Source of the DNA: an uncultured Pelagibacteraceae bacterium
GTDB lineage: Bacteria > Pseudomonadota > Alphaproteobacteria > Pelagibacterales > Pelagibacteraceae
Assembly (NCBI GenBank): GCA_902594235.1
Contig: CACJLJ010000002.1
Span: forward strand, 1 to 64,000
Direction: 5' to 3'
Length of the DNA stretch: 64,000 nucleotides
Program-made: the position numbers and the translations under genes
Part shown: in pieces, positions 1 to 64,000 of the stretch
How the letters are laid out: each line of letters starts with the position of its first letter
Position numbering within the stretch: the first letter of the stretch is position 1
The notes under the pieces: generated by a model
Seen by the model: only the letters and a program-made list of their open reading frames with translations
Database searches by the model: none
Told to the model about the DNA's origin: nothing

Positions 1-392
1 CTGATTGAGTCATATGAAAAATATCCAGAGATAAGTGAACAGATTTTAGGCAAATTTTTTGGTGTTTCAAATTTAAAATCTTCTATTATTCTTTCTATTA
101 AATTTTCTGGCTTTTCTTTTAATTTTTTCCTTTTTTTATTTTGGATTATATATGAGTTTCTACCATCAAATTCCCAAATTTTATCAGGATCTTTTCCAAA
201 AATTGTGTATCTTCCTCTGATTTTACCTTTCTCAACTGACTCAAATATAAAACTATTTTTTTCATTCAAAAAAATATTAATTAAATTCAAAACATCATTA
301 TCATCATCTAACTTTTTTGATGTATATATTATTTGATTTTTTTTGCTTCTGTGTCGAAACTTAAAATTTTTGAAGCCTCGATTTATAATCAT
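1..392 (-). CDS. trpE: Anthranilate synthase component I, N-terminal part (cut by window edge)
   Basis: Translating the minus strand from the ATG at 392 gives about 130 residues without a stop up to the window edge. The segment IFESVEKGKIRGRYTIFG followed by DPDKIW matches the N-terminal tryptophan-binding region of TrpE, which with TrpG converts chorismate and glutamine to anthranilate in tryptophan synthesis. The chorismate-binding half lies outside the window. The ATG overlaps the stop of the upstream ppiD-like gene as ATGA, so the two are probably co-transcribed and translationally coupled. PabB is a related alternative, but the sequence and the ppiD-trpE neighbourhood favour TrpE. Confidence 0.85.
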   Translation of the reverse strand, partial: MIINRGFKNFKFRHRSKKNQIIYTSKKLDDDNDVLNLINIFLNEKNSFIFESVEKGKIRGRYTIFGKDPDKIWEFDGRNSYIIQNKKRKKLKEKPENLIERIIEDFKFETPKNLPKICSLISGYFSYDSI

Positions 393-1807
393 TGAAAGAA
401 ATTTTTTACCCGTTCTAATGTTTTTTGGTTAAGAACAATATCATATTTATTACTTAAAAATGTATCATATGATTTAAGAATACTTTTTTTATTATTAGAA
501 TTATATTCATCTATATATTCTTTTAGAGTATCACTATTTAAATCAATATCAGTATTTTCAAATTTTTTAATTTTTGCTAAATAAATATTATCATTATCAT
601 CATTAATTAAAGTAAAAGAATTAATTGGTAACGAATATAACAATTCTACTGCATTTATATCAAATTTTTTGTTGTCTTTAACCGAATTTAACTTTATCTT
701 TTCAATTAAATTTTCACCCATTTCTGAAAAATCTTTATCATTAAAATCTTTACTATTAATTTTTTCAAACAAAATTTTATTATAATCAAATTTATTTTTT
801 TGAATTATAAGATCTATAATTTCATCTCTTATTTCCCTGTCATTTAAGTCAGGTTTTTTTTTATTGATATTAGATACTTCGTATAAAATATAATTATTAT
901 CAATTTCAAATAAATCAAATTTGTTATTTCGCATCTCATAAATCTTCTTTTCAATTTCATTCTTTTTGAGTGAAAATTTAAAATCTTTTACATTTATTTT
1001 TTTAATCTCAAGATTTGAGACTATTTGTTCAAATGGGACATCATTTGATATATCAATTTCAATTTGGTCAATTCTATCAAAAAAGGCCTGGTTAAATTCA
1101 TCTAGGCCTATTAAGTTTTGAGGATTAATTATAGCATAATTAAAGTCAATGTACTCAACTTTTAATTTTTCAGAATTTTCGTTAATAAATTTTTTCATAT
1201 CAACTTCAGTAATGTTTTCTGGTTTATCATAGAAATTATTTAGATTGATATATTCAATTTCAAGTTTTTTATTTTCTTCAATAAAATATCTTTTTGCCAA
1301 AAATCTTGGTGTAATTGATCCTGCACCAATATAATCAAATAAACTTTTTTGTAATTCTCTTTTTTTTAATCTTTGTTCAAATCCTGCAGCAGTTTGATTA
1401 TTTTCTAATAAAAATTTTTCATATTTTATTCTTTGAAAATTACCATTTTCATCGAAAAAATTTTTGTTATTTTTAATGTGTTTTAATAAAGTATTTTCAG
1501 AAACAATCATTTTTAAATTCTTAATTTCAAGATCTAATAATGTTGAAGAAATTAAACCAGCTAATATTTCTTGGATTATATTTTTGTCTAAATTTTCACG
1601 AATATATTCTTGAGGAATGCCTGAATTATTTAGATAATCTATAAATTCTTCAGTCGATATATTTGTCTTATTTATTTTTGCTAGATTATTAGTATTACCG
1701 CTACTGAACATGCTTCCCATACCCCAAAATACGAAAGGAATTATTATTATAAAAACAAGAACAGTTGCTGATTTTGTTTTTGCAAAATTTCTTAAACTAC
1801 CAATCAT
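389..1807 (-). CDS. ppiD: PpiD/SurA-N family periplasmic folding factor, short form
   Basis: The 472-residue protein starts with a short basic segment and one membrane helix at about residues 14-31 (VLVFIIIIPFVFWGMGSMF), then a SurA-N/PpiD-like helical region (about 35-190) exposed to the periplasm. PpiD-type proteins help newly exported proteins to fold at the SecYEG exit. Family members are usually 600 or more residues, and I see no clear parvulin motif in the middle of this one, so it may be a chaperone without isomerase activity. It is divergent from tpiA (56-base gap) and overlaps trpE downstream by four bases. The family assignment is good; the enzymatic activity is doubtful. Confidence 0.75.
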   Translation of the reverse strand: MIGSLRNFAKTKSATVLVFIIIIPFVFWGMGSMFSSGNTNNLAKINKTNISTEEFIDYLNNSGIPQEYIRENLDKNIIQEILAGLISSTLLDLEIKNLKMIVSENTLLKHIKNNKNFFDENGNFQRIKYEKFLLENNQTAAGFEQRLKKRELQKSLFDYIGAGSITPRFLAKRYFIEENKKLEIEYINLNNFYDKPENITEVDMKKFINENSEKLKVEYIDFNYAIINPQNLIGLDEFNQAFFDRIDQIEIDISNDVPFEQIVSNLEIKKINVKDFKFSLKKNEIEKKIYEMRNNKFDLFEIDNNYILYEVSNINKKKPDLNDREIRDEIIDLIIQKNKFDYNKILFEKINSKDFNDKDFSEMGENLIEKIKLNSVKDNKKFDINAVELLYSLPINSFTLINDDNDNIYLAKIKKFENTDIDLNSDTLKEYIDEYNSNNKKSILKSYDTFLSNKYDIVLNQKTLERVKNFFQ

Positions 1808-1863
1808 AACTTTATATATTTATTGATCTATAAAAAACAAACCTATAGATTAAAAAGTAGCAG

Positions 1864-2601
1864 ATGACAAATAAATATATGATTTTTATTGCAAATTGGA
1901 AAATGTTTGGGGGTTTAAACTCTTTAAATACAATAAATTCAGTCAATAGGTTTTTAAAAAAATTTAAATATAAAAAATTGATTAAAATTATTTACTGTCC
2001 TCCAAGCACTTTGATAAATCCAATGTCAGTAAAATTAAAAAACTCCAAAATTAGTGTTGGTGCTCAAAATTGTCACGAAAATCAAAAATCAGGTGCTTTT
2101 ACAGGTTCTATAAATACTTCAATGCTAAAAAACGTTGGTGCCAGATATGTTATAATTGGACATTCAGAAAACAGACAATCAGGTGAAAGTAATGAATTGA
2201 TAAATAGAAAAATCAAAAGTGCTCTTAAATTTGGCCTAAAGGTGATATTTTGTGTAGGCGAAACTTCTCAAGAAAGAAAAAAAAAATTTACTAATAAAAT
2301 TTTAACTAAACAAATAAAATTGGGTTTAAAAAAGATTGATAATAAAAAAAATATTTTGATTTCTTATGAACCTGTTTGGGCCATTGGAACAGGGGTAATT
2401 CCTAAAACCAAAGAACTATTAAAAACAATTAATTTTATCAAAAAAAAGTTTAAAAATTATAAAGTTTTATACGGCGGATCTGTTAATCCGAAAAATATTA
2501 ATCAATTAAAAAATATAGATAATCTAGATGGTTTTTTAATTGGTGGTGCTTCGCAAAATTCAAAAAAATTTATTGATATAATCAAAAAAACATATAATTA
2601 A
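1864..2601 (+). CDS. tpiA: Triosephosphate isomerase
   Basis: TpiA interconverts dihydroxyacetone phosphate and glyceraldehyde 3-phosphate in the cytoplasm. All catalytic landmarks are visible: Asn11 and Lys13 in NWKMFG, His100 in IIGHSENR, Glu169 in YEPVWAIGTG (also the mobile loop), and the phosphate-binding LYGGSVNPKN near the C-terminus. The length (245 residues) is normal. Other in-frame starts are possible a few codons in (Met6), but the first ATG gives the usual leader before the first strand. It begins the plus-strand run tpiA-secG-pyrG-kdsA-eno found in many alphaproteobacteria. Confidence 0.97.
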   Translation: MTNKYMIFIANWKMFGGLNSLNTINSVNRFLKKFKYKKLIKIIYCPPSTLINPMSVKLKNSKISVGAQNCHENQKSGAFTGSINTSMLKNVGARYVIIGHSENRQSGESNELINRKIKSALKFGLKVIFCVGETSQERKKKFTNKILTKQIKLGLKKIDNKKNILISYEPVWAIGTGVIPKTKELLKTINFIKKKFKNYKVLYGGSVNPKNINQLKNIDNLDGFLIGGASQNSKKFIDIIKKTYN

Positions 2602-2606
2602 ACCCC

Positions 2607-2909
2607 ATGGAAAACCTTTTGTTAATATTGAATATCGTATTTGCAGTTATATTAGTTCTATTAGTCCTAATGCAAAAATCTGAGGGTGGCGCACTAGGAA
2701 TAGGTGTTTCTCAAGAAAATTTCATGTTTTCTAGATCCGCTGGTAATTTTATGACCAAAGCCACTGCAATTGTAGCTACTCTATTCATAATTTGTAGCTT
2801 AGGATTAACTATAATATCAAGAGGTGAGCTTACCCCAACTTCTTCAGTTTTAGATACAGTTGAAGAAAAAGCCGAAGATACACCGTCAATTCCAGAAAAT
2901 AATAATTAA
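2607..2909 (+). CDS. secG: Preprotein translocase subunit SecG
   Basis: SecG is the small accessory subunit of the SecYEG channel. This 100-residue protein has two membrane helices (about 4-21 and 52-70) joined by the typical cytoplasmic loop with QKSEGGALG and a conserved FMFSRSAGNFMTKAT segment. The acidic, proline-containing tail after residue 75 is variable in the family. It starts five bases after tpiA, and lies in the usual place between tpiA and pyrG. SecD, SecF and YajC are encoded at 42156-44900 in the same window. Confidence 0.93.
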   Translation: MENLLLILNIVFAVILVLLVLMQKSEGGALGIGVSQENFMFSRSAGNFMTKATAIVATLFIICSLGLTIISRGELTPTSSVLDTVEEKAEDTPSIPENNN

Positions 2910-2949
2910 TACTTTCCATTTACTTTTTTATTCGCTATAAGATAATTCC

Positions 2950-4566
2950 ATGGCGCGATATATATTTGTCACTGGCGGCGTGGTTTCATCTTTAGGTAAA
3001 GGTCTCTCTTCAGCTTCATTAGCTTATCTTTTAAAATCTCAAGGGTATAAAGTAAGATTAAGAAAAATGGATCCTTACTTAAATGTAGATCCGGGAACAA
3101 TGAGCCCGTTTCAACATGGAGAGGTTTTTGTGACTGACGATGGTGCTGAAACAGATTTAGATTTAGGCCATTATGAAAGATTTACAAATATTTCATCTAA
3201 ACAATCTGATAATATTACAACTGGTAGAATTTATAGTGACGTAATTAAGCGAGAAAGAAAAGGGGGCTATCTTGGAAAGACCGTTCAAGTTATACCACAT
3301 ATTACTGATCGAATAAAAGAATTTATTAAAAAAGATATTACTAATGAAGATTTTGTTATATGTGAAATTGGTGGTACAGTTGGAGATATTGAGAGCCTAC
3401 CATTTGTAGAGGCTATAAGACAATTTTCAAACGAACACGGTAAGTCTAAAACATTATTTATTCATTTAACTTTTGTTCCATTTTTAAAGTCATCAGACGA
3501 AATAAAAACTAAACCAACTCAACATTCAGTTAAAGAGTTAAGAAGCATAGGTATTCAACCAGATATTATTATTTGTAGATCACAACAATCAATACCATTA
3601 GATCAAAGAAAAAAAATATCTTTATTTTGTAATGTTGCAATCGATAATGTAATTGAAACAGTAGATGTAAGAACAATTTATGAGGCACCTATTAGTTTTT
3701 TTAATCAAAAATTAGATAAACAAGTATTAAAATATTTTAAGATTAAATCTAAAATAAGAGCAAACCTAAATCCATGGAAAAAAATAACTAAGATAGTGTT
3801 GAATACAAAAAAAACTGTAGATATTGCAATAATTGGTAAATATGTAAATTTAAAGGATGCTTATAAATCCTTAGATGAAGCATTAATACATGGAGGTATT
3901 TCAAATAAAGTAAAGGTTAATTTAATTAGAATAGAATCTGATAATTTAAAAAGTAATGAAATTAAAAAAAGACTGAAAAATGTTTCTGGTTTATTAATAC
4001 CTGGTGGATTTGGCAAAAGAGGGACTGAAGGTAAAATTTCTGCTATTAAATATGCTAGAGAAAATAAGATACCTTTTTTAGGTATTTGTTTCGGAATGCA
4101 GATGGCAATTGTTGAATTTGCAAGAAATAGATTGAAAATTAAAAATGCTGGATCAAGCGAGCTGGATAAAAAATGCTATCCGGTAATAGGTTTAATTAAT
4201 GAATGGGATAAAGATGGAAAAAAAATTAAAGGAACAGATAAGAATTTAGGTGGAACAATGAGATTAGGTCTATATGAAGCTAAATTGAGAAATAATTCTG
4301 CCATAAATAGAATCTATAAATCAAGAACTATTAAGGAAAGACATAGACATAGATATGAAGTTAACAATAATCTTAAAAATAAATTTGAAAAGAAAGGTTT
4401 AATTTTTTCAGGAATGTCTCCAGATAACAAATTACCCGAGATAATTGAACTTAATAATCATCCTTGGTTTGTAGGAGTTCAGTTTCATCCTGAATTTAGA
4501 TCTAGACCTTTAGCTCCTCATCCTTTATTCTCTTCTTTTATCAAGGCAGCTAAAAATCTAAAATGA
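2950..4566 (+). CDS. pyrG: CTP synthase (glutamine hydrolysing)
   Basis: PyrG makes CTP from UTP, ATP and glutamine, the last step of pyrimidine nucleotide synthesis. The 538-residue protein has the N-terminal synthase domain (about 1-265) with the P-loop-like start YIFVTGGVVSSLGKG and the GGTVGDIESLPFVEA motif, followed by a class I glutamine amidotransferase domain. Cys380 in GICFGMQM is the expected nucleophile and HPEF near the C-terminus supplies the His and Glu of the triad. Its stop overlaps the kdsA start as ATGA. Nothing unusual was seen. Confidence 0.98.
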   Translation: MARYIFVTGGVVSSLGKGLSSASLAYLLKSQGYKVRLRKMDPYLNVDPGTMSPFQHGEVFVTDDGAETDLDLGHYERFTNISSKQSDNITTGRIYSDVIKRERKGGYLGKTVQVIPHITDRIKEFIKKDITNEDFVICEIGGTVGDIESLPFVEAIRQFSNEHGKSKTLFIHLTFVPFLKSSDEIKTKPTQHSVKELRSIGIQPDIIICRSQQSIPLDQRKKISLFCNVAIDNVIETVDVRTIYEAPISFFNQKLDKQVLKYFKIKSKIRANLNPWKKITKIVLNTKKTVDIAIIGKYVNLKDAYKSLDEALIHGGISNKVKVNLIRIESDNLKSNEIKKRLKNVSGLLIPGGFGKRGTEGKISAIKYARENKIPFLGICFGMQMAIVEFARNRLKIKNAGSSELDKKCYPVIGLINEWDKDGKKIKGTDKNLGGTMRLGLYEAKLRNNSAINRIYKSRTIKERHRHRYEVNNNLKNKFEKKGLIFSGMSPDNKLPEIIELNNHPWFVGVQFHPEFRSRPLAPHPLFSSFIKAAKNLK

Positions 4567-5387
4567 GCAATATTAAAGTAAATTGTGGTAAAATTGAAAT
4601 ATCTAATAATAATAAGATTTGTATAATTGCAGGTCCTTGCCAACTAGAAACTGAACAACATGCAATGGATATGGCAGGTAAAATTCAAGAAATTACAAAG
4701 AAGTTTAATGTTGGTTTTATCTACAAAACATCTTTTGATAAAGCTAATAGAACAAGTTTGAAAGGAAAAAGAGGAGCTGGTTTAGAGGCATCTCTTCCAG
4801 TTTTTGATAAAATTAAAAAAGAATTGAATATTCCTATTTTGACAGACATTCACAATGTTGATCAATGTGTCGAAGTTGCTAATCATGTTGACGTGCTTCA
4901 AATTCCAGCATTCTTATGCAGGCAAACAGATTTATTAATTGCAGCAGCAAAAACAAATAAGATTATTAATGTTAAGAAAGGTCAGTTTTTAGCTCCATGG
5001 GATATGGTGAACGTTACAAAAAAAATTTCAGACTCAGGAAATAAAAATATACTAGTTACAGAAAGAGGTGCAAGTTTTGGGTACAACACTCTTGTATCAG
5101 ATATGAGATCTTTACCGATAATGGCAAAAAATGGTTATCCAGTTATATTTGATGCAACACATTCAGTTCAACAACCAGGAGGATTAGGAGAAAAAAGTGG
5201 AGGTCAAAGAGAATTTGTAGAATATTTAGCTAGAGCCGCTGTTGCAGTTGGTGTTGCAGGAGTATTTATTGAAACACATCAAGACCCTGACAATGCTCCC
5301 TCAGATGGACCTAATATGGTTCCAATAGAAAAATTAGAAAATTTATTGAAACAACTTACGGAAATAGACAGTTTAATTAAAAATTAG
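4563..5387 (+). CDS. kdsA: 3-deoxy-D-manno-octulosonate 8-phosphate synthase
   Basis: KdsA condenses arabinose 5-phosphate and phosphoenolpyruvate to Kdo 8-phosphate for the lipopolysaccharide core. The 274-residue (beta/alpha)8 protein shows IAGPCQLETE at the start, the KTSFDKANRTSLKGKRG segment, and FDATHSVQQPGG. The Cys in AGPC is the residue that distinguishes metal-dependent KdsA (as in Aquifex) from the metal-independent E. coli type, so this enzyme probably needs a divalent metal. It overlaps pyrG by four bases and eno by one, and PEP for the reaction is made by the next gene's product. Confidence 0.96.
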   Translation: MSNIKVNCGKIEISNNNKICIIAGPCQLETEQHAMDMAGKIQEITKKFNVGFIYKTSFDKANRTSLKGKRGAGLEASLPVFDKIKKELNIPILTDIHNVDQCVEVANHVDVLQIPAFLCRQTDLLIAAAKTNKIINVKKGQFLAPWDMVNVTKKISDSGNKNILVTERGASFGYNTLVSDMRSLPIMAKNGYPVIFDATHSVQQPGGLGEKSGGQREFVEYLARAAVAVGVAGVFIETHQDPDNAPSDGPNMVPIEKLENLLKQLTEIDSLIKN

Positions 5388-6643
5388 TGAGTAAAATTTT
5401 AAAAATAAAAGCACGTCAAGTTTTTGACAGTAGAGGGAATCCAACAATTGAAGCTGAAGTTTTTACTAAAAAAAATCGTGCAAATGCAATATGTCCATCT
5501 GGAGCTTCAACAGGATCATATGAAGCTTTTGAAAAAAGAGATAAAAATAATAAAAAATACTTAGGTAAGAGTGTTCTCAATGCAATTAAATTAATAAATA
5601 CAAAAATTTTTAAAAAGCTCAAAGGACATAGTGTACATAATCAAGAAAGAGTCGATGCACTAATGATTAACTTAGATGGAACAAAACAAAAAACCAATCT
5701 AGGAGCAAATGCAATTTTGGCAGTTTCAATGGCTATAAAAAAACTTTCAGCTTTAGAAAAAAAAGTTCCTCTTTACAAAACTTTTTTGATAAATAAAAAT
5801 TTTTCATTGCCATATCCACTAATGAATATAATTAATGGTGGGGTTCACGCAAATAATGGTCTTAGAATACAAGAATTTATGATAAGACCTGATAAAGCTA
5901 GGAATTTCTCAGACGCAATAAGAATTTGTTTTATTGTAATTAAAACTTTAAACAAACTGATTAGAAACAAAGGATTATCTACGTCTGTTGGTGATGAAGG
6001 AGGTTTTGCCCCAATGATAAAAAACAATAATCAAGCTTTAGATCTTATTGTGTCCGCAATTAAAAAATCTGGTTTCGTTAATGGTAAAGATGTCTCTATT
6101 TGTTTAGATGTAGCTGCCAATGAATTATTTAAGAAAAGAAAATATTCTATTCATTCAAAAAAATATATATCAATTGATAAATCAATAAACGAATATAAAA
6201 AAATGATTAATAAATATAAAATTAAATCAATTGAAGATCCTTTTGCTGAAAATGACTGGTCCTCATGGAATAAATTAATGAAATCAACTAATAATGTTCA
6301 AATAGTTGGAGATGATCTCTATGTTACTAATCTGGAAAGACTTAAAAAGGGTTTTTTAAATTTGTCATCCAATGCAATCTTAATCAAGCTAAACCAAATA
6401 GGAACAGTTTCAGAAACACTAGATGTTATCAAATTTGCCCAAATTATTGGTTTCAAAACTATTATTTCCCATAGGTCAGGTGATAGCGAAGATACATTTA
6501 TTGCTGATTTGGCCGTGGGTACTAATTCAAGCCAAATTAAAACAGGATCTTTAGCAAGATCTGAGAGAGTAGCTAAATATAATCAATTAATTCGGATAGA
6601 AGAAGAACTTGGAAAAAAAGCCAGAATGAATAAGATTCATTAA
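5387..6643 (+). CDS. eno: Enolase
   Basis: Enolase converts 2-phosphoglycerate to phosphoenolpyruvate. The 418-residue protein carries SGASTGSYEAFEKRD, GDEGGFAP with the catalytic Glu, the magnesium-binding Asp/Glu positions in CLDVAANE and SIEDPF, KLNQIGTVSETLD with the catalytic Lys, and the signature SHRSGDSEDTFIADLAVG. The start is a GTG at 5387 sharing one base with the kdsA stop TAG; this gives the correct N-terminus (MSKILKIKARQVFDSRGNPT). The stop overlaps the ftsB start (TAATG). It is slightly shorter than the usual 425-430 residues but complete. Confidence 0.97.
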   Translation: MSKILKIKARQVFDSRGNPTIEAEVFTKKNRANAICPSGASTGSYEAFEKRDKNNKKYLGKSVLNAIKLINTKIFKKLKGHSVHNQERVDALMINLDGTKQKTNLGANAILAVSMAIKKLSALEKKVPLYKTFLINKNFSLPYPLMNIINGGVHANNGLRIQEFMIRPDKARNFSDAIRICFIVIKTLNKLIRNKGLSTSVGDEGGFAPMIKNNNQALDLIVSAIKKSGFVNGKDVSICLDVAANELFKKRKYSIHSKKYISIDKSINEYKKMINKYKIKSIEDPFAENDWSSWNKLMKSTNNVQIVGDDLYVTNLERLKKGFLNLSSNAILIKLNQIGTVSETLDVIKFAQIIGFKTIISHRSGDSEDTFIADLAVGTNSSQIKTGSLARSERVAKYNQLIRIEEELGKKARMNKIH

Positions 6644-6933
6644 TGCTTAGAAAGTTAAAAAAAAATATATTTATATTAATTTCATCCTTTTTAACTTTAT
6701 ATTTTATGTTCAATATATTGACGGGAGAAAGAGGCCTTTTTTCTTATTTAGAAAAAAAAAAAATTTTAAAAGACCTTAAAAAAGAAGAATTTCTTTTAAT
6801 TAAACGGAATAAAGACTTGGATTTCAAAAATTCGTTATTAAGTGACAATCTTGATCTTGATTATATTGAAACATTGATTAGAAAAAAGTTCTTATATGGA
6901 AAAAAAAATGAAAAAATTTATATTTTAAAATGA
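6643..6933 (+). CDS. ftsB: FtsB/DivIC-like septum formation initiator
   Basis: This 96-residue protein has a short basic N-terminus, one membrane helix (about 10-26) and a helical coiled-coil segment rich in Leu, Lys and Glu (about 34-65). This is the layout of FtsB/DivIC proteins, which join FtsL and FtsQ in the cell-division complex. The sequence is weakly conserved, so position carries much of the call: directly after eno is where alphaproteobacteria keep this gene. It overlaps eno by one base and lipA by four. Confidence 0.75.
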
Positions 6934-7850
6934 AACTTCGACATCCAGAAAAACAAAATAAACCAGTAAATCCAATTAAAAAAAAACCTGAATGGATAAG
7001 ATCAAAACTTTCAAATAGTAAAGAGTTTTTTTTAACAAAGACAATAGTTAATAAAAATAATTTAGTTACAGTCTGTCAGGAAGCTAATTGTCCAAATATT
7101 ACTGAGTGTTGGAGCAAAAGACATGCAACATTTATGATTATGGGAGATACATGTACTCGAGCATGTGCCTTTTGTGATGTTAAAACTGGTAAACCTGGAA
7201 AACTTGACGCTCTAGAACCTGTAAAAATTTCAGAAGCTGTAAAAAAATTAAATTTAAAACACGTGGTAATAACATCGGTGGATCGAGATGATTTAAATGA
7301 TGGTGGCTCAAATCATTTTTATGAAGTTATAAATCAAATAAGAAAAATAAATCCAAAAACAACTATTGAAGTTTTAACTCCTGATTTTTTAAGAAAAGGT
7401 GAAGCTTATAAAAAAGTCTTAGAGGCAAATCCTGACGTGTTTAATCACAATGTTGAAACTGTGCCTAGTCTTTATTTGAAAGTAAGACCAGGCTCCAGAT
7501 ATTTCTCTTCTTTGGAACTTTTAAAAAATGCTAAAAAGATAAACAAGAAAATTTTCACCAAGTCAGGTATAATGGTTGGTTTAGGTGAAAAAAGAGATGA
7601 AATTTTACAAGTTATGGATGATTTGAAATCAGCTGATGTAGACTTTTTAACTATCGGTCAATACTTACAACCATCTGTAAGACACCATCCTCTTGATAGA
7701 TATTATACTCCAGAAGAATTTGATGAGTTGGGAAGTATTGCAAAAGCTAAAGGATTTTTATTAGTTTCATCATCACCATTAACAAGATCATCATATCATG
7801 CAGATGAAGATTTTGCTAAGCTTCAAATAAATCGGAACAATAATCATTAA
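6930..7850 (+). CDS. lipA: Lipoyl synthase (radical SAM)
   Basis: LipA inserts two sulfurs into octanoyl groups on the E2 and GcvH proteins to make lipoate. Both iron-sulfur motifs are intact: [12 protein letters not shown] (C-x4-C-x5-C, auxiliary cluster) and CTRACAFC (CxxxCxxC, radical SAM cluster). The C-terminal [13 protein letters not shown] contains the conserved RSSYHA segment. The length of 306 residues is normal. In many alphaproteobacteria the pyruvate dehydrogenase genes lie between ftsB and lipA; here lipA overlaps ftsB by four bases, so that block is absent from this place. It overlaps the next gene by one base. Confidence 0.97.
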
Positions 7851-8308
7851 TGCCAAAAGCTTCAGTTAAGCGATTAATTGAATGTAATAAAAAAGATCTA
7901 ATCGATTTAGTTTTGGACATTGAAAAATATCCTGAATTTGTTCCATTTTGTTTTGATGCAAAAATACATGAAAATAAAAAAGAAGGAAATTTAATAAAAA
8001 TAATTGCAGATTTAACAATTGGTAAAGGTCCATTTAAAGATACCTACAAAAGTGATGTAGAATTTGATATTAATAAAGACACAATATTTGTTAAAAATAT
8101 TGATGGACCTTTAAATCATTTATCTAATAATTGGATGTTTAGTGATAAAAAAAATGGAATAACTGAAGTTACTTTTGATATTGATTTTGAAATAAAAAAC
8201 AAATTTTTAAATTCTTTAATGATTGTTTCTTTTCAATTTGGTCTAGAAAAAATAGCTGATGCTTTTCAGAAAAGAGCCGAAGAATTATTTGGCAATTCTA
8301 AAAACTAA
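7850..8308 (+). CDS. Coq10/RatA-like START-domain protein (ubiquinone-binding)
   Basis: The 152-residue protein is a single START/SRPBCC-fold domain; the opening VKRLIECNKKDLIDLVLDIE followed by YPEFVPFC is the Coq10/RatA signature. In mitochondria and alphaproteobacteria the Coq10 group helps ubiquinone function in respiration, while RatA in E. coli was described as a ribosome-association toxin. The place after lipA is conserved in alphaproteobacteria, where the gene is usually called coq10-like. Its 3' end overlaps the convergent cinA-like gene by 24 bases. The family is sure, the exact role is inferred. Confidence 0.85.
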   Translation: MPKASVKRLIECNKKDLIDLVLDIEKYPEFVPFCFDAKIHENKKEGNLIKIIADLTIGKGPFKDTYKSDVEFDINKDTIFVKNIDGPLNHLSNNWMFSDKKNGITEVTFDIDFEIKNKFLNSLMIVSFQFGLEKIADAFQKRAEELFGNSKN

Positions 8309-8746
8309 ATTTAAAGCTTTTTCAACTGTAGCTTTTTGTATTGATGATCTTCTTTTACCAGTAAATAAGCACTTATTTATTTGAATTTTATTACCTTTTT
8401 TAATTCCAATATAAACTAGACCCACAGGTTTTTTTTTAGAACCACCTTTAGGCCCCGCAATACCAGTTATTGAAACACTGATATTAGCTTTTGAAATTTT
8501 AGATAAATTATTAACCATTGCATAACAGCACTCATGACTTACAGCACCATATTTTCTAATGAGATTTTTATTCACTTTTAAAACTTTAATTTTTGCTTGG
8601 TTAGAATAGGTAATAAAACCTAGATTAAATATTTTTGATGCACCGCTTATTGAAGTAATTGAGCTAGCTAACAATCCACCAGTACAAGACTCTACCACAG
8701 AAAGTTTTAACTTTTTTTGAGTTAATAACTTGATTAATGATTTCAT
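8285..8746 (-). CDS. CinA C-terminal domain protein (PncC-type amidohydrolase)
   Basis: A 153-residue protein with the CinA-C domain signature VVESCTGGLLASSITSISG and SITGIAGPKGGSKKKPVGLV. PncC enzymes hydrolyse nicotinamide mononucleotide to the acid form and ammonia in NAD recycling. The reading frame is open 22 codons further upstream, but that extension is a hydrophobic, Cys-rich tail inside pgpA. The ATG at 8746 gives the normal family N-terminus (MKSLIKLLTQKKLKLSVVES) and overlaps the pgpA stop as TAATG, so I chose it. It lies in the common order with pgpA and ispDF. Confidence 0.88.
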   Translation of the reverse strand: MKSLIKLLTQKKLKLSVVESCTGGLLASSITSISGASKIFNLGFITYSNQAKIKVLKVNKNLIRKYGAVSHECCYAMVNNLSKISKANISVSITGIAGPKGGSKKKPVGLVYIGIKKGNKIQINKCLFTGKRRSSIQKATVEKALNLVFRIAK

Positions 8747-9249
8747 TAAATGAAATAACTCCTTAAAACCATTAAACAAATTAAAAATAAAACAACATAA
8801 AATCCAGCACAAACATCATCCATGATAACACCAAAACTATTTTTGAAGTTTTTATCAAAATAACTTACTGGAAATGGTTTAGCTATATCGAAAAATCTAA
8901 ATAGAACAAAGCATACAGTATAAAAAATTAAAGACTCCTCGTGTGATTTTTCTGTTCCATGTGAAATTTCATAAAGATAAATTGGAATAGATTGACCAAT
9001 AAATTCATCAATAATCACTTCTTTTGGATCTTTATTTTCATTATTTTTAATATGTAAAGCAACTGCTGGAAAAGAAAAAATAAATACAATAATAAGAATT
9101 ATTAAAATTATATTAGAAGACAGATTTAAGATATGAAAAAAAATATAAAGTGTTACCACTGTGATCAATGATCCAATTGTACCAGGTATTTTTGGAATTT
9201 TTCCTATACCGAGCATTGTAACAAATAATTTATTTAAAGTTTTAATCAT
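8746..9249 (-). CDS. pgpA: Phosphatidylglycerophosphatase A
   Basis: PgpA dephosphorylates phosphatidylglycerol phosphate in the inner membrane. The 167-residue protein shows the family motifs GKIPKIPGTIGSL near the start, EVIIDEFIGQ in the middle, and FRFFDIAKPFPVSYFD followed by GVIMDDVCAGFY, with acidic metal-binding residues, between about four membrane helices. It overlaps ispDF by eight bases upstream and the cinA-like gene by one base downstream, so the three minus-strand genes form a coupled operon. Confidence 0.93.
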   Translation of the reverse strand: MIKTLNKLFVTMLGIGKIPKIPGTIGSLITVVTLYIFFHILNLSSNIILIILIIVFIFSFPAVALHIKNNENKDPKEVIIDEFIGQSIPIYLYEISHGTEKSHEESLIFYTVCFVLFRFFDIAKPFPVSYFDKNFKNSFGVIMDDVCAGFYVVLFLICLMVLRSYFI

Positions 9250-10348
9250 ATTTTGTAATTGAAATTATTACTTCACAGGCAATAGCTTTTTCTTTTCCTA
9301 TTAAACCTAATTTTTCTACAGTTTTACCTTTTAAATTAATTTTATCTTTATTTAAGTTCATTAATTTTGATAGTGAGTCAATTATTTTTTTTCTGTATTT
9401 TGAAACTTTAGGTTTTTCACAAATTAGATTTATATCTAAATTGTTTATTGATGACTTTGATTTATTTAGATTTTCCATTATAGGTTTTAACATTTTTGGT
9501 GATCTTATATTTTTAAATTTTTTAGTATTTGGAAAATGAGTACCAATATCTTTTTTTTTAGTTGCACCTAATATTGCATCTATTATTGCATGTAAAATTA
9601 CATCTCCATCAGAATGTCCTTTTAGCCCTGAATGAAAAGGTATTTTAACTCCACCTAAATATAGTTTTTTATCTTTAATTAATCTATGAATATCAAAACC
9701 AATCCCAAAGTAGGTTTTAAATGTCTCTATATCATCTAGATAAGTTATCTTATTATTTTTGTTTTCTCCTGGTATAAACTTTATTTTTTGATTTTTATTT
9801 AAAAAAAGGGTAGCTTCATCATCAATTTTATTTTTTTCTTTAATTGCAAGATTATAAAGATCTTTATATCTAAAGGCTTGAGGAGTTTGCGTTAATAATA
9901 AACTATTTTTATCTAGATTGAATATTTGATTCCTAATTTTATATTTAATAGAGTCCTTAGATAGTATAACAGGAACAACAGCCTTATTATTTTTTAAATT
10001 CTTTTTAATATTTTGAAGTAGCTTAATTGAAAAATTTGGTCTTGCTGCATCATGAATAAATACGTTTTTTGGTTTATATTTCTTAAGATAATTTAAAGCT
10101 ATTAATGAAGAATCTGATCTTTCTTTACCCCCTTTAACAACTTTAATTAATTTATAATATTTTTTTTTTTTTAAATGATTAGTGTTATTACAAACAATTA
10201 ATACTTTTTTAAAAAGGTTAGAATTTAATGATTTTTCGACAGAATGATCTATAATTTCTTTATTTTTGTATTTATAGAATTGTTTAGCTAAATTCTTGTG
10301 AAATCTCTTACTTTTTCCTGCTGCTAATATTACAAAATAGTTGTTCAT
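9242..10348 (-). CDS. ispDF: Bifunctional IspD/IspF isoprenoid enzyme
   Basis: This 368-residue fusion joins 2-C-methyl-D-erythritol 4-phosphate cytidylyltransferase (residues about 1-212; nucleotide-binding VILAAGKSKRF, and FIHDAARPN) with 2-C-methyl-D-erythritol 2,4-cyclodiphosphate synthase (about 213-368; GIGFDIHRL and SDGDVILHAIIDAILGA with metal-binding Asp and His). It performs two non-successive steps of the MEP route to isoprenoids. Such fusions are common in alphaproteobacteria. The start lies only 26 bases from the divergent ntrY start, so its promoter must overlap the leader or coding sequence of ntrY. Confidence 0.96.
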   Translation of the reverse strand: MNNYFVILAAGKSKRFHKNLAKQFYKYKNKEIIDHSVEKSLNSNLFKKVLIVCNNTNHLKKKKYYKLIKVVKGGKERSDSSLIALNYLKKYKPKNVFIHDAARPNFSIKLLQNIKKNLKNNKAVVPVILSKDSIKYKIRNQIFNLDKNSLLLTQTPQAFRYKDLYNLAIKEKNKIDDEATLFLNKNQKIKFIPGENKNNKITYLDDIETFKTYFGIGFDIHRLIKDKKLYLGGVKIPFHSGLKGHSDGDVILHAIIDAILGATKKKDIGTHFPNTKKFKNIRSPKMLKPIMENLNKSKSSINNLDINLICEKPKVSKYRKKIIDSLSKLMNLNKDKINLKGKTVEKLGLIGKEKAIACEVIISITKYD

Positions 10349-10374
10349 TTATTTAAATACTATAATTCTAAATC

Positions 10375-12165
10375 ATGTTTGAATTTTTGAAAAAAAATAT
10401 ATTCATAATAATTCTATCTAGTATCACACTATTTATAGGTTTTTTAACATTTTTAACGTTTATTGATAAAAGTTTTGTAGAATTGAACCCAAAAAATTTA
10501 CAATTTTTATTAATTCTTAATATAATATTACTTTTTCTTTTATTCTTATTTATTTTTATTGAAATTAAAAATTCAATTAAAAATGATATTGACAAAGATG
10601 GACTTACCTCAAATAAAAAATATATTACATATTTTTCATTATTTACATTAATTCCCTCAATATTAATTTCAGTCTTTTCATTATTTCTTTTTACTTTCGC
10701 CTTAGAAAAATATTTTGATAAAAAAGTCACAACAGTTGTAAATAATTCATATAAATTAGCTAAAAGCTATGTAGATGAGGTTCGAAATAAGATAGAGGCA
10801 AACATTATTCTCACTGCTTTTGATACTAATAAAAGTGCAAACTTTCTAAATGATGATCCAAAAGCATACTCTCGTTTTTTAAAAACCCAAAAACTTATTA
10901 GAGAAGTTGACGAAATACATATTATCGATAGAGACAAAAATTTAATTTTTACTTCAATTGAGGATTTGAATGGATATAAACCACCCATTGATAAGGCATT
11001 AAATTTAGTTTTAGAGGATGATAGACCACTCAAAATAACTAATGCACCAGAAAATATATCAGCTGCTATCATGAGACTCCAAGCTTTTGATGATAGATTT
11101 CTATATATTATTAAATATTTAGATAAAGATATTTCAAATTATTTGAGTGAGTCACAAGAGGCAATAAATTTCTATTATAATGTAGAAGAAAAAAGTACAG
11201 GTATAAAGATTTCTTTTGCTATAATTTATATAATTATTGTTTCTTTATTGCTTTTTATATCAATTACAATAGCTATAAGATTTTCATCAAGATTTTTTAG
11301 ATCAATAAATAATTTGATTTTAGCTTCAACATCTATAGGTCAGGGAAATTTAAATATAAAAGTTCCTGAACTAAAAACTGACAAAGATCTTGAAAGACTT
11401 AATAAGAATTTTAATTCAATGATTAATAGACTTAGATACCAGCAAGAAAAACTTATCATTAATGAACGGCATGAAGCATGGGGAAGTTTAGCAAGAAAAT
11501 TAGCACATGAAATTAGAAACCCATTGACCCCCATTCAATTAACTATTGATAGAATAAAAAATAAATATTCAGGCAGTTTATCAGAAGATGAAAAAAATAA
11601 ATTCCAAGAAAATTTAAAAATTATAGACAACCAAATAAAACAAATTGAGAATTTAGTAAATGAATTTTCTGATTTTGCAAGAATGCCTAAACCAACTCTT
11701 AAAGATAACAATTTGATTTCAATTTTAGATGAAAATATCAAACTTTTATCACAAATTGATAAATCTATAGAAATTATGCTGACGAAGAGTCATAATGAAA
11801 TAATGCTTAATTGTGATAAAGAACAATTGAGTAGGGTATTTTTTAACCTAATAAAAAATTCAATTGAAAGTATTCAGCAAAAATCTCAAAAAAACCCTGA
11901 TTTTAATAAGAAAATAACAATTGAAATTAAGAAAGATAATGAGCATATTAAGTTTATATTATCAGACAATGGTATAGGTTTTGAAAAAATTAAAAAAAAT
12001 ATTAAGGAAATTTTAAATCCATATTTTACAACTAAAAAAAATGGTACAGGTTTAGGCTTAGCTATAGTAAATAAAATTATTAATGATCATAATGGTGAAC
12101 TTAATTTTTTTCCTATACCAATTGGTGCAAAAATAGAAATTGAATTTAGATTAAATGGCAATTGA
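10375..12165 (+). CDS. ntrY: Sensor histidine kinase NtrY
   Basis: A 596-residue membrane sensor: helices at about 7-28, 40-62 and 84-107, a periplasmic-sized region, another helix at about 277-302, a HAMP linker, then the kinase. The H-box KLAHEIRNPLTPIQL carries the phosphorylated His; the ATP-binding part has N-box NLIKNSIESI, DNGIGFE and the G-box GTGLGLAIV. NtrY pairs with NtrX, whose start overlaps its stop by 11 bases. In other alphaproteobacteria NtrYX influences nitrogen use, redox state and the envelope. The upstream ntrBC pair usual in this neighbourhood is absent. Confidence 0.94.
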   Translation: MFEFLKKNIFIIILSSITLFIGFLTFLTFIDKSFVELNPKNLQFLLILNIILLFLLFLFIFIEIKNSIKNDIDKDGLTSNKKYITYFSLFTLIPSILISVFSLFLFTFALEKYFDKKVTTVVNNSYKLAKSYVDEVRNKIEANIILTAFDTNKSANFLNDDPKAYSRFLKTQKLIREVDEIHIIDRDKNLIFTSIEDLNGYKPPIDKALNLVLEDDRPLKITNAPENISAAIMRLQAFDDRFLYIIKYLDKDISNYLSESQEAINFYYNVEEKSTGIKISFAIIYIIIVSLLLFISITIAIRFSSRFFRSINNLILASTSIGQGNLNIKVPELKTDKDLERLNKNFNSMINRLRYQQEKLIINERHEAWGSLARKLAHEIRNPLTPIQLTIDRIKNKYSGSLSEDEKNKFQENLKIIDNQIKQIENLVNEFSDFARMPKPTLKDNNLISILDENIKLLSQIDKSIEIMLTKSHNEIMLNCDKEQLSRVFFNLIKNSIESIQQKSQKNPDFNKKITIEIKKDNEHIKFILSDNGIGFEKIKKNIKEILNPYFTTKKNGTGLGLAIVNKIINDHNGELNFFPIPIGAKIEIEFRLNGN

Positions 12166-13510
12166 AATATTAATAGTCGATGATAATGCGGATATTAGAA
12201 ATATTCTCAATGAACTTATAATAGATGCTGGATATAAAACTAGACTTGCTGCTAACTATAACCAAGCTTTAAAAGAAATTGATAAAAAAATACCTGATGT
12301 AGCAATTTTGGATGTTAAACTGGATAAAGGAGACAATGATGGAATTGAATTGTTGTCACATATAAAGTCTAAAAACAAAGATGTTCCAGTTATAATTATT
12401 ACGGGACATGCAAATGTTGAAATGGCTGTAAATTCTTTAAAACATGGAGCATTTGAATTTATTGAAAAACCTTTTGATCAAAATAGACTTCTTAATTTTA
12501 TAAAAAGAGCTGTTGAAAATTTGAATTTAAAATCGCAAAATAAAGAGTATGAAAATAGATTATTTTCATCATATGAATTAATTGGTAACAGTAAAAATAT
12601 AATAGCTATTAGAGATCAAATAGAAAAGATCTCTATAACGGAGAGTAGAGTTTTAATTAATGGTCCATCAGGTTCTGGAAAAGAGTTAATTGCAAGAAAA
12701 ATTCACAAGAAATCAAAAAGAAATAATAAACCGTTTATTATATTAAATGGCGCTCTACTAGATGCTGATAAATATGAACTTGAATTATTTGGTGAAGAAA
12801 AATCTGATGGTTCTATTTCATATGGCGCTTTGGAAAAAGCTAATGAGGGCACATTACTAATAGACCAGGTTTCTGAAATACCGTTAGGTATTCAATCAAA
12901 AATTTTAAGAGTGCTAACTGATCAAAAATTCAAAAGACTTAATGGAAATAATGATATAAATGTTAATGTAAGGTTAATTTGTTCATCAAGCAAAGATTTA
13001 AAAGAGGAAATTTTAATAGGTAATTTTAGAGAGGATTTATATCATAGATTAAATGTTTTTGAGATTAATATAAAATCATTAAATGAAAGAATTTCAGATA
13101 TTCCTTTACTAATCCAATATTTTTCTAAGAAAATATCTGAAAATTATAATATTAAAGAATTAAATATTGATAATGATGATAGTTATATTCTTAATCATAA
13201 TTGGCAGGGAAATGTGAGGGAATTGAGGAATTTAATTGAAAGAATTGCAATTTTACAACCCGATAGTAAAGAAAAAGTGTCAAATATTGTAAAAGAATCT
13301 CTTAAAAATAGTGACATTAATAATAAAATTAATGAAAATGATTTATCAATACCGTTAAAAGAAGCTAGAGAAAAATTTGAAAAAGAGTATTTAACTATCC
13401 AATTAAAAAAATTTAATGGAAATATTTCTAAAACAGCAAATTTTGTAGGTATGGAAAGAAGTGCACTTCATAGAAAACTTAAAGGCCTAGGGATTAAAGA
13501 GTTTAATTAA
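12155..13510 (+). CDS. ntrX: Response regulator NtrX with altered AAA+ domain
   Basis: The 451-residue regulator has a receiver domain (1-120; Asp53 in AILDVKL as phosphoacceptor, Lys105), an AAA+ domain (about 140-370; Walker A GPSGSGKE at 170-177, arginine region FREDLYHRLNVFEI) and a C-terminal Fis-type helix-turn-helix (NISKTANFVGMERSALHRKL). Two changes stand out: the sigma-54 contact motif GAFTGA is absent (the region reads SYGALEKA), and Walker B reads GTLLIDQVSEIP, with Gln238 where the catalytic Glu is normal. It therefore probably regulates by DNA binding with sigma-70 and may bind but not hydrolyse ATP. It is coupled to ntrY upstream. Confidence 0.93.
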   Translation: MAIEILIVDDNADIRNILNELIIDAGYKTRLAANYNQALKEIDKKIPDVAILDVKLDKGDNDGIELLSHIKSKNKDVPVIIITGHANVEMAVNSLKHGAFEFIEKPFDQNRLLNFIKRAVENLNLKSQNKEYENRLFSSYELIGNSKNIIAIRDQIEKISITESRVLINGPSGSGKELIARKIHKKSKRNNKPFIILNGALLDADKYELELFGEEKSDGSISYGALEKANEGTLLIDQVSEIPLGIQSKILRVLTDQKFKRLNGNNDINVNVRLICSSSKDLKEEILIGNFREDLYHRLNVFEINIKSLNERISDIPLLIQYFSKKISENYNIKELNIDNDDSYILNHNWQGNVRELRNLIERIAILQPDSKEKVSNIVKESLKNSDINNKINENDLSIPLKEAREKFEKEYLTIQLKKFNGNISKTANFVGMERSALHRKLKGLGIKEFN

Positions 13511-13511
13511 A

Positions 13512-14903
13512 ATGAATATAATAATTTGTGGCGCTGGTCGTGTTGGGTTTACAATAGCTAAATTACTAAGTGAACAAAGTCATTCTATAACTGTTATTGA
13601 CCAGTCTAGCGAAGATATTCAAAAAATTAATGATAGTCTTGATGTAAAAGCGATAGTGGGAAAAGCCACTTTTCCATCAATCCTTGAAAAAGCAAATGCT
13701 AATGAAACAGATATGATCATAGCGGTAACTAGAAATGATGAAATCAATATGCTTATTTGTCAAATTGCTTTTTCAATTTTCCAAATACCGAAAAAAATTG
13801 CAAGAATAAGATCACAAGATTATCTGAATCCAAAATTTACACGTGTATATAGTAAAGAAAATTTGCCTATCGATGTAATTATTTCACCTGAAATCGAAAT
13901 CGCAAAATCTATTCAGCGTAAACTTGAGGCTCCTGGAGCTCTAGATAGTGTTCCGTTTGCCGACAATAATATAAGACTTTTAGAAATTCTTATAAAAGAG
14001 GATTGCAAATCTATTGATATAAAATTTAATGAATTAACCAAAAGATATCCAAAACTTGAAGCAAATATAATTGGAATAAATAGAGAAGATAAATTTTTTA
14101 TTCCAAAAAAAACTGACTCTGTAAAGAAAGATGACAAAATATATGTAATTATTAATTCTTCTCAGATGTCAGAAACATTAGAAGCATTTGGACACTCTGA
14201 AAAAATATCTAAAAAAATTTTGATAATTGGTGGTGGAAATATAGGTTTTAATTTAGCAAAAAATATTGAAGAGACATTGGAAACTGTAAGGGTAAAGATT
14301 GTTGAAAAAAATAAAACTCGTGCTGAATACCTTGCCAGCGAATTAAATGACACAATTGTAATCAATGGTGATGGATTAGATGAAGAGGTTTTAAACGAAG
14401 CAAATTTAGATGAAGCAGAAACTGTTTTGGCTTTAACAAATGATGATGAAGATAATTTAATGGTGAGTGTTTTAGTTGAAAAATTTACGAAAGATCAAAA
14501 AAAATCAGATGATAAAAGAACTATGGCTTTAATCAATAAACCAAATTATTCTTTATTACAATCTTCTTTAAAGATTGATGATTTAATAGATCCAAGAATG
14601 AATACCGTATCTAGTATTCTAAAACATGTTCATAAAGGTACTATTGAAAATGCATATACAATCTCTAACGGTGAGTATGAAGTTATTGAAGCAGAAATAA
14701 TTGAAACATCAGAATTAACGAATAAGGAATTAAAAAATTCAAACCTTCCAGAGGAATTAAGAATAGGTGCGGTATTGAGGGATAAAAAAGTAATTATACC
14801 AACATCTAATTTTATCTTTAAGAAAAATGATAGAGTTGTGTTTATTGTAAAAAAAGACTCAATATCATTTGTTGAAAATATTTTTAGATTAAGCTCTGTT
14901 TAG
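13512..14903 (+). CDS. trkA: Trk potassium uptake regulatory subunit TrkA
   Basis: TrkA is the cytoplasmic nucleotide-binding ring that gates the TrkH potassium channel. The 463-residue protein has two tandem RCK units, each with a Rossmann NAD-binding start: NIIICGAGRVGFTIAKLL at residue 2 and ILIIGGGNIGFNLAKNIEE at about 238, each followed by a TrkA-C domain. It starts one base after ntrX, an association seen in many alphaproteobacteria, and is followed four bases later by its membrane partner trkH, so all four genes from ntrY to trkH are likely one transcription unit. Confidence 0.96.
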   Translation: MNIIICGAGRVGFTIAKLLSEQSHSITVIDQSSEDIQKINDSLDVKAIVGKATFPSILEKANANETDMIIAVTRNDEINMLICQIAFSIFQIPKKIARIRSQDYLNPKFTRVYSKENLPIDVIISPEIEIAKSIQRKLEAPGALDSVPFADNNIRLLEILIKEDCKSIDIKFNELTKRYPKLEANIIGINREDKFFIPKKTDSVKKDDKIYVIINSSQMSETLEAFGHSEKISKKILIIGGGNIGFNLAKNIEETLETVRVKIVEKNKTRAEYLASELNDTIVINGDGLDEEVLNEANLDEAETVLALTNDDEDNLMVSVLVEKFTKDQKKSDDKRTMALINKPNYSLLQSSLKIDDLIDPRMNTVSSILKHVHKGTIENAYTISNGEYEVIEAEIIETSELTNKELKNSNLPEELRIGAVLRDKKVIIPTSNFIFKKNDRVVFIVKKDSISFVENIFRLSSV

Positions 14904-14907
14904 ATTT

Positions 14908-16314
14908 ATGCTTGGATTACAACTAAGATATCTAAGTTTCTTTTTTGGCTTAATTTCTATTTTATCTTTTTTTAATATTATTTATTCCTACTATCTAAAC
15001 TTATATTTAAATTTAGACACTTACTACTTAAGTTTTTTTATCTCATTAATTGTATCAATATTATTTTTTAAAATTAGATTATATAGAAAAAAACCAACAA
15101 TATTCGATAAAATCTTAACTGTTTTTTTAGGATATATATTTTTACCATTAATTTTATCTATTCCATTTTATTTAAGTATTTACAATATAACTTTTTTAAA
15201 TTCTTTTTTTGAGTCTATATCTGGTTTTACCTCGACTGGATTTTCTATTTTTGAAAATATAAAACATATTGATCAAAGTTTAATATTATGGAGATCTTCT
15301 ATTCAATGGATTGGGGGTTTATATTTTCTTTTTTCTATAATATTTCTGATTGATATTTATGATGAAAATTTTAAAAAAACTCTAACAAATTTTATTTCAT
15401 TTGATAGTTCTGAAATTTTTAAGCAAGCAACTAAAATTTTTTTATTATATTCAGGTCTTACTTTAATTATTTTTATTATATTGAATTTTTGTTCAATAAG
15501 ATCATTTAATTCACTAAATTTAGCTTTTACGTTAATTTCATCAGGTGGTTTTTTACCGGTCAATGATCTTTCGACTATTCTTAAAGATAACACTAAAATT
15601 ATTGTTGTTTCAATTTTGATGCTTTCCTCCTTTTTCAGCATTTTTTTTAGTTATAATTTGATACTTATTAAAAATAAAAATATAAATTTTTTTTATGAAG
15701 ATTTGCACTTAATATTTTATCTAATATTTGTAGTCTCTATTTTTTTCCTTTTTTTTAGTTTCAATAATGAGTTTTCATTTAATCTTTTATCTATTGCAAC
15801 TAGTATGTCCAATATTGGATTTTCTGTATCAGAGTCAAATAATAAACTTTCTTTCATATTTTTAATACTTGTTATAATTGGGGGTTCCTTTTTTTCTACA
15901 AGTTCAGGTTTAAGATTTATTAAGATTTATTCATTAGTAAAATATTCGTTAAATCAAATTTTATCATTTAGTAAACCCAAAAATATTTTTACAAATAAAT
16001 TGTTATTTACTAACATTTATTTTGATTTTAGAGAGATAAATAAATATTTTCTAACAATCATAATATTCATTTTATCACTTTTTATTTTAACTTCCTTACT
16101 AAGTTTAAGTGGTATTAATTTTGAAAGTTCATTTAAATTATCAATATTAACACTTATGAATACAGTTAATTCCTCTATTTATGGTATAGAAGATTTCAAT
16201 TTTATTAATCTTCATTTTTTTACTAAATATACTCTTATTTTGTTTATGATTATTGGTAGAATTGAGTTATTAACAATTTTACTTCTAATGAAAAAATTTC
16301 TTTTTAAAAATTAA
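14908..16314 (+). CDS. trkH: Trk potassium uptake channel subunit TrkH
   Basis: A 468-residue, very hydrophobic protein with about ten to twelve membrane helices and the four pore-loop repeats of the Trk/Ktr/HKT family: SGFTSTGFSIF, LISSGGFLPV, TSMSNIGFSVS and a degenerate fourth around NTVNSSIYG. The conserved SIQWIGGLYF and GGSFFSTSSGLRFIKIY segments are also present. It imports potassium under control of TrkA, encoded immediately upstream. It is slightly shorter than the E. coli protein (483) but complete. The next feature downstream is tRNA-Arg. Confidence 0.94.
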   Translation: MLGLQLRYLSFFFGLISILSFFNIIYSYYLNLYLNLDTYYLSFFISLIVSILFFKIRLYRKKPTIFDKILTVFLGYIFLPLILSIPFYLSIYNITFLNSFFESISGFTSTGFSIFENIKHIDQSLILWRSSIQWIGGLYFLFSIIFLIDIYDENFKKTLTNFISFDSSEIFKQATKIFLLYSGLTLIIFIILNFCSIRSFNSLNLAFTLISSGGFLPVNDLSTILKDNTKIIVVSILMLSSFFSIFFSYNLILIKNKNINFFYEDLHLIFYLIFVVSIFFLFFSFNNEFSFNLLSIATSMSNIGFSVSESNNKLSFIFLILVIIGGSFFSTSSGLRFIKIYSLVKYSLNQILSFSKPKNIFTNKLLFTNIYFDFREINKYFLTIIIFILSLFILTSLLSLSGINFESSFKLSILTLMNTVNSSIYGIEDFNFINLHFFTKYTLILFMIIGRIELLTILLLMKKFLFKN

Positions 16315-16344
16315 TTAATTGTTGTATATCTAATGATAAATTTT

Positions 16345-16421
16345 GCGCCCTTAGCTCAGCTGGATAGAGCATCGGTTTTCTAAACCGAGGGTCGTAGGTT
16401 CGAATCCTTCAGGGCGCGCCA
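16345..16421 (+). tRNA. tRNA-Arg (anticodon TCT)
   Basis: A complete 77-base cloverleaf with encoded CCA: acceptor GCGCCCT/AGGGCGC, D-stem GCTC/GAGC, anticodon stem TCGGT/ACCGA around TTTCTAA (anticodon TCT, reads AGA and AGG). AGA is the dominant arginine codon in this AT-rich genome. The T-arm pairs GTAGG with CCTTC, leaving a T-T mismatch at the second pair; the TTCGAAT loop is normal. Confidence 0.96.
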
Positions 16422-16461
16422 TATTTGTCGCTTTTTTGTGCTTTTTTTTAAGATAATTTTC

Positions 16462-16492
16462 TTGACGAGAATCTGTTAAATCACTTTATTTA
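16462..16492 (+). promoter_or_regulatory. Candidate sigma-70 promoter for the aap operon
   Basis: A TTGACG box at 16462-16467 is followed after 18-19 bases by TTATTT/TATTTA at 16486-16492. This is the best promoter-like pair in the 183-base gap between tRNA-Arg and aapJ and would give a leader of roughly 100 bases. A short stem (16502-16512) followed by seven Ts at 16515-16521 lies just downstream and could be a weak terminator of the tRNA transcript instead, which would argue against this start. Confidence 0.35.
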
Positions 16493-16534
16493 TTTAAATT
16501 TCTCTTGAAGAGGGTTTTTTTACATGATTAAATT

Positions 16535-16565
16535 AAATAATTCAAAACTAGGTTTTGAATTATTT
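16535..16565 (+). promoter_or_regulatory. Perfect inverted repeat in the aapJ leader
   Basis: The arms AATAATTCAAAAC (16536-16548) and GTTTTGAATTATT (16552-16564) are exact reverse complements around the three-base loop TAG; one more A-T pair extends the stem to 14. It ends 39 bases before the aapJ ATG, so it is either an mRNA hairpin in the leader (stability or attenuation) or a DNA operator. No U-run follows, so it is not a terminator. Confidence 0.6.
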
Positions 16566-16604
16566 GTTAACAAATAAACAATAATAATAACAAAAGGAAG
16601 AATA

Positions 16605-17645
16605 ATGTTTAAATACTTAAAACAATTAACTTCTTTAGTTGCTATGGTCGCTGTGTTGTTCGCTTTTACAACAGAGTCTATGGCTGCTAAAAAATCTAAA
16701 ACACTTAAAAACACTCAAAAGAAGGGTTTTGTAAGATGTGGAGTATCTCAAGGTCTTCCAGGATTTTCTAATGCTGATGCTGCAGGAAATTGGACTGGTG
16801 TTGACGTTGATGTATGTAGAGCGGTAGCTGCTGCAGTTCTAGGTGATGCAAACAAAGTTAAGTTTACACCACTAAGTGCTAAAGAAAGATTTACAGCTTT
16901 AACTTCTGGTGAGATTGATATCTTATCAAGAAACACAACTTGGACTCTTTCTAGAGATGCTGATATTGGACTTACTTTCGTTGGAGTAAATTTCTACGAT
17001 GGTCAAGGTTTCATGGTTAGAAAAAGTTCAGGTATCACTTCAGTAAATCAATTCAAAAATGGTATCTCAGCTTGTACGAACATTGGTACAACAACTGAGT
17101 TAAACATGAGAGACTTTTTTAATTCTAGAGGAATTTCTTATGAACCAGTTGCTTTTGAAAAAGCAGATGAAGTTGTTGCTGCTTATGATTCAGGAAGATG
17201 TGATACGTATACAACTGACAAATCTGGTTTAGCTGCTCAAAGAACTAAAATGAGTAACCCAGATGAGCATATTGTATTACCTGAAACAATTTCTAAAGAG
17301 CCATTAGGTCCAGTTGTAAGACAAGGTGACTCAGTATGGGAAGATATCGTAAGATGGTCTTTAAATGCTATGATTGAAGCAGAAGAATACGGAATCACTT
17401 CATCAAATGCAGATTCGATGAAAACTTCAGACAATCCAGCTATTAAGAGATTAGTTGGAGCTGAAGGTGAGTTAGGAGCTGCTTTTGGTCTTGATAACGA
17501 GTGGAGCTTAAGAATTATCAAGCAAGTTGGAAATTACGGTGAAAGTTATAAGAGAAATATAGCAGACACTGGTATTTTACCTGACAGAGGTCCAAATCAA
17601 TTATGGACAAAAGGCGGAATACTTTACGTTCCACCTGCAAGATAA
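16605..17645 (+). CDS. aapJ: General L-amino-acid ABC transporter, periplasmic binding protein
   Basis: A 346-residue solute-binding protein with a cleavable signal peptide (about 1-27, ending TESMAA). The mature part is a family 3 amino-acid binding domain: RCGVSQGLPGFSNADAAGNW, VDVDVCRAVAAAVLGD and GEIDILSRNTTWTLSRD are typical of AapJ/BztA. It delivers a broad range of L-amino acids to the AapQMP membrane complex encoded downstream. A purine-rich AAGGAAG lies seven bases before the ATG. Its codon choice is visibly less extreme than its neighbours (more GCT, GGT, CTT), as expected of a highly expressed protein. A strong terminator follows it. Confidence 0.96.
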   Translation: MFKYLKQLTSLVAMVAVLFAFTTESMAAKKSKTLKNTQKKGFVRCGVSQGLPGFSNADAAGNWTGVDVDVCRAVAAAVLGDANKVKFTPLSAKERFTALTSGEIDILSRNTTWTLSRDADIGLTFVGVNFYDGQGFMVRKSSGITSVNQFKNGISACTNIGTTTELNMRDFFNSRGISYEPVAFEKADEVVAAYDSGRCDTYTTDKSGLAAQRTKMSNPDEHIVLPETISKEPLGPVVRQGDSVWEDIVRWSLNAMIEAEEYGITSSNADSMKTSDNPAIKRLVGAEGELGAAFGLDNEWSLRIIKQVGNYGESYKRNIADTGILPDRGPNQLWTKGGILYVPPAR

Positions 17646-17664
17646 TTGTAGTTTAAAACAATTT

Positions 17665-17697
17665 AAAAGGGCTAGATTTTTCTAGCCCTTTTTTTTT
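17665..17697 (+). terminator. Rho-independent terminator between aapJ and aapQ
   Basis: The stem AAAAGGGCTAGA (17665-17676) pairs perfectly with TCTAGCCCTTTT (17681-17692) around a TTTT loop, and nine Ts run from 17689 to 17697. This is the clearest terminator in the window. Lying inside the operon, it probably lets only part of the transcripts continue into aapQMP, giving an excess of binding protein, and protects the aapJ message 3' end. Confidence 0.92.
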
Positions 17698-17719
17698 AAA
17701 ACTCATATATTATCTCATC

Positions 17720-18871
17720 GTGAATTTTAAATTAAAAGACTTAGGTCCCCAATTAGTTACAGTAATAGCTGTAGTTCTTATTTTTGGTTTTTTTACATAT
17801 AACGCACAAATCAATATGGAAAATAGAGGTATTGATTTTGGTTACGGTTTTTTATCTCAAGAATCATCTTTTGATGTTCAGTTTTCTTTAATTGAGTATG
17901 ATGGTTCTCACTCATATTTTAGAGCTTATTTAGTAGGTTTATTAAATACTATACTTGTTTCTGTTATTGGAATTATTATAGCAACAATAATTGGAGTTAT
18001 TGTTGGAGTAGCAAGATTATCCCCAAATTATTTGATAAATAAATTTGCAGCTTATTATGTAGAATTTTTTAGAAACATACCTCTACTTTTACAGATATTT
18101 TTTTGGTATTTTGCAGCATTAAGAGCCTTACCACTTCCTCAAGATGCTGAAGCAATTTTTGGTGTATTTTTTTTAACGATCAAAGGTCTATATGTTCCTG
18201 CTTTTATTTGGGAAAATTTTAATATTTTCTTTTACTCGATAGTTGCAGCAATAATTGCAATTATTGTAATTAGATTTCAGGCAAAAAAATTGCAAGAAAC
18301 GCAGGGTAAACAAATTCCTGTTTTTTTAATTGCAATCGGATTAATTTTTATTTTACCTCTTTTGAGTTTTTTAATTGGAGGTGTAAGTTTATCTTTTGAG
18401 ATTCCTAAATTAAAACAGTTGGCTGCTACTTCATTTGTTTATGATGGTGGGTTAAGTTTACCACCAGAACTAATTGCTTTAACTTTATCTCTATCACTTT
18501 ATACAGCAACATTTATTGCTGAATGTGTTAGGGCAGGTATTCAAGGAGTAGGAAAAGGTCAAAAGGAAGCGGCAGCATCTATTGGTTTAACACCTAATCA
18601 AGTTTTAAAACTAGTGATAATGCCTCAAGCATTGAGAATTATAATTCCACCAACAACTAATCAATATTTAAATTTAACAAAAAATTCCTCTCTAGCTGCT
18701 GCTATAGCATATCCAGATTTAGTTTTAGTTTTTGCTGGTACAGCTTTAATGCAAACTGGTAAAGCTATCGAGATTGTTTCGATTACAATGTTCACATATT
18801 TAAGTTTAAGTATTTCAATTTCAATTTTAATGAATTGGTACAATAAGAAAATAGCTATACAGGAAAAATAA
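17720..18871 (+). CDS. aapQ: General L-amino-acid ABC transporter permease AapQ
   Basis: A 383-residue inner-membrane permease with eight or so helices. The conserved permease loop (EAA region) reads GVGKGQKEAAASIGLTPNQ followed by the VIMPQALRIIIPPTTNQYL segment that contacts the ATPase, and YVEFFRNIPLLLQIFFWY is typical of polar amino-acid permeases. The start is a GTG at 17720, 23 bases after the terminator run; no better in-frame ATG keeps the N-terminal helix. The stop overlaps the aapM start. It forms the channel with AapM. Confidence 0.94.
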   Translation: MNFKLKDLGPQLVTVIAVVLIFGFFTYNAQINMENRGIDFGYGFLSQESSFDVQFSLIEYDGSHSYFRAYLVGLLNTILVSVIGIIIATIIGVIVGVARLSPNYLINKFAAYYVEFFRNIPLLLQIFFWYFAALRALPLPQDAEAIFGVFFLTIKGLYVPAFIWENFNIFFYSIVAAIIAIIVIRFQAKKLQETQGKQIPVFLIAIGLIFILPLLSFLIGGVSLSFEIPKLKQLAATSFVYDGGLSLPPELIALTLSLSLYTATFIAECVRAGIQGVGKGQKEAAASIGLTPNQVLKLVIMPQALRIIIPPTTNQYLNLTKNSSLAAAIAYPDLVLVFAGTALMQTGKAIEIVSITMFTYLSLSISISILMNWYNKKIAIQEK

Positions 18872-20313
18872 TGAACAATATTAATTTTTTAAAACCAGAT
18901 AAATCAAATCTAAATACTTTCTTGTATACAGGTTCTTTTTTATTTTTTATTAGCGTTTTAGATGTATTTTTAAATTCTTTTTTTAAGTTTAATTTTATTG
19001 GTTTTTTACCTAATTTTTTAAGTTTTTTTATGCCTTTAATATTAGGTTTTATAGGGCTTCATTTTATAAGAATTGAATATAGTGGAATTAAACAATTAGA
19101 CTTAATTAACAAACATATTAATACTAATAATTTCAATGCAATATTGTCTTTGTTAATAATTTTTATAATAATTAAATCAACACCACCAATATTAAACTGG
19201 TTTTTCATTGAGGCTAGCTTTTCTGGTGACAGTAAAGATGTATGTACAGGATCAGGTGCCTGCTGGACTTATATTAAAGTTTGGATGAGAAGATTTATGT
19301 ATGGAATGTACCCAAACGCAGAACAGTGGAGAATAAATCTCTCATTTATAGCGTTAGCTTTGCTAGGATCGGTTGGATATTTTGCTACTGATAGATTTAA
19401 GAAATACTTAACACTTTATTACGTTGTAATTTATCCTTTAATTGCATTTTTATTTATATTTTTCTTTATTTCAGGTGGTCCTGTATTTTTTGATTTTTCT
19501 TATGGAATAATAGCTGCAATTTTATCTATCATTGTTGGTTTTTTTATTCCTAGTAAATTTAAATTTTATTATTTCCTAATAGTTCCATTTGCTCTGTATA
19601 TTTTGCTAAAATACTTTCTTTTTTTCGAAGAATATATTGAGTTAGGAAAGTTAGAAGGTTTAAATTGGGTTGAAACTGGTGCTTGGGGAGGTTTATCTCT
19701 TACTTTTATAATATCTTTTTTCTGTTTGATATTCTGTTTTCCTATAGGAATGGCTTTTGCATTAGGCAGAAGATCAAGCTTTCCGTTAATTAGATATATA
19801 TCAATTGGTTTTATTGAATTTTGGAGAGGTGTTCCACTGATAACAGTTTTATTTATGTCTGCGGTTATGTTTCCAATGTTTTTACCAGCAGACTTTTTTA
19901 TAGATAAATTAGTTAGATGTATAATTGCTATATCATTATTTGAAGCAGCATATGTGGCTGAAGTAATAAGAGGTGGATTACAAGCTCTACCTAGAGGACA
20001 GTATGAAGCCGCGAAATCATTAGGTATGGGTTACTGGAAAATGCATATTTTTGTAATTTTACCTCAAGCTTTAAAATTAGTTATTCCAGGAATAGCCAAT
20101 ACTTTCTTGGCTTTAGTAAAAGATACTCCATTAATTTTTGTTGTTGGATTATTAGAAATAGTTGGAATGTTAAATTTAGCTAAAACTAACCCAGAATGGC
20201 TAGGATTTGCTATGGAAGGATACGTATTCGCTGCAATAATTTTCTGGATTATTTGTTATGCAATGAGTAAATATAGTTATAATCTAGAACAAAAATATAA
20301 AACTGATAGATAA
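18871..20313 (+). CDS. aapM: General L-amino-acid ABC transporter permease AapM
   Basis: A 480-residue permease longer than AapQ because of an extended N-terminal half with several extra helices, as in other AapM/BztC proteins. The binding-protein-dependent permease domain starts at about residue 270 ([12 protein letters not shown]), with [16 protein letters not shown] and the EAA-type loop [20 protein letters not shown] before [13 protein letters not shown]. It overlaps aapQ by one base and is followed five bases later by aapP, consistent with a single transport complex. Confidence 0.93.
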
Positions 20314-20318
20314 AAAAT

Positions 20319-21053
20319 ATGTCTGATAGCATAATCCAAATAAGTAATATGAATAAATGGTTTGGAGATTTCCAAGTTTTAAAAGGAATTAACTTAGAAG
20401 TAAAACCAAAGCAAAAAATTGTAGTATGTGGTCCATCAGGTTCAGGTAAATCAACCTTAATAAGATGTATTAACAGATTAGAAGAACATCAAGAAGGAAA
20501 TATAGTTGTAGACGGTACAGAATTAACGGAAGATACAAAAAATATTGAACAGATAAGAGCTGAAGTTGGAATGGTATTTCAACAATTTAATTTATTCCCA
20601 CATTTATCTATTTTAGATAATTGCACACTTGCTCCAATATGGGTAAAGAAAATGCCTAAAAAGGAAGCAGAAGAATTAGCTTTAAAACATTTAGAAAGAG
20701 TACAAATACTTGATCAAGCACAAAAATATCCTGGTCAATTATCAGGTGGACAACAACAAAGAGCAGCAATAGCACGAGCTTTATGTATGGAGCCAAAAAT
20801 AATGCTTTTTGATGAACCAACTTCAGCCTTAGACCCAGAAATGATTAAAGAAGTTCTTGATGTAATGGTAAATTTAGCAAAACAAGGTATGACAATGATT
20901 GTTGTTACACATGAAATGGGGTTTGCTAAAGAAGTTGCTGATCAAATGATATTTATGGATGAAGGAATGATAGTGGAAAAAGCTGATACAAAGGAATTTT
21001 TTGCTAATCCAAAGAGTGATAGAACCAAACTTTTCTTGAGCCAGATACTATAG
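20319..21053 (+). CDS. aapP: General L-amino-acid ABC transporter ATPase AapP
   Basis: A 244-residue ABC ATPase with all motifs: Walker [10 protein letters not shown] (about 39-47), Q-loop [11 protein letters not shown], signature LSGGQQQR, Walker [13 protein letters not shown] and the switch His in VVTHEMGF. It belongs to the polar amino-acid (GlnQ/HisP/AapP) subfamily and powers the AapQM permease. It is the last gene of the aap operon. A short A/T-only stem at about 21070-21089 follows, too weak to call as a terminator. Confidence 0.96.
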
Positions 21054-21116
21054 ACAGTACCAATTTCAAGCTTTTTTTCTTAAAAAAAAGGATAAGTATT
21101 TCTTGACACAATTATC

Positions 21117-21171
21117 AGGTATTAGGGTTTTCTGAGGAAAATAAAAAAATTTATAGTTGCAGTAGGTATTA
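21117..21171 (+). repeat. Direct repeat AGGTATTA upstream of the XRE regulator
   Basis: The octamer AGGTATTA occurs at 21117-21124 and 21164-21171, 47 bases apart, in the gap before the helix-turn-helix gene; the second copy forms a small dyad TAGGT/ACCTA (21163-21178). Such a pair could be an operator for autoregulation, but chance cannot be excluded. Confidence 0.3.
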
Positions 21172-21200
21172 AAACCTAGTTCAATAAGTTTTTTAAAAAA

Positions 21201-21216
21201 TTAAGAGGGGTCTTAA
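21201..21216 (+). promoter_or_regulatory. Shine-Dalgarno sequence inside a perfect hairpin
   Basis: TTAAGA (21201-21206), GGGG (21207-21210) and TCTTAA (21211-21216) form a perfect six-pair stem with the G-rich ribosome-binding core in the loop and the A of the start codon as the last stem base. It fixes the start of the regulator gene at 21216 and suggests that initiation is sensitive to local structure. Confidence 0.5.
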
Positions 21217-21587
21217 TGGAAGATAATTTTAATAAGCATTTAGGCAATAAGCTTAAGCTTAGAAGGTTAGCGTTAGGTTTAACGCAAACTAAAGTGGCAA
21301 AGGCAATCAACGTAACATTTCAACAAATTCAAAAATATGAAAAGGGTACCAATGGAGTTAGTTCAATAAGGTTATTGCAACTTTCTAACTATTTAAAAGT
21401 ACCAATAAACTATTTTTTTGAGGATTTTTCTGAATATTTAATAAATATTGAAAAATCTAAAGAAGGGCATATGAACGTTAATTATAATTTTTTGGTAAAG
21501 CTATATTCAGAATTGAATTCTGATCAAAAATTAAAATTTAACAAATCATTACAGGTATCTAGTAACAATATATCTAAAGTTGGTTAA
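21216..21587 (+). CDS. XRE-family helix-turn-helix regulator
   Basis: A 123-residue protein with an N-terminal HTH_3 domain (about 9-65): LGNKLKLRRLALGLTQTKVA, then FQQIQKYEKGTNGVSSIRL and VPINYFFEDF. This matches the short XRE regulators common in alphaproteobacteria, which bind DNA as dimers. The C-terminal 55 residues are polar and match nothing I recognise. The aap operon upstream and tRNA-Asn downstream suggest no clear target. The start follows a strong GGGG ribosome-binding core in a hairpin. A gene name or ligand cannot be given. Confidence 0.88.
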   Translation: MEDNFNKHLGNKLKLRRLALGLTQTKVAKAINVTFQQIQKYEKGTNGVSSIRLLQLSNYLKVPINYFFEDFSEYLINIEKSKEGHMNVNYNFLVKLYSELNSDQKLKFNKSLQVSSNNISKVG

Positions 21588-21591
21588 TTTT

Positions 21592-21667
21592 TGGCTCCTC
21601 GGGCAGGACTCGAACCTGCGACCAATTGATTAACAGTCAACTGCTCTACCAACTGAGCTACCGAGGA
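21592..21667 (-). tRNA. tRNA-Asn (anticodon GTT)
   Basis: On the minus strand the sequence begins TCCTCGGTAGCTCAGTTGG and folds into a standard cloverleaf: acceptor TCCTCGG/CCGAGGA, anticodon stem TTGAC/..CAA with loop centred on GTT, T-arm GCAGG TTCGAGT CCTGC, encoded CCA (TGG at 21592-21594 on the plus strand). It lies five bases after the convergent XRE gene. Together with tRNA-Cys it fills the 324-base stretch 21588-21911 without protein genes. Confidence 0.96.
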
Positions 21668-21717
21668 ATGTAAAAAGCTCAACTTACTTTTTTTTCTCAC
21701 TAAAACAAGATTTTTTT

Positions 21718-21791
21718 TGGAGGCAACGCCCGGAATCGAACCGGGATACAAGGATTTGCAATCCTCTGCGTAACCATTCCGCCACGTTGCC
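21718..21791 (-). tRNA. tRNA-Cys (anticodon GCA)
   Basis: On the minus strand the 74-base sequence starts GGCAACGTGGCGGAATGG and ends with the discriminator T and encoded CCA. Acceptor GGCAACG/CGTTGCC, anticodon stem AGGAT/ATCCT around TTGCAAA (anticodon GCA), T-arm CCCGG TTCGATT CCGGG. It is 50 bases upstream of tRNA-Asn on the same strand and probably in the same transcript. The following 120 bases (21792-21911) up to valS hold no gene I can see, only AT-rich promoter-like sequence. Confidence 0.96.
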
Positions 21792-21911
21792 GTATGTTTT
21801 AGATGATAGCTACAAGGGTTTTATATAAAATATTTGCAATTAGTCTATTAAATAACGTTCCAATTTGATTATTGTTAATTTAGATTATTAAATTATAAAC
21901 TAATTACACCC

Positions 21912-24539
21912 ATGATAAGCGATAAATATATACATTCTAAAGTTGAAGATAAAATTTATGCTTATTGGGAGAAAAATAAATTATTTAAACCTCAAAAAAA
22001 TTCAAAAAAATTTTCAATCGTAATACCCCCGCCAAATGTTACCGGAAGTTTACACATGGGGCATGCCTTAAATAATTCAATTCAAGATTTTTTAGTTCGA
22101 TATTACAGAATGAATAACTATGAAACTTTATGGCAACCTGGAACTGATCACGCAGGTATTGCTACCCAAGCACTTGTTGAAAGAAAATTAGAAAAAGAGG
22201 ATTTAAATAAAAACAGTCTTGGAAGAGAAAAATTTATAGAAAAAGTGTGGGAATGGAAAAATGAATATGGAGATATCATAATCAATCAATTAAAAAAACT
22301 TGGATGTTCTTGCGATTGGTCACGAAATGCATTTACTATGGATGAAAATTTATCCAAATCTGTAATCAAAGTTTTTGTCGAATTACATAAAAAGAAATTA
22401 ATCTACAAAGCTGAAAAACTCGTAAATTGGGATACAGTTTTAAAAACTGCCATTTCAGATTTGGAAGTTGATCAAAGAGAGATGAATTCTAAAATTTATT
22501 ATATTAGATATCCAATTGAAAATTCCTCAGAATTTATAACTATTGCGACAACTAGACCAGAAACAATGCTCGGAGATACTGCGATCGCAGTCAATCCAAA
22601 AGATAAAAGATACAAAAAGTATGTTGGTAAAACTGTCACAATACCAATTGTAGGTAGAAAAATTAAAATTATTAAAGACAACTACGCAGATCCAGAACAG
22701 GGTACAGGAGCATTAAAGATTACCCCAGCGCATGATTTTAATGATTACGATGTAGGTCAAAGAAATAAACTTGAAATCATAAATATTTTCACAGAAGAAG
22801 GAAAAATTAATAATAACGCTCCTCATGATTATATAGGTTTAGATAGATTTGATGCACGTAAAAAATTATTGAATGAACTTAAAGAAAAAGACTTTTTTGT
22901 TAAAGAAGAAAATATTAAGAATAAAGTTCCTTACGGTGATAGATCTAATTCTGTTATAGAACCTTTTTTAACTGAACAATGGTTTGTTGATGCAAAAAAA
23001 TTAGCTGTAAAAGCAAAAAAAATAGTTAAAACAAAAAAGACAAATTTCTTTCCAACTAATTGGTCTAAAACTTATTTTCAATGGATGAACAATATTGAAC
23101 CGTGGTGTGTTTCAAGACAACTTTGGTGGGGTCATCAAATACCTGCATGGTATGGACCTGATAAAAAAATATTTGTTGCAACAAATGAAGTAGATGCAAA
23201 AAAACAAGCTAAAAAATTTTATAAAAAAGATGTTGAAATAACTAGAGATCCAGATGTTTTGGATACATGGTTTTCATCTGGTTTATGGCCTTTTGCAACA
23301 TTAGGTTGGCCTGATAAAAAAGATTTTGTTAAGAAATTTTATCCTACTTCAGTTTTAGTTACAGGTTTTGATATCATCTTCTTTTGGGTTGCTAGAATGA
23401 TGATGTTTGGAATGGAATTTTTAAATAAAGAACCTTTTAAAGATATTTATGTTCATGCACTTGTAAGAGATGAAAAAGGACAAAAAATGTCTAAGTCAAA
23501 AGGTAATGTTATTGATCCATTAGATTTAATAGAAAAGTATAGTGCTGATGCTTTAAGGTTTACATTGTTATCAATGGCATCTCCAGGAACAGATGTAAAG
23601 CTTTCTGAAGATAGAGTTAAAGGATATAGGAATTTTTTAAATAAATTATGGAATGCCAATAATTTCTTAATTACAAATAAATGTGATTTTAAGAAAACTG
23701 ATAAAGTTCCAAAAACAACACTTAATATAAATAAATGGATATATTCTGAGTTAATAGAAATTAAAAACAAAATTCAAAAAAATATTGAGGATTACCGTTT
23801 TGATGAGGCTGCTAAAAATGCCTATCAGTTTTCTTGGCACTCGTATTGTGATTGGTACATCGAACTTTCAAAAACAATACTTTACTCAGATGATAAAAAA
23901 GCTCAAAAAGAAGTAAAAGAGGTATCTGCTTACATCTTCAAACAGATACTTGTAATGCTTCATCCTTTTATTCCATTTGTGACTGAAGAAATTTGGTTAA
24001 AAAACAAGTTTGATAAATCGAACAAGAATTTTCTCATGTATAAAAATTGGCCATCTGGTAAAGCTAAAAAAGATCAATCTCAAAAAGATGTTGAAAAGAT
24101 TATTAATATAATTTCAGAATTAAGATCTTTTAAAAATGAGTTAAATGTAAGTCCCGGTTCATTTGTTGATATATCAATTAATAAAATTGCTAAAAAGAAC
24201 AAAACTTTAATGTCTAATAATGAAGTAGTCCTTAAAAGGCTGGGTCGTATAAATAATTTTTTTGATAAAGATCAAGCTAGGCCATCAGCTACACTAGTTA
24301 TATCTGGAGACATATTTAAGATATATTTTGATGAGAATGTTGATTTAAATTTAATAAAAGAAAATTTAGTTAAAAGACAGGGTAAATATCAGGAAGAAAT
24401 GGACAAGATATCACAACGATTATCTAATAAAGGATTTACTGATAGAGCACCAAAAAATATTGTTGAACAAGAAAAAACTAACTATAGTAATTTAAAAGAT
24501 GATATCAAAAAAATATCATTAACGATTGAAAGTTTATAA
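21912..24539 (+). CDS. valS: Valyl-tRNA synthetase
   Basis: ValS charges tRNA-Val. The 875-residue class Ia enzyme has the HIGH-type motif [16 protein letters not shown] (about 39-54), the editing domain with [37 protein letters not shown], the KMSKS motif [12 protein letters not shown] (about 526-537), the anticodon-binding helical domain, and a C-terminal coiled-coil arm (about 810-875), the hallmark of ValS compared with LeuS and IleS. The stop overlaps the ilvD start (TAATG), so a branched-chain amino-acid enzyme is co-transcribed with the synthetase for its product. Confidence 0.98.
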
Positions 24540-26257
24540 TGCGGAAGTTTAACAAGAAAAAATTACCAAGTAGACATACATCATTAGGGCCAGATAGAGC
24601 CCCTCATAGATCTTTTTATTATGCAATGGGTGAGACTGAAAAAGATGTTTCCAAACCATTTGTAGGTGTTGTATCAACATGGAATGAAGCAGCGCCATGT
24701 AATATTGCTTTAATGAGACAAGCTCAGTCAGTTAAAAAGGGTGTAAGAGCTTCAGGAGGAACTCCAAGAGAATTTTGTACAATCACTGTCACTGATGGTA
24801 TTGCAATGGGTCATGAGGGAATGAAATCCTCCTTAATCTCAAGAGAAGTAATTGCAGATAGTGCTGAATTAACTGTAAGAGGTCATTGTTACGATGCATT
24901 AGTGGGTATCGCAGGTTGTGATAAGTCTTTACCAGGTTTAATGATGTCAATGGTAAGATTAAACGTACCAAGTGTTTTTATTTATGGAGGATCAATACTT
25001 CCAGGAAAATATAAAGGTAAAGATGTAACTGTTGTAGATGTTTTTGAAGCTGTTGGAAAACATTCTTCAGGTCAAATGTCAGCAAAAGAATTAAGAAAAT
25101 TAGAATTAGTTGCATGCCCTACTGCTGGAGCTTGCGGGGGACAATTTACTGCAAATACTATGGCCTGTGTATCAGAAGCTATTGGTTTAGCATTACCATA
25201 TTCAGCAGGAACACCTGCTCCATATGAAGAAAGAGATAAATATGCAAAAGCAAGTGGCCGAATGGTAATGGAATTATTAGCTAAAAGAATTAAACCAAGA
25301 GATATCGTTACAAGAAAAGCATTGGAAAATGCTGCAACAATTGTTGCTGCAACAGGTGGTTCAACTAATGCAGCATTACACTTACCAGCTATTGCAAATG
25401 AAGCTGGAATTAAATTTGATTTAATGGATGTAGCAAAGATATTTAAAAGAACACCTTATCTTGCAGATTTAAAACCAGGTGGAAAATATGTTGCAAAAGA
25501 TATGTGGTTAGCAGGTGGTGTACCAATGTTATTAAAAACTTTATATGATGGTGGTTATATTCATGGTGACTGTATGACAGTTACAGGTAAAACAATGAAA
25601 GAAAATTTAAAGGGAATTAAATTTAATCCAAAACAAAAAGTTTTAAGAGCTTATAACAGACCATTATCACCAGACGGAGGTGTTGTAGGATTAAAAGGTA
25701 ATTTAGCTCCGGAAGGTGGGATTGTTAAAATTGCTGGACTTAAAAAATTACAATTTACTGGAAGAGCAAGATGCTTTGATAATGAAGAAAGTGCAATGAA
25801 AGCAGTTCAGAGTAGAAAATATAAAGATGGCGATGTAATTATTATTAGATACGAAGGACCAGTAGGGGGACCAGGTATGAGAGAAATGCTTTCAACAACG
25901 GGTGCAATTTATGGTCAAGGTAAAGGAGAAAAAGTTGCTTTAATAACTGACGGAAGATTTTCGGGTGCAACAAGAGGATTTTGTGTGGGTCACGTAGGCC
26001 CTGAGGCTGCTTTAGGTGGTCCTATCGCTCTTTTACGTAATGGAGATGTTATTGATATTGATGCTAAGAAAGGGACTATTAATGTTCGATTAACTAGAGC
26101 TCAATTAGCTTCAAGAAAAAGAAAATGGAAGGCTAGAAAATCTGATTTTGGATCAGGAACACTTTGGAAATATGCTCAAACAGTAGGACCGGCATATTTA
26201 GGAGCACCAACTCATCCTGGTAAGAAAAAAGAAGTTAAGGATTATTCAAAAATTTAA
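24539..26257 (+). CDS. ilvD: Dihydroxy-acid dehydratase
   Basis: IlvD dehydrates 2,3-dihydroxy acids to 2-oxo acids in valine, leucine and isoleucine synthesis. The 572-residue protein belongs to the IlvD/Edd family with cluster-binding cysteines in GCDKSLPG and [17 protein letters not shown], and the C-terminal [14 protein letters not shown] and [20 protein letters not shown] motifs. It is of the iron-sulfur IlvD type rather than Edd, based on length and motif spacing. It overlaps valS and manC by one base each. The gene is visibly richer in GC-ending and GGT/GCA codons than its neighbours, in line with strong conservation. Confidence 0.97.
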
Positions 26258-27447
26258 TGAAAATACGCCCAGTTATTTTATGTGGTGGAGCAGGAACACG
26301 ACTTTGGCCTAACGCTAAAAAACACCAAGCTAAACAGTTTATAGATTTTGGTAATTGGACTTTATTGGGAAAAACTTTAGAGAGAGTTAAAGCATCTATA
26401 TTTGATGCCCCAATTATAAGTACTAATGCAAAATATTTAAGACAAGTTAAACAACATCTAAAGAAACACAAAATAAGAAAATTCAAAATAGTTTTAGAGC
26501 CAGCTAAAAAAAATACAGCACCAGCTATTTTAAGTACTGCTTTAATCAAAGATATTCCAAACGAACAACCTTTGATGTTCTTGGCCGCTGATCATTTGAT
26601 AGAGAAGGTTGGTTTATTCAATAAAGCTATCAAAAAGAATCAAAAGAAACTCACCCAAAAAAATATCTTTATCTTTGGAATTAAACCCACAATGCCTTCA
26701 AGTGAATTTGGTTATTTTTTAACACAAAGTAATAAAGTAACTAGATTTGTAGAAAAACCCAAAGAAGCTAAAGCTAAACAAATAATTAGAAAAAAAGGTT
26801 ATTGGAATTCTGGCATGTTTTATTTGAGAAAAGACTCAATCATTAATAATTTTAAAAAATACCAACCAAATATTTACCGAAACTGTAACAAAGCTGTAAC
26901 AAAAGCAAAATATAAAAGTAATGTGTATTATTTAAACAAACAAGCATTCATCAAGGCAACAGCAAAGTCTTTTGACTATGCAATATTAGAAAAAACGAGA
27001 GATATTAATGCTATTAAATTAGATATTCCTTGGTCTGATTTAGGGTCTTGGAAAGAAATTTGCAAAATGTATGGAAGAAATAAAAGACATTATTATAAAA
27101 AGAAAAATGTATTTCATAGACCTTGGGGCAGTTATGTTAATCTATTCAATGGTAAGGAATTCTTAATTAAAGAATTGTATGTAAAACCAAAAGGTATATT
27201 AAGTCTACAGAAACATCACCATAGAGCTGAACATTGGGTAGTAACCCAAGGTAAACCTAAAATTACTTTAAATAAGAAATATTTTACAATGAAACCTGAT
27301 GAAACTATCTTTATTCCATTAGGTGCAATTCATAGAATAGAAAATCCTTATAAAAAACCGGTTAAAATAATTGAAGCTCAAGTAGGTTCGATTTTAAAAG
27401 AAACAGATATTGTTCGATACCAGGACGTTTATGGCCGTGTTAAATAA
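26257..27447 (+). CDS. manC: Mannose-1-phosphate guanylyltransferase (with cupin C-terminal domain)
   Basis: A 396-residue protein with an N-terminal nucleotidyltransferase domain (VILCGGAGTRLWP, LFLAADH-like FLAADHLIEK, VEKPKEA, GYWNSGMF) and a C-terminal type II phosphomannose-isomerase cupin (about 285-390; RPWGSYVNL, LQKHHHRAEHWVV with metal-binding His, IPLGAIHRIENP). It makes GDP-mannose for cell-surface polysaccharide. The family average is about 470, so this is a compact version with a shortened linker; no key motif is missing. It ends in a hairpin and is convergent with the permease gene. Confidence 0.92.
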   Translation: MKIRPVILCGGAGTRLWPNAKKHQAKQFIDFGNWTLLGKTLERVKASIFDAPIISTNAKYLRQVKQHLKKHKIRKFKIVLEPAKKNTAPAILSTALIKDIPNEQPLMFLAADHLIEKVGLFNKAIKKNQKKLTQKNIFIFGIKPTMPSSEFGYFLTQSNKVTRFVEKPKEAKAKQIIRKKGYWNSGMFYLRKDSIINNFKKYQPNIYRNCNKAVTKAKYKSNVYYLNKQAFIKATAKSFDYAILEKTRDINAIKLDIPWSDLGSWKEICKMYGRNKRHYYKKKNVFHRPWGSYVNLFNGKEFLIKELYVKPKGILSLQKHHHRAEHWVVTQGKPKITLNKKYFTMKPDETIFIPLGAIHRIENPYKKPVKIIEAQVGSILKETDIVRYQDVYGRVK

Positions 27448-27458
27448 TTAACACGACC
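27433..27458. terminator. Hairpin between convergent manC and PiT-like genes
   Basis: CGTGTTAA (27436-27443) pairs with TTAACACG (27448-27455) around ATAA, with two further G-C pairs after one mismatch. The stem includes the manC stop codon and lies 13 bases before the stop of the convergent gene. No U-run is present on either side, so it may act as a processing or roadblock hairpin rather than a classical terminator. Confidence 0.4.
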
Positions 27459-27470
27459 ACACAAACAAGT

Positions 27471-28436
27471 TTAAAACCAACTATTTGGAATAATTATATA
27501 GTGAATTGCTAAAACAATTCCAACCGATACACTTAGTCCAAAGATCATTTTAAGAAAGTCTTTACCAATTAATGGGAAGACATACTTAAACTTATAATCT
27601 TTATTCATTGTTGAAATTGCAAGTTCTCTACCACATAATAAACCAACGAAAACCCATGTTGTTGACATTGGTAAGTCGTTTAATTCTTTAAAATAGTATA
27701 GGACAGCAGCATAAATTACGTTAATAATCGTAGCTGATCTCGCATATCTCGTTCCTGTTTTCTCTAAAACCACAGTTTGAATACGTCCACCCTGTATGTA
27801 AAAGATGTAAAATAACAAAGCTGTAAAATATGCCATTACAATTAAAAGTAATGAAATATCTAACTCTCTTGGAAGATAGACAGCAATATTAGCTACATCG
27901 TGAGACAACCAAACCCACCATAACCAACCTGAAGTAACCCATACTGAGTTTCTCCAAAAGCCTATATACTTTTCATCAACTTCATCTAATTTTTCATTAA
28001 TAAATTTTGAAACAGCTATCCAAGCAATATAAGCGACCATTGCCGCTAAACCATATCCAACTACACTTTTTAATAGCATTTTTTCAAGCACAACTGTTGA
28101 AGCAAATGCTGAAAGAACTAAGAAAGTAGTAGATACCGGTATTCCAATTCTTGTTAATAATAACAATATTGCAGGTGCTACTGCGTGATACCATTGAATT
28201 TCTTGATAAGGTATTCTGGTTAGTCTTCCGTAAGAAATATCACCATCATACGAATACCATCCCCACGCTAAAGCTATGATCATTACACTCGAAGCAGATC
28301 CTGCAAGTACATACCATTTAAACCACTTCTTTTTTGAAGCTATAAAAGTACCTAGTGTTTGAATTGAGTCGTTAGCGATTACGCTATAACCGGCAAGGGC
28401 AAACCCTATAACCGTGTAAATTAAAGTCATATCCAT
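27471..28436 (-). CDS. PiT-like (inorganic phosphate transporter superfamily) permease
   Basis: A 321-residue protein with about eight or nine membrane helices. Two segments recall the inverted repeat signatures of PiT transporters: VIANDSIQTLGTFIASKK near the N-terminus (compare GANDVANAFGT) and LPMSTTWVFVGLLCGRELA near the C-terminus, with GIPVSTTFLVLSAFAST in between. PiT proteins carry phosphate with sodium or protons, and some relatives carry sulfate. The similarity is distant, so the substrate is uncertain. The start has an excellent ribosome-binding site (AAGGAG, five bases before ATG). It has its own promoter and structured leader and is separate from the zinc genes upstream. Confidence 0.6.
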   Translation of the reverse strand: MDMTLIYTVIGFALAGYSVIANDSIQTLGTFIASKKKWFKWYVLAGSASSVMIIALAWGWYSYDGDISYGRLTRIPYQEIQWYHAVAPAILLLLTRIGIPVSTTFLVLSAFASTVVLEKMLLKSVVGYGLAAMVAYIAWIAVSKFINEKLDEVDEKYIGFWRNSVWVTSGWLWWVWLSHDVANIAVYLPRELDISLLLIVMAYFTALLFYIFYIQGGRIQTVVLEKTGTRYARSATIINVIYAAVLYYFKELNDLPMSTTWVFVGLLCGRELAISTMNKDYKFKYVFPLIGKDFLKMIFGLSVSVGIVLAIHYIIIPNSWF

Positions 28437-28441
28437 TTTAT

Positions 28442-28490
28442 CTCCTTAATATTATTGTTTTCGGTTCCTATTGATTCATGACTCAAGGAG
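28442..28490 (-). promoter_or_regulatory. Possible ribosome-binding-site-sequestering leader of the PiT-like gene
   Basis: In the mRNA (minus strand), CUCCUUGA (28490-28483) can pair over eight positions (one G-U) with UUAAGGAG (28449-28442), the ribosome-binding site of the permease. The 33-base loop between them is long. The upstream arm also lies in an imperfect 16-base palindrome TTGAGTCATGAATCAA (28486-28471; 7 of 8 pairs), which could form a competing hairpin. This is the layout of a translational switch, but no known riboswitch class was recognised. Confidence 0.4.
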
Positions 28491-28534
28491 TATGTAATTC
28501 TAGATGAAAAAAAATTCTATATAAAAATTTATTG

Positions 28535-28563
28535 ATTTAAGAATCAGAGGGTGGATTCGTCAA
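28535..28563 (-). promoter_or_regulatory. Promoter of the PiT-like permease gene
   Basis: On the minus strand, TTGACG (28563-28558), a 17-base spacer and TTAAAT (28540-28535) form a sigma-70-type promoter. Transcription from it would give a leader of about 90-95 bases before the ATG at 28436. The region 28437-28599 holds no other gene. Confidence 0.55.
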
Positions 28564-28599
28564 TAACTAAACTAATTAAAACTAAAGTCTACTTTAAAA

Positions 28600-28821
28600 T
28601 TAAAATACAACCTTATAAATACCAATGATAAATAATGGTATCTGTAATCCAAAATTAGTAAGTATCGCTTTATCTTTGCTAACAAATCCAGCAGTAGTCC
28701 ATCCGACAACACCTAATCCGTGAAAGTATATATTTAAAGGATATATATTTAGGTTTGTTAATAGAATACCAACTAAAACTAGAAATGTACTTATCCATTT
28801 AAGATATTTCTTAATAAACAT
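28600..28821 (-). CDS. Small membrane protein in the zinc-uptake operon
   Basis: A 73-residue protein with two or three membrane segments (about 9-27, 31-46, 55-72) and the segment FHGLGVVGWTTAGFVSKDKA in the middle. I do not recognise its function. It follows zur by 44 bases on the same strand and is preceded by AAAGGAAAA, a plausible ribosome-binding site. Its place at the end of znuC-znuB-zur suggests expression with zinc uptake genes. It contains a single His and no Cys, so direct zinc binding is unlikely. Confidence 0.7.
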   Translation of the reverse strand: MFIKKYLKWISTFLVLVGILLTNLNIYPLNIYFHGLGVVGWTTAGFVSKDKAILTNFGLQIPLFIIGIYKVVF

Positions 28822-28865
28822 ACGTTTTCCTTTCAGCTTGTTTTATTTTGATTTTAGATAATAAC

Positions 28866-29258
28866 TTATCTACACTTTTTACATAATCCAAAAAACTCAA
28901 GATTGTATTTACTATATTTCATACCATCTTTGTCTTTGAAATTAGTTAAATATTTAGAAAGACTTGCACTGCTAATTTCTGTAACTTTCTCGCAGATTTC
29001 ACAGATTGAAAATGCAGTAGCTTTTGATACCTGACAACTTGAATTTTGACATGCTATAAAGGCATTTCTGCTTTCAATTTTGTGAATTTTTCCTATTTCA
29101 ACCAGTTTATCTAATGCTCGATAAACTTGTAATGGAGCTTTAATCCCTTTTTTTTGAACATTAAAAAGAATTGCATAAGCTTTCATTGGTTCAGGTGATC
29201 TATGAATTAAATCAAAAATGATTTGCTGATTTTTTGAAAGAGTTTGCATTTTATTCAT
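28866..29258 (-). CDS. zur: Fur-family zinc uptake regulator Zur
   Basis: A 130-residue Fur-family repressor: an N-terminal winged helix (about 5-75; KNQQIIFDLIHRSPEPMKAY, then APLQVYRALDKLVEIGKIHK) and a C-terminal dimerisation domain with two CxxC pairs, CEIC and CKKC, which form the structural zinc site. A further CQNSSCQ adds possible ligands. Placement downstream of znuCB and the two palindromes in the znuA-znuC gap make zinc the likely signal: with zinc bound it would repress both divergent transcripts, including its own. The ORF could also begin at Met4. Confidence 0.9.
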   Translation of the reverse strand: MNKMQTLSKNQQIIFDLIHRSPEPMKAYAILFNVQKKGIKAPLQVYRALDKLVEIGKIHKIESRNAFIACQNSSCQVSKATAFSICEICEKVTEISSASLSKYLTNFKDKDGMKYSKYNLEFFGLCKKCR

Positions 29259-29273
29259 TCTACCGATTCCTCA

Positions 29274-30077
29274 TTAATTTTTCAATTTAATCGATTGTTT
29301 TATGTTTAATAATGACAAGATAAATAAGAATAAAGAAGCTGCTATAATAGATGGTCCAGAGGCAGTATTAAATTCCAATGAAGAAAATAATCCCAAAATC
29401 ACAGATAATAATCCACCAATGATTGAATAAATTACCATCTTCTGAGGACTTGATGAAATATTTCTAGCCATTGCAGCAGGTATGATTAACATTCCTGTAA
29501 TTAGTAATAAGCCAACCATCTTAATTGATATTGCAATAATTGCAGCCATTAAAATTGTAAATATAGCTTTAGCTCGATCAGGATTTAACCCTTCTGCTTC
29601 AGCTAATTCATAATTAACAGTTGATGCAAATAAAGGTTTCCAAATTAATTTCAAAACTAAGAGGATTAATGCTCCTCCAATCCATATAATTAAAAGATCA
29701 TCAACAGTAACAGCCAATATATCTCCAAATAATAATCCCATAATATCAAATCTAATAAATGATAAAAAACCTATGACCACTAGTCCTACAGCTAACGATG
29801 AGTGAGCCAAAAGACCTAGTAAAGCATCACCTGGTAGATTGGTTCTCTTTTGTAGTTGTATTAAAGTTAAAGCTATTAAAGATGAGATAATGAATACCGA
29901 GAACGCTATGTTGAATTCCATTGAGTAAGCTAATGTCACTCCAAGTAAAGCAGAGTGGGCTAGAGTATCTCCAAAATAAGATAATCTTCTCCAAACAACA
30001 AAACATCCAAGAGGTCCAGTGACTATGGCAACGCCAATACCTGCTATTAAAGCTCTTATAAAAAAGTCATCTAACAT
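29274..30077 (-). CDS. znuB: Zinc ABC transporter permease ZnuB
   Basis: A 267-residue ABC-3 family permease with seven to nine membrane helices. Typical segments are VTGPLGCFVVWRRLSYFGDT and LAHSALLGVTLAY near the start and LLITGMLIIPAAMARN near residue 190. It forms the channel for zinc (the family also handles manganese and iron) with the ATPase ZnuC. It begins directly after the znuC stop with no gap, and zur follows 15 bases later. Confidence 0.93.
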   Translation of the reverse strand: MLDDFFIRALIAGIGVAIVTGPLGCFVVWRRLSYFGDTLAHSALLGVTLAYSMEFNIAFSVFIISSLIALTLIQLQKRTNLPGDALLGLLAHSSLAVGLVVIGFLSFIRFDIMGLLFGDILAVTVDDLLIIWIGGALILLVLKLIWKPLFASTVNYELAEAEGLNPDRAKAIFTILMAAIIAISIKMVGLLLITGMLIIPAAMARNISSSPQKMVIYSIIGGLLSVILGLFSSLEFNTASGPSIIAASLFLFILSLLNIKQSIKLKN

Positions 30078-30824
30078 TTAGTTTTTCTTTATTTCACCTT
30101 CACTTGTATGAACATGATCGTGTCTGTGCTCATATCTTGATAATATTTGAGAAGCTTGCTCACCAAATAAAGCTTTATATTCATTATTTTTTGCAACATC
30201 CATCGGAGATCCAGAGCAACAAACATGACCATTTAAACAAACCACATGATCTGTAGCACTCATCACAGTATGTAGGTCGTGAGAAATTAATAAGATACCA
30301 CAATTCAATTCATCAGAAATTTTCTTAATTAGTTCGTATAAAGCAATCTCACCAGTAAAATCTACTCCTTGTACAGGTTCATCTAGTACCAATAATTCTG
30401 GTTTTTTTGAAATAGCTCTTGCAAGTAGTACTCTTTGAAATTCACCACCGGATAAATCTCCTAAATTTTTATCTTTAAGATGAATAACACCTGTTAATGA
30501 TAAAGCTTCATCAATTGTTTCTTTATTTAGATTTTCAGTTAATACCATGAAATCATTTACTCTGAGCGGTAATGTCCAATCAATTGAAATTTTTTGAGGA
30601 ACATATCCAACTTTATTGGTGTATTTTTCAACCTCACCATCAATTTTTTTGTAAATACCTAAAGCAATTTTAGCTGTTGTACTTTTTCCTGATCCATTTG
30701 GACCAATTAGAGTAACTATTTTACCTTTTTCAACTTGTAGTGATACTCCTTTGACAAGCCATTTATTATTTAAACTAAAACCAGCTTCATTTAATTTCAC
30801 AAGTATATTTTGACTAGAACTCAT
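30078..30824 (-). CDS. znuC: Zinc ABC transporter ATPase ZnuC
   Basis: A 248-residue ABC ATPase: Walker A GPNGSGKST (about 38-46), Q-loop VGYVPQKISI, signature LSGGEFQR, Walker B LLVLDEPVQGVD and switch His in LISHDLH. A His-rich tail (YEHRHDHVHTSE) at the C-terminus is typical of ZnuC proteins and may bind zinc. It is the first gene of the minus-strand zinc operon, 70 bases from znuA, with a CAAGGAAT ribosome-binding site and a TATAAT box inside the downstream palindrome on its own strand (30874-30869). Confidence 0.95.
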   Translation of the reverse strand: MSSSQNILVKLNEAGFSLNNKWLVKGVSLQVEKGKIVTLIGPNGSGKSTTAKIALGIYKKIDGEVEKYTNKVGYVPQKISIDWTLPLRVNDFMVLTENLNKETIDEALSLTGVIHLKDKNLGDLSGGEFQRVLLARAISKKPELLVLDEPVQGVDFTGEIALYELIKKISDELNCGILLISHDLHTVMSATDHVVCLNGHVCCSGSPMDVAKNNEYKALFGEQASQILSRYEHRHDHVHTSEGEIKKN

Positions 30825-30844
30825 TTTATTCCTTGACTAATAAA

Positions 30845-30859
30845 TGTTATATTATTACA
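30845..30859. promoter_or_regulatory. Putative Zur box 1 (imperfect)
   Basis: TGTTATATTATTACA is a 7-1-7 dyad with one mismatched pair and shares 14 of 15 bases with box 2, whose start lies 18 bases away. It overlaps the position expected for a -10 element served by TTGACT at 30833-30838, so a bound repressor would block znuA transcription. Confidence 0.7.
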
Positions 30860-30862
30860 TAG

Positions 30863-30877
30863 TGTTATATTATAACA
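30863..30877. promoter_or_regulatory. Putative Zur box 2 (perfect palindrome)
   Basis: TGTTATATTATAACA is a perfect 7-1-7 palindrome. Fur-family repressors of the Zur type in alphaproteobacteria recognise AT-rich palindromes with a GTTATA half-site like this. It lies between divergent znuC and znuA and contains a TATAAT box on the minus strand, so one repressor site set can shut both transcripts. Not seen experimentally; inferred from sequence and context. Confidence 0.8.
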
Positions 30878-30894
30878 ATTTAAATATTCAACAT

Positions 30895-31947
30895 ATGAAA
30901 AACATTAAAAAATTACCATTTATCCTATCAATATTATCATTCTTAACTATTTTTGCACCGGCAAATGCTGATATTAAAGTAGTTACTTCAATTAAACCAA
31001 TTCATTCATTGGCAAGTTATTTAATGGATGGAGTGGCAAAACCAGACTTAATAGTGGATGGTTATGCATCTCCTCATGGATTTGCACTTAAACCAACCCA
31101 TGCAAAAATGTTGCAAGAAGCTGATTTAATATTTTGGGTTGGTGAGGACTTGGAAAATTTTTTAGAAAAACCATTAAAATCGATTGCAAAAAAAGCTGAA
31201 AAAATTGAATTAATGGAAATTAAAGGTTTAACTAAACTTAAATTTAGAGAGAGAAATATTTTCGAAGAACATGATCATGGTCACAAAGAAGACGATCACG
31301 ATGATCATGCAAAAAAAGAAGACGATCACGACGATCATGACCATGATAAAAAAGAAAAAGAACATGGTCACGATGAACACGGTCATGATGATGAGCACAA
31401 AGAAGATGGTCACGATGAGCATGGTCATGAGGGACATGCGCATGGTGAGCATGATCCGCATATTTGGTTAGATCCAATGAATGCAAAAGTAATTTTAAGT
31501 GAAATGGCAGAACACTTAATCGAAAATGATCAAAAAAATGAGGCTAAATATAAAACAAATTTAAAAAAGGCACATAAAGATTTAGATAATCTTACTAAAA
31601 AAGTAAAATCTGAATTAAATAAAGACTTTAAATCAATAGTTTTCCATGATGCATATCAATACTTTGAAAAAAGATTTGGCATTAATATTTTAGGTGCATT
31701 TACTGTAAATACAGACGTAATGCCTGGCGCTGAACAATTAGCTGAAATCAGAGAAGTAATCGAGCATGATAAAGTAAGCTGTATTTTTTCAGAGCCACAA
31801 TTTAATCCTGATATTATTAAAGCTGTAGCAAAAGATACCAATGTTGCAACAGGGGTTATAGATCCATTGGGAGCTACTCTTAATCCAGGTAAAGATTTAT
31901 ATTTTGATTTAATTGGCAACATGTCAAAATCTTTCAAAGGTTGTTAA
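30895..31947 (+). CDS. znuA: Zinc ABC transporter periplasmic binding protein ZnuA
   Basis: A 350-residue cluster A-I metal-binding protein. The chosen start is the ATG at 30895, which gives a proper signal peptide (basic start, hydrophobic core, ending APANA at about 25); the frame is open 17 codons upstream, but that stretch lies in the Zur boxes. Zinc ligands expected of the family are visible: His in DGYASPHGFALKPTHA, His in HDPHIWLDP, His in VFHDAYQYF and an acidic residue near the C-terminus (VIDPLGA). A 64-residue His/Asp/Glu-rich loop (126-189, 20 His) sits before HIWLDP, as in other ZnuA proteins but long. Confidence 0.95.
   Translation: MKNIKKLPFILSILSFLTIFAPANADIKVVTSIKPIHSLASYLMDGVAKPDLIVDGYASPHGFALKPTHAKMLQEADLIFWVGEDLENFLEKPLKSIAKKAEKIELMEIKGLTKLKFRERNIFEEHDHGHKEDDHDDHAKKEDDHDDHDHDKKEKEHGHDEHGHDDEHKEDGHDEHGHEGHAHGEHDPHIWLDPMNAKVILSEMAEHLIENDQKNEAKYKTNLKKAHKDLDNLTKKVKSELNKDFKSIVFHDAYQYFEKRFGINILGAFTVNTDVMPGAEQLAEIREVIEHDKVSCIFSEPQFNPDIIKAVAKDTNVATGVIDPLGATLNPGKDLYFDLIGNMSKSFKGC
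31270..31461 (+). repeat. Low-complexity His/Asp-rich coding segment of znuA
   Basis: This 192-base segment encodes 64 residues of which 20 are His, with repeated units such as EDDHDDH and DEHGH. At DNA level the repeats are built on GATCATGGTCAC-like and GACGATCACGAT-like units. It is thought to capture zinc in the periplasm and pass it to the binding site. The repeats can expand or contract by slippage, and they create spurious long open frames on the other frames and strand. Confidence 0.85.
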
Positions 31948-31989
31948 ATAAAAATTGATCTTTAGTCATAAATAATATCTAATAATGGG

Positions 31990-32988
31990 ATGAGTACGGT
32001 TTCCCTTACATTAGATGAGATTTTTGATTTAGCTAAAAAAACTTTATTAGCCAATGGATGTGATGATGAAACAGCCTCAATTCTTTCTGATTTAATTAGA
32101 AATGCTGAAAGAGATGGATCCTTATCACATGGTTTATTCAGATTACCTGCTTATGTAAGTGGATTAAAAAGCGGAAAAATTAATGGTAAAGGAAAACCAG
32201 AAGTTAAAAAGATTTCAGCATCGGTAATTAAAGTTCAAGGTAATAATTGCTTAGCACCTGTTGTGCTAAATAAAGGTTTGCCTGAATTAGCTAAAGCTGC
32301 AAAAGAAAATGGTGTTGCAGTTCTTGCAATAAACAATTCTCATCACATGGCTGCGATGTGGCCTGAAACAGAAAAATTAGCAGAAGAAGGTTTAGTTGCT
32401 TTTGCTTGTACATCTTATAAGCCCGCAGTAGCTCCTGCTGGTGCAATCAAACCATTGTTTGGAACAAATCCAATTTCATTTGCATGGCCTCGACCTGGAA
32501 AAACTCCAGTTGTTTATGATATGGCTACTGCATCAATGGCAATGGGTGAAGTACAAGTTGCAAAAAGAGAAGGGCACAAAGTTCCTCTTGGAACTGGTTT
32601 AACCAAAGATGGTAAAGAGACAACTGATCCAGGTGCAATAGCAGATGGTGGTGTATTACTTCCATTTGGTGGTTACAAAGGTTCAGCAATAGCAATGATG
32701 GTTGAGTTAATGGCTGGTGCTTTAGTAGGTGATAATTTTAGTTTTGAAACTGCCGCAAAAGATAATAATGATGGTGGACCACCTAGTGGAGGAGAATTTA
32801 TTATTGCTATTTCACCAGATAAAACTTCTGGAACAAATTGGCAAAAACATTCTGATGAATTTTTTGATAAAATGAAATCTTTCGATGGTGTTAGACTTCC
32901 AGGTGAAAGAAGACATCAAAACAGATTAGACAAAGGACCAAGAAATATTAACGAAGAGTTAGTAAATAAAATAAAATCTTTAAGCTAA
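31990..32988 (+). CDS. Ldh2-family (malate/L-lactate dehydrogenase-like) NAD(P)H oxidoreductase
   Basis: A 332-residue member of the Ldh2/MdhC family with SHGLFRLPAYVSGLKSGKI, NNSHHMAAMWPETEKL (catalytic His), FGTNPISFAWPRPG and LPFGGYKGSAIAMMVELMAG. The WPRPG...GEVQVAKREGHKVP context resembles delta1-piperideine-2-carboxylate / delta1-pyrroline-2-carboxylate reductases (DpkA type), which act on cyclic imino acids from D-amino acid or hydroxyproline breakdown. Malate, ureidoglycolate or lactate dehydrogenase are alternatives. It starts 42 bases after znuA and overlaps the 3' end of xthA by nine bases on the other strand. Confidence 0.85.
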   Translation: MSTVSLTLDEIFDLAKKTLLANGCDDETASILSDLIRNAERDGSLSHGLFRLPAYVSGLKSGKINGKGKPEVKKISASVIKVQGNNCLAPVVLNKGLPELAKAAKENGVAVLAINNSHHMAAMWPETEKLAEEGLVAFACTSYKPAVAPAGAIKPLFGTNPISFAWPRPGKTPVVYDMATASMAMGEVQVAKREGHKVPLGTGLTKDGKETTDPGAIADGGVLLPFGGYKGSAIAMMVELMAGALVGDNFSFETAAKDNNDGGPPSGGEFIIAISPDKTSGTNWQKHSDEFFDKMKSFDGVRLPGERRHQNRLDKGPRNINEELVNKIKSLS

Positions 32989-33756
32989 AGTAATTTCGAT
33001 TGGTGTATGGTCAGAAGGTTTTTCTCGTCCTCTCGGATCTTTATTAATATTTATACTTTTTACTTGATCAATTAAAGAATTTGAAACTAAGAAGTGATCA
33101 ATTCTCATACCATTATTTTTTTGCCAAGCGCCTCTCATGTAATCCCAAAAAGTATATCCTTCTTTGGTTTCATTAAAATGTCTATAAACATCGTTAAATC
33201 CAAGATTAATCATTTCTCTCAATTTTTTCCTTATCTCTAATCTAAATAAAGCATCGTCTTCAAAACTTTTAGGATTGTAGACATCTTCAGCTGCAGGAAT
33301 AATATTAAAATCACCAGCAAGAATGATATTTGGATTTTTTTTACTTAATGTCTTTAATTGTTTGATTAAATCATCTAGCCACTTCTTTTTATAATCATAC
33401 TTTTCAGTATCAACAGGATTACCATTAGGTGTATAAATGTTTATTAATTGAATATTTTTTTTCTTATATTCTAGTTCAGCTGAAATTATTCTTGATTGTT
33501 TTAATTTATCTTTAATTAAATCTGTTCTAATGTTTTTTAATTTTCCTTTAGAGATAATAGCTACACCATTATAGCTTTTTTGACCAAATACATGACTTTC
33601 ATAATCCATTGCTGAAAAATCATCATAAGGAAAGTTTACATCTTCAGTCTTAATTTCCTGCATCATAACAATGTTGGGTTTGTATTTTAAAAGATAACTT
33701 TTAATATTTTCAATACGAGCTCTGACAGAATTTACATTCCATGAAGAAATGATCAT
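32980..33756 (-). CDS. xthA: Exodeoxyribonuclease III
   Basis: XthA cuts DNA at abasic sites and removes blocked 3' ends in base-excision repair. The 258-residue protein starts MIISSWNVNSVRARIENI, with the metal-binding Glu in MMQEIKTED, the catalytic segment LAGDFNIIPAAEDVYNP, and the terminal GREKPSDHTPIEI with the catalytic Asp-His pair. A longer frame begins ten codons upstream, but that extension lies in the erpA end; the ATG at 33756 overlaps the erpA stop as TAATG and gives the family N-terminus. Confidence 0.95.
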   Translation of the reverse strand: MIISSWNVNSVRARIENIKSYLLKYKPNIVMMQEIKTEDVNFPYDDFSAMDYESHVFGQKSYNGVAIISKGKLKNIRTDLIKDKLKQSRIISAELEYKKKNIQLINIYTPNGNPVDTEKYDYKKKWLDDLIKQLKTLSKKNPNIILAGDFNIIPAAEDVYNPKSFEDDALFRLEIRKKLREMINLGFNDVYRHFNETKEGYTFWDYMRGAWQKNNGMRIDHFLVSNSLIDQVKSININKDPRGREKPSDHTPIEITLA

Positions 33757-34073
33757 TAAAGAGAAAAAGAAACGCCACAACCACAAGAGGATTTTGTTTG
33801 TGGATTTGTGATTTTAAATTGTTCACCAATTAATTCTGAAACATAATCAATTTCTGATCCTTTAAGGAGATCTGCTGATGTCTTATCAATTAGTATATTT
33901 TCAAAATTTAAATCATCGGCTGCTTTTTCTTTATCGAAAGTAAATTCATATTGAAAGCCCGAACAACCACCACCTTTAATAGCGATTCTAAAAAAAGACC
34001 CTTTATCTTTTTTGGACAATAAAACATTGATCTGTTTTAGTGCTTTATCAGTAAATTTAATTTCTTTAATCAT
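33756..34073 (-). CDS. erpA: Iron-sulfur cluster insertion protein, ErpA/IscA type
   Basis: A 105-residue A-type carrier with the three invariant cysteines: one in KGGGCSGFQYEF and two in SSCGCGVSFSL. It hands Fe-S clusters to target enzymes such as LipA and IlvD, both encoded in this window. A-type carriers ErpA, IscA and SufA are hard to separate by sequence; placement next to xthA and dgt, away from suf genes, is typical of the alphaproteobacterial ErpA-like copy. It is divergent from dgt with a 50-base gap. Confidence 0.9.
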   Translation of the reverse strand: MIKEIKFTDKALKQINVLLSKKDKGSFFRIAIKGGGCSGFQYEFTFDKEKAADDLNFENILIDKTSADLLKGSEIDYVSELIGEQFKITNPQTKSSCGCGVSFSL

Positions 34074-34123
34074 AATTGATCACTGGTATTACTAATATAA
34101 TACTAAAATTTTTATTTTAAAGG

Positions 34124-35242
34124 ATGAAAAATTACTCACAGATAGGTCAATTTAAAAGCAAAGGAAGATTATTTAAGGAGCCTTTATCAAAATATAGATC
34201 ACCATTTCAAAGAGACAGAGATAGAATTATTCATAGTGCTTCATTTAGAAGGTTAAAGCATAAGACCCAAGTATTTGTTAATACAGAGGGAGATCATTAT
34301 AGAACAAGAATAACTCATTCTATGGAGGTTGCTCAAATAGCAAGATCAATAGCTCGTTATCTTAATTTAAATGAAGATTTGGCCGAAACACTAAGTCTAG
34401 CTCATGATTTAGGCCATACACCTTTTGGGCACGCTGGCGAAGATGCTTTAAATGAGTGTATGGAAGAATATGGTGGCTTTGATCATAATTTACAGACATT
34501 AAGAGTTGTGATGTTTTTAGAAAATAAATATTTGAAATATAGTGGACTTAATCTTTCCATTGAAACACTAGAAGGATTATTAAAACATAATGGTCCTGTA
34601 GATGATTTAGATTTGGTTGATAATTTAATTGGTATAAAAAGATTTAAAAATATAATTGATTTTAACACTTATCCATCATTAGAAGCCCAAATTTCTGCAA
34701 TTTCTGATGACATAGCTTATAATAATCACGATATTCAGGATGGAATAAATGCAAATCTCTTTAAACTAGAAGAGTTAATTGAAATTAATTTTTTTAAAGA
34801 TATTTACAAAAAATATAAAAATAAGATTAATAAATATAATTATAAAATAGCTACTTATCAAATTATAAGAGACTCAATAGATATAATGATAAAAGACTTA
34901 ATCAAGAATACTAAAAATAATCTGAATAAAAATAAAGTTAATAGTATCAAAGATATTTATAAAACAAGTTTTTTAATGGTTGATTTTTCTGATAAAGTTA
35001 AAAATTCTGAAAATGAAATAAGATATTTTTTAAAGACAAAGATGTATAATAATAAAAATGTGCTAGAAAAGAATAATAATGGTAAATTAATTATTAAGAA
35101 TTTATTTAACAAGATTAAACTTTATCCAAAGAGATTTATTACAAAAGAACAACTCGCTATGAATAAATATCGAGCTATTTCAGATTTTATATCAGGAATG
35201 ACAGATAGATATGCAATTAACTTAAACAAAAAATTAAAATGA
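34124..35242 (+). CDS. dgt: Deoxyguanosinetriphosphate triphosphohydrolase-like protein
   Basis: A 372-residue HD-domain protein that releases triphosphate from dNTPs, controlling nucleotide pools. The N-terminal segment RDRDRIIHSASFRRLKHKTQ and the HD motifs RITHSMEVAQIARS, AHDLGHTPFGHAGEDAL and DDIAYNNHD (metal-binding His and Asp) define the type 2 dGTPase-like group. A Lys/Asn-rich, less conserved C-terminal half follows. It is preceded by AAAGG just before the ATG and overlaps argS by four bases. The order dgt-argS-(SPOR)-nagZ-scpA-scpB-tat is conserved in alphaproteobacteria. Confidence 0.94.
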   Translation: MKNYSQIGQFKSKGRLFKEPLSKYRSPFQRDRDRIIHSASFRRLKHKTQVFVNTEGDHYRTRITHSMEVAQIARSIARYLNLNEDLAETLSLAHDLGHTPFGHAGEDALNECMEEYGGFDHNLQTLRVVMFLENKYLKYSGLNLSIETLEGLLKHNGPVDDLDLVDNLIGIKRFKNIIDFNTYPSLEAQISAISDDIAYNNHDIQDGINANLFKLEELIEINFFKDIYKKYKNKINKYNYKIATYQIIRDSIDIMIKDLIKNTKNNLNKNKVNSIKDIYKTSFLMVDFSDKVKNSENEIRYFLKTKMYNNKNVLEKNNNGKLIIKNLFNKIKLYPKRFITKEQLAMNKYRAISDFISGMTDRYAINLNKKLK

Positions 35243-36972
35243 ATATTTTTGATCAATATCTAGATAAATTAAAAGAAGTTTTGTTAGATTGTTCTAAAAA
35301 TGAAAATTTAATTTTGCCTGAAACACTTGATGGTATCACTGCCGAAATACCTCCGTCCAAATTTGAAAGCGATATATCAACCAATGTAGCAATGGTATTA
35401 TCTAAGATTAATAAAAAAGCACCTATTGATTTAGCAAATATTTTGTCTGATAAAATTAAAAAAAAAGATCAACTTATTGACAATATATCAGTAGTAAAAC
35501 CAGGATTCATAAATATTAAATTCAAACCAATTTTTTGGACAAACTTTGTTAAAGAAATTATTCAAAACTCTAAATCATTTGGAATAAATACAAAAGAAAA
35601 TAAGAAAAATTATTTAATAGAATTTGTTTCTGCAAATCCAACAGGGCCGTTGCATGTGGGTCATTGCAGAGGAGCAATTTTAGGTGATGTAATTGCGAAT
35701 GTACTGGAATTTAATAAACATAAAGTTACAAGAGAATATTATGTAAATGATTACGGTAATCAGATCGTAAATTTTACAAGATCAGTTTTTTTTAGAATAA
35801 GACAAATTTCATTTAAAGAACCATTTCCAAAAGATGATGAAGATTTGTATCCTGGTGATTACCTTATTGATTTTGCTAGAAATATTTTAAGCTCAAATAG
35901 AGATATTGATTTTGAAAATTTTGATAACATTTCTGAAAAGCTAACTGTGTTATCAATCGAAGAGGCATTAAAGTTGATAAAAAAGAACTTAAATAGTCTT
36001 GGTATTAAACATGATAATTTCATTAGTGAGAAAAAAATGGTTACAAATCACGAAGTTGAAAAAGTTGTTGATTTGCTCCAAAAAGATAAATTTGTATATA
36101 AAGGAAAAATTAAAGCACCAGCTGGTGAAAATAATGATAATTGGGTAGAGCGCGAACAATTACTTTTTAGATCGACTGATTTTGGCGATGATAAAGATAG
36201 AGCTTTACAAAAATCTGATGGTGCCTGGACTTATTTTGCTAGTGATGTTGCTTATCATAAAAATAAATTAGATAGAAATTTTGATCAATTGATTAACATT
36301 CTAGGTGCTGATCATGCAGGTTACATCAAAAGAATTTCATCTTCAGTTGAGGCTTTATCAAAATCAAAAGTTAAATTAATTTGTAAAGTAAGCCAGTTGG
36401 TTAAACTTATAAAAGATAAAAAACCTTTTAAAATGTCTAAAAGAAAAGGAGATTATATAACTGTAGATGATTTGATTAATGAAGTTGGAAAAGATGCAAC
36501 AAGATTTATTATGCTGAATAGAAGTAGCGATGTAGAACTTGATTTCGATTTTGATAATGTAATTGAAAAGTCAAAAGATAATCCTCTTTATTATGTACAG
36601 TATTGTTATGCTCGTATAGCTTCTGTTTTCAGAAATCTTGAAAAAGATTTAAATTTAGAAATCAAAATAGATAATTATGATTTTCAATATACTAATGATG
36701 AAATAAGTATTTTAAAAAAAATATCAGAATGGCCAAAATGTATAGATGCCTCTTGTAATAAACTTGAACCACATAGGATTCCAACTTATCTTTATGAATT
36801 AGCACATTTATTTCATTCATATTGGAATCTCGGAAAAGATAATCCGGAAAAGAGATTTATCAATGAAAAAAAACAAATTACAAATGACAAACTTGTATTT
36901 TTAAAAGTTGTCTCTAATACAATTAAAACTGGAATGAATATTGTCGGTGTTTCAACTCCCGAAAAAATGTGA
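35239..36972 (+). CDS. argS: Arginyl-tRNA synthetase
   Basis: ArgS charges tRNA-Arg. The 577-residue class Ia enzyme has the N-terminal additional domain (about 1-115), the HIGH motif in SANPTGPLHVGHCRGAILGD, YVNDYGNQ, the catalytic TYFASDVAYH and LGADHAGY segments, the KMSKS equivalent KMSKRKGDYITV, and the DALR anticodon-binding domain ending the protein (YCYARIASVFRN). It overlaps dgt by four bases and the next small gene by one. A tRNA-Arg(TCT) is encoded at 16345. Confidence 0.98.
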   Translation: MNIFDQYLDKLKEVLLDCSKNENLILPETLDGITAEIPPSKFESDISTNVAMVLSKINKKAPIDLANILSDKIKKKDQLIDNISVVKPGFINIKFKPIFWTNFVKEIIQNSKSFGINTKENKKNYLIEFVSANPTGPLHVGHCRGAILGDVIANVLEFNKHKVTREYYVNDYGNQIVNFTRSVFFRIRQISFKEPFPKDDEDLYPGDYLIDFARNILSSNRDIDFENFDNISEKLTVLSIEEALKLIKKNLNSLGIKHDNFISEKKMVTNHEVEKVVDLLQKDKFVYKGKIKAPAGENNDNWVEREQLLFRSTDFGDDKDRALQKSDGAWTYFASDVAYHKNKLDRNFDQLINILGADHAGYIKRISSSVEALSKSKVKLICKVSQLVKLIKDKKPFKMSKRKGDYITVDDLINEVGKDATRFIMLNRSSDVELDFDFDNVIEKSKDNPLYYVQYCYARIASVFRNLEKDLNLEIKIDNYDFQYTNDEISILKKISEWPKCIDASCNKLEPHRIPTYLYELAHLFHSYWNLGKDNPEKRFINEKKQITNDKLVFLKVVSNTIKTGMNIVGVSTPEKM

Positions 36973-37232
36973 TGGCTAATGAAGTTAAATATCTAATTTA
37001 TACATTAATTATTTCAATTTTTATGATTATCACAATTAACTATTATTTCTCTGATGAAAATAAAAAAAAATCTTTTAGATCATTAAATAATATTAATGAA
37101 AAAATTAACATATATTCAAAAAAATTACCTATTTTAGAAAATGATACTCAAAATATTATTGAATATGTTCAGCAAGATAATTCAAAAAAAAAGAAATATA
37201 ATTTTTGGAAATTATTAGAAACTAATGAATAA
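36972..37232 (+). CDS. Small single-span membrane protein in the SPOR-gene position
   Basis: An 86-residue protein (from the ATG at 36972; a GTG at 36969 would add one residue) with one N-terminal membrane helix (about 7-27, ending in NYYFSDE), then a charged Lys/Asn-rich helical segment. I recognise no domain. In relatives the gene between argS and nagZ encodes a membrane-anchored SPOR-domain (peptidoglycan-binding) protein; only the anchor-like part is seen here, so this may be a stripped remnant or an unrelated replacement. It overlaps argS by one base and nagZ by eight, which argues that it is translated. Confidence 0.65.
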   Translation: MANEVKYLIYTLIISIFMIITINYYFSDENKKKSFRSLNNINEKINIYSKKLPILENDTQNIIEYVQQDNSKKKKYNFWKLLETNE

Positions 37233-38172
37233 TCGAAGATCATTTATTGTTGGTATAAAGTCAAAAAAACTTAGTAAGAAAGAAAAATTTTTTTTAATAA
37301 AGTATAAACCTTGGGGCGTTATTTTATTTTCAAGAAATATCAAAAATATTAAACAAACTTGTAAATTAACTTATGAAATAAGAAAAATTTTTAAAGATAA
37401 GAAATATCCAATTCTAATCGATCAAGAGGGCGGTCGTGTAAGCAGATTACGAGATATAATTTCTTTTGATAATTTTACTTCAGAATTTTTTGGAAAAAAA
37501 TTTCTTAAGGACAAATATAAATTTAAAATAATCTATAAGTTATTTATTGATAAAACATCTTATTTTTTAAATGAGCTTGGAATTAATATTAATACGGTTC
37601 CTGTTTTAGATCTTAGAGTTAAAGGATCTAATAACGTTATAGGTGATAGGTCTTTCTCAAAAAATCCTAATATAGTCTCAACTATAGGTGATTTTTGTAT
37701 TAAAAATTACCATGATAATTCAATTGGTACTGTGATTAAACATATACCTGGCCATGGATTATCTAAAGTAGATAGTCATAAATTTACACCTGTGATTACT
37801 AAATCTAAGAAATATTTGATAAAAAATGATTTTAAAGCATTTAAAAATAAAAAAGCATTTTTTGCTATGACAGGTCATTTAATTTTTAAAGCATTTGATA
37901 AAAAAAATACGGTTACTCATTCAAAAAAAATGATTGAAGTCATAAGGAAAAAAATTGGATTTAAGAATATCTTAATCTCAGATGATTTATCAATGAAAAG
38001 TCTAAAAAATGATTTAGGGATAAACACAGTTAAGGCTTATAAAGCTGGCTGCAATATTGCATTACATTGTAATGGTAATTTAAAGCAAATGGAGATAGTT
38101 GCTAAAAATTCACCTTTATTAGATAATTTTATAATTAAAAAAACATCACAATTTTACAAAATTTTAGGTTAA
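37225..38172 (+). CDS. nagZ: Beta-N-acetylglucosaminidase NagZ (glycoside hydrolase family 3)
   Basis: NagZ removes N-acetylglucosamine from anhydro-muropeptides in the cytoplasm during cell-wall recycling. The 315-residue protein has the family 3 motifs LIDQEGGRVSRL, KHIPGHGLSKVDSH (substrate-binding Lys-His and the mobile catalytic Asp-His loop) and LISDDLSMKSL with the nucleophile Asp. The length is slightly below the usual 330-340. It is followed 12 bases later by scpA. Murein enzymes at 58784-61671 belong to the same recycling and remodelling theme. Confidence 0.94.
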   Translation: MNNRRSFIVGIKSKKLSKKEKFFLIKYKPWGVILFSRNIKNIKQTCKLTYEIRKIFKDKKYPILIDQEGGRVSRLRDIISFDNFTSEFFGKKFLKDKYKFKIIYKLFIDKTSYFLNELGININTVPVLDLRVKGSNNVIGDRSFSKNPNIVSTIGDFCIKNYHDNSIGTVIKHIPGHGLSKVDSHKFTPVITKSKKYLIKNDFKAFKNKKAFFAMTGHLIFKAFDKKNTVTHSKKMIEVIRKKIGFKNILISDDLSMKSLKNDLGINTVKAYKAGCNIALHCNGNLKQMEIVAKNSPLLDNFIIKKTSQFYKILG

Positions 38173-38184
38173 TATTTATAAATT

Positions 38185-38922
38185 ATGGAAAATGATTCAG
38201 ATTTTTTTAAAGTACAAATAGATAATTACAGTGGATCACTGGATGTTTTATTAGATCTTGCAAAAACACAAAAAGTTGATTTAGAAAAAATATCTATAAC
38301 AAAACTAGTCGATCAATTTAATGACTTTATTAAAAATGAAAAAAATTTAAATCTAGAGATTGCCTCCGAATATCTATTAATGGCAACATGGTTAGCATAC
38401 CTAAAATCTAAGTTATTATTACCGGGCACTCCAGAAGAAGAATTTAAAATTCATGAGGTAGCTGAAAAATTGAAATTACAATTGAAAAAATTAGAATTAA
38501 TAAGATTATTATCTGAGCAAATGCTTAAAAGAAAAAGACTTGGCAAGGAAATAAGGACACGAGGAATGAAATCAGGAATTCGTCCGATTTATAATAGTGA
38601 ATATAAAATTAGTTTATATGATTTGCTTAAAACTTATTCAAATATTTTAATGACGAAAGATTTTCAAAAAATTAATATACCCAGACTTCCAGTTTTTACT
38701 ACTGAAGATGGAATTAAAACGATTAAAGATTTTTTTGGAAAACTTATTAATTGGAAAAAATTGGATGACTTAATACCCAAAAATTTTAAGAATGATAAAA
38801 GATTTAGGAGTACAGGAACTGCAGGTATTTTTGCAGGATCATTAGAGCTTGTTAAGGAAGGAAATTTAGAGATGAAACAAAAAGATTTGTATGAGGATAT
38901 TTATATTAAAGAGATTAAATGA
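38185..38922 (+). CDS. scpA: Segregation and condensation protein A
   Basis: ScpA is the kleisin that bridges SMC dimers in chromosome condensation. The 245-residue protein shows VQIDNYSGSLDVLLDLAKTQKVDLEKI near the N-terminus split as YSGSLDVLLDLAKTQ and KVDLEKISITKLVDQF, then ASEYLLMATWLAYLKSKLLLP, the SMC-head-contacting helices typical of kleisins. The C-terminal winged-helix part is weakly conserved. Stop and next start overlap by four bases, so scpA and scpB are coupled. Confidence 0.93.
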   Translation: MENDSDFFKVQIDNYSGSLDVLLDLAKTQKVDLEKISITKLVDQFNDFIKNEKNLNLEIASEYLLMATWLAYLKSKLLLPGTPEEEFKIHEVAEKLKLQLKKLELIRLLSEQMLKRKRLGKEIRTRGMKSGIRPIYNSEYKISLYDLLKTYSNILMTKDFQKINIPRLPVFTTEDGIKTIKDFFGKLINWKKLDDLIPKNFKNDKRFRSTGTAGIFAGSLELVKEGNLEMKQKDLYEDIYIKEIK

Positions 38923-39608
38923 CTAAAAGTAAAAAAAAAAACAATATAATTAATTTTCCATCGAATTTATCTCAAATTGAAAAAGAAGTAGAGGCAATTA
39001 TTTTTGCTGCCGCGGAGCCTCTCGATATTGAAACCATACAAAGTAAAATTTCAAAAAAAACAGATATTGAAAAAATTTTATTAAAGTTACAAAAAGAATA
39101 CACTGATCGTGGAATAAATTTAGTTTGTATTTCAAAAAAATGGTCGTTTAGAACTTCTCCAAAATTATCTTCATTAATGACGCAAGAAAAAACTGTAGAA
39201 AAAAAATTATCAAGAGCGGCAATCGAAACATTGGCAATTATAGTCTATCATCAACCAGTGACTAGAGCTGAAATAGAAGAAATAAGAGGTGTTGCATTTG
39301 GCACAAATACACTTGATATTTTGATGGAATTAAATTGGGTAAAACCTGGTGGTAGAAAAGATGTTCCAGGAAAACCGATACAATATGTTACAACTGATGA
39401 TTTTTTGAGTCATTTTAATCTACAAAAATTAACAGATTTACCAACAGTAGATGAATTAGGTGCAGCTGGCTTAATTGACAGCTCAAACATAGATAATGCC
39501 ATCTTTGGTACAGGAAAGTTTTATAGAGAAAAACAAGAAGACAAAAAAGAAGACATTTACTCAAATATTGATGAAATGTTAAGTAGCACACTTGATAAGG
39601 AAGAGTAG
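38919..39608 (+). CDS. scpB: Segregation and condensation protein B
   Basis: ScpB forms a dimer that holds ScpA on the SMC complex. The 229-residue protein has two winged-helix domains: the first at about 18-95 (EKEVEAIIFAAAEPLDIETI), the second with AAIETLAIIVYHQPVTRAEIEEIRG split here as LAIIVYHQPVTRAEIEEIRG and the following GRKDVPGKPIQYVTT. A variable acidic tail follows. It overlaps scpA by four bases and precedes the tatABC genes by 49 bases, where only a weak stem (39610-39625) is seen. Confidence 0.94.
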   Translation: MTKSKKKNNIINFPSNLSQIEKEVEAIIFAAAEPLDIETIQSKISKKTDIEKILLKLQKEYTDRGINLVCISKKWSFRTSPKLSSLMTQEKTVEKKLSRAAIETLAIIVYHQPVTRAEIEEIRGVAFGTNTLDILMELNWVKPGGRKDVPGKPIQYVTTDDFLSHFNLQKLTDLPTVDELGAAGLIDSSNIDNAIFGTGKFYREKQEDKKEDIYSNIDEMLSSTLDKEE

Positions 39609-39657
39609 AAGTAAAAAGCTACTTTAATTTTTAAAATAAAAAGGTTATAAATTAAGA

Positions 39658-39867
39658 ATGAGTATAGGAATTTGGCAAATAGCAATTGTAGTAATATTAG
39701 TTGTATTATTATTTGGTAGAGGAAAAATATCAAGTTTAATGGGCGATGTGGCTAAAGGCATAAAAAGTTTCAAAAAAGGTATGGCTTCAGATGTTACAGA
39801 TGACTCAGAACCAAAAAATATATCTGACGATAATCAAGACTCAAATAATTCTAACAAAAAAGAATAA
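39658..39867 (+). CDS. tatA: Sec-independent protein translocase TatA
   Basis: A 69-residue protein with one N-terminal membrane helix (about 5-20), the hinge FGRGKI, an amphipathic helix ([18 protein letters not shown]) and an acidic Asn/Asp-rich tail. TatA oligomers form the pore that carries folded proteins with twin-arginine signals. It is the first of three contiguous tat genes; a probable Tat client, the M48 lipoprotein at 53858-54682, is in the same window. Position 1 (with TatB next) separates it from TatB. Confidence 0.93.
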
Positions 39868-39872
39868 ACCAA

Positions 39873-40088
39873 ATGCCTACTATTGGTTGGTTTGAAATTT
39901 TAATAGTGGTTGCAATTGCAATTGTGGTTTTAGGTCCTAAAGATTTTCCCATAATGTTAAAAAAAGTTGGATCATGGATTGGGTCTACAAAAAGATATGT
40001 AAATAATTTACAAAATGAAGTTTCTAATATTGATCTTGAAGAAAATGAAATAAAGAAAGAAAAACGAAATAATAAAGATGAACAATAA
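39873..40088 (+). CDS. tatB: Sec-independent protein translocase TatB (short form)
   Basis: A 71-residue protein with the TatB start MPTIGWFEILIVVAIAIVVL, the hinge GPKDFP and an amphipathic helix (MLKKVGSWIGSTKRYVNNL). TatB binds TatC and receives the signal peptide. Most TatB proteins have 100-180 residues; here the C-terminal extension is almost absent, leaving an Asn/Glu/Lys-rich tail. GPKDFP (rather than the FGxGK of TatA) supports TatB. Its end overlaps the tatC start by 11 bases. Confidence 0.9.
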   Translation: MPTIGWFEILIVVAIAIVVLGPKDFPIMLKKVGSWIGSTKRYVNNLQNEVSNIDLEENEIKKEKRNNKDEQ

Positions 40089-40848
40089 TGATAAAGAGGC
40101 TGGTTTTGTAAGTCATTTAGCCGAACTAAGAAAAAGACTAATTAATAGTTTTATATTTCTCATAATTTTTTTTGTTGGTTGTTATTTTTTTGCTGAATAT
40201 ATTTATGGTTTTCTAGTAGAGCCATTTGCAAAAGCTGTTAAGAATGATGGTTCAGATAGAAGATTAATTTTTACTGCTCTTCAAGAAACATTCCTTACTT
40301 ACTTAAAGGTATCTTTTTTTACTGCTTTTTTTGTAACTTGTCCCTTTATACTTATGCAAATATGGAAATTTATTGCACCTGGTTTATACAAGCATGAAAA
40401 AATTGCAATTTTACCTTATCTGATTTTGACTCCAGTTTTATTTTTTCTTGGAGGTACACTAGTTTATTATTTGGTTATGCCATTAGCGATTAAATTTTTT
40501 CTATCATTTGAGAGTACTGGCGTTTTGACAAATTTACCAATTCAATTAGAAGCAAAAGTGAATGAATATCTTTCATTAGTTATGAAACTTATTTTTGCTT
40601 TTGGTATTAGTTTTCAATTACCAGTAGTTTTAAGTTTACTAGCAAGAGTAGGCGTAATTGATTCTGAATTTCTTAAAAAAAGACGAAAATATGTCGTAGT
40701 AATTATTTTTGCAGCAGCAGCTTTATTAACACCACCGGACCCTATAACCCAAATAGGTTTGGCAATACCGTTATTAATTTTATATGAATTATCAATATTT
40801 TCGGTAAAATTTATAGAGAATAAGAATTTAGAAAAATCTGATGCATAA
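40078..40848 (+). CDS. tatC: Sec-independent protein translocase TatC
   Basis: A 256-residue inner-membrane protein with six helices. The conserved N-terminal FVSHLAELRKRLINSF includes the Glu that binds the twin-arginine motif; other family segments are FTALQETFLTYLKVS, YKHEKIAILPYL and the late FAAAALLTPPDPITQIGLAIPL. TatC is the core receptor of the Tat pathway. It overlaps tatB by 11 bases and serS by eight, so all form one transcription unit. Confidence 0.96.
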   Translation: MNNNDKEAGFVSHLAELRKRLINSFIFLIIFFVGCYFFAEYIYGFLVEPFAKAVKNDGSDRRLIFTALQETFLTYLKVSFFTAFFVTCPFILMQIWKFIAPGLYKHEKIAILPYLILTPVLFFLGGTLVYYLVMPLAIKFFLSFESTGVLTNLPIQLEAKVNEYLSLVMKLIFAFGISFQLPVVLSLLARVGVIDSEFLKKRRKYVVVIIFAAAALLTPPDPITQIGLAIPLLILYELSIFSVKFIENKNLEKSDA

Positions 40849-42100
40849 TTTAAAAGTATTAAGAAAAAACTTTGAACATTTTAAAAAATCTATTGAAAAA
40901 AGAACTGTCGATATAAATTTTGATGATTTGTTGAGATTAGACAAAGAAAATAGAGAATTTATACAAAAAAAAGAGTCTTTAGAAAACGAAAAAAAAATTA
41001 TTTCAAAATCGAAAGATAAATCTTTATTTGAAAAATCAAAAAAAATATCTACTGAGATAGAGGAAATAAATATCAAACAAAAAAAAATTAAATCTGAATT
41101 AGATGTAATACTTTCAAATATTCCAAATATACCACATGAAGATGTCCCAAATGGTAAAGATGAAAATGATAATATTGAAGTTTCCAAATCTGGAAACACA
41201 CCAACTTTTGATTTTAAACCTAAATCTCATTATGAGTTGGGTGAAAATCTTGAAATGCTTGATTTTGATCTTGCTACTAAAACTACTGGATCAAGATTTG
41301 TTTTTGTAAAAAATAAACTTGCCTTGTTAGAAAGGGCTTTATCGAATTTTATGCTAGATATCCATACTTTACAAAATGGATATCAAGAAATATCACCGCC
41401 TTTAATGGCTTTAGAAAACACAATGTTTGGCACAGGTCAATTACCAAAATTTGAAAATGACCAATTTGAACTTAAAATTGATAAGGGAAGTGGAAGAAAA
41501 TTTTTAATTCCAACTGCGGAAGTAATCCTTACAAATATGGTTAAAGACAAGATTGTAAATCAAAATGATTTGCCTATGAGATTTGTGGCCTCAACTCCAT
41601 GTTTTAGAAAAGAAGCTGGCAGTTATGGAAAAGATACTAAGGGCATGATTAGACAACATCAATTTTATAAAGTTGAGTTGGTAAGTATTGTTGAACAAGA
41701 TAATTGTTTAGATGAATTAGAGAGAATGACCAATTGTGCTATAAAAATTTTAGATCTTTTAAAGTTACCATATAGAAAGATCATTCTATGTAGTGGTGAT
41801 ATGGGATTTAGTGCTGAAAAAACTTATGATTTAGAAGTTTGGTTACCCTCAGAAAATAGATATAGAGAAATTTCATCATGCTCTTCATGCTCTACATTTC
41901 AAGCTGTAAGAATGAAGGCTAGATATAAGGATCGTAAGAATGATACTTTATATGTTGGTACGTTAAATGGAAGTGGACTTGCTATTGGTCGAACATTGAT
42001 TGCAATATTAGAAAATTATCAACAAAAAGATGGATCTATTATAATTCCAAAAGCGTTGCGACCTTATATGAATGATTTAGAAATAATTTCAACCAAATAA
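40841..42100 (+). CDS. serS: Seryl-tRNA synthetase
   Basis: SerS charges tRNA-Ser (and tRNA-Sec where present). The 419-residue class II enzyme has the N-terminal coiled-coil arm (about 25-105) that holds the long variable arm of tRNA-Ser, then the catalytic domain with FRKEAGSYGKDTKGMIRQHQ (motif 2) and NGSGLAIGRTLIAILENYQ (motif 3). It overlaps tatC by eight bases. A tRNA-Ser(TGA) is encoded at 57745-57834. No anomalies were seen. Confidence 0.97.
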   Translation: MHNLKVLRKNFEHFKKSIEKRTVDINFDDLLRLDKENREFIQKKESLENEKKIISKSKDKSLFEKSKKISTEIEEINIKQKKIKSELDVILSNIPNIPHEDVPNGKDENDNIEVSKSGNTPTFDFKPKSHYELGENLEMLDFDLATKTTGSRFVFVKNKLALLERALSNFMLDIHTLQNGYQEISPPLMALENTMFGTGQLPKFENDQFELKIDKGSGRKFLIPTAEVILTNMVKDKIVNQNDLPMRFVASTPCFRKEAGSYGKDTKGMIRQHQFYKVELVSIVEQDNCLDELERMTNCAIKILDLLKLPYRKIILCSGDMGFSAEKTYDLEVWLPSENRYREISSCSSCSTFQAVRMKARYKDRKNDTLYVGTLNGSGLAIGRTLIAILENYQQKDGSIIIPKALRPYMNDLEIISTK

Positions 42101-42155
42101 AGTTGTTTTAATTCTTTAGATAGTATAAATATTCTCATTAAATTATAGGAGTTTT

Positions 42156-42443
42156 ATGGAAAGTTCGGGAATAGGTCAGTTTATACCGTTGATATTGATA
42201 TTTGTTATTTTTTATTTTTTCTTAATTAGGCCTCAACAGAAAAAAGTAAAAGAACATAAAGCGATGGTTGAGAATTTAAAAAAAGGTGACAAAGTTGTTA
42301 CGTCAGGTGGCATTACCGGAGTAATAACAAGGGTAGTTGATAATGATAAAATTGAAGTAGAAATTGCTGAAAATGTTACTGTAGAAGTTATAAGAGGAAC
42401 AGGTATCCAAAGCTTAATGAATTCTCAAGAAGCAAAGAAATAA
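42156..42443 (+). CDS. yajC: Preprotein translocase accessory subunit YajC
   Basis: A 95-residue protein with one membrane helix (about 8-22: FIPLILIFVIFYFFLIRPQQ contains its core and the family hallmark FLIRPQQKK) and a cytoplasmic domain with MVENLKKGDKVVTSGGITG. YajC associates with SecDF. A clear TAGGAG ribosome-binding site lies six bases before the ATG. It precedes secD by 15 bases, the common yajC-secD-secF order. Confidence 0.96.
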   Translation: MESSGIGQFIPLILIFVIFYFFLIRPQQKKVKEHKAMVENLKKGDKVVTSGGITGVITRVVDNDKIEVEIAENVTVEVIRGTGIQSLMNSQEAKK

Positions 42444-42458
42444 ATTTTATTAAATAAA

Positions 42459-44012
42459 GTGTTATATTTTTCAAAATTTAGAATAATTTTTGTAACATTA
42501 ATATCATTATTTTTCATTTTCATAACTACTTCAAATTTTTTGAAATTAGATAACATTTTTTTTAGTAAAAAAATAAATCTTGGACTTGATCTACAAGGTG
42601 GATCCTATCTATTACTTGAAATAGACAACAATCCTGTTATTGAGCAAAAACTTCAAAATCTAACGTTGACCATTAGAACCTATTTAAAGGAAAAAAATAT
42701 TAGAATTAAAAATATCAAACTTTCTAATCAAACACTTATTTTTTCTGTAGATGACCAATATAAACAAATTATTTTAGATGAATTTAATTCAGAAGAAAGT
42801 AATATAAATCCATATTACCCAAGATTTAAATCACATCAATTAGAAATTAAAGAAAAAGATGAGTTGTTCTTTGTGAATTATTCTAAACAAGGACTTGTTG
42901 ATTTGAAGACATCATCTCAAGATCAAGCTTTAGAAATTGTAAGAAGAAGAATAGATGAAATAGGAACTAATGAACCAAATATTCTTAAAAGAGGGAATGA
43001 TAGGATTTTAGTTGAACTTCCTGGACTGGATGATCCTATGAGAATAAAGTCTTTGCTTGGAAAAACTGCTAATTTGACATTTAGATTTGTTTCAAATTCA
43101 AATAATGAGTCTTTTGGAGTGGAAAGTTTAGATTATGAAGATGGCTCAGATCAAGAAATCGTAAGTAAAAGAATTATTCTTAGTGGAGATAATCTTTTAG
43201 ATGCTCAACCAAGAATGGATAGTGAAACTAATGAAACTGTTGTTACCTTTTCTCTTGATAGAGTAGGTGCAAAAAGATTTGGTAAAGCTACTTCTACCGG
43301 TATTGGAAAACAATTAGCAATCGTTTTAGACGGAAAAATAATAAGTGCACCAGTTATTCGAGATACTATAGCGAGTGGCTCAGGTCAAATTAGTGGAGGT
43401 TTTACTTTTCAATCAGCCACTGATCTTGCATTGTTGTTAAGATCTGGTGCACTTCCAGCTCCATTAAATATAATCGAAGAAAGAACGGTAGGCCCAGATC
43501 TTGGGCAAGATTCTATTAATGCTGGTATCATTGCATTGATAATTGGATTTTTGCTCGTGATATTATTTATCTTTTTTAAATATAAAATCTTTGGATTAAT
43601 TACAAATATAGCTTTGATTATTAATCTATTCCTTTTAGTTGGTATTTTAACTATTTTTGAAGCAACATTAACTTTACCGGGAATTGCTGGGATAATTTTG
43701 ACTGTTGGAATGGCTGTCGATGCCAACGTTTTGATTTTTGAAAGAATTAAAGAAGAACTGAAGGATGAGAAAAATAATTTGATAGCCTTTGACAGTGGAT
43801 ATACCAAATCAAGAACAGCAATTTTAGACGCAAATATAACAACTTTGTTAGCAGCAATAATTTTATTTTTCATGGGATCTGGACCTATAAAGGGTTTTTC
43901 ATTAACCTTGGGAGTTGGAATTTTTACTACTTTATTTTCAGTATATTTTATAGCAAGATTGTTGACTGTTTTTTATGTGTTAAGAAATAAAGATAAAAAG
44001 GGATTAATCTAA
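42459..44012 (+). CDS. secD: Protein translocase subunit SecD
   Basis: SecD with SecF uses the proton gradient to help pull exported proteins into the periplasm. The 517-residue protein has one N-terminal helix, the family motif NLGLDLQGGSYLLLEID, a large periplasmic domain (about 45-345) with ALEIVRRRIDEIGTNEP, and five C-terminal helices including GMAVDANVLIFERIKEEL (proton-path Asp). The start is GTG at 42459; it gives the proper start of the first helix and sits 15 bases from yajC. It abuts secF with no gap. Confidence 0.96.
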   Translation: MLYFSKFRIIFVTLISLFFIFITTSNFLKLDNIFFSKKINLGLDLQGGSYLLLEIDNNPVIEQKLQNLTLTIRTYLKEKNIRIKNIKLSNQTLIFSVDDQYKQIILDEFNSEESNINPYYPRFKSHQLEIKEKDELFFVNYSKQGLVDLKTSSQDQALEIVRRRIDEIGTNEPNILKRGNDRILVELPGLDDPMRIKSLLGKTANLTFRFVSNSNNESFGVESLDYEDGSDQEIVSKRIILSGDNLLDAQPRMDSETNETVVTFSLDRVGAKRFGKATSTGIGKQLAIVLDGKIISAPVIRDTIASGSGQISGGFTFQSATDLALLLRSGALPAPLNIIEERTVGPDLGQDSINAGIIALIIGFLLVILFIFFKYKIFGLITNIALIINLFLLVGILTIFEATLTLPGIAGIILTVGMAVDANVLIFERIKEELKDEKNNLIAFDSGYTKSRTAILDANITTLLAAIILFFMGSGPIKGFSLTLGVGIFTTLFSVYFIARLLTVFYVLRNKDKKGLI

Positions 44013-44900
44013 ATGATAGCATTTAATAAATATTATAACAAATTTAACTTATTATCTATTTCATTAGTTGTAGTTTCATTACTCTTGTTATTTATTAAAG
44101 GTCTAAATTTTGGGATAGACTTTAAGGGTGGAACACTTATTGAATTAAGATCAAATGACTCTAAAATTAATGTTGTATCTTTGAGAGATAACCTAAGTCA
44201 AATGAATCTTGGCGATGTTTCAGTAAAAAAATTTGGTAATGAAACTGATTTTTTGATTAAATTTGAAAACAATGAAGATAAAAAAATAATTGAAAAAATT
44301 AAATTAAATTTAGATAAATCATTTGGTAATAATTTTAATTTCAGGAGAGTTGAAAATGTTGGTCCCAAAGTAAGTGCTGAATTACTTAGATCAGGTATAA
44401 TTGCTATATCTGTAGCTCTATTTTTGATGCTAGTTTATATTTGGATAAGATTTGAATGGCAATTTAGCCTTGGTGCTATACTGGCATTATTTCATGATGT
44501 AATTGTTACACTGGGTTTATTCTCTTTACTTGGACTTGAAATTAATTTATCGATAATAGCAGCTGTTTTAACAATTGTTGGATATTCAATGAATGATACA
44601 GTTGTTATATTTGATCGTATAAGAGAAAATTTAAGAAAATATTCTGATATTAAAATTTTTGAATTAAGCAATATTTCAATCAATGAAACATTATCTAGAA
44701 CTTTAATCACATCAATTACAACTCTATTAGCCCTATTATCAATTTTTTTATTTGGCGGTGAAATTTTAAAAGGTTTTTCTTTAGCAATGATATTTGGAGT
44801 TATTTTTGGTACTTACTCATCTATATATATAGCAAATACAGTTCTGGTTAGGTTAAATGTATCTCAAAAGACAATTATAAAAGATGAGGAAAAAAATTAA
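44013..44900 (+). CDS. secF: Protein translocase subunit SecF
   Basis: A 295-residue partner of SecD with the same fold: helix, GLNFGIDFKGGTLIELR, a small periplasmic domain (about 40-120), then five helices with VGYSMNDTVVIFDRIRENL. It begins right after the secD stop. Its 3' end overlaps the convergent PuuD-like gene by four bases, and I see no terminator between them. Confidence 0.96.
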   Translation: MIAFNKYYNKFNLLSISLVVVSLLLLFIKGLNFGIDFKGGTLIELRSNDSKINVVSLRDNLSQMNLGDVSVKKFGNETDFLIKFENNEDKKIIEKIKLNLDKSFGNNFNFRRVENVGPKVSAELLRSGIIAISVALFLMLVYIWIRFEWQFSLGAILALFHDVIVTLGLFSLLGLEINLSIIAAVLTIVGYSMNDTVVIFDRIRENLRKYSDIKIFELSNISINETLSRTLITSITTLLALLSIFLFGGEILKGFSLAMIFGVIFGTYSSIYIANTVLVRLNVSQKTIIKDEEKN

Positions 44901-45499
44901 TACAAGTTTTGAGCAGCTACCATGGATAATAACATTGGTAACGATAACAACGTATTTGTTCTTGAGAAAAGCATTGCAGTTTTAGCAGACTTTGCTTTAA
45001 TTTCTGGATCAACTTCTACAATACCTAGAGCCCTTTTTTGGTTAGGCCAAATTACAAACCAAACATTAAATGCCATAACTATACCAAGCCACATACCTAT
45101 ACCTATGGCTGTATGTTTTGGAATACCTGAGCCAATACTTAAAGTCATTGCATCATGCAGGTAGCCATTTAATAAAGCTAAAATTAATCCCGACAAAATT
45201 GTAAATGCTGCAGCCCATCTAAAGTAAAATAATGCTGCTGGTGCAATAACTTTTCCAATAGCTGGTTTTTGTTCATCTGGTATTTTTGACATGTTTGGGA
45301 TTTGAACAAAATTAAAATACCATAATAAACCTATCCACATAATGCCAACTACAACGTGAATAAATCTTGTTAGCCAGCTCCAAAAAAGTCTATCGAAACT
45401 AAAACCGTCATTTTGATAAAATAAAGCTAAAAACAATACAACTGCTATTGCCAAAGATGCATGTATTGTTTTTGATAATGATGTTAAGAGGTTGCCCAT
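44897..45499 (-). CDS. PuuD/urate-oxidase-N-like membrane protein
   Basis: A 200-residue protein with about five membrane helices. The segment RFIHVVVGIMWIGLLWYFNF followed by VQIPNM is the signature of the Urate_ox_N (DUF989) membrane family, related to the membrane part of PuuD urate hydroxylase. Here the membrane domain stands alone, without the cytochrome c domain of full PuuD, so urate oxidation is not assured; a role as a membrane redox or accessory protein is possible. Conserved His residues in the helices could bind haem. It lies 46 bases upstream of the uvrA 3' end on the same strand as uvrA. Confidence 0.7.
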   Translation of the reverse strand: MGNLLTSLSKTIHASLAIAVVLFLALFYQNDGFSFDRLFWSWLTRFIHVVVGIMWIGLLWYFNFVQIPNMSKIPDEQKPAIGKVIAPAALFYFRWAAAFTILSGLILALLNGYLHDAMTLSIGSGIPKHTAIGIGMWLGIVMAFNVWFVIWPNQKRALGIVEVDPEIKAKSAKTAMLFSRTNTLLSLPMLLSMVAAQNLY

Positions 45500-45545
45500 A
45501 TCTTTTTTTATATCAGTTTATTCAATAAGTGAAAATATTTTTTAA

Positions 45546-48401
45546 TCAATTTAAAAGTGGTTTTAAGAATTTACCTGTATAACTTTGATTAATTTTACAT
45601 ATTTCTTCAGGTTTTCCTTCTGCGATGATTTTACCACCCTTTATCCCTCCTTCAGGACCCATATCAACGATATAATCTGCGGTCTTAATTACATCTAAAT
45701 TGTGCTCAATAACTACAACTGTATTTCCTAAAGCTACAAAGGTATGAAGTATTTCCAAAAGTTTTTTAATATCATGTTGATGTAATCCTGTAGTTGGTTC
45801 ATCCAAGATATACATAGTTCTCCCTGTTGATCTTTTGGATAATTCTTTCGCTAATTTAATTCTTTGAGCTTCTCCACCAGAAAGTGTTGTGGCTTGTTGC
45901 CCTATTTTTATATAACCTAAACCTACTTTTTTTAGAGTTAGCAATTTTGTTTTTATATTTGATATATTTTCAAAATACTCACAACCTTCATCAACAGTCA
46001 TATTAAGAACATCTGCAATACTTTTATCTTTAAATTTTATTTCTAAAGTTTCACGATTATATCTTGTACCTTTACATTCATCGCACTGAATATATACATC
46101 AGGAAGAAAGTGCATTTCGTAAGTAATAACACCATCACCCTCACACGCTTCACACCTACCACCTCTAACGTTAAAAGAAAATCTACCTGGTTTATAACCC
46201 CTTGATTTTGACTCAGGTAACGCTGTGAACCAATCTCTAATAGGTCCAAATGCCCCTGTGTAAGTTGCTGGATTCGATCTTGGAGTTCTTCCTATTGGAG
46301 ATTGATCGATATCGATTACTTTATCAATCAACTCTATTCCTTTAAAGTTTTTAAAAGGTTTTGGAATTTTTCTTGATTTATTATTATTTAGAGTGAGATT
46401 TAGTGCGTTATACAATGTTTGTAATATTAAGGTGGACTTTCCACTTCCAGAAACTCCGGTAACACAAGTAAGACTACCCAATGGTATTTTCAGATTAACA
46501 TTATCCAAGTTATTTCCAGTTGCACCTGAAATTTCTAAAAATCTTCCATTTTTTGCCAGTCTTCTTTTTTTTGGTATTTCAATTTTTAATTTATTAGATA
46601 GATATTTCCCAGTTATACTATTTTTATTATTACTAATTTCTTTTGAAGTCCCTTCAGCAATTACTTCTCCTCCTTTATTACCTGCTTCTGGTCCAAGGTC
46701 TATAATATGATCAGCATTTTCCATTGTTTCAGTGTCGTGTTCAACTACAATCACTGTATTTCCTAAATCTCTTAATCTTTTTAATGCATTAATTAACTTA
46801 ACATTATCTTTTTGATGCAATCCAATAGACGGCTCATCCAAGACATACAAAACACCTGTTAAACCAGAACCTATTTGCGACGCCAATCTAATTCTTTGTG
46901 ACTCTCCTCCAGAAAGAGTTCCAGACTCTCTAGATAATGTTAGATAATCTAAACCAACGTTTAATAAAAAATTTAGTCTTTCATTTATTTCTTTTAAGAT
47001 ATGTTCAGCAATTTTGAGCTGTCTTTTATCTAAATTATTTTTTAAATTTTCAAACCAATTCGCAGCATCTAAAATTGATTTTTCTGTGACTTCACTTATA
47101 TGCAAACCATCAATTTTAACACAGAGAGCTTCATCTTTTAATCTATGTCCATTACATCTTTCACATTTTGTATCTGATTGATATTGAGATATTTCTTCTC
47201 TTTTCCAATCACTATCAGTTTCAAGATATCTTCTTTCAAGATTATTTATTACTCCTTCAAATGTTTTTTTATGTGAATATTTTTCATAACCATCATCATA
47301 AGTAAATTTTATCTCCTCATCGTCAGATCCATACAAAATGATATCTTTTATTTTTTTTGAGAGTTTTGACCATTTTTCATCTAGTGAAAAACCATAATGC
47401 TTAGATAGAGAAGCTAAAGTTTGAGCATAATAAAGAGTTGTTGTTTTGGCCCATGGTTCAATAGCACCATCTGCTATACTCTTTTTTTCATTTGGAATAA
47501 CTAAGTTTGGATCTACGTTTAATTTTATACCTATACCTTCACATTCTTCACATGCTCCAAATGGGCTATTAAAAGAGAATAATCTTGGTTCGATTTCCTC
47601 AATTGTAAAACCACTTTCAGGACATGCAAATTTTGTTGAAAAAATTAATTTTTCTAATTTTCTGAATTTTTTAGGTAAAGTTTCATCCTCATATTCAACA
47701 AAAATTAAGCCATTTGCTAAATTAACCGAAGTTTCAATACTCTCTGCTAATCTATTCCCCAAAGAAGAATTAAGAATAATTCTATCAACTAGAATTGAAA
47801 TATCATGTTTGATTTTTTTATTTAATTCAGGAATCTTATCAATATCATATAACACATCATCAATTTTAATTTTTCTAAAACCTCTTTTTTTATAACTTAA
47901 AATATCTTTTTTATATTCACCCTTACGACCTCTTACTACTGGAGCATAAATATATATAGTTGCTTTTTTAGGTAGTTGTTTTATTTTATCAACTATTTGA
48001 GTAACTGTTTGAGACGTAATAGGTTTACCTGTAAAAGGTGAGTATGGTATTCCAGCTCTTGCATATAAAACTCTCATGTAATCATAAATTTCTGTAACGG
48101 TAGCAACGGTTGATCTTGGATTTTTGGAAGTATTTTTTTGTTCAATGGATATAGCTGGACTTAAGCCCTCAATTAAATCAACATTGGGTTTTTTCATCTT
48201 ATCTAAAAACTGTCTTGCATAAGCTGATAAACTTTCAACATATCTTCTTTGTCCTTCTGCATAGACAGTATCAAATGCTAATGATGATTTTCCAGACCCA
48301 GAAAGCCCTGTTATGACCACAAATTTATCCTTGGGAATTTCTAAAGAAATATTCTTTAAGTTGTGTTCTTTTGCTCCCTTAATAACTATCTTTTTAATCA
48401 T
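45546..48401 (-). CDS. uvrA: Excinuclease ABC subunit A
   Basis: UvrA finds bulky DNA damage and loads UvrB in nucleotide-excision repair. The 951-residue protein is a double ABC ATPase: Walker [15 protein letters not shown] (about 31-44) and [14 protein letters not shown] (about 650), signatures [16 protein letters not shown] and [16 protein letters not shown], and Walker [13 protein letters not shown] and [12 protein letters not shown]. Zinc modules [17 protein letters not shown] and [10 protein letters not shown] are intact, while the first CxxC reads CPESG followed later by [10 protein letters not shown]. It is divergent from ssb with a 90-base gap. No GTTC-N7-GTTC LexA box was seen there. 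Confidence 0.98.
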
Positions 48402-48448
48402 AATTTTTGTTGCTTTGACTTAATAAAATTAATATTCAGAGTAAATTG

Positions 48449-48457
48449 TGATATAAT
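48449..48457 (+). promoter_or_regulatory. Extended -10 promoter of ssb
   Basis: TGATATAAT at 48449-48457 combines the extended TG motif with a consensus TATAAT hexamer. The best -35 candidate 17 bases upstream (48429-48434) is TTAATA, weak as is usual with extended -10 promoters. Transcription would start near 48464, about 28 bases before the ssb ATG. Confidence 0.55.
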
Positions 48458-48491
48458 TCTAATTAATAAATTTAACAAATATTAAAATATT

Positions 48492-48944
48492 ATGGCTGGA
48501 AGTTTAAATAAAGTACTTTTAATTGGTCGTTTAGGCGCAGATCCTGAAATTAAACAAATGGTAAATGGTAAAAGTGTTGCTAGATTAAGTCTTGCAACAA
48601 GCCAATCCTGGAAAGACAAGAATACGGGAGAAAAAAAAGAAAAAACGGAATGGCACCGTATAGTTGTATTTAACGAAGGGTTAGTAAATGTTGTGCAGCA
48701 ATATTTAAAAAAGGGTGCTCAAATTTATGTTGAAGGACAACTAACAACACGAAAATGGAAAGATGAACAATCTGGACAAGAGAAATATTCAACCGAAGTA
48801 GTTATTCAAGGGTATAATTCCTCCTTAACGATGTTAGGTGGTGGTAATTCAGGTGGTGGTATTTCAAGTGATAATACTAAATCTTCCAATAATGATGACA
48901 TGTCACAAATTTCGAATGACATGGATGATGAAATTCCATTTTAA
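48492..48944 (+). CDS. ssb: Single-stranded DNA-binding protein
   Basis: A 150-residue SSB: an OB-fold domain (about 1-112) starting [20 protein letters not shown] with [11 protein letters not shown] and [17 protein letters not shown], then a Gly/Ser/Asn-rich linker, and the acidic tip DDEIPF that recruits repair and replication proteins. It coats single-stranded DNA in replication and repair. gyrA follows five bases later, a common alphaproteobacterial order. Confidence 0.97.
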
Positions 48945-48949
48945 TCCTT

Positions 48950-51529
48950 ATGCAAAAAACTGAAGAGATTAAAGAAAAGAACATAAAACTTATATCTATG
49001 CATGATGAAATGAGTTCATCTTATCTTTCTTATGCAATGAGTGTTATTGTTAGTAGAGCTCTACCAGATATTAGGGATGGTTTAAAACCTGTGCATCGTA
49101 GAATATTATACGCAATGTACAAAGGTGGTTATGATTGGTCTAAGCAATTTAGAAAATCAGCAAGAATAGTTGGGGATGTTATTGGTAAATATCATCCTCA
49201 TGGAGATCAATCGGTTTATGATGCATTAGTTCGAATGGTTCAAGATTTTTCTATGAGCTTACCTTTAGTCGAGGGACAAGGAAACTTCGGTTCAATTGAT
49301 GGAGATCCTGCAGCTGCTATGAGATATACTGAAACAAGATTATCTAAAGTTTCACAATATCTTATAGATGATATTGAAAAGAAAACTGTTGAATTTAAAA
49401 GTAATTATGATGAAACAGAAAAAGAACCAACAGTATTACCATCTCAATATCCAAATCTTTTAGTTAATGGTGCAGGAGGAATTGCAGTTGGAATGGCAAC
49501 TAGTATTCCACCTCATAATTTAGGTGAAATAATTGATGGAACTTTAGCATTAATTGAAAATAAAGATATTACAATCAAACAATTGATGAAACATATACCT
49601 GGACCAGACTTTCCTACTGGAGGAGTAATAATAGGAAAAGATATGATCAAACAAGGTTATTCTAAGGGAAGAGGTTCATTCAAAGTACGAGGTCAAATAT
49701 CAATAGAACAAGCTAAAAATGGAAGAGAAAGATTAGTGATAACATCAATACCTTATCAAGTTAATAAATCAGTTTTAAATGAAAGAATAGCGCAATTAGT
49801 GAGAGAAAAAAAAATTGAAGGTATTAGAGATATCAGAGATGAGTCTAATAGAGAAGGTATTAGAGTATCAATAGATTTACGAAGTGGCGTTGAGCCTGAA
49901 ACAGTCAAAAGACAACTGTATAAAAATACACAAATAGAGAGTTCATTTGGTTTTAATACATTAGCTATTGTAGATGGAAAACCAGAAACATGTAATCTTA
50001 AAGATTTTTTAACAAACTTTTTATCATTTAGAGAAGATGTTGTAATCAAGAAAACTAAATTTGATCTGAAAAAAGCTGAAGATAGAGCTCATATATTAAT
50101 TGGTTTATCTGTTTCCGTTGAAAATTTAGATAAGATAATTAAAATTATTCGTTCATCAAAAACACCTGAAGATGCAAAAAAATCTATATTAAAAACTAAA
50201 TGGAAAATTAATAAATCTCAAAAATTGGTCTCGCTAATTGAAAATAAAAAATCTAAAGGTCTTTATAATCTTTCAGACAACCAAGTTGATGCGATTTTAG
50301 AATTAAGATTACAAAAATTAACTGCACTTGGTATTAACGAAATTGAAGTTGAAATAAAAAAGCTTGCTGATTTAATAACAAAATATAAAAAAATTATTTC
50401 ATCTAAAAAAGAATTATTAAAAGTAATTAGTCAAGAACTATCAAGCATCAAAGAGAAATTTTCAGTCAAAAGAAGAACAGATATAATTGATGCGGTATTA
50501 AATTATGATATCGAAGAAACTATTCAAAAAGAGTCTGTTATTATTACTGTTACTTTACAAGGTTATATAAAAAGAGGTTCATTGAATAATGTTAAACAAC
50601 AAAAAAGAGGTGGCAAAGGTAAAACAGGAATCACAACAAGAAATGAAGACTCTGTTGTACAAACACTATCAGTAAACACACACACATCAGTTCTTTTCTT
50701 TTCTACTGAGGGTCTTGTTTATAGAATTAAAGCTTGGAAAATTCCTGTGGGTACTGCAGCCTCTAAAGGTAAATCTTTATTTAATATTCTGCCTTTAAAA
50801 AATCACCAATCAATAAGCTCAATTATGCCTTTCCCAGATAGTCAGTCAGAATTAAAAGATTATCAGATCGTTTTTGCCACCTCTCAAGGAAAGGTTAGAA
50901 AAAATAGTCTTGAAGATTTTTCATCAATTAATGCTGCTGGAAAAATCGCAATGAAATTAGACACTAATGATAAAATTGTAGGTGTTAAGATCTGCAAAGA
51001 AGATCAAGATATAATTTTGAGTACTAAGTTTGGTAAATGTATAAGATTTGAGTCAAAAAAATTAAGAGTTTTTAAAGGTAGATCCTCAAAAGGTATAAAA
51101 GGTATTGTTTTAGCTCCTAATGATCAAATTGTATCTCTTTCTATCATAGATAACGACAAAGAAATTAAAAAAGGAAAAAAAAATAAAGATCAAAAATCAG
51201 AACTAAAAGCCAAAGAAAAGTTCATACTTTCAATTACAGAAAATGGATTTGGAAAAAAAACACCTCATACTGATTATAGAGTCACAAATCGTGGTGGTAA
51301 GGGAATTATTGGAATTATTAACTCGCCAAGAAATGGCAATATTTCATCATCCTTTCCTGTTTTTGATGGTGATGAAATTTTAATTTCAACAAATAAAGGT
51401 AGAGTAATAAGAGTTGCGGTTAAAGAAATTAGGACTGCTGGAAGAAATACTCAAGGTGTTAGAATTATTAAATTATCAGGTGAAGAAAAAGTTGTTTCTG
51501 CAGACAAAATTAATGATAATTTAGTTTAA
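48950..51529 (+). CDS. gyrA: DNA gyrase subunit A
   Basis: GyrA cuts and reseals DNA to introduce negative supercoils with GyrB. The 859-residue protein has the winged-helix/tower part with [20 protein letters not shown] and the catalytic Tyr in [11 protein letters not shown], a coiled-coil gate, and a C-terminal beta-pinwheel that starts with the GyrA box (QQKRGGKG), which separates it from ParC. A Lys-rich insertion (about residues 740-760, around [18 protein letters not shown]) interrupts the pinwheel. It overlaps the coaD start by one base. Confidence 0.97.
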
Positions 51530-52023
51530 TGAAAAAAGTAGCTATTTATCCAGGAACGTTCGATCCAATTACATTTGGTCACATAGATGTAATTAAAAAA
51601 GGTTTAAAATTATTTGACAAAATTGTTGTAGCAGTTTCTGACGTTGATAATAAAGATTACCTTTTTAATTCAGATGAAAGAATAGAAATTACTAAAAAAG
51701 CTTTATTTTCAGATCTTAAATTAAATAAAAAAAAAATTACAATTATAAGTTTTACAACTCTGACAACGGATTTATGTAAAAAATATAAATCTAATATTAT
51801 TTTAAGAGGATTGAGAGCGGTTTCTGATTTTGAATATGAATTTCAATTAGCAGGAATGAATAGAAAATTAAATAGTAATATCGAAACTTTATTTTTAATG
51901 TCTGATGTGGAAAATCAAATTATTTCATCAAAATTTGTTAAAGAAATAATAAAATTAAAAGGTGATATTAAAAAATTTGCTACCAAAAGCACAATAAAAT
52001 TATTAAAAGAAAAATATGAATAA
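51529..52023 (+). CDS. coaD: Phosphopantetheine adenylyltransferase
   Basis: CoaD makes dephospho-CoA from 4'-phosphopantetheine and ATP, the penultimate coenzyme A step. The 164-residue nucleotidyltransferase has YPGTFDPITFGHIDVIKKG with the TxGH-type motif, LRGLRAVSDFEYEFQLAGMN and the C-terminal ISSKFVKEI. It overlaps the next gene (cyclophilin) by eight bases. The order gyrA-coaD-ppi-tgt is known from other alphaproteobacteria. Confidence 0.96.
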   Translation: MKKVAIYPGTFDPITFGHIDVIKKGLKLFDKIVVAVSDVDNKDYLFNSDERIEITKKALFSDLKLNKKKITIISFTTLTTDLCKKYKSNIILRGLRAVSDFEYEFQLAGMNRKLNSNIETLFLMSDVENQIISSKFVKEIIKLKGDIKKFATKSTIKLLKEKYE

Positions 52024-52576
52024 ATTTTTATTAAAAATTCTTATTATATTCTTTTTAATAACAAACCAAACAATGTCGGAGGAGAATATTATGATTTTAA
52101 AATTAAAAGATGGTGATGTGAAAATTGAATTATTTGATGATGTTGCGCCAAAACATGTAAAGAGAATAAAAGAATTAGCTGATGCAGGCAAATATGACAA
52201 TGTAGTTTTTCATCGTGTGATAGACGGATTTATGGCTCAAACAGGTGATGTAAAATTTGGAAATTCAAGTTCAAAAGATTTTAATTTGAGAATGGCTGGA
52301 ATGGGTGGTTCAGACTTACCAGATTTAGAACAAGAATTTAATAGTTTACCACATGATAGAGGAACTTTATCAATGGCAAGATCATCAGATCCTAATAGTG
52401 CTAATAGTCAATTCTTCATATGTTTTAAACCAGCTCCTTTTTTAGACAGACAATATACTGTATTTGGTAAAGTAATTTCTGGTATGGAATTTGTAGATAA
52501 AATTAAAAGAGGGGATGAGAATAATAACGGCGCTGTATCAGATCCAGATAAAATTATAAGTTTTAAATCTCTATAG
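52016..52576 (+). CDS. Exported cyclophilin-type peptidylprolyl isomerase
   Basis: A 186-residue cyclophilin with an N-terminal hydrophobic signal (about 1-21, LLKILIIFFLITNQTMS), so probably periplasmic. The catalytic core is intact: VVFHRVIDGFMAQTGD with the active Arg, LSMARSSDPNSANSQFFIC and FLDRQYTVFGKVISGMEF. These enzymes speed proline isomerisation in folding. PpiA (periplasmic) is the nearest named group. It overlaps coaD by eight bases and tgt follows eight bases later. Confidence 0.92.
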   Translation: MNKFLLKILIIFFLITNQTMSEENIMILKLKDGDVKIELFDDVAPKHVKRIKELADAGKYDNVVFHRVIDGFMAQTGDVKFGNSSSKDFNLRMAGMGGSDLPDLEQEFNSLPHDRGTLSMARSSDPNSANSQFFICFKPAPFLDRQYTVFGKVISGMEFVDKIKRGDENNNGAVSDPDKIISFKSL

Positions 52577-52584
52577 TCGTTTAA

Positions 52585-53697
52585 ATGGCATTAAAAGATT
52601 TTGCCTTTAAAGTTTTAAAAACTGATAAATTTGCTAGACGGGGTATAATAGAAACTCATCGAGGAAATATTAATACACCTGCATTCATGCCAGTTGGCAC
52701 ACAAGCTACAGTTAAAGCCTGTACCATTAATGATATAAAAAAAACTGGCTCTGAAATTATTTTAGGTAACACTTATCATTTAATGATAAGACCAGGAGTA
52801 GAAAGAATTCAAAAAGCAGGTGGATTGCATAGTTTTATGAATTGTGACTTACCTATATTGACTGACTCTGGTGGTTTTCAAGTAATGTCACTCTCAAAAT
52901 TAAATAAGATAGATAGAGAAAAAGGTGCAATATTTAACTCCCATGTAGATGGGAAGAAATATTATCTAAGTCCTGAAGAAAGTATAAGAATACAGTTAGG
53001 GTTAAATTCAGATATTGTTATGATAATGGATGAATGTCCAAAAAAAACTAATGATTACGATTTAATAAAAAAGTCTATGAAATTATCTTTACATTGGGCT
53101 GAAAGATCCAAAAAAGCTTTTGGAAAAAAACCACATAAAGCTCTATTTGGTATTATTCAAGGTGGTCTTTTTAAAGATTTAAGAGTTAAGTCTTTGAAGG
53201 GGTTACTATCAATAAATTTTGATGGTTATGCTATTGGTGGTTTAGCGGTAGGTGAGTCTCAAGAGGAAATGTTTACAGTTTTGGATGATATTAAGGATGA
53301 GCTTCCTGATGATAAACCTCACTATTTAATGGGTGTTGGAACACCATCGGATATTCTTGGAGCTGTAAAAAGAGGCATTGATATGTTTGACTGTGTAATG
53401 CCAACAAGATCAGGAAGAACAGGACTTGCTTTTACATGGAACGGAAGAATTAATATTCGTAATAGAAAATATCAAAATGATAACACTCCGCTTGATGAAA
53501 ATTGTAAAAATTTGGACTTGAATAAGTATTCTAAGAATTATTTAAATCATCTTTTTAATACAAACGAGATTTTAGGATCTATGATTTTAACTCTCAATAA
53601 TATTAATTTTTATCAAGAATTGATGGATCAAATTAGAAAGAATATTGAAAATGGTACTTTTGACGAATTTCACAATAAATACATAAATAAGTTGTAA
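52585..53697 (+). CDS. tgt: tRNA-guanine transglycosylase with degenerate zinc site
   Basis: Tgt exchanges guanine 34 of certain tRNAs for the queuosine precursor. The 370-residue TIM-barrel has both catalytic aspartates (LTDSGGFQVMSLSKL; GIDMFDCVMPTRSGRTG). The C-terminal zinc site of the family, C-x-C-x2-C plus a His 31 residues after the first Cys, reads C307-K-N309-L-D-L312 and N338 here: three of four ligands are gone, while flanking residues (YSKNYLNHLF, EILG, LTLNN) keep the fold. The enzyme is therefore likely to work without zinc, which fits a zinc-poor ocean life style, or to be impaired. It precedes tRNA-Lys by 79 bases. Confidence 0.95.
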   Translation: MALKDFAFKVLKTDKFARRGIIETHRGNINTPAFMPVGTQATVKACTINDIKKTGSEIILGNTYHLMIRPGVERIQKAGGLHSFMNCDLPILTDSGGFQVMSLSKLNKIDREKGAIFNSHVDGKKYYLSPEESIRIQLGLNSDIVMIMDECPKKTNDYDLIKKSMKLSLHWAERSKKAFGKKPHKALFGIIQGGLFKDLRVKSLKGLLSINFDGYAIGGLAVGESQEEMFTVLDDIKDELPDDKPHYLMGVGTPSDILGAVKRGIDMFDCVMPTRSGRTGLAFTWNGRINIRNRKYQNDNTPLDENCKNLDLNKYSKNYLNHLFNTNEILGSMILTLNNINFYQELMDQIRKNIENGTFDEFHNKYINKL

Positions 53698-53731
53698 AGT
53701 CGAAACGATTTGTCACAAAAATTCCTATTTG

Positions 53732-53747
53732 AATTATTTAAATAATT
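53732..53747. promoter_or_regulatory. Perfect 16-base AT palindrome upstream of tRNA-Lys
   Basis: AATTATTTAAATAATT is perfectly self-complementary and lies 29 bases before tRNA-Lys. It could be part of the tRNA promoter region (a TTGTCA box lies at 53710-53715), but such palindromes arise by chance in sequence this AT-rich. Confidence 0.25.
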
Positions 53748-53776
53748 ATGTATACAACACCAATATTTAGTGAGTT

Positions 53777-53852
<76 letters not shown>

Positions 53853-53857
53853 TTAGT

Positions 53858-54682
53858 TTAAGTTTTTTTAATTGGTGGAAATTCTAGAACAATTTCGTTT
53901 GTCCACTCATTTATTTTTTTTATTCTATTTTCAGCAGAAGGATGAGTACTCATAAACTCTGGTTGTGCTTTTCCCTTATTTAATTTTTTCATTCTTTCCC
54001 AAATTTTAGCAGTTTCTCTTATATCATAACCAGATAAAGAAGAAAAAATCATCCCTAAATAATCAGCTTCACTCTCTTGCTTTCTATTAAATGGATTCAT
54101 TATACCAAGTTGAGATAACAAACCAACAGTGTTCATGCCCGTAGTTCTATTTACTGTAGATAGTTTTCCTCCAGATAAAATATCAATTACTTGTGTGCTT
54201 ACATTAAGCACAGCACCTCGACTTGCTCTCTCAACTGAGTGTTTTGCAACTGCATGAGCAATTTCATGCCCCATAACAGCTGCTAACCCATTAGTGTTTT
54301 TGGTTACTTCAAAAATACCACTATAGACTGCAATTTTACCTCCAGGCATGCACCAAGCATTTCTAACTTTTTTATTATCAATCAATATATACTCCCAATC
54401 AAAATTTGATGTCGGATCACTTAAGTTTTCTTGATAGAAGTATTCTCCAATTGAATTTTCCATTTTTTTTCCAATTTCTTTAATTTCATCAAGTTTAGAA
54501 TCAGTAATTAATTTTTCCTTTTTTTTTACTTGTTCATAGATTTTAGCAGCTTGAGCATTTAATTTTCTCTCAGGAATTATCTTAAATTGCCTTCTTTCAG
54601 TTATCGGTGCTGTAGAACATGAATTTAGGATAAAACCACAACATCCACAGCCGACATAGGATAAAAATTTTCTTCTATTCAT
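53858..54682 (-). CDS. M48-family metalloprotease with Tat-type lipoprotein signal
   Basis: A 274-residue zinc protease: HEIAHAVAKHS carries the HExxH zinc motif and ESEADYLGM supplies the third ligand Glu. The N-terminus NRRKFLSYVGCGCCGF followed by LNSC has a twin-arginine-like motif (RRKFL), a hydrophobic Cys-containing core and a lipobox, so it is probably a Tat-exported lipoprotein. Family members such as LoiP and BepA degrade or repair outer-membrane proteins; which role applies here is not clear. It is divergent from the 25-codon frame and DUF502 gene. Confidence 0.88.
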   Translation of the reverse strand: MNRRKFLSYVGCGCCGFILNSCSTAPITERRQFKIIPERKLNAQAAKIYEQVKKKEKLITDSKLDEIKEIGKKMENSIGEYFYQENLSDPTSNFDWEYILIDNKKVRNAWCMPGGKIAVYSGIFEVTKNTNGLAAVMGHEIAHAVAKHSVERASRGAVLNVSTQVIDILSGGKLSTVNRTTGMNTVGLLSQLGIMNPFNRKQESEADYLGMIFSSLSGYDIRETAKIWERMKKLNKGKAQPEFMSTHPSAENRIKKINEWTNEIVLEFPPIKKT

Positions 54683-54712
54683 TTTACATTAACATTGATA
54701 ATATATTTATTA

Positions 54713-54790
54713 ATGAATCTAAATAATAAAATTTTATTATTTCTTTTTGTTATAGCAATTTTTTTTGTAATATACTCAAGTTTTAATTGA
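54713..54790 (+). CDS. Candidate 25-residue single-span membrane peptide
   Basis: An ATG at 54713 opens a 25-codon frame ending TGA at 54790: MNLNNKILLFLFVIAIFFVI, then YSSFN. It is a nearly pure membrane helix with a polar start and end, a layout like known bacterial small membrane proteins. The next gene (DUF502) begins four bases after its stop, which suggests coupling. No clear ribosome-binding site precedes the ATG, and AT-rich DNA makes hydrophobic frames by chance, so this is tentative. Confidence 0.35.
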   Translation: MNLNNKILLFLFVIAIFFVIYSSFN

Positions 54791-54794
54791 AATT

Positions 54795-55415
54795 ATGTCA
54801 AAAAATAAAAAAAGAAAATCTTTAACTCTAGTTTTGAGAAACTACTTTATCACAGGAGTAGTAGTTTTGATTCCCATAGGTTTTACTTTATATCTTAGTA
54901 AGATTTTAATAAATTTATCTTCAAGGCTAATACCGCCCAACATTAATCCAAATAATTACTTACCTTATGCCATTCCAGGTATAGAAATATTGATTTCAAT
55001 AATCTTGATTACATTCGTTGGTGGTTTGTCATTATCATTTTTAGGTAAAAGAATTTTAAAACTTATAGATGATTTGTTTAAAAGAATTCCATTTCTAAGA
55101 ACAATTTATTCAGCAATTCTTCAAATGACTGAAACTTTTTCTAATAAGGATAATAATGATAAAAAGAGTGTTGTTTTGATTGAGTACCCAAGAAAAGGTG
55201 TTTGGGCAGTCGGTTTTGCGACAAAAGAAAATAAAGGTGAAATGGCTCAAAAAACCAATCAAAAACTTATTAATGTTTTTGTTCCAACTACACCAAATCC
55301 CACCAGTGGTTTTTTACTAATGTTTCCAATCGATGAAGTCATATATCTTAATATGACATTTGAAGAGGCATCTAAGTTTATAGTTTCTGCGGGAACATCT
55401 ACGGGAAAAAATTAG
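54795..55415 (+). CDS. DUF502 family membrane protein
   Basis: A 206-residue protein with two membrane helices (about 15-35 and 58-80) and the DUF502 pattern: LRNYFITGVVVLIPIGFTLY, KRIPFLRTIYSAILQ, YPRKGVWAVGFAT, FVPTTPNPTSGFLLMFP. The function is unknown; homologs are widespread in proteobacteria and plants (COV family). It overlaps recG convergently by four bases; alphaproteobacteria often keep DUF502, recG and sdhE together, as here. Confidence 0.92.
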   Translation: MSKNKKRKSLTLVLRNYFITGVVVLIPIGFTLYLSKILINLSSRLIPPNINPNNYLPYAIPGIEILISIILITFVGGLSLSFLGKRILKLIDDLFKRIPFLRTIYSAILQMTETFSNKDNNDKKSVVLIEYPRKGVWAVGFATKENKGEMAQKTNQKLINVFVPTTPNPTSGFLLMFPIDEVIYLNMTFEEASKFIVSAGTSTGKN

Positions 55416-57463
55416 GCTATATCATTTATAATATCCGCTCGATCATATAATTTTACCAATGTTTTAAATTTACTTATATCTTCTTTTTCATTTTCTATTC
55501 TTTTAATTTCTTTCTCAGCTAGAATAAAAAGATCATGATTATGTATTGGATCTGCTAATTTAAAACTTTTTATTCCACTTTGTTTAAAACCAAGTATATC
55601 TCCAAAACCTCTTAACTTCATATCTTCTTCAGAAATCTTAAATCCATCATTAGAATCTTTTAATATATTTATTCTTTTTTTTGCATTATCACTTAAGTTT
55701 GATTTAAACATTAATATACATGATGATTCTTTATTACCTCTTCCAACCCTGCCTCTAAGTTGATGTAATTGAGATAAACCAAATTTATTTGCATTTTCTA
55801 TTATTATTACATTTGCATTAGGAAAATCTATACCTACTTCGATGATAGTAGTTGAAACTAAAATCTTAAATTCATTTTTTAAAAATTTGTTTAAGATTTT
55901 CTCTTTTTCTTCAATAGTTGTTTTTCCATGAAGTAAATAAACCTGATTAGGGAATAATTTCTTTAAATATTCTGACTTTTTGATTGCTGATGCATGATCA
56001 ATTTTTTTAGACTCTTCTATTAATGGACATACCCAAAAAATTTGATTTCCAAGTTTAATTTCATTCTTTACAAACTTTATCACATCATCAATTTTATTTT
56101 CAATTTTACTATAAGTCTTAACAGGTTTTCGAAATTTTGGTTTTTCTCGTATTATTGAAAGATCCATATCTCCATATATAGTCATTGTCAAAGTACGTGG
56201 AATTGGTGTTGCAGTCATTAATAGAACGTCGCAATCTTTTCCAGCTTTATCAGATAATTTTTTTCTTTGATTAACTCCAAATTTATGTTGTTCATCAATT
56301 ATTATTAATCCTAGTCTATTGAATTCAATCTTTTTCTGAAATAAAGCATGAGTTCCAAAAATTATATCAATTTCTTTTTTTAATAATTTATCTGAAATTT
56401 TTTTTTTTTCTTTATACGTAGATTTTCCAGAGAGTAATTCTAACTTAATTTTTTCAGGAAATATTTTCTTTGCTAATAAAAAATGTTGTCTAGCTAGAAT
56501 TTCGGTAGGCGCCATAACAGCTACTTGAAAATTAGAATTAATGGTATTAAATGCAGAAATCAATGATACTATTGTTTTACCACTCCCAACATCGCCCTGA
56601 AGTAGTCTAAACATCTTATTATCAGAGCATAAGTCTTTATTAATCTCATTTAATGTTTTATTTTGATCATCAGTTAATAAAAAATCTAATTTAGATATTA
56701 TTTCATTTTGTTTTTTTGTATCAAATTTTTTTTTAATTTTCTTAATTCTTTTAATTTTTTTTCTTATTTCTGAATTTACTAGAAAAGTTGAAAAAATTTC
56801 ATCATAAGCAAGTCTTTGATAAAAATTTTCTTTAAATTTTCCAACATTGTCTGGTTCATGTAATTTCTTGATGGACTCATTCCAACCTATATGATTAAAT
56901 TTTTTCAATATATTCTCTGAATGCCATTCATCAATTTCAGGCAAATTTTGGATAATTTGTAATATGATCTTGTTGTAAACTTTTTCACTTATTCCTTCGG
57001 TTAATGAATAGGTGTTATGTTTTCGTTTTATTAAAGAAGAGTCTTCTGATATGTATTTAGGATTTGTTAGTTGGTATTTATTCCTAAAATATTTAATTTT
57101 ACCACTAATAGTAACTTCTTTGCCAATAGGTAATATCTTTTTGATATACCCTTCATAACTATTAAAAAAAACACAATCAATTTCGCCAGTATCATCTTCA
57201 CATAAAACTCGATTTGGCAAATTTCTTACTCTTGGAAAAAAATATTTTCGAGGAATTATAGTTATAGTTTGTACTTCATCTATTTTAAGATCATTAATTT
57301 TTGATGATAAACTCCGATCAGTATAGGATTTTGGTATTTTCCATAATAGATCAAAAATATTATTTATTTTTTTCTTTTTAAGCAAGTTTGCAGTTTTTAA
57401 ACCCACACCTTTTAGGGAACTTAGGTCAGATAATAAATATTCATAATTTCTTTTAATATCCAT
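55412..57463 (-). CDS. recG: ATP-dependent DNA helicase RecG
   Basis: RecG remodels stalled replication forks and Holliday junctions. The 683-residue protein has an N-terminal wedge/OB domain (about 1-220; LKGVGLKTANLLKKKKINNI split as LKGVGLKTANLLKK), then a superfamily 2 helicase core: LLQGDVGSGKTIV (motif I), IIDEQHKFGVNQR (DEQH box), LLMTATPIPRTL (III), VSTTIIEVGIDFPNA and QLHQLRGRVGRG (V, VI). It is convergent with the DUF502 gene and divergent from sdhE. Confidence 0.96.
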   Translation of the reverse strand: MDIKRNYEYLLSDLSSLKGVGLKTANLLKKKKINNIFDLLWKIPKSYTDRSLSSKINDLKIDEVQTITIIPRKYFFPRVRNLPNRVLCEDDTGEIDCVFFNSYEGYIKKILPIGKEVTISGKIKYFRNKYQLTNPKYISEDSSLIKRKHNTYSLTEGISEKVYNKIILQIIQNLPEIDEWHSENILKKFNHIGWNESIKKLHEPDNVGKFKENFYQRLAYDEIFSTFLVNSEIRKKIKRIKKIKKKFDTKKQNEIISKLDFLLTDDQNKTLNEINKDLCSDNKMFRLLQGDVGSGKTIVSLISAFNTINSNFQVAVMAPTEILARQHFLLAKKIFPEKIKLELLSGKSTYKEKKKISDKLLKKEIDIIFGTHALFQKKIEFNRLGLIIIDEQHKFGVNQRKKLSDKAGKDCDVLLMTATPIPRTLTMTIYGDMDLSIIREKPKFRKPVKTYSKIENKIDDVIKFVKNEIKLGNQIFWVCPLIEESKKIDHASAIKKSEYLKKLFPNQVYLLHGKTTIEEKEKILNKFLKNEFKILVSTTIIEVGIDFPNANVIIIENANKFGLSQLHQLRGRVGRGNKESSCILMFKSNLSDNAKKRINILKDSNDGFKISEEDMKLRGFGDILGFKQSGIKSFKLADPIHNHDLFILAEKEIKRIENEKEDISKFKTLVKLYDRADIINDIA

Positions 57464-57485
57464 AAACTAATATTATATTCCTATT

Positions 57486-57743
57486 ATGACTAGTGATATA
57501 GAACAAATAAAAAAAAAAATCATTTACAGATCAAATTATCGCGGTACAAAAGAAATGGATAAACTTTTAAGTGCTTTCACTAATAAATACTTAGATCAGT
57601 TGGATTATGAAGATTTAACCGAATTAATAAAACTCTTAGAAATAGATGACAACAATCTTTACAACTTTTATAATGGATTAAAAACCAACATAGAATTTGA
57701 AAATAATAAGATAAATAATTTATTTAAAAATTTTAAATATTAA
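57486..57743 (+). CDS. sdhE: Succinate dehydrogenase flavin assembly factor SdhE
   Basis: An 85-residue SdhE/Sdh5 family protein that promotes covalent attachment of FAD to SdhA. The hallmark IYRSNYRGTKEMDKLLSAF includes the conserved RGxxE. The five-helix size is normal. It is divergent from recG (22-base gap), which is the usual alphaproteobacterial context. Its stop lies one base before the tRNA-Ser on the opposite strand. Confidence 0.92.
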   Translation: MTSDIEQIKKKIIYRSNYRGTKEMDKLLSAFTNKYLDQLDYEDLTELIKLLEIDDNNLYNFYNGLKTNIEFENNKINNLFKNFKY

Positions 57744-57744
57744 A

Positions 57745-57834
57745 TGGCGGAGAGACTGGGATTCGAACCCAGGAAAGAGTTGCCCCTTTGCCGGTTTTCA
57801 AGACCGGTGCTTTCAACCGCTCAGCCATCTCTCC
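57745..57834 (-). tRNA. tRNA-Ser (anticodon TGA)
   Basis: A 90-base class II tRNA on the minus strand starting GGAGAGATGGCTGAGCGG, with acceptor GGAGAGA/TCTCTCC, anticodon stem CCGGT/ACCGG around CTTGAAA (anticodon TGA), a long variable arm, T-arm CTGGG TTCGAAT CCCAG, discriminator G and encoded CCA. It almost touches the convergent sdhE stop codon. Confidence 0.96.
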
Positions 57835-57918
57835 TTGTAGAAGCTTTTATAATTAAAAATATTTAATTCAACTATAAAATAGTCTAATTACTCATAATAT
57901 TTTATTCATTTAATAAAT

Positions 57919-58797
57919 ATGAAAAGTAATTTTAACAAAGGTTTGATTTTAACCTCTCTAGGTTCTTTTTGGTGGGGATTTATAGGCGTTATATATTTCG
58001 AGTCAGTATCTTTTATTGGTCATACAGAATTAGTTGTCCATAGATGTTTATGGACAGCTGTAATGTTAATTATAACCACTACGTTTTTAATGAAATGGAA
58101 ATTATTTATTAAAGAAATAAAAAATAAAAAAAAGATACTAGCTTTATTTTTATCGGGACTTTTAATTTTTATTAATTGGTCAATATGGATTTATGCAGTT
58201 GCCACTGATAGAATTATCGATGCTAGTTTCGGTTATTTTATAATGCCAATAATAAGTGTTCTATTGGGATATATTTTTTTTAAAGAAAAATTAAATCAAA
58301 AAAGAATTTTATCTATATCTTTAGTTACATTTTCTATAATCATATTAATCTTTTTTAATTTACAAAGCTTACCATGGGTTGGTTTAATAGTTGCTTTTAG
58401 CTGGGCTTTTTACAACCTTGTTAGAAAAAAAATAGATATCGATACTGATATTGGTCTTTTAATTGAAAGTTTATACATTCTGCCATTTGCATTAGTAGTA
58501 TTTTATTTAATTTCAAAAAATGGTTTGAATGATTTTAATTTATCTAATCCAGGGTTGAGTTTATTTCTAATACTTGCAGGACCAATGACTGTGATTCCTT
58601 TGTTTTTATATGTACGGGGTGTTGAATTGATTGGCTTAGGTCCAACGGGAATGATTTTCTATATTACACCTACATTACAGTTTATTTTAGGTTATTTTTA
58701 TTATAATGAGAATTTTTCATTAATTAAATTTGTAAGTTTTATTATCATTTGGATTGCTGTAATTATATATCTTAAGGATTTATATGAAAAAAATTAA
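57919..58797 (+). CDS. rarD: RarD-type EamA family transporter
   Basis: A 292-residue drug/metabolite transporter superfamily protein with ten membrane helices in two EamA repeats. The starts GLILTSLGSFWWGFIGVIYF and HTELVVHRCLWTA are typical of the RarD group, and VRGVELIGLGPTGMIFYITP fits the second repeat. RarD substrates are not firmly known (drug resistance, amino acids or metabolites have been suggested). It overlaps the mltB-like gene by 14 bases. Confidence 0.9.
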   Translation: MKSNFNKGLILTSLGSFWWGFIGVIYFESVSFIGHTELVVHRCLWTAVMLIITTTFLMKWKLFIKEIKNKKKILALFLSGLLIFINWSIWIYAVATDRIIDASFGYFIMPIISVLLGYIFFKEKLNQKRILSISLVTFSIIILIFFNLQSLPWVGLIVAFSWAFYNLVRKKIDIDTDIGLLIESLYILPFALVVFYLISKNGLNDFNLSNPGLSLFLILAGPMTVIPLFLYVRGVELIGLGPTGMIFYITPTLQFILGYFYYNENFSLIKFVSFIIIWIAVIIYLKDLYEKN

Positions 58798-59785
58798 TAT
58801 TTTTTGTTTAATATTTATTTGTTTAATTTCAAAAACTCTTGCTAATGATAATCTAGATTTTGATAAATGGAAAAAAAATTTCAGGTTAAAAGCATTATCT
58901 AATAACATATCCGAAAAAACTTTAGATGATGTAATGACTAGCCTCAAATATTTACCAAAAGTTATTGAATATGACCGATATCAACCTGAATTTTATGAAG
59001 ACACAAAAACTTATGTTTCAAAAAGAACCTCAGTTAAAAAAGTTAAAAAAGGATTAAGTTTTTACGATAATCAAAAAGAATTAATCGATAATGTTGAAAG
59101 AAAATTTGAGATTGAAAAAGAATTATTATTATCTTTAATGGGAATAGAAACAAATTATGGAACGTATGTTGGAAAAATGGATATTTTATCTTCTTTAGCA
59201 ACACTAAGCTATGATAAAAGAAGATCTGAATTTTTTACTAACGAACTTTTGATATTATTAAAATTAATTGATACAAATAAGATTGATCATAAAACACTTT
59301 ATGGTTCATGGGCAGGTGCATTTGGATTTTTTCAATTTATGCCATCTACGATTGATAATCATGCAATTGATTTTAACAATGATAACTATATTGATTTAAA
59401 AAATCCTCAAGATGCTTATGCATCAGCGGCAAATTATTTAAAAAAAATGGGCTGGAATAAAGAAGCACCATGTTTTTATAAAGTTAATCTTAATGACAAA
59501 CTTTCAAAAAAATATTTGAATGTTTCTGCAAAAAAAATTCATAATAAAAAGAAATTGAAATTTTTTAAAAAATATATTGATAAAAATGATCAGATTGATT
59601 TATTAGATGATAATTTAAATGCAGCTATAATAACACCAGATAAGGACATAGTTCCAGATGCAGAAACTCTTAATCCTGCATTTATAGTTTTTGATAACTA
59701 TGAAATTATATTAAGATGGAATAGATCCTTAAGATTTGCACTAGCTGTTTGTACACTTAAAGACAATATCAAAAATGAACTATAA
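58784..59785 (+). CDS. MltB-family lytic murein transglycosylase
   Basis: A 333-residue exported enzyme with a signal peptide (about 1-20, ending TLAN) that cleaves peptidoglycan glycan strands to anhydro-muropeptides. The SLT_2/MltB domain has LLSLMGIETNYGTYVGKMD with the catalytic Glu, GSWAGAFGFFQFMPSTI and DLKNPQDAYASAANYLKKMG. No lipobox Cys is seen, so it is probably soluble in the periplasm. It overlaps rarD by 14 bases and the rlpA-like gene by 11. Confidence 0.92.
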   Translation: MKKINIFCLIFICLISKTLANDNLDFDKWKKNFRLKALSNNISEKTLDDVMTSLKYLPKVIEYDRYQPEFYEDTKTYVSKRTSVKKVKKGLSFYDNQKELIDNVERKFEIEKELLLSLMGIETNYGTYVGKMDILSSLATLSYDKRRSEFFTNELLILLKLIDTNKIDHKTLYGSWAGAFGFFQFMPSTIDNHAIDFNNDNYIDLKNPQDAYASAANYLKKMGWNKEAPCFYKVNLNDKLSKKYLNVSAKKIHNKKKLKFFKKYIDKNDQIDLLDDNLNAAIITPDKDIVPDAETLNPAFIVFDNYEIILRWNRSLRFALAVCTLKDNIKNEL

Positions 59786-60527
59786 TTTTATATTAATAAT
59801 TTTTATCAGTTTTTTACTAAATAATTGTAGTGTTTCTAATCAACCAAAAAAAAGCAAAAATGAAATAATCACTTTTAATAAATACAAAAATTCTGGTTTT
59901 GCTTTAATTTATGATGAAGATAATAAAAGTATTAAAAAATTAGATGAAAGATCACTTAACATATATCATAAATCTCTTAAGCGAAAATCAATAGTTAAAA
60001 TTACAAATCCAAAAAATGGAAAATCTTTAATTGCTCAGGTAAAATCAAATAGAGTAAAATTTTCAAATTTTTATAATTCAGTTCTTTCATCAAGAATTGT
60101 TGAAACTTTAGAACTTGATATTTCTGAACCATTTATTGAAATTATTTTGCTCGAAAAAAACACTAGTTTTGTTGCAAAGAAATCAAAGACTTATGATGAA
60201 GAGAGAAATGTGGCTGAAAAAGCCCCTGTTGATGGTATCCAGATTAATGATTTGAATGAAAAAAATCCTAAAAAAGAAATAAAAAAAAAAGAAATTTTTT
60301 CTTATTCAATCAAAATTGCTGATTTTTATTATAAGGATACTGCTAAAATTATGATGGAAAGAATTATGAATGAAACTTCATTAAAAAATATCAAAATTAT
60401 TAAATTATCATTAACAAAATATAGGGTATTATTAGGTCCTTTTAATGATATAAAAACTTTAAAAAACTCATTTGAAAAAATGAACTCATTTAATTTTGAA
60501 AATTTGGAAATTTTAAAAGATGTTTAA
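59775..60527 (+). CDS. RlpA-like SPOR-domain lipoprotein with altered catalytic site
   Basis: A 250-residue probable lipoprotein (signal 1-17, Cys18 after LNN). Region about 40-120 resembles the RlpA double-psi beta-barrel: SGFALIYDED, IYHKSLKRKSIVKITNPKNG then KSLIAQVKSNRVKF. RlpA lytic transglycosylases have VNDRGPF with a catalytic Asp at the last segment; here it reads VKSNRVKF, so the Asp is missing though the His (YHKS) remains. A C-terminal SPOR domain (about 170-248, FSYSIKIADFYYKDTAKIM) should bind denuded septal peptidoglycan. Placement mltB-rlpA-dacC is usual for alphaproteobacteria. Confidence 0.75.
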   Translation: MNYNFILIIFISFLLNNCSVSNQPKKSKNEIITFNKYKNSGFALIYDEDNKSIKKLDERSLNIYHKSLKRKSIVKITNPKNGKSLIAQVKSNRVKFSNFYNSVLSSRIVETLELDISEPFIEIILLEKNTSFVAKKSKTYDEERNVAEKAPVDGIQINDLNEKNPKKEIKKKEIFSYSIKIADFYYKDTAKIMMERIMNETSLKNIKIIKLSLTKYRVLLGPFNDIKTLKNSFEKMNSFNFENLEILKDV

Positions 60528-61671
60528 AAGAATAATATTACTCTCAATAATAAATATTTTTTTTTGTAAAATTTCATTTGCAAATATTGAAATAAATGCA
60601 AGAACAGCAATTCTTCAAGATTTTCTATCCGGTGAAATTTTATACGAAAAAGATGCTGACAGATCTATTTATCCTGCTTCAATGACAAAGATTATGACAA
60701 GTATAATAGCTTTTGATCTTATCAAAACTGGAGATTTAACACTTGAGGAAAAATTTATAATCTCCGAAAAAGCCTGGAGATTATCTACTTCTGGTTATTC
60801 TTCGATGTTTGTTATGGTTGGTGATGAGGTTTCAGTTGAAAATTTATTAAAAGGGATAATTGTTGCATCAGGAAATGATGCATGTATTGCTTTAGCCGAA
60901 GGTATAGCCGGAACTGAAGAGGAATTTGCAATAATGATGACTTCTAAGGCAAAAGAAATTGGAATGACAAATACAAATTTTGCTAATTCATCGGGAATTA
61001 ATGACCCAGATAATTATTCAACTGTTAGAGACATTATGATTATGTCTAATTATTTAATTAAAGAATATCCTGAATACTATAAGTGGTTTGCAGAAAAAGA
61101 ATTTACATGGGATAGAACAGGCGGTGATCCAATTACTCAAGGTAATAGAAATCCACTTTTATATAAGAATATTGGCGCAGATGGAATTAAAACTGGTTAT
61201 TTAGCTGTTGAAAGATATTCCTTAGCATCATCGATTGAACGAAAAGGAAGAAGACTTATTGCTGTAGGAAGTGGTTTTGAGACTAAAAAATTAAGATCAA
61301 GAGAAAGTTCAAAATTATTAACTTATGGATTGACTAATTTTGACTTAGTAGAAATATCAAAATCAAATGAACCATTTCACGATGTTGATGTTTGGCTTGG
61401 AAAAGAAAATTCTGTTAAAGTATACACTAAAGAGAGTATTTATAAGATAATCAAAAAAGGCCAAAAAAGGTTATTAAAAATTAAAATTGAATATGATGGT
61501 CCTATTGAAGCTCCTATAGAAAAAAATCAAGTTTTAGCAAAATTAAAGATTATTTACAATCAAGATTTAATTGATACTTATGATCTTTTATCAATTAAAG
61601 AAGTAAAAAAAGTAAATATATTTTCTAGATTAATAAGATCTTTAAATTATTTAATCTGGGGCGATGTATAA
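60520..61671 (+). CDS. dacC: D-alanyl-D-alanine carboxypeptidase
   Basis: A 383-residue penicillin-binding protein 5/6 type enzyme that removes the terminal D-Ala of peptidoglycan stems. It has a signal peptide (about 1-21), Ser54 and Lys57 in YPASMTKIM, the SGN motif at 117-119 and KTG at 224-226, then a C-terminal beta domain and a final amphipathic helix (VNIFSRLIRSLNYLIWG) for membrane attachment. It overlaps the preceding gene by eight bases and tmk by eight. Confidence 0.95.
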   Translation: MFKRIILLSIINIFFCKISFANIEINARTAILQDFLSGEILYEKDADRSIYPASMTKIMTSIIAFDLIKTGDLTLEEKFIISEKAWRLSTSGYSSMFVMVGDEVSVENLLKGIIVASGNDACIALAEGIAGTEEEFAIMMTSKAKEIGMTNTNFANSSGINDPDNYSTVRDIMIMSNYLIKEYPEYYKWFAEKEFTWDRTGGDPITQGNRNPLLYKNIGADGIKTGYLAVERYSLASSIERKGRRLIAVGSGFETKKLRSRESSKLLTYGLTNFDLVEISKSNEPFHDVDVWLGKENSVKVYTKESIYKIIKKGQKRLLKIKIEYDGPIEAPIEKNQVLAKLKIIYNQDLIDTYDLLSIKEVKKVNIFSRLIRSLNYLIWGDV

Positions 61672-62278
61672 AAAGCCGGTAATTGTTTTCGAGGGAATTG
61701 AATGCAGTGGTAAGTCTTATCATATTAATAATGTCTCAAAATATTTAAAAAAGAAACGTATTTCGTTCATAAGAATAAGGGAACCTGGTGGTTCACTAAA
61801 TTCTGAAAAAATAAGAAAATTGATTTTAAGTAAAAAATCTAACTTTGAAGTTAAAACAGACTTATTACTTTATTTAGCCGCCAGAAATGAAAATATCAAA
61901 TTTTTAAGGAAATTTTATAAAAAAAAAATTATTCTAATTGATAGGTTTGTGGACTCTACTATTGCATATCAACATTATGGTTTTGGTATCAGTCATAAAA
62001 TCATTGATTATCTTAATAAATTTATACTAAAGGATTTTGATATTAATTTTACTTTTCTAAATATTGTGAACTCTAAAAATATGAAAAAAAGACTTAAACA
62101 AAGAAAAAAGTTAAATAGATATGATAAATTTCAATTAGGATTTTATAAAAAAATTCAGAATGGATTTTTAAAAATTTCTAAAAAGAAACTACATAAATAT
62201 ATGATTATTGACTCAAATAAAGATATCCATGAAAATAAAGAAATTATTATTAACCAAATACAAAAACTAATTAAATGA
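61664..62278 (+). CDS. tmk: Thymidylate kinase
   Basis: Tmk phosphorylates dTMP to dTDP. The 204-residue enzyme has the P-loop FEGIECSGKSYH (about 9-20), the DRx/REPGG motif IREPGGSLNSE, DRFVDSTIAYQ and a LID region with RKKLNRYDKF. The P-loop reads GIECSGKS instead of the common GxDGxGKS, and the protein is Lys-rich. It overlaps dacC by eight bases and holB by four, a conserved order dacC-tmk-holB-metG. Confidence 0.94.
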   Translation: MYKKPVIVFEGIECSGKSYHINNVSKYLKKKRISFIRIREPGGSLNSEKIRKLILSKKSNFEVKTDLLLYLAARNENIKFLRKFYKKKIILIDRFVDSTIAYQHYGFGISHKIIDYLNKFILKDFDINFTFLNIVNSKNMKKRLKQRKKLNRYDKFQLGFYKKIQNGFLKISKKKLHKYMIIDSNKDIHENKEIIINQIQKLIK

Positions 62279-63195
62279 TCATTGACACTTATCACCAAGC
62301 AAAATTATATAGTTTTGCGGATCAATTTAAGAATTTAATTCATTTATACAACAATGGAAAGCTACCTAATAAAATTCTTTTATCAGGACAAAAGGGAATT
62401 GGTAAATCAACTTTTGCTTATCATCTTGTTAATTACATTTTATCTAAAGATGAGGACTTTTCTTACAACTTGTCAGATTTTTTGATAAATAAAGAAAGCA
62501 AAACATATAAATTAATTTATAATGGCTCTAATCCAAACTTTAAGTTAATTGATATAGACTCTGATAAGAAATTTATAAATATTGATCAAATAAGAGATTT
62601 AATTAAAGATCTTGAAAAGTTCTCATTCAATTTAAAACCAAGGTTTATTTTAGTTGATAATATAGAAAATTTGAATCTAAATTCAGTAAATGCATTTTTG
62701 AAAATATTAGAAGAGCCTCCAAATAATACTTATTTTATACTTATCCACAGTAATAAAAAAATTTTATCAACCCTAAAATCCAGATGTTTGAATTTTAGAA
62801 TGTTTTTATCAAATCAGGAATCTATTGAAATAACTAATCAAATATTAGGATTAAATATTTATGATTTGATTAGTAAGGATTTATTAAACTATTATGACAC
62901 ACCGGGTAAAATATTAAGTCTTTTAGATTTTTCGCAAAAACATAAAATTGATTTAAAGAATTTAGATTTAAAAAGATTTCTAATTTTAATTATAGATGAA
63001 TCTTTATATAAAAAAGAAAATAAAATTAAAGATATACTTTATGAATTTTCAGAAATTTTTTTATTAAAAAATATAAAACCAAAATACTCTTACATAGTAG
63101 ATTATTTTCTTAAAAAAATTGAAAATACAAAAAAATTTAATTTAGATGATGAGTCTTTATTTCTTGAGCTTAAAAAAAAGGTTTTGAATGGATAA
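62275..63195 (+). CDS. holB: DNA polymerase III delta-prime subunit
   Basis: A 306-residue clamp-loader subunit with an AAA+ domain: SGQKGIGKSTFAYHLVNYIL (P-loop), RPRF-like LKPRFILVDNIENLNLNSVN, FLKILEEPPNNTYFILI and KSRCLNFRM (SRC motif). The Cys-based zinc module usual for many delta-prime proteins is not present. The call is supported by tmk upstream and metG downstream. It overlaps tmk by four bases and metG by eight. Confidence 0.92.
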   Translation: MIIDTYHQAKLYSFADQFKNLIHLYNNGKLPNKILLSGQKGIGKSTFAYHLVNYILSKDEDFSYNLSDFLINKESKTYKLIYNGSNPNFKLIDIDSDKKFINIDQIRDLIKDLEKFSFNLKPRFILVDNIENLNLNSVNAFLKILEEPPNNTYFILIHSNKKILSTLKSRCLNFRMFLSNQESIEITNQILGLNIYDLISKDLLNYYDTPGKILSLLDFSQKHKIDLKNLDLKRFLILIIDESLYKKENKIKDILYEFSEIFLLKNIKPKYSYIVDYFLKKIENTKKFNLDDESLFLELKKKVLNG

Positions 63196-64000
63196 AAACT
63201 TTTATATCACAACTCCTATATATTATCCTTCTGCCAAACCTCATATGGGTCATGCTTATTCGAGTATTATTGCTGATTTTTTTGCAAGATTTAAAAGAAT
63301 TGATGGATTTAATGTACATTTTTTAACTGGAACTGACGAACACGGGCTAAAAATACAACGTGCTGCAGAAAAAAGTAATATTGATACTTTAAAATTCTGT
63401 GACGAAATTAGTCAAACTTTTAGAGATCTCTCAAAAATTTTGAATTTGACAAATACCGATTTTATTAGAACAACTGAAAAAAGACACAAAGAATCTGTTC
63501 AGTATTTGTGGAAAGAATTAGAAAAAAGTGGAGATATTTATTTATCAAAATATTCTGGTTGGTATTCAGTTTCAGACGAGGCTTTTTATAATAAAGATGA
63601 AATTGAGGAAAAAAATGGAGTTAAATTTTCAATAATTTCAAAATCACAAGTTGAATGGATGGATGAAGAGTCTTTTTTTTTTAAATTATCAAAATGGGAA
63701 AAGCCATTATTAAAATTTTATGAAGACAATCCAAATTTTATTCAACCTGAGAACAGAAGAAATGAAGTAATAAGTTTTGTTAAAGGGGGTTTAAAAGATT
63801 TGTCAATAAGTAGAAAAAGTTTTTCATGGGGGATAAAAGTTCCAAATAGTGATAACCATGTAATATATGTTTGGTTAGATGCTTTGACTAATTATATAAG
63901 TGCACTTAATTATCCAAATTTAGATGATGGATTATTTAAAAAATTTTGGCCAGCATCGATACATTTGATTGGTAAGGATATTTTAAGATTCCATGCGGTT
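63188..64000 (+). CDS. metG: Methionyl-tRNA synthetase (cut by window edge)
   Basis: The frame from the ATG at 63188 runs to the window edge for 271 codons. It begins MDKNFYITTPIYYPSAKPHM followed by GHAYSSIIADFFAR, which contains the class Ia HIGH-type motif, then FLTGTDEHGLKIQ and the connective-peptide region GWYSVSDEAFYNKDE. This region has no Cys pair, so it belongs to the zinc-free group of MetRS. The KMSKS motif lies beyond the window. It overlaps holB by eight bases. Confidence 0.96.
   Translation, partial: MDKNFYITTPIYYPSAKPHMGHAYSSIIADFFARFKRIDGFNVHFLTGTDEHGLKIQRAAEKSNIDTLKFCDEISQTFRDLSKILNLTNTDFIRTTEKRHKESVQYLWKELEKSGDIYLSKYSGWYSVSDEAFYNKDEIEEKNGVKFSIISKSQVEWMDEESFFFKLSKWEKPLLKFYEDNPNFIQPENRRNEVISFVKGGLKDLSISRKSFSWGIKVPNSDNHVIYVWLDALTNYISALNYPNLDDGLFKKFWPASIHLIGKDILRFHAV

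Follow-up and report, generated by a model that had tools for sequence, protein, structure and literature searches.

What can the AAA+ domain of an NtrX response regulator still do with ATP when its Walker B motif reads Asp-Gln in place of Asp-Glu and its GAFTGA loop is missing? Glu-to-Gln at this place is the standard laboratory trick by which AAA+ proteins are trapped with ATP; here it occurs in a natural gene, found in the window (the whole stretch of 64 000 nucleotides that was analysed) from an uncultured Pelagibacteraceae bacterium. The original prediction was that, in a lineage reported to lack sigma-54, the protein might have become an ATP-binding switch that works solely via its DNA-binding domain.

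The ntrX gene and its surroundings

The ntrX gene in the window is intact (451 codons in the ORF listing). Its features and neighbours are as follows.

10375..12165, + strand: ntrY, the partner histidine kinase (NtrY_N, HisKA and HATPase_c), overlapping ntrX by 11 bp
12155..13510, + strand: ntrX, ORF for a response regulator of 451 aa (REC, AAA+, Fis-type HTH)
12155..12514, + strand: receiver domain (Pfam), with the phosphoacceptor Asp53 at 12311-12313
12662..12685, + strand: Walker A, GPSGSGKE (Lys176), intact
12746..12748, + strand: Asn198, the 'glutamate switch' partner of the Walker B Glu (PspF N64)
12791..12847, + strand: short L1 stretch ELFGEEKSDGSISYGALEKANEG without GAFTGA, of the same design in NtrX across the class
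12848..12868, + strand: Walker B, GTLLIDQ, with the Gln238 codon CAG at 12866-12868
13025..13051, + strand: arginine fingers, FREDLYHRL (Arg292 and Arg298)
13202..13225, + strand: sensor II motif, WQGNVREL, with Gln351 (13205-13207) in place of the family Pro
13346..13501, + strand: Fis-type DNA-binding domain (Pfam) with the near-invariant NtrX signature GMERSALHRKLKGLGI
13512..14903, + strand: trkA-like gene, downstream of ntrX

The protein has the domains of an alphaproteobacterial NtrX (REC, AAA+ and Fis-type HTH), with Pfam matches to PF00072, PF00158, PF25601 and PF02954 (REC, Sigma54_activat, AAA lid and Fis HTH, respectively); it also has the NtrX HTH signature (GMERSALHRKL), and its gene adjoins ntrY and is followed by trkA. 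Among proteins of solved structure, the best match is to Brucella abortus NtrX (PDB entry 5m7n; E = 1.8e-117). The AAA+ fold was modelled at a pLDDT of about 90, and the structures nearest to the model are the Brucella NtrX crystals, including the ATP complex. The phosphoacceptor Asp53 is unchanged in 79/79 sequences of the genus and 47/47 of the class.

Between positions 9242 and 16314 of the window, ispDF (− strand) diverges from ntrY-ntrX-trkA-trkH (+ strand), with 26 bp separating the start codons, and neither ntrB nor ntrC adjoins these genes. The same order is conserved in the SAR11 loci that are long enough to tell, and ntrY-ntrX-trkA is found again in many other Alphaproteobacteria. 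NtrX is the only strong match to PF00158 in SAR11 genomes, its own included; the weak matches, all to long ORFs (419-872 aa), are probably other AAA+ proteins.

GAFTGA and sigma-54

Both the codons and the alignment with Brucella NtrX confirm that Walker A is kept, that GAFTGA is absent and that the Walker B pair is Asp237-Gln238, in GTLLIDQVSEIP. The L1 stretch aligns without gaps to that of B. abortus NtrX, which also lacks GAFTGA. The motif is present in most enhancer-binding proteins of a named set from outside the Alphaproteobacteria and in 0/80 class-wide NtrX orthologues selected by the NtrX HTH signature. As 56 of these 80 come from genomes with rpoN (and 24 from genomes without), GAFTGA was lost early in NtrX, and its absence, already reported for Caulobacter NtrX (PMC10274813), says nothing special about SAR11. 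The idea that the missing loop is peculiar to SAR11, or a result of sigma-54 loss, was therefore abandoned.

The lack of sigma-54 in SAR11 is itself borne out: a Sigma54_DBD match above the cut-off was found in 0/117 genomes of the order, with none in the source genome, and control genomes gave the expected results. Sigma-54 loss is nevertheless insufficient to cause loss of the Walker B Glu, since many genomes that have no rpoN still encode Glu there: the sister family f2 lacks sigma-54 and has Glu in all 24 of its sequences, and across the class Glu is found in 51/56 NtrX from rpoN-containing genomes versus 20/24 from rpoN-lacking genomes (Fisher p = 0.44). We thus rejected sigma-54 loss as the driver of the substitution.

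Distribution and origin of the Walker B glutamine

Gln238 marks a clade inside Pelagibacter. In the 57 genomes of this Gln clade the residue is Gln in 54, His in two, Asn in one and Glu in none; in an NtrX tree built with column 238 left out, 53 of the sequences (51 Gln and two His) form a clade with a support of 100. Glu occupies the site in the 26 other Pelagibacter sequences of the tree (37 Pelagibacter genomes overall), in the sister genera g5 and g6 and throughout family f2, so that Gln is not the SAR11-wide trait that had been supposed; equally, it is about half, and not nearly all, of the other SAR11 proteins that have Glu. Asn is found in six sequences of genera g2, g3 and g4. A later set of 20 SAR11 genomes fits the pattern, with three Gln and one Asn among the four placed in the clade by identity, 15 Glu and one Asn in g4. 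The size of the clade rules out a sequencing error or a singleton, and Gln is also found in the single cells SAG-MED47 and AAA797-I19 and in AG-430-P08. Gln238 is a derived, clade-defining change with a single origin inside Pelagibacter. Within the clade the site has changed once, against a mean of 2.9 changes per AAA+ site, with about half of the AAA+ sites showing no change.

The preceding Asp237 is kept in 52/53 sequences of the clade. The early-branching L026 (genome G051) has Glu-Gln at residues 237-238 (GTLLIEQ), such that the Mg-binding Asp is changed too. Elsewhere, in other alphaproteobacterial families, L153 and L154 (genomes G254 and G447) and L127 and L157 have Asp-Asp (with His at the place of Asn198) or Asp-His as the Walker B pair.

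The ATP-binding pocket and the sensor II proline

The catalytic Glu has been lost from a pocket that is otherwise kept: Lys176, Asn198, Arg292, Asp294, Arg298 and the sensor II arginine Arg355 are each present in 53/53 sequences of the Gln clade, so that both the ATP-binding and the trans-acting residues remain. Among Glu-type Pelagibacter, three NtrX have His for the first arginine finger, Arg292 (L043 was read directly; L044 and L116 were assigned as its closest relatives in the tree).

The substitution is accompanied by a second one. Pro351 of the motif WPGNVREL is gone from 51/53 Gln-clade sequences, which have His, Lys, Gln or Tyr in its place, and is present in 26/26 Glu-type Pelagibacter. 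The early-branching members G012 and G051 have Gln yet retain the proline, so the change to Gln preceded the loss of Pro351. Over 206 NtrX and NtrX-like sequences, 60 lack Pro351, of which 59 have an altered Walker B pair and one an intact Asp-Glu; in the 20 later genomes the proline is missing from 5/5 non-Glu proteins and present in 15/15 Glu proteins. Phylogenetically independent pairs nearly all point in the same direction, although, being so few, they do not reach significance (median p of 0.25). On the stem branch of the Gln clade the AAA+ domain has accumulated 0.222 changes per site, compared with 0.027 for REC and 0.074 for the HTH. This burst, together with the coupled loss of Pro351, suggests a shift in function.

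Predicted activity of Gln-type NtrX

The E108Q mutant of PspF, a laboratory Walker B mutant, carries the identical substitution at the homologous residue and likewise retains the partner Asn and the arginine finger. It has <1% ATPase activity, binds ATP 30-fold more tightly and is a constitutive hexamer, with the switch pair locked with Asn64, the counterpart of Asn198 in NtrX (PMC4132715). PspF differs from the window protein in having GAFTGA, in acting on sigma-54 and in lacking a REC domain, and the change in the window is natural and fixed. Because the homologous Asn, the arginine fingers and Walker A are all kept, Gln-type NtrX is expected to bind ATP with hardly any turnover, the near-absence of hydrolysis following from the replacement of the catalytic Glu. 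With neither GAFTGA nor sigma-54, remodelling of a sigma-54 polymerase is impossible, and the likeliest mode of action for NtrX is thus to bind DNA at sigma-70 promoters under the control of phosphorylation.

We put the chance at about one in two that Gln-type NtrX is an ATP-binding, non-hydrolysing AAA+ module within a phosphorylation-controlled regulator of sigma-70 promoters, which would probably make it an ATP-holding switch and not a motor. NtrX, the sole member of the NtrC family in these genomes, would be the response regulator of NtrY, phosphorylated by it at Asp53, and its Fis-type HTH would bind DNA at sigma-70 promoters; the AAA+ domain would bind ATP tightly with little or no hydrolysis and, in the ATP-bound state, may form a structural or oligomerization module that works as a binding switch. 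Related NtrX proteins phosphorylated at the equivalent of Asp53 bind CAAN2-5TTG boxes (PMC9223101), and NtrX phosphosites have been detected in SAR11 cells (PMC13198564); our literature search found no biochemistry for any SAR11 NtrX.

The NtrC proteins of Rhodobacter capsulatus and Caulobacter are also GAFTGA-less members of the NtrC family and act at sigma-70 promoters (PMC10274813), although they are NtrC and not NtrX. The R. capsulatus protein reportedly needs ATP binding and not hydrolysis (as cited in PMC10274813). In Caulobacter NtrC, however, the Walker B Asp is required in vivo (D235A; PMC10274813). A protein that lacks GAFTGA can therefore still depend on hydrolysis, which counts against our preferred explanation.

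A stronger version, which we hold only tentatively, is that the fixed Glu-to-Gln change and then the release of the sensor II proline have made the only NtrC-family regulator of this large clade of ocean bacteria a transcription factor that is oligomeric and constitutively locked with ATP, Glu having changed to Asn in parallel in other SAR11 genera. Brucella NtrX is reported (J. Mol. Biol., 2017) to have no ATPase activity and not to oligomerize on binding ATP. The latter argues against the oligomeric part of the explanation.

Alternative explanations

The reported inactivity bears on the main rival: hydrolysis may have been lost long before SAR11, all alphaproteobacterial NtrX holding ATP as a static cofactor while the Glu drifts to Gln, Asn, His or Asp, with the Gln of Pelagibacter having no consequence. 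The B. abortus structures (PDB entries 5m7n, 5m7o and 5m7p) share with the window protein the domains, the HTH signature and the GAFTGA-less L1, but have Asp-Glu and the WPGN proline where the window has Asp-Gln and WQGN. If this wild-type, Glu-bearing protein, crystallized with ATP (5m7n), truly lacks ATPase activity, then hydrolysis had already been lost before SAR11 arose, and the change to Gln may be neutral. The class-wide absence of GAFTGA is in keeping with this, as are the changes in the Walker B pair (at least 12 times among NtrX) and the beta-proteobacterial NtrX of the PlrR type, members of the NtrYX family without sigma-54 remodelling in which the AAA+ domain, kept in SAR11, is missing altogether (PMC13001219). 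Drift, however, sits poorly with the retention of Asp-Glu in 68/91 NtrX and NtrX-like sequences of the class and in all Glu-type SAR11, with SAR11 replacements being limited to Gln, Asn and His and conserved once fixed, and with the functional shift suggested by the stem burst and the loss of Pro351. We consider early loss possible, if clearly short of an even chance. It also tempers the original prediction: an ATP-binding, hydrolysis-deficient domain is still the best reading, whereas 'become' may place the change too recently, given the ATP-bound Brucella protein with Glu.

It is improbable that the AAA+ domain is instead a decaying relic with no functional part, on its way to the loss seen in beta-proteobacterial NtrX. 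Such decay appears to have affected a group of NtrX and NtrX-like proteins from small-genome Alphaproteobacteria (L257, L259, L264, L265, L267, L268, L270 and L272), in which residues of Walker A, Walker B or the arginine fingers are missing in differing combinations and Asp53 of REC is still present; several with an altered Walker B have also lost Walker A or the arginine fingers, and Pro351 is variable within the Gln clade (12 changes). The Gln clade, however, differs from this group in that its pocket is whole despite the Walker B change, and its AAA+ domain is still under strong purifying selection and not decaying: dN/dS is 0.050, compared with 0.055 in the Glu clade (rough values, with dS near saturation), and the domain evolves no faster than in Glu-type Pelagibacter (rate ratio of 0.98, with 1.56 for REC and 0.53 for the HTH).

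Continued hydrolysis, slow or through another catalytic residue, which would leave NtrX an ATPase timer, is just as doubtful: PspF E108Q has residual activity that is stimulated by its target (PMC4132715) and Asp237 is largely kept, but that activity is <1% and no acidic residue has been gained nearby, the Gln-specific changes being T246I and P351H/K/Q. We dropped T246I as an ATPase change, as hydrophobic residues occur there in other enhancer-binding proteins.

Implications

With the Gln clade, NtrX presents a gradient of AAA+ states, from a full Walker B, through loss of the Glu with the pocket kept and erosion of the pocket, to absence of the domain. As Glu-type Pelagibacter are close relatives, the clade-fixed substitution allows a natural test of which of the two, binding of ATP or its hydrolysis, NtrX relies on in bacteria that have very few regulators.
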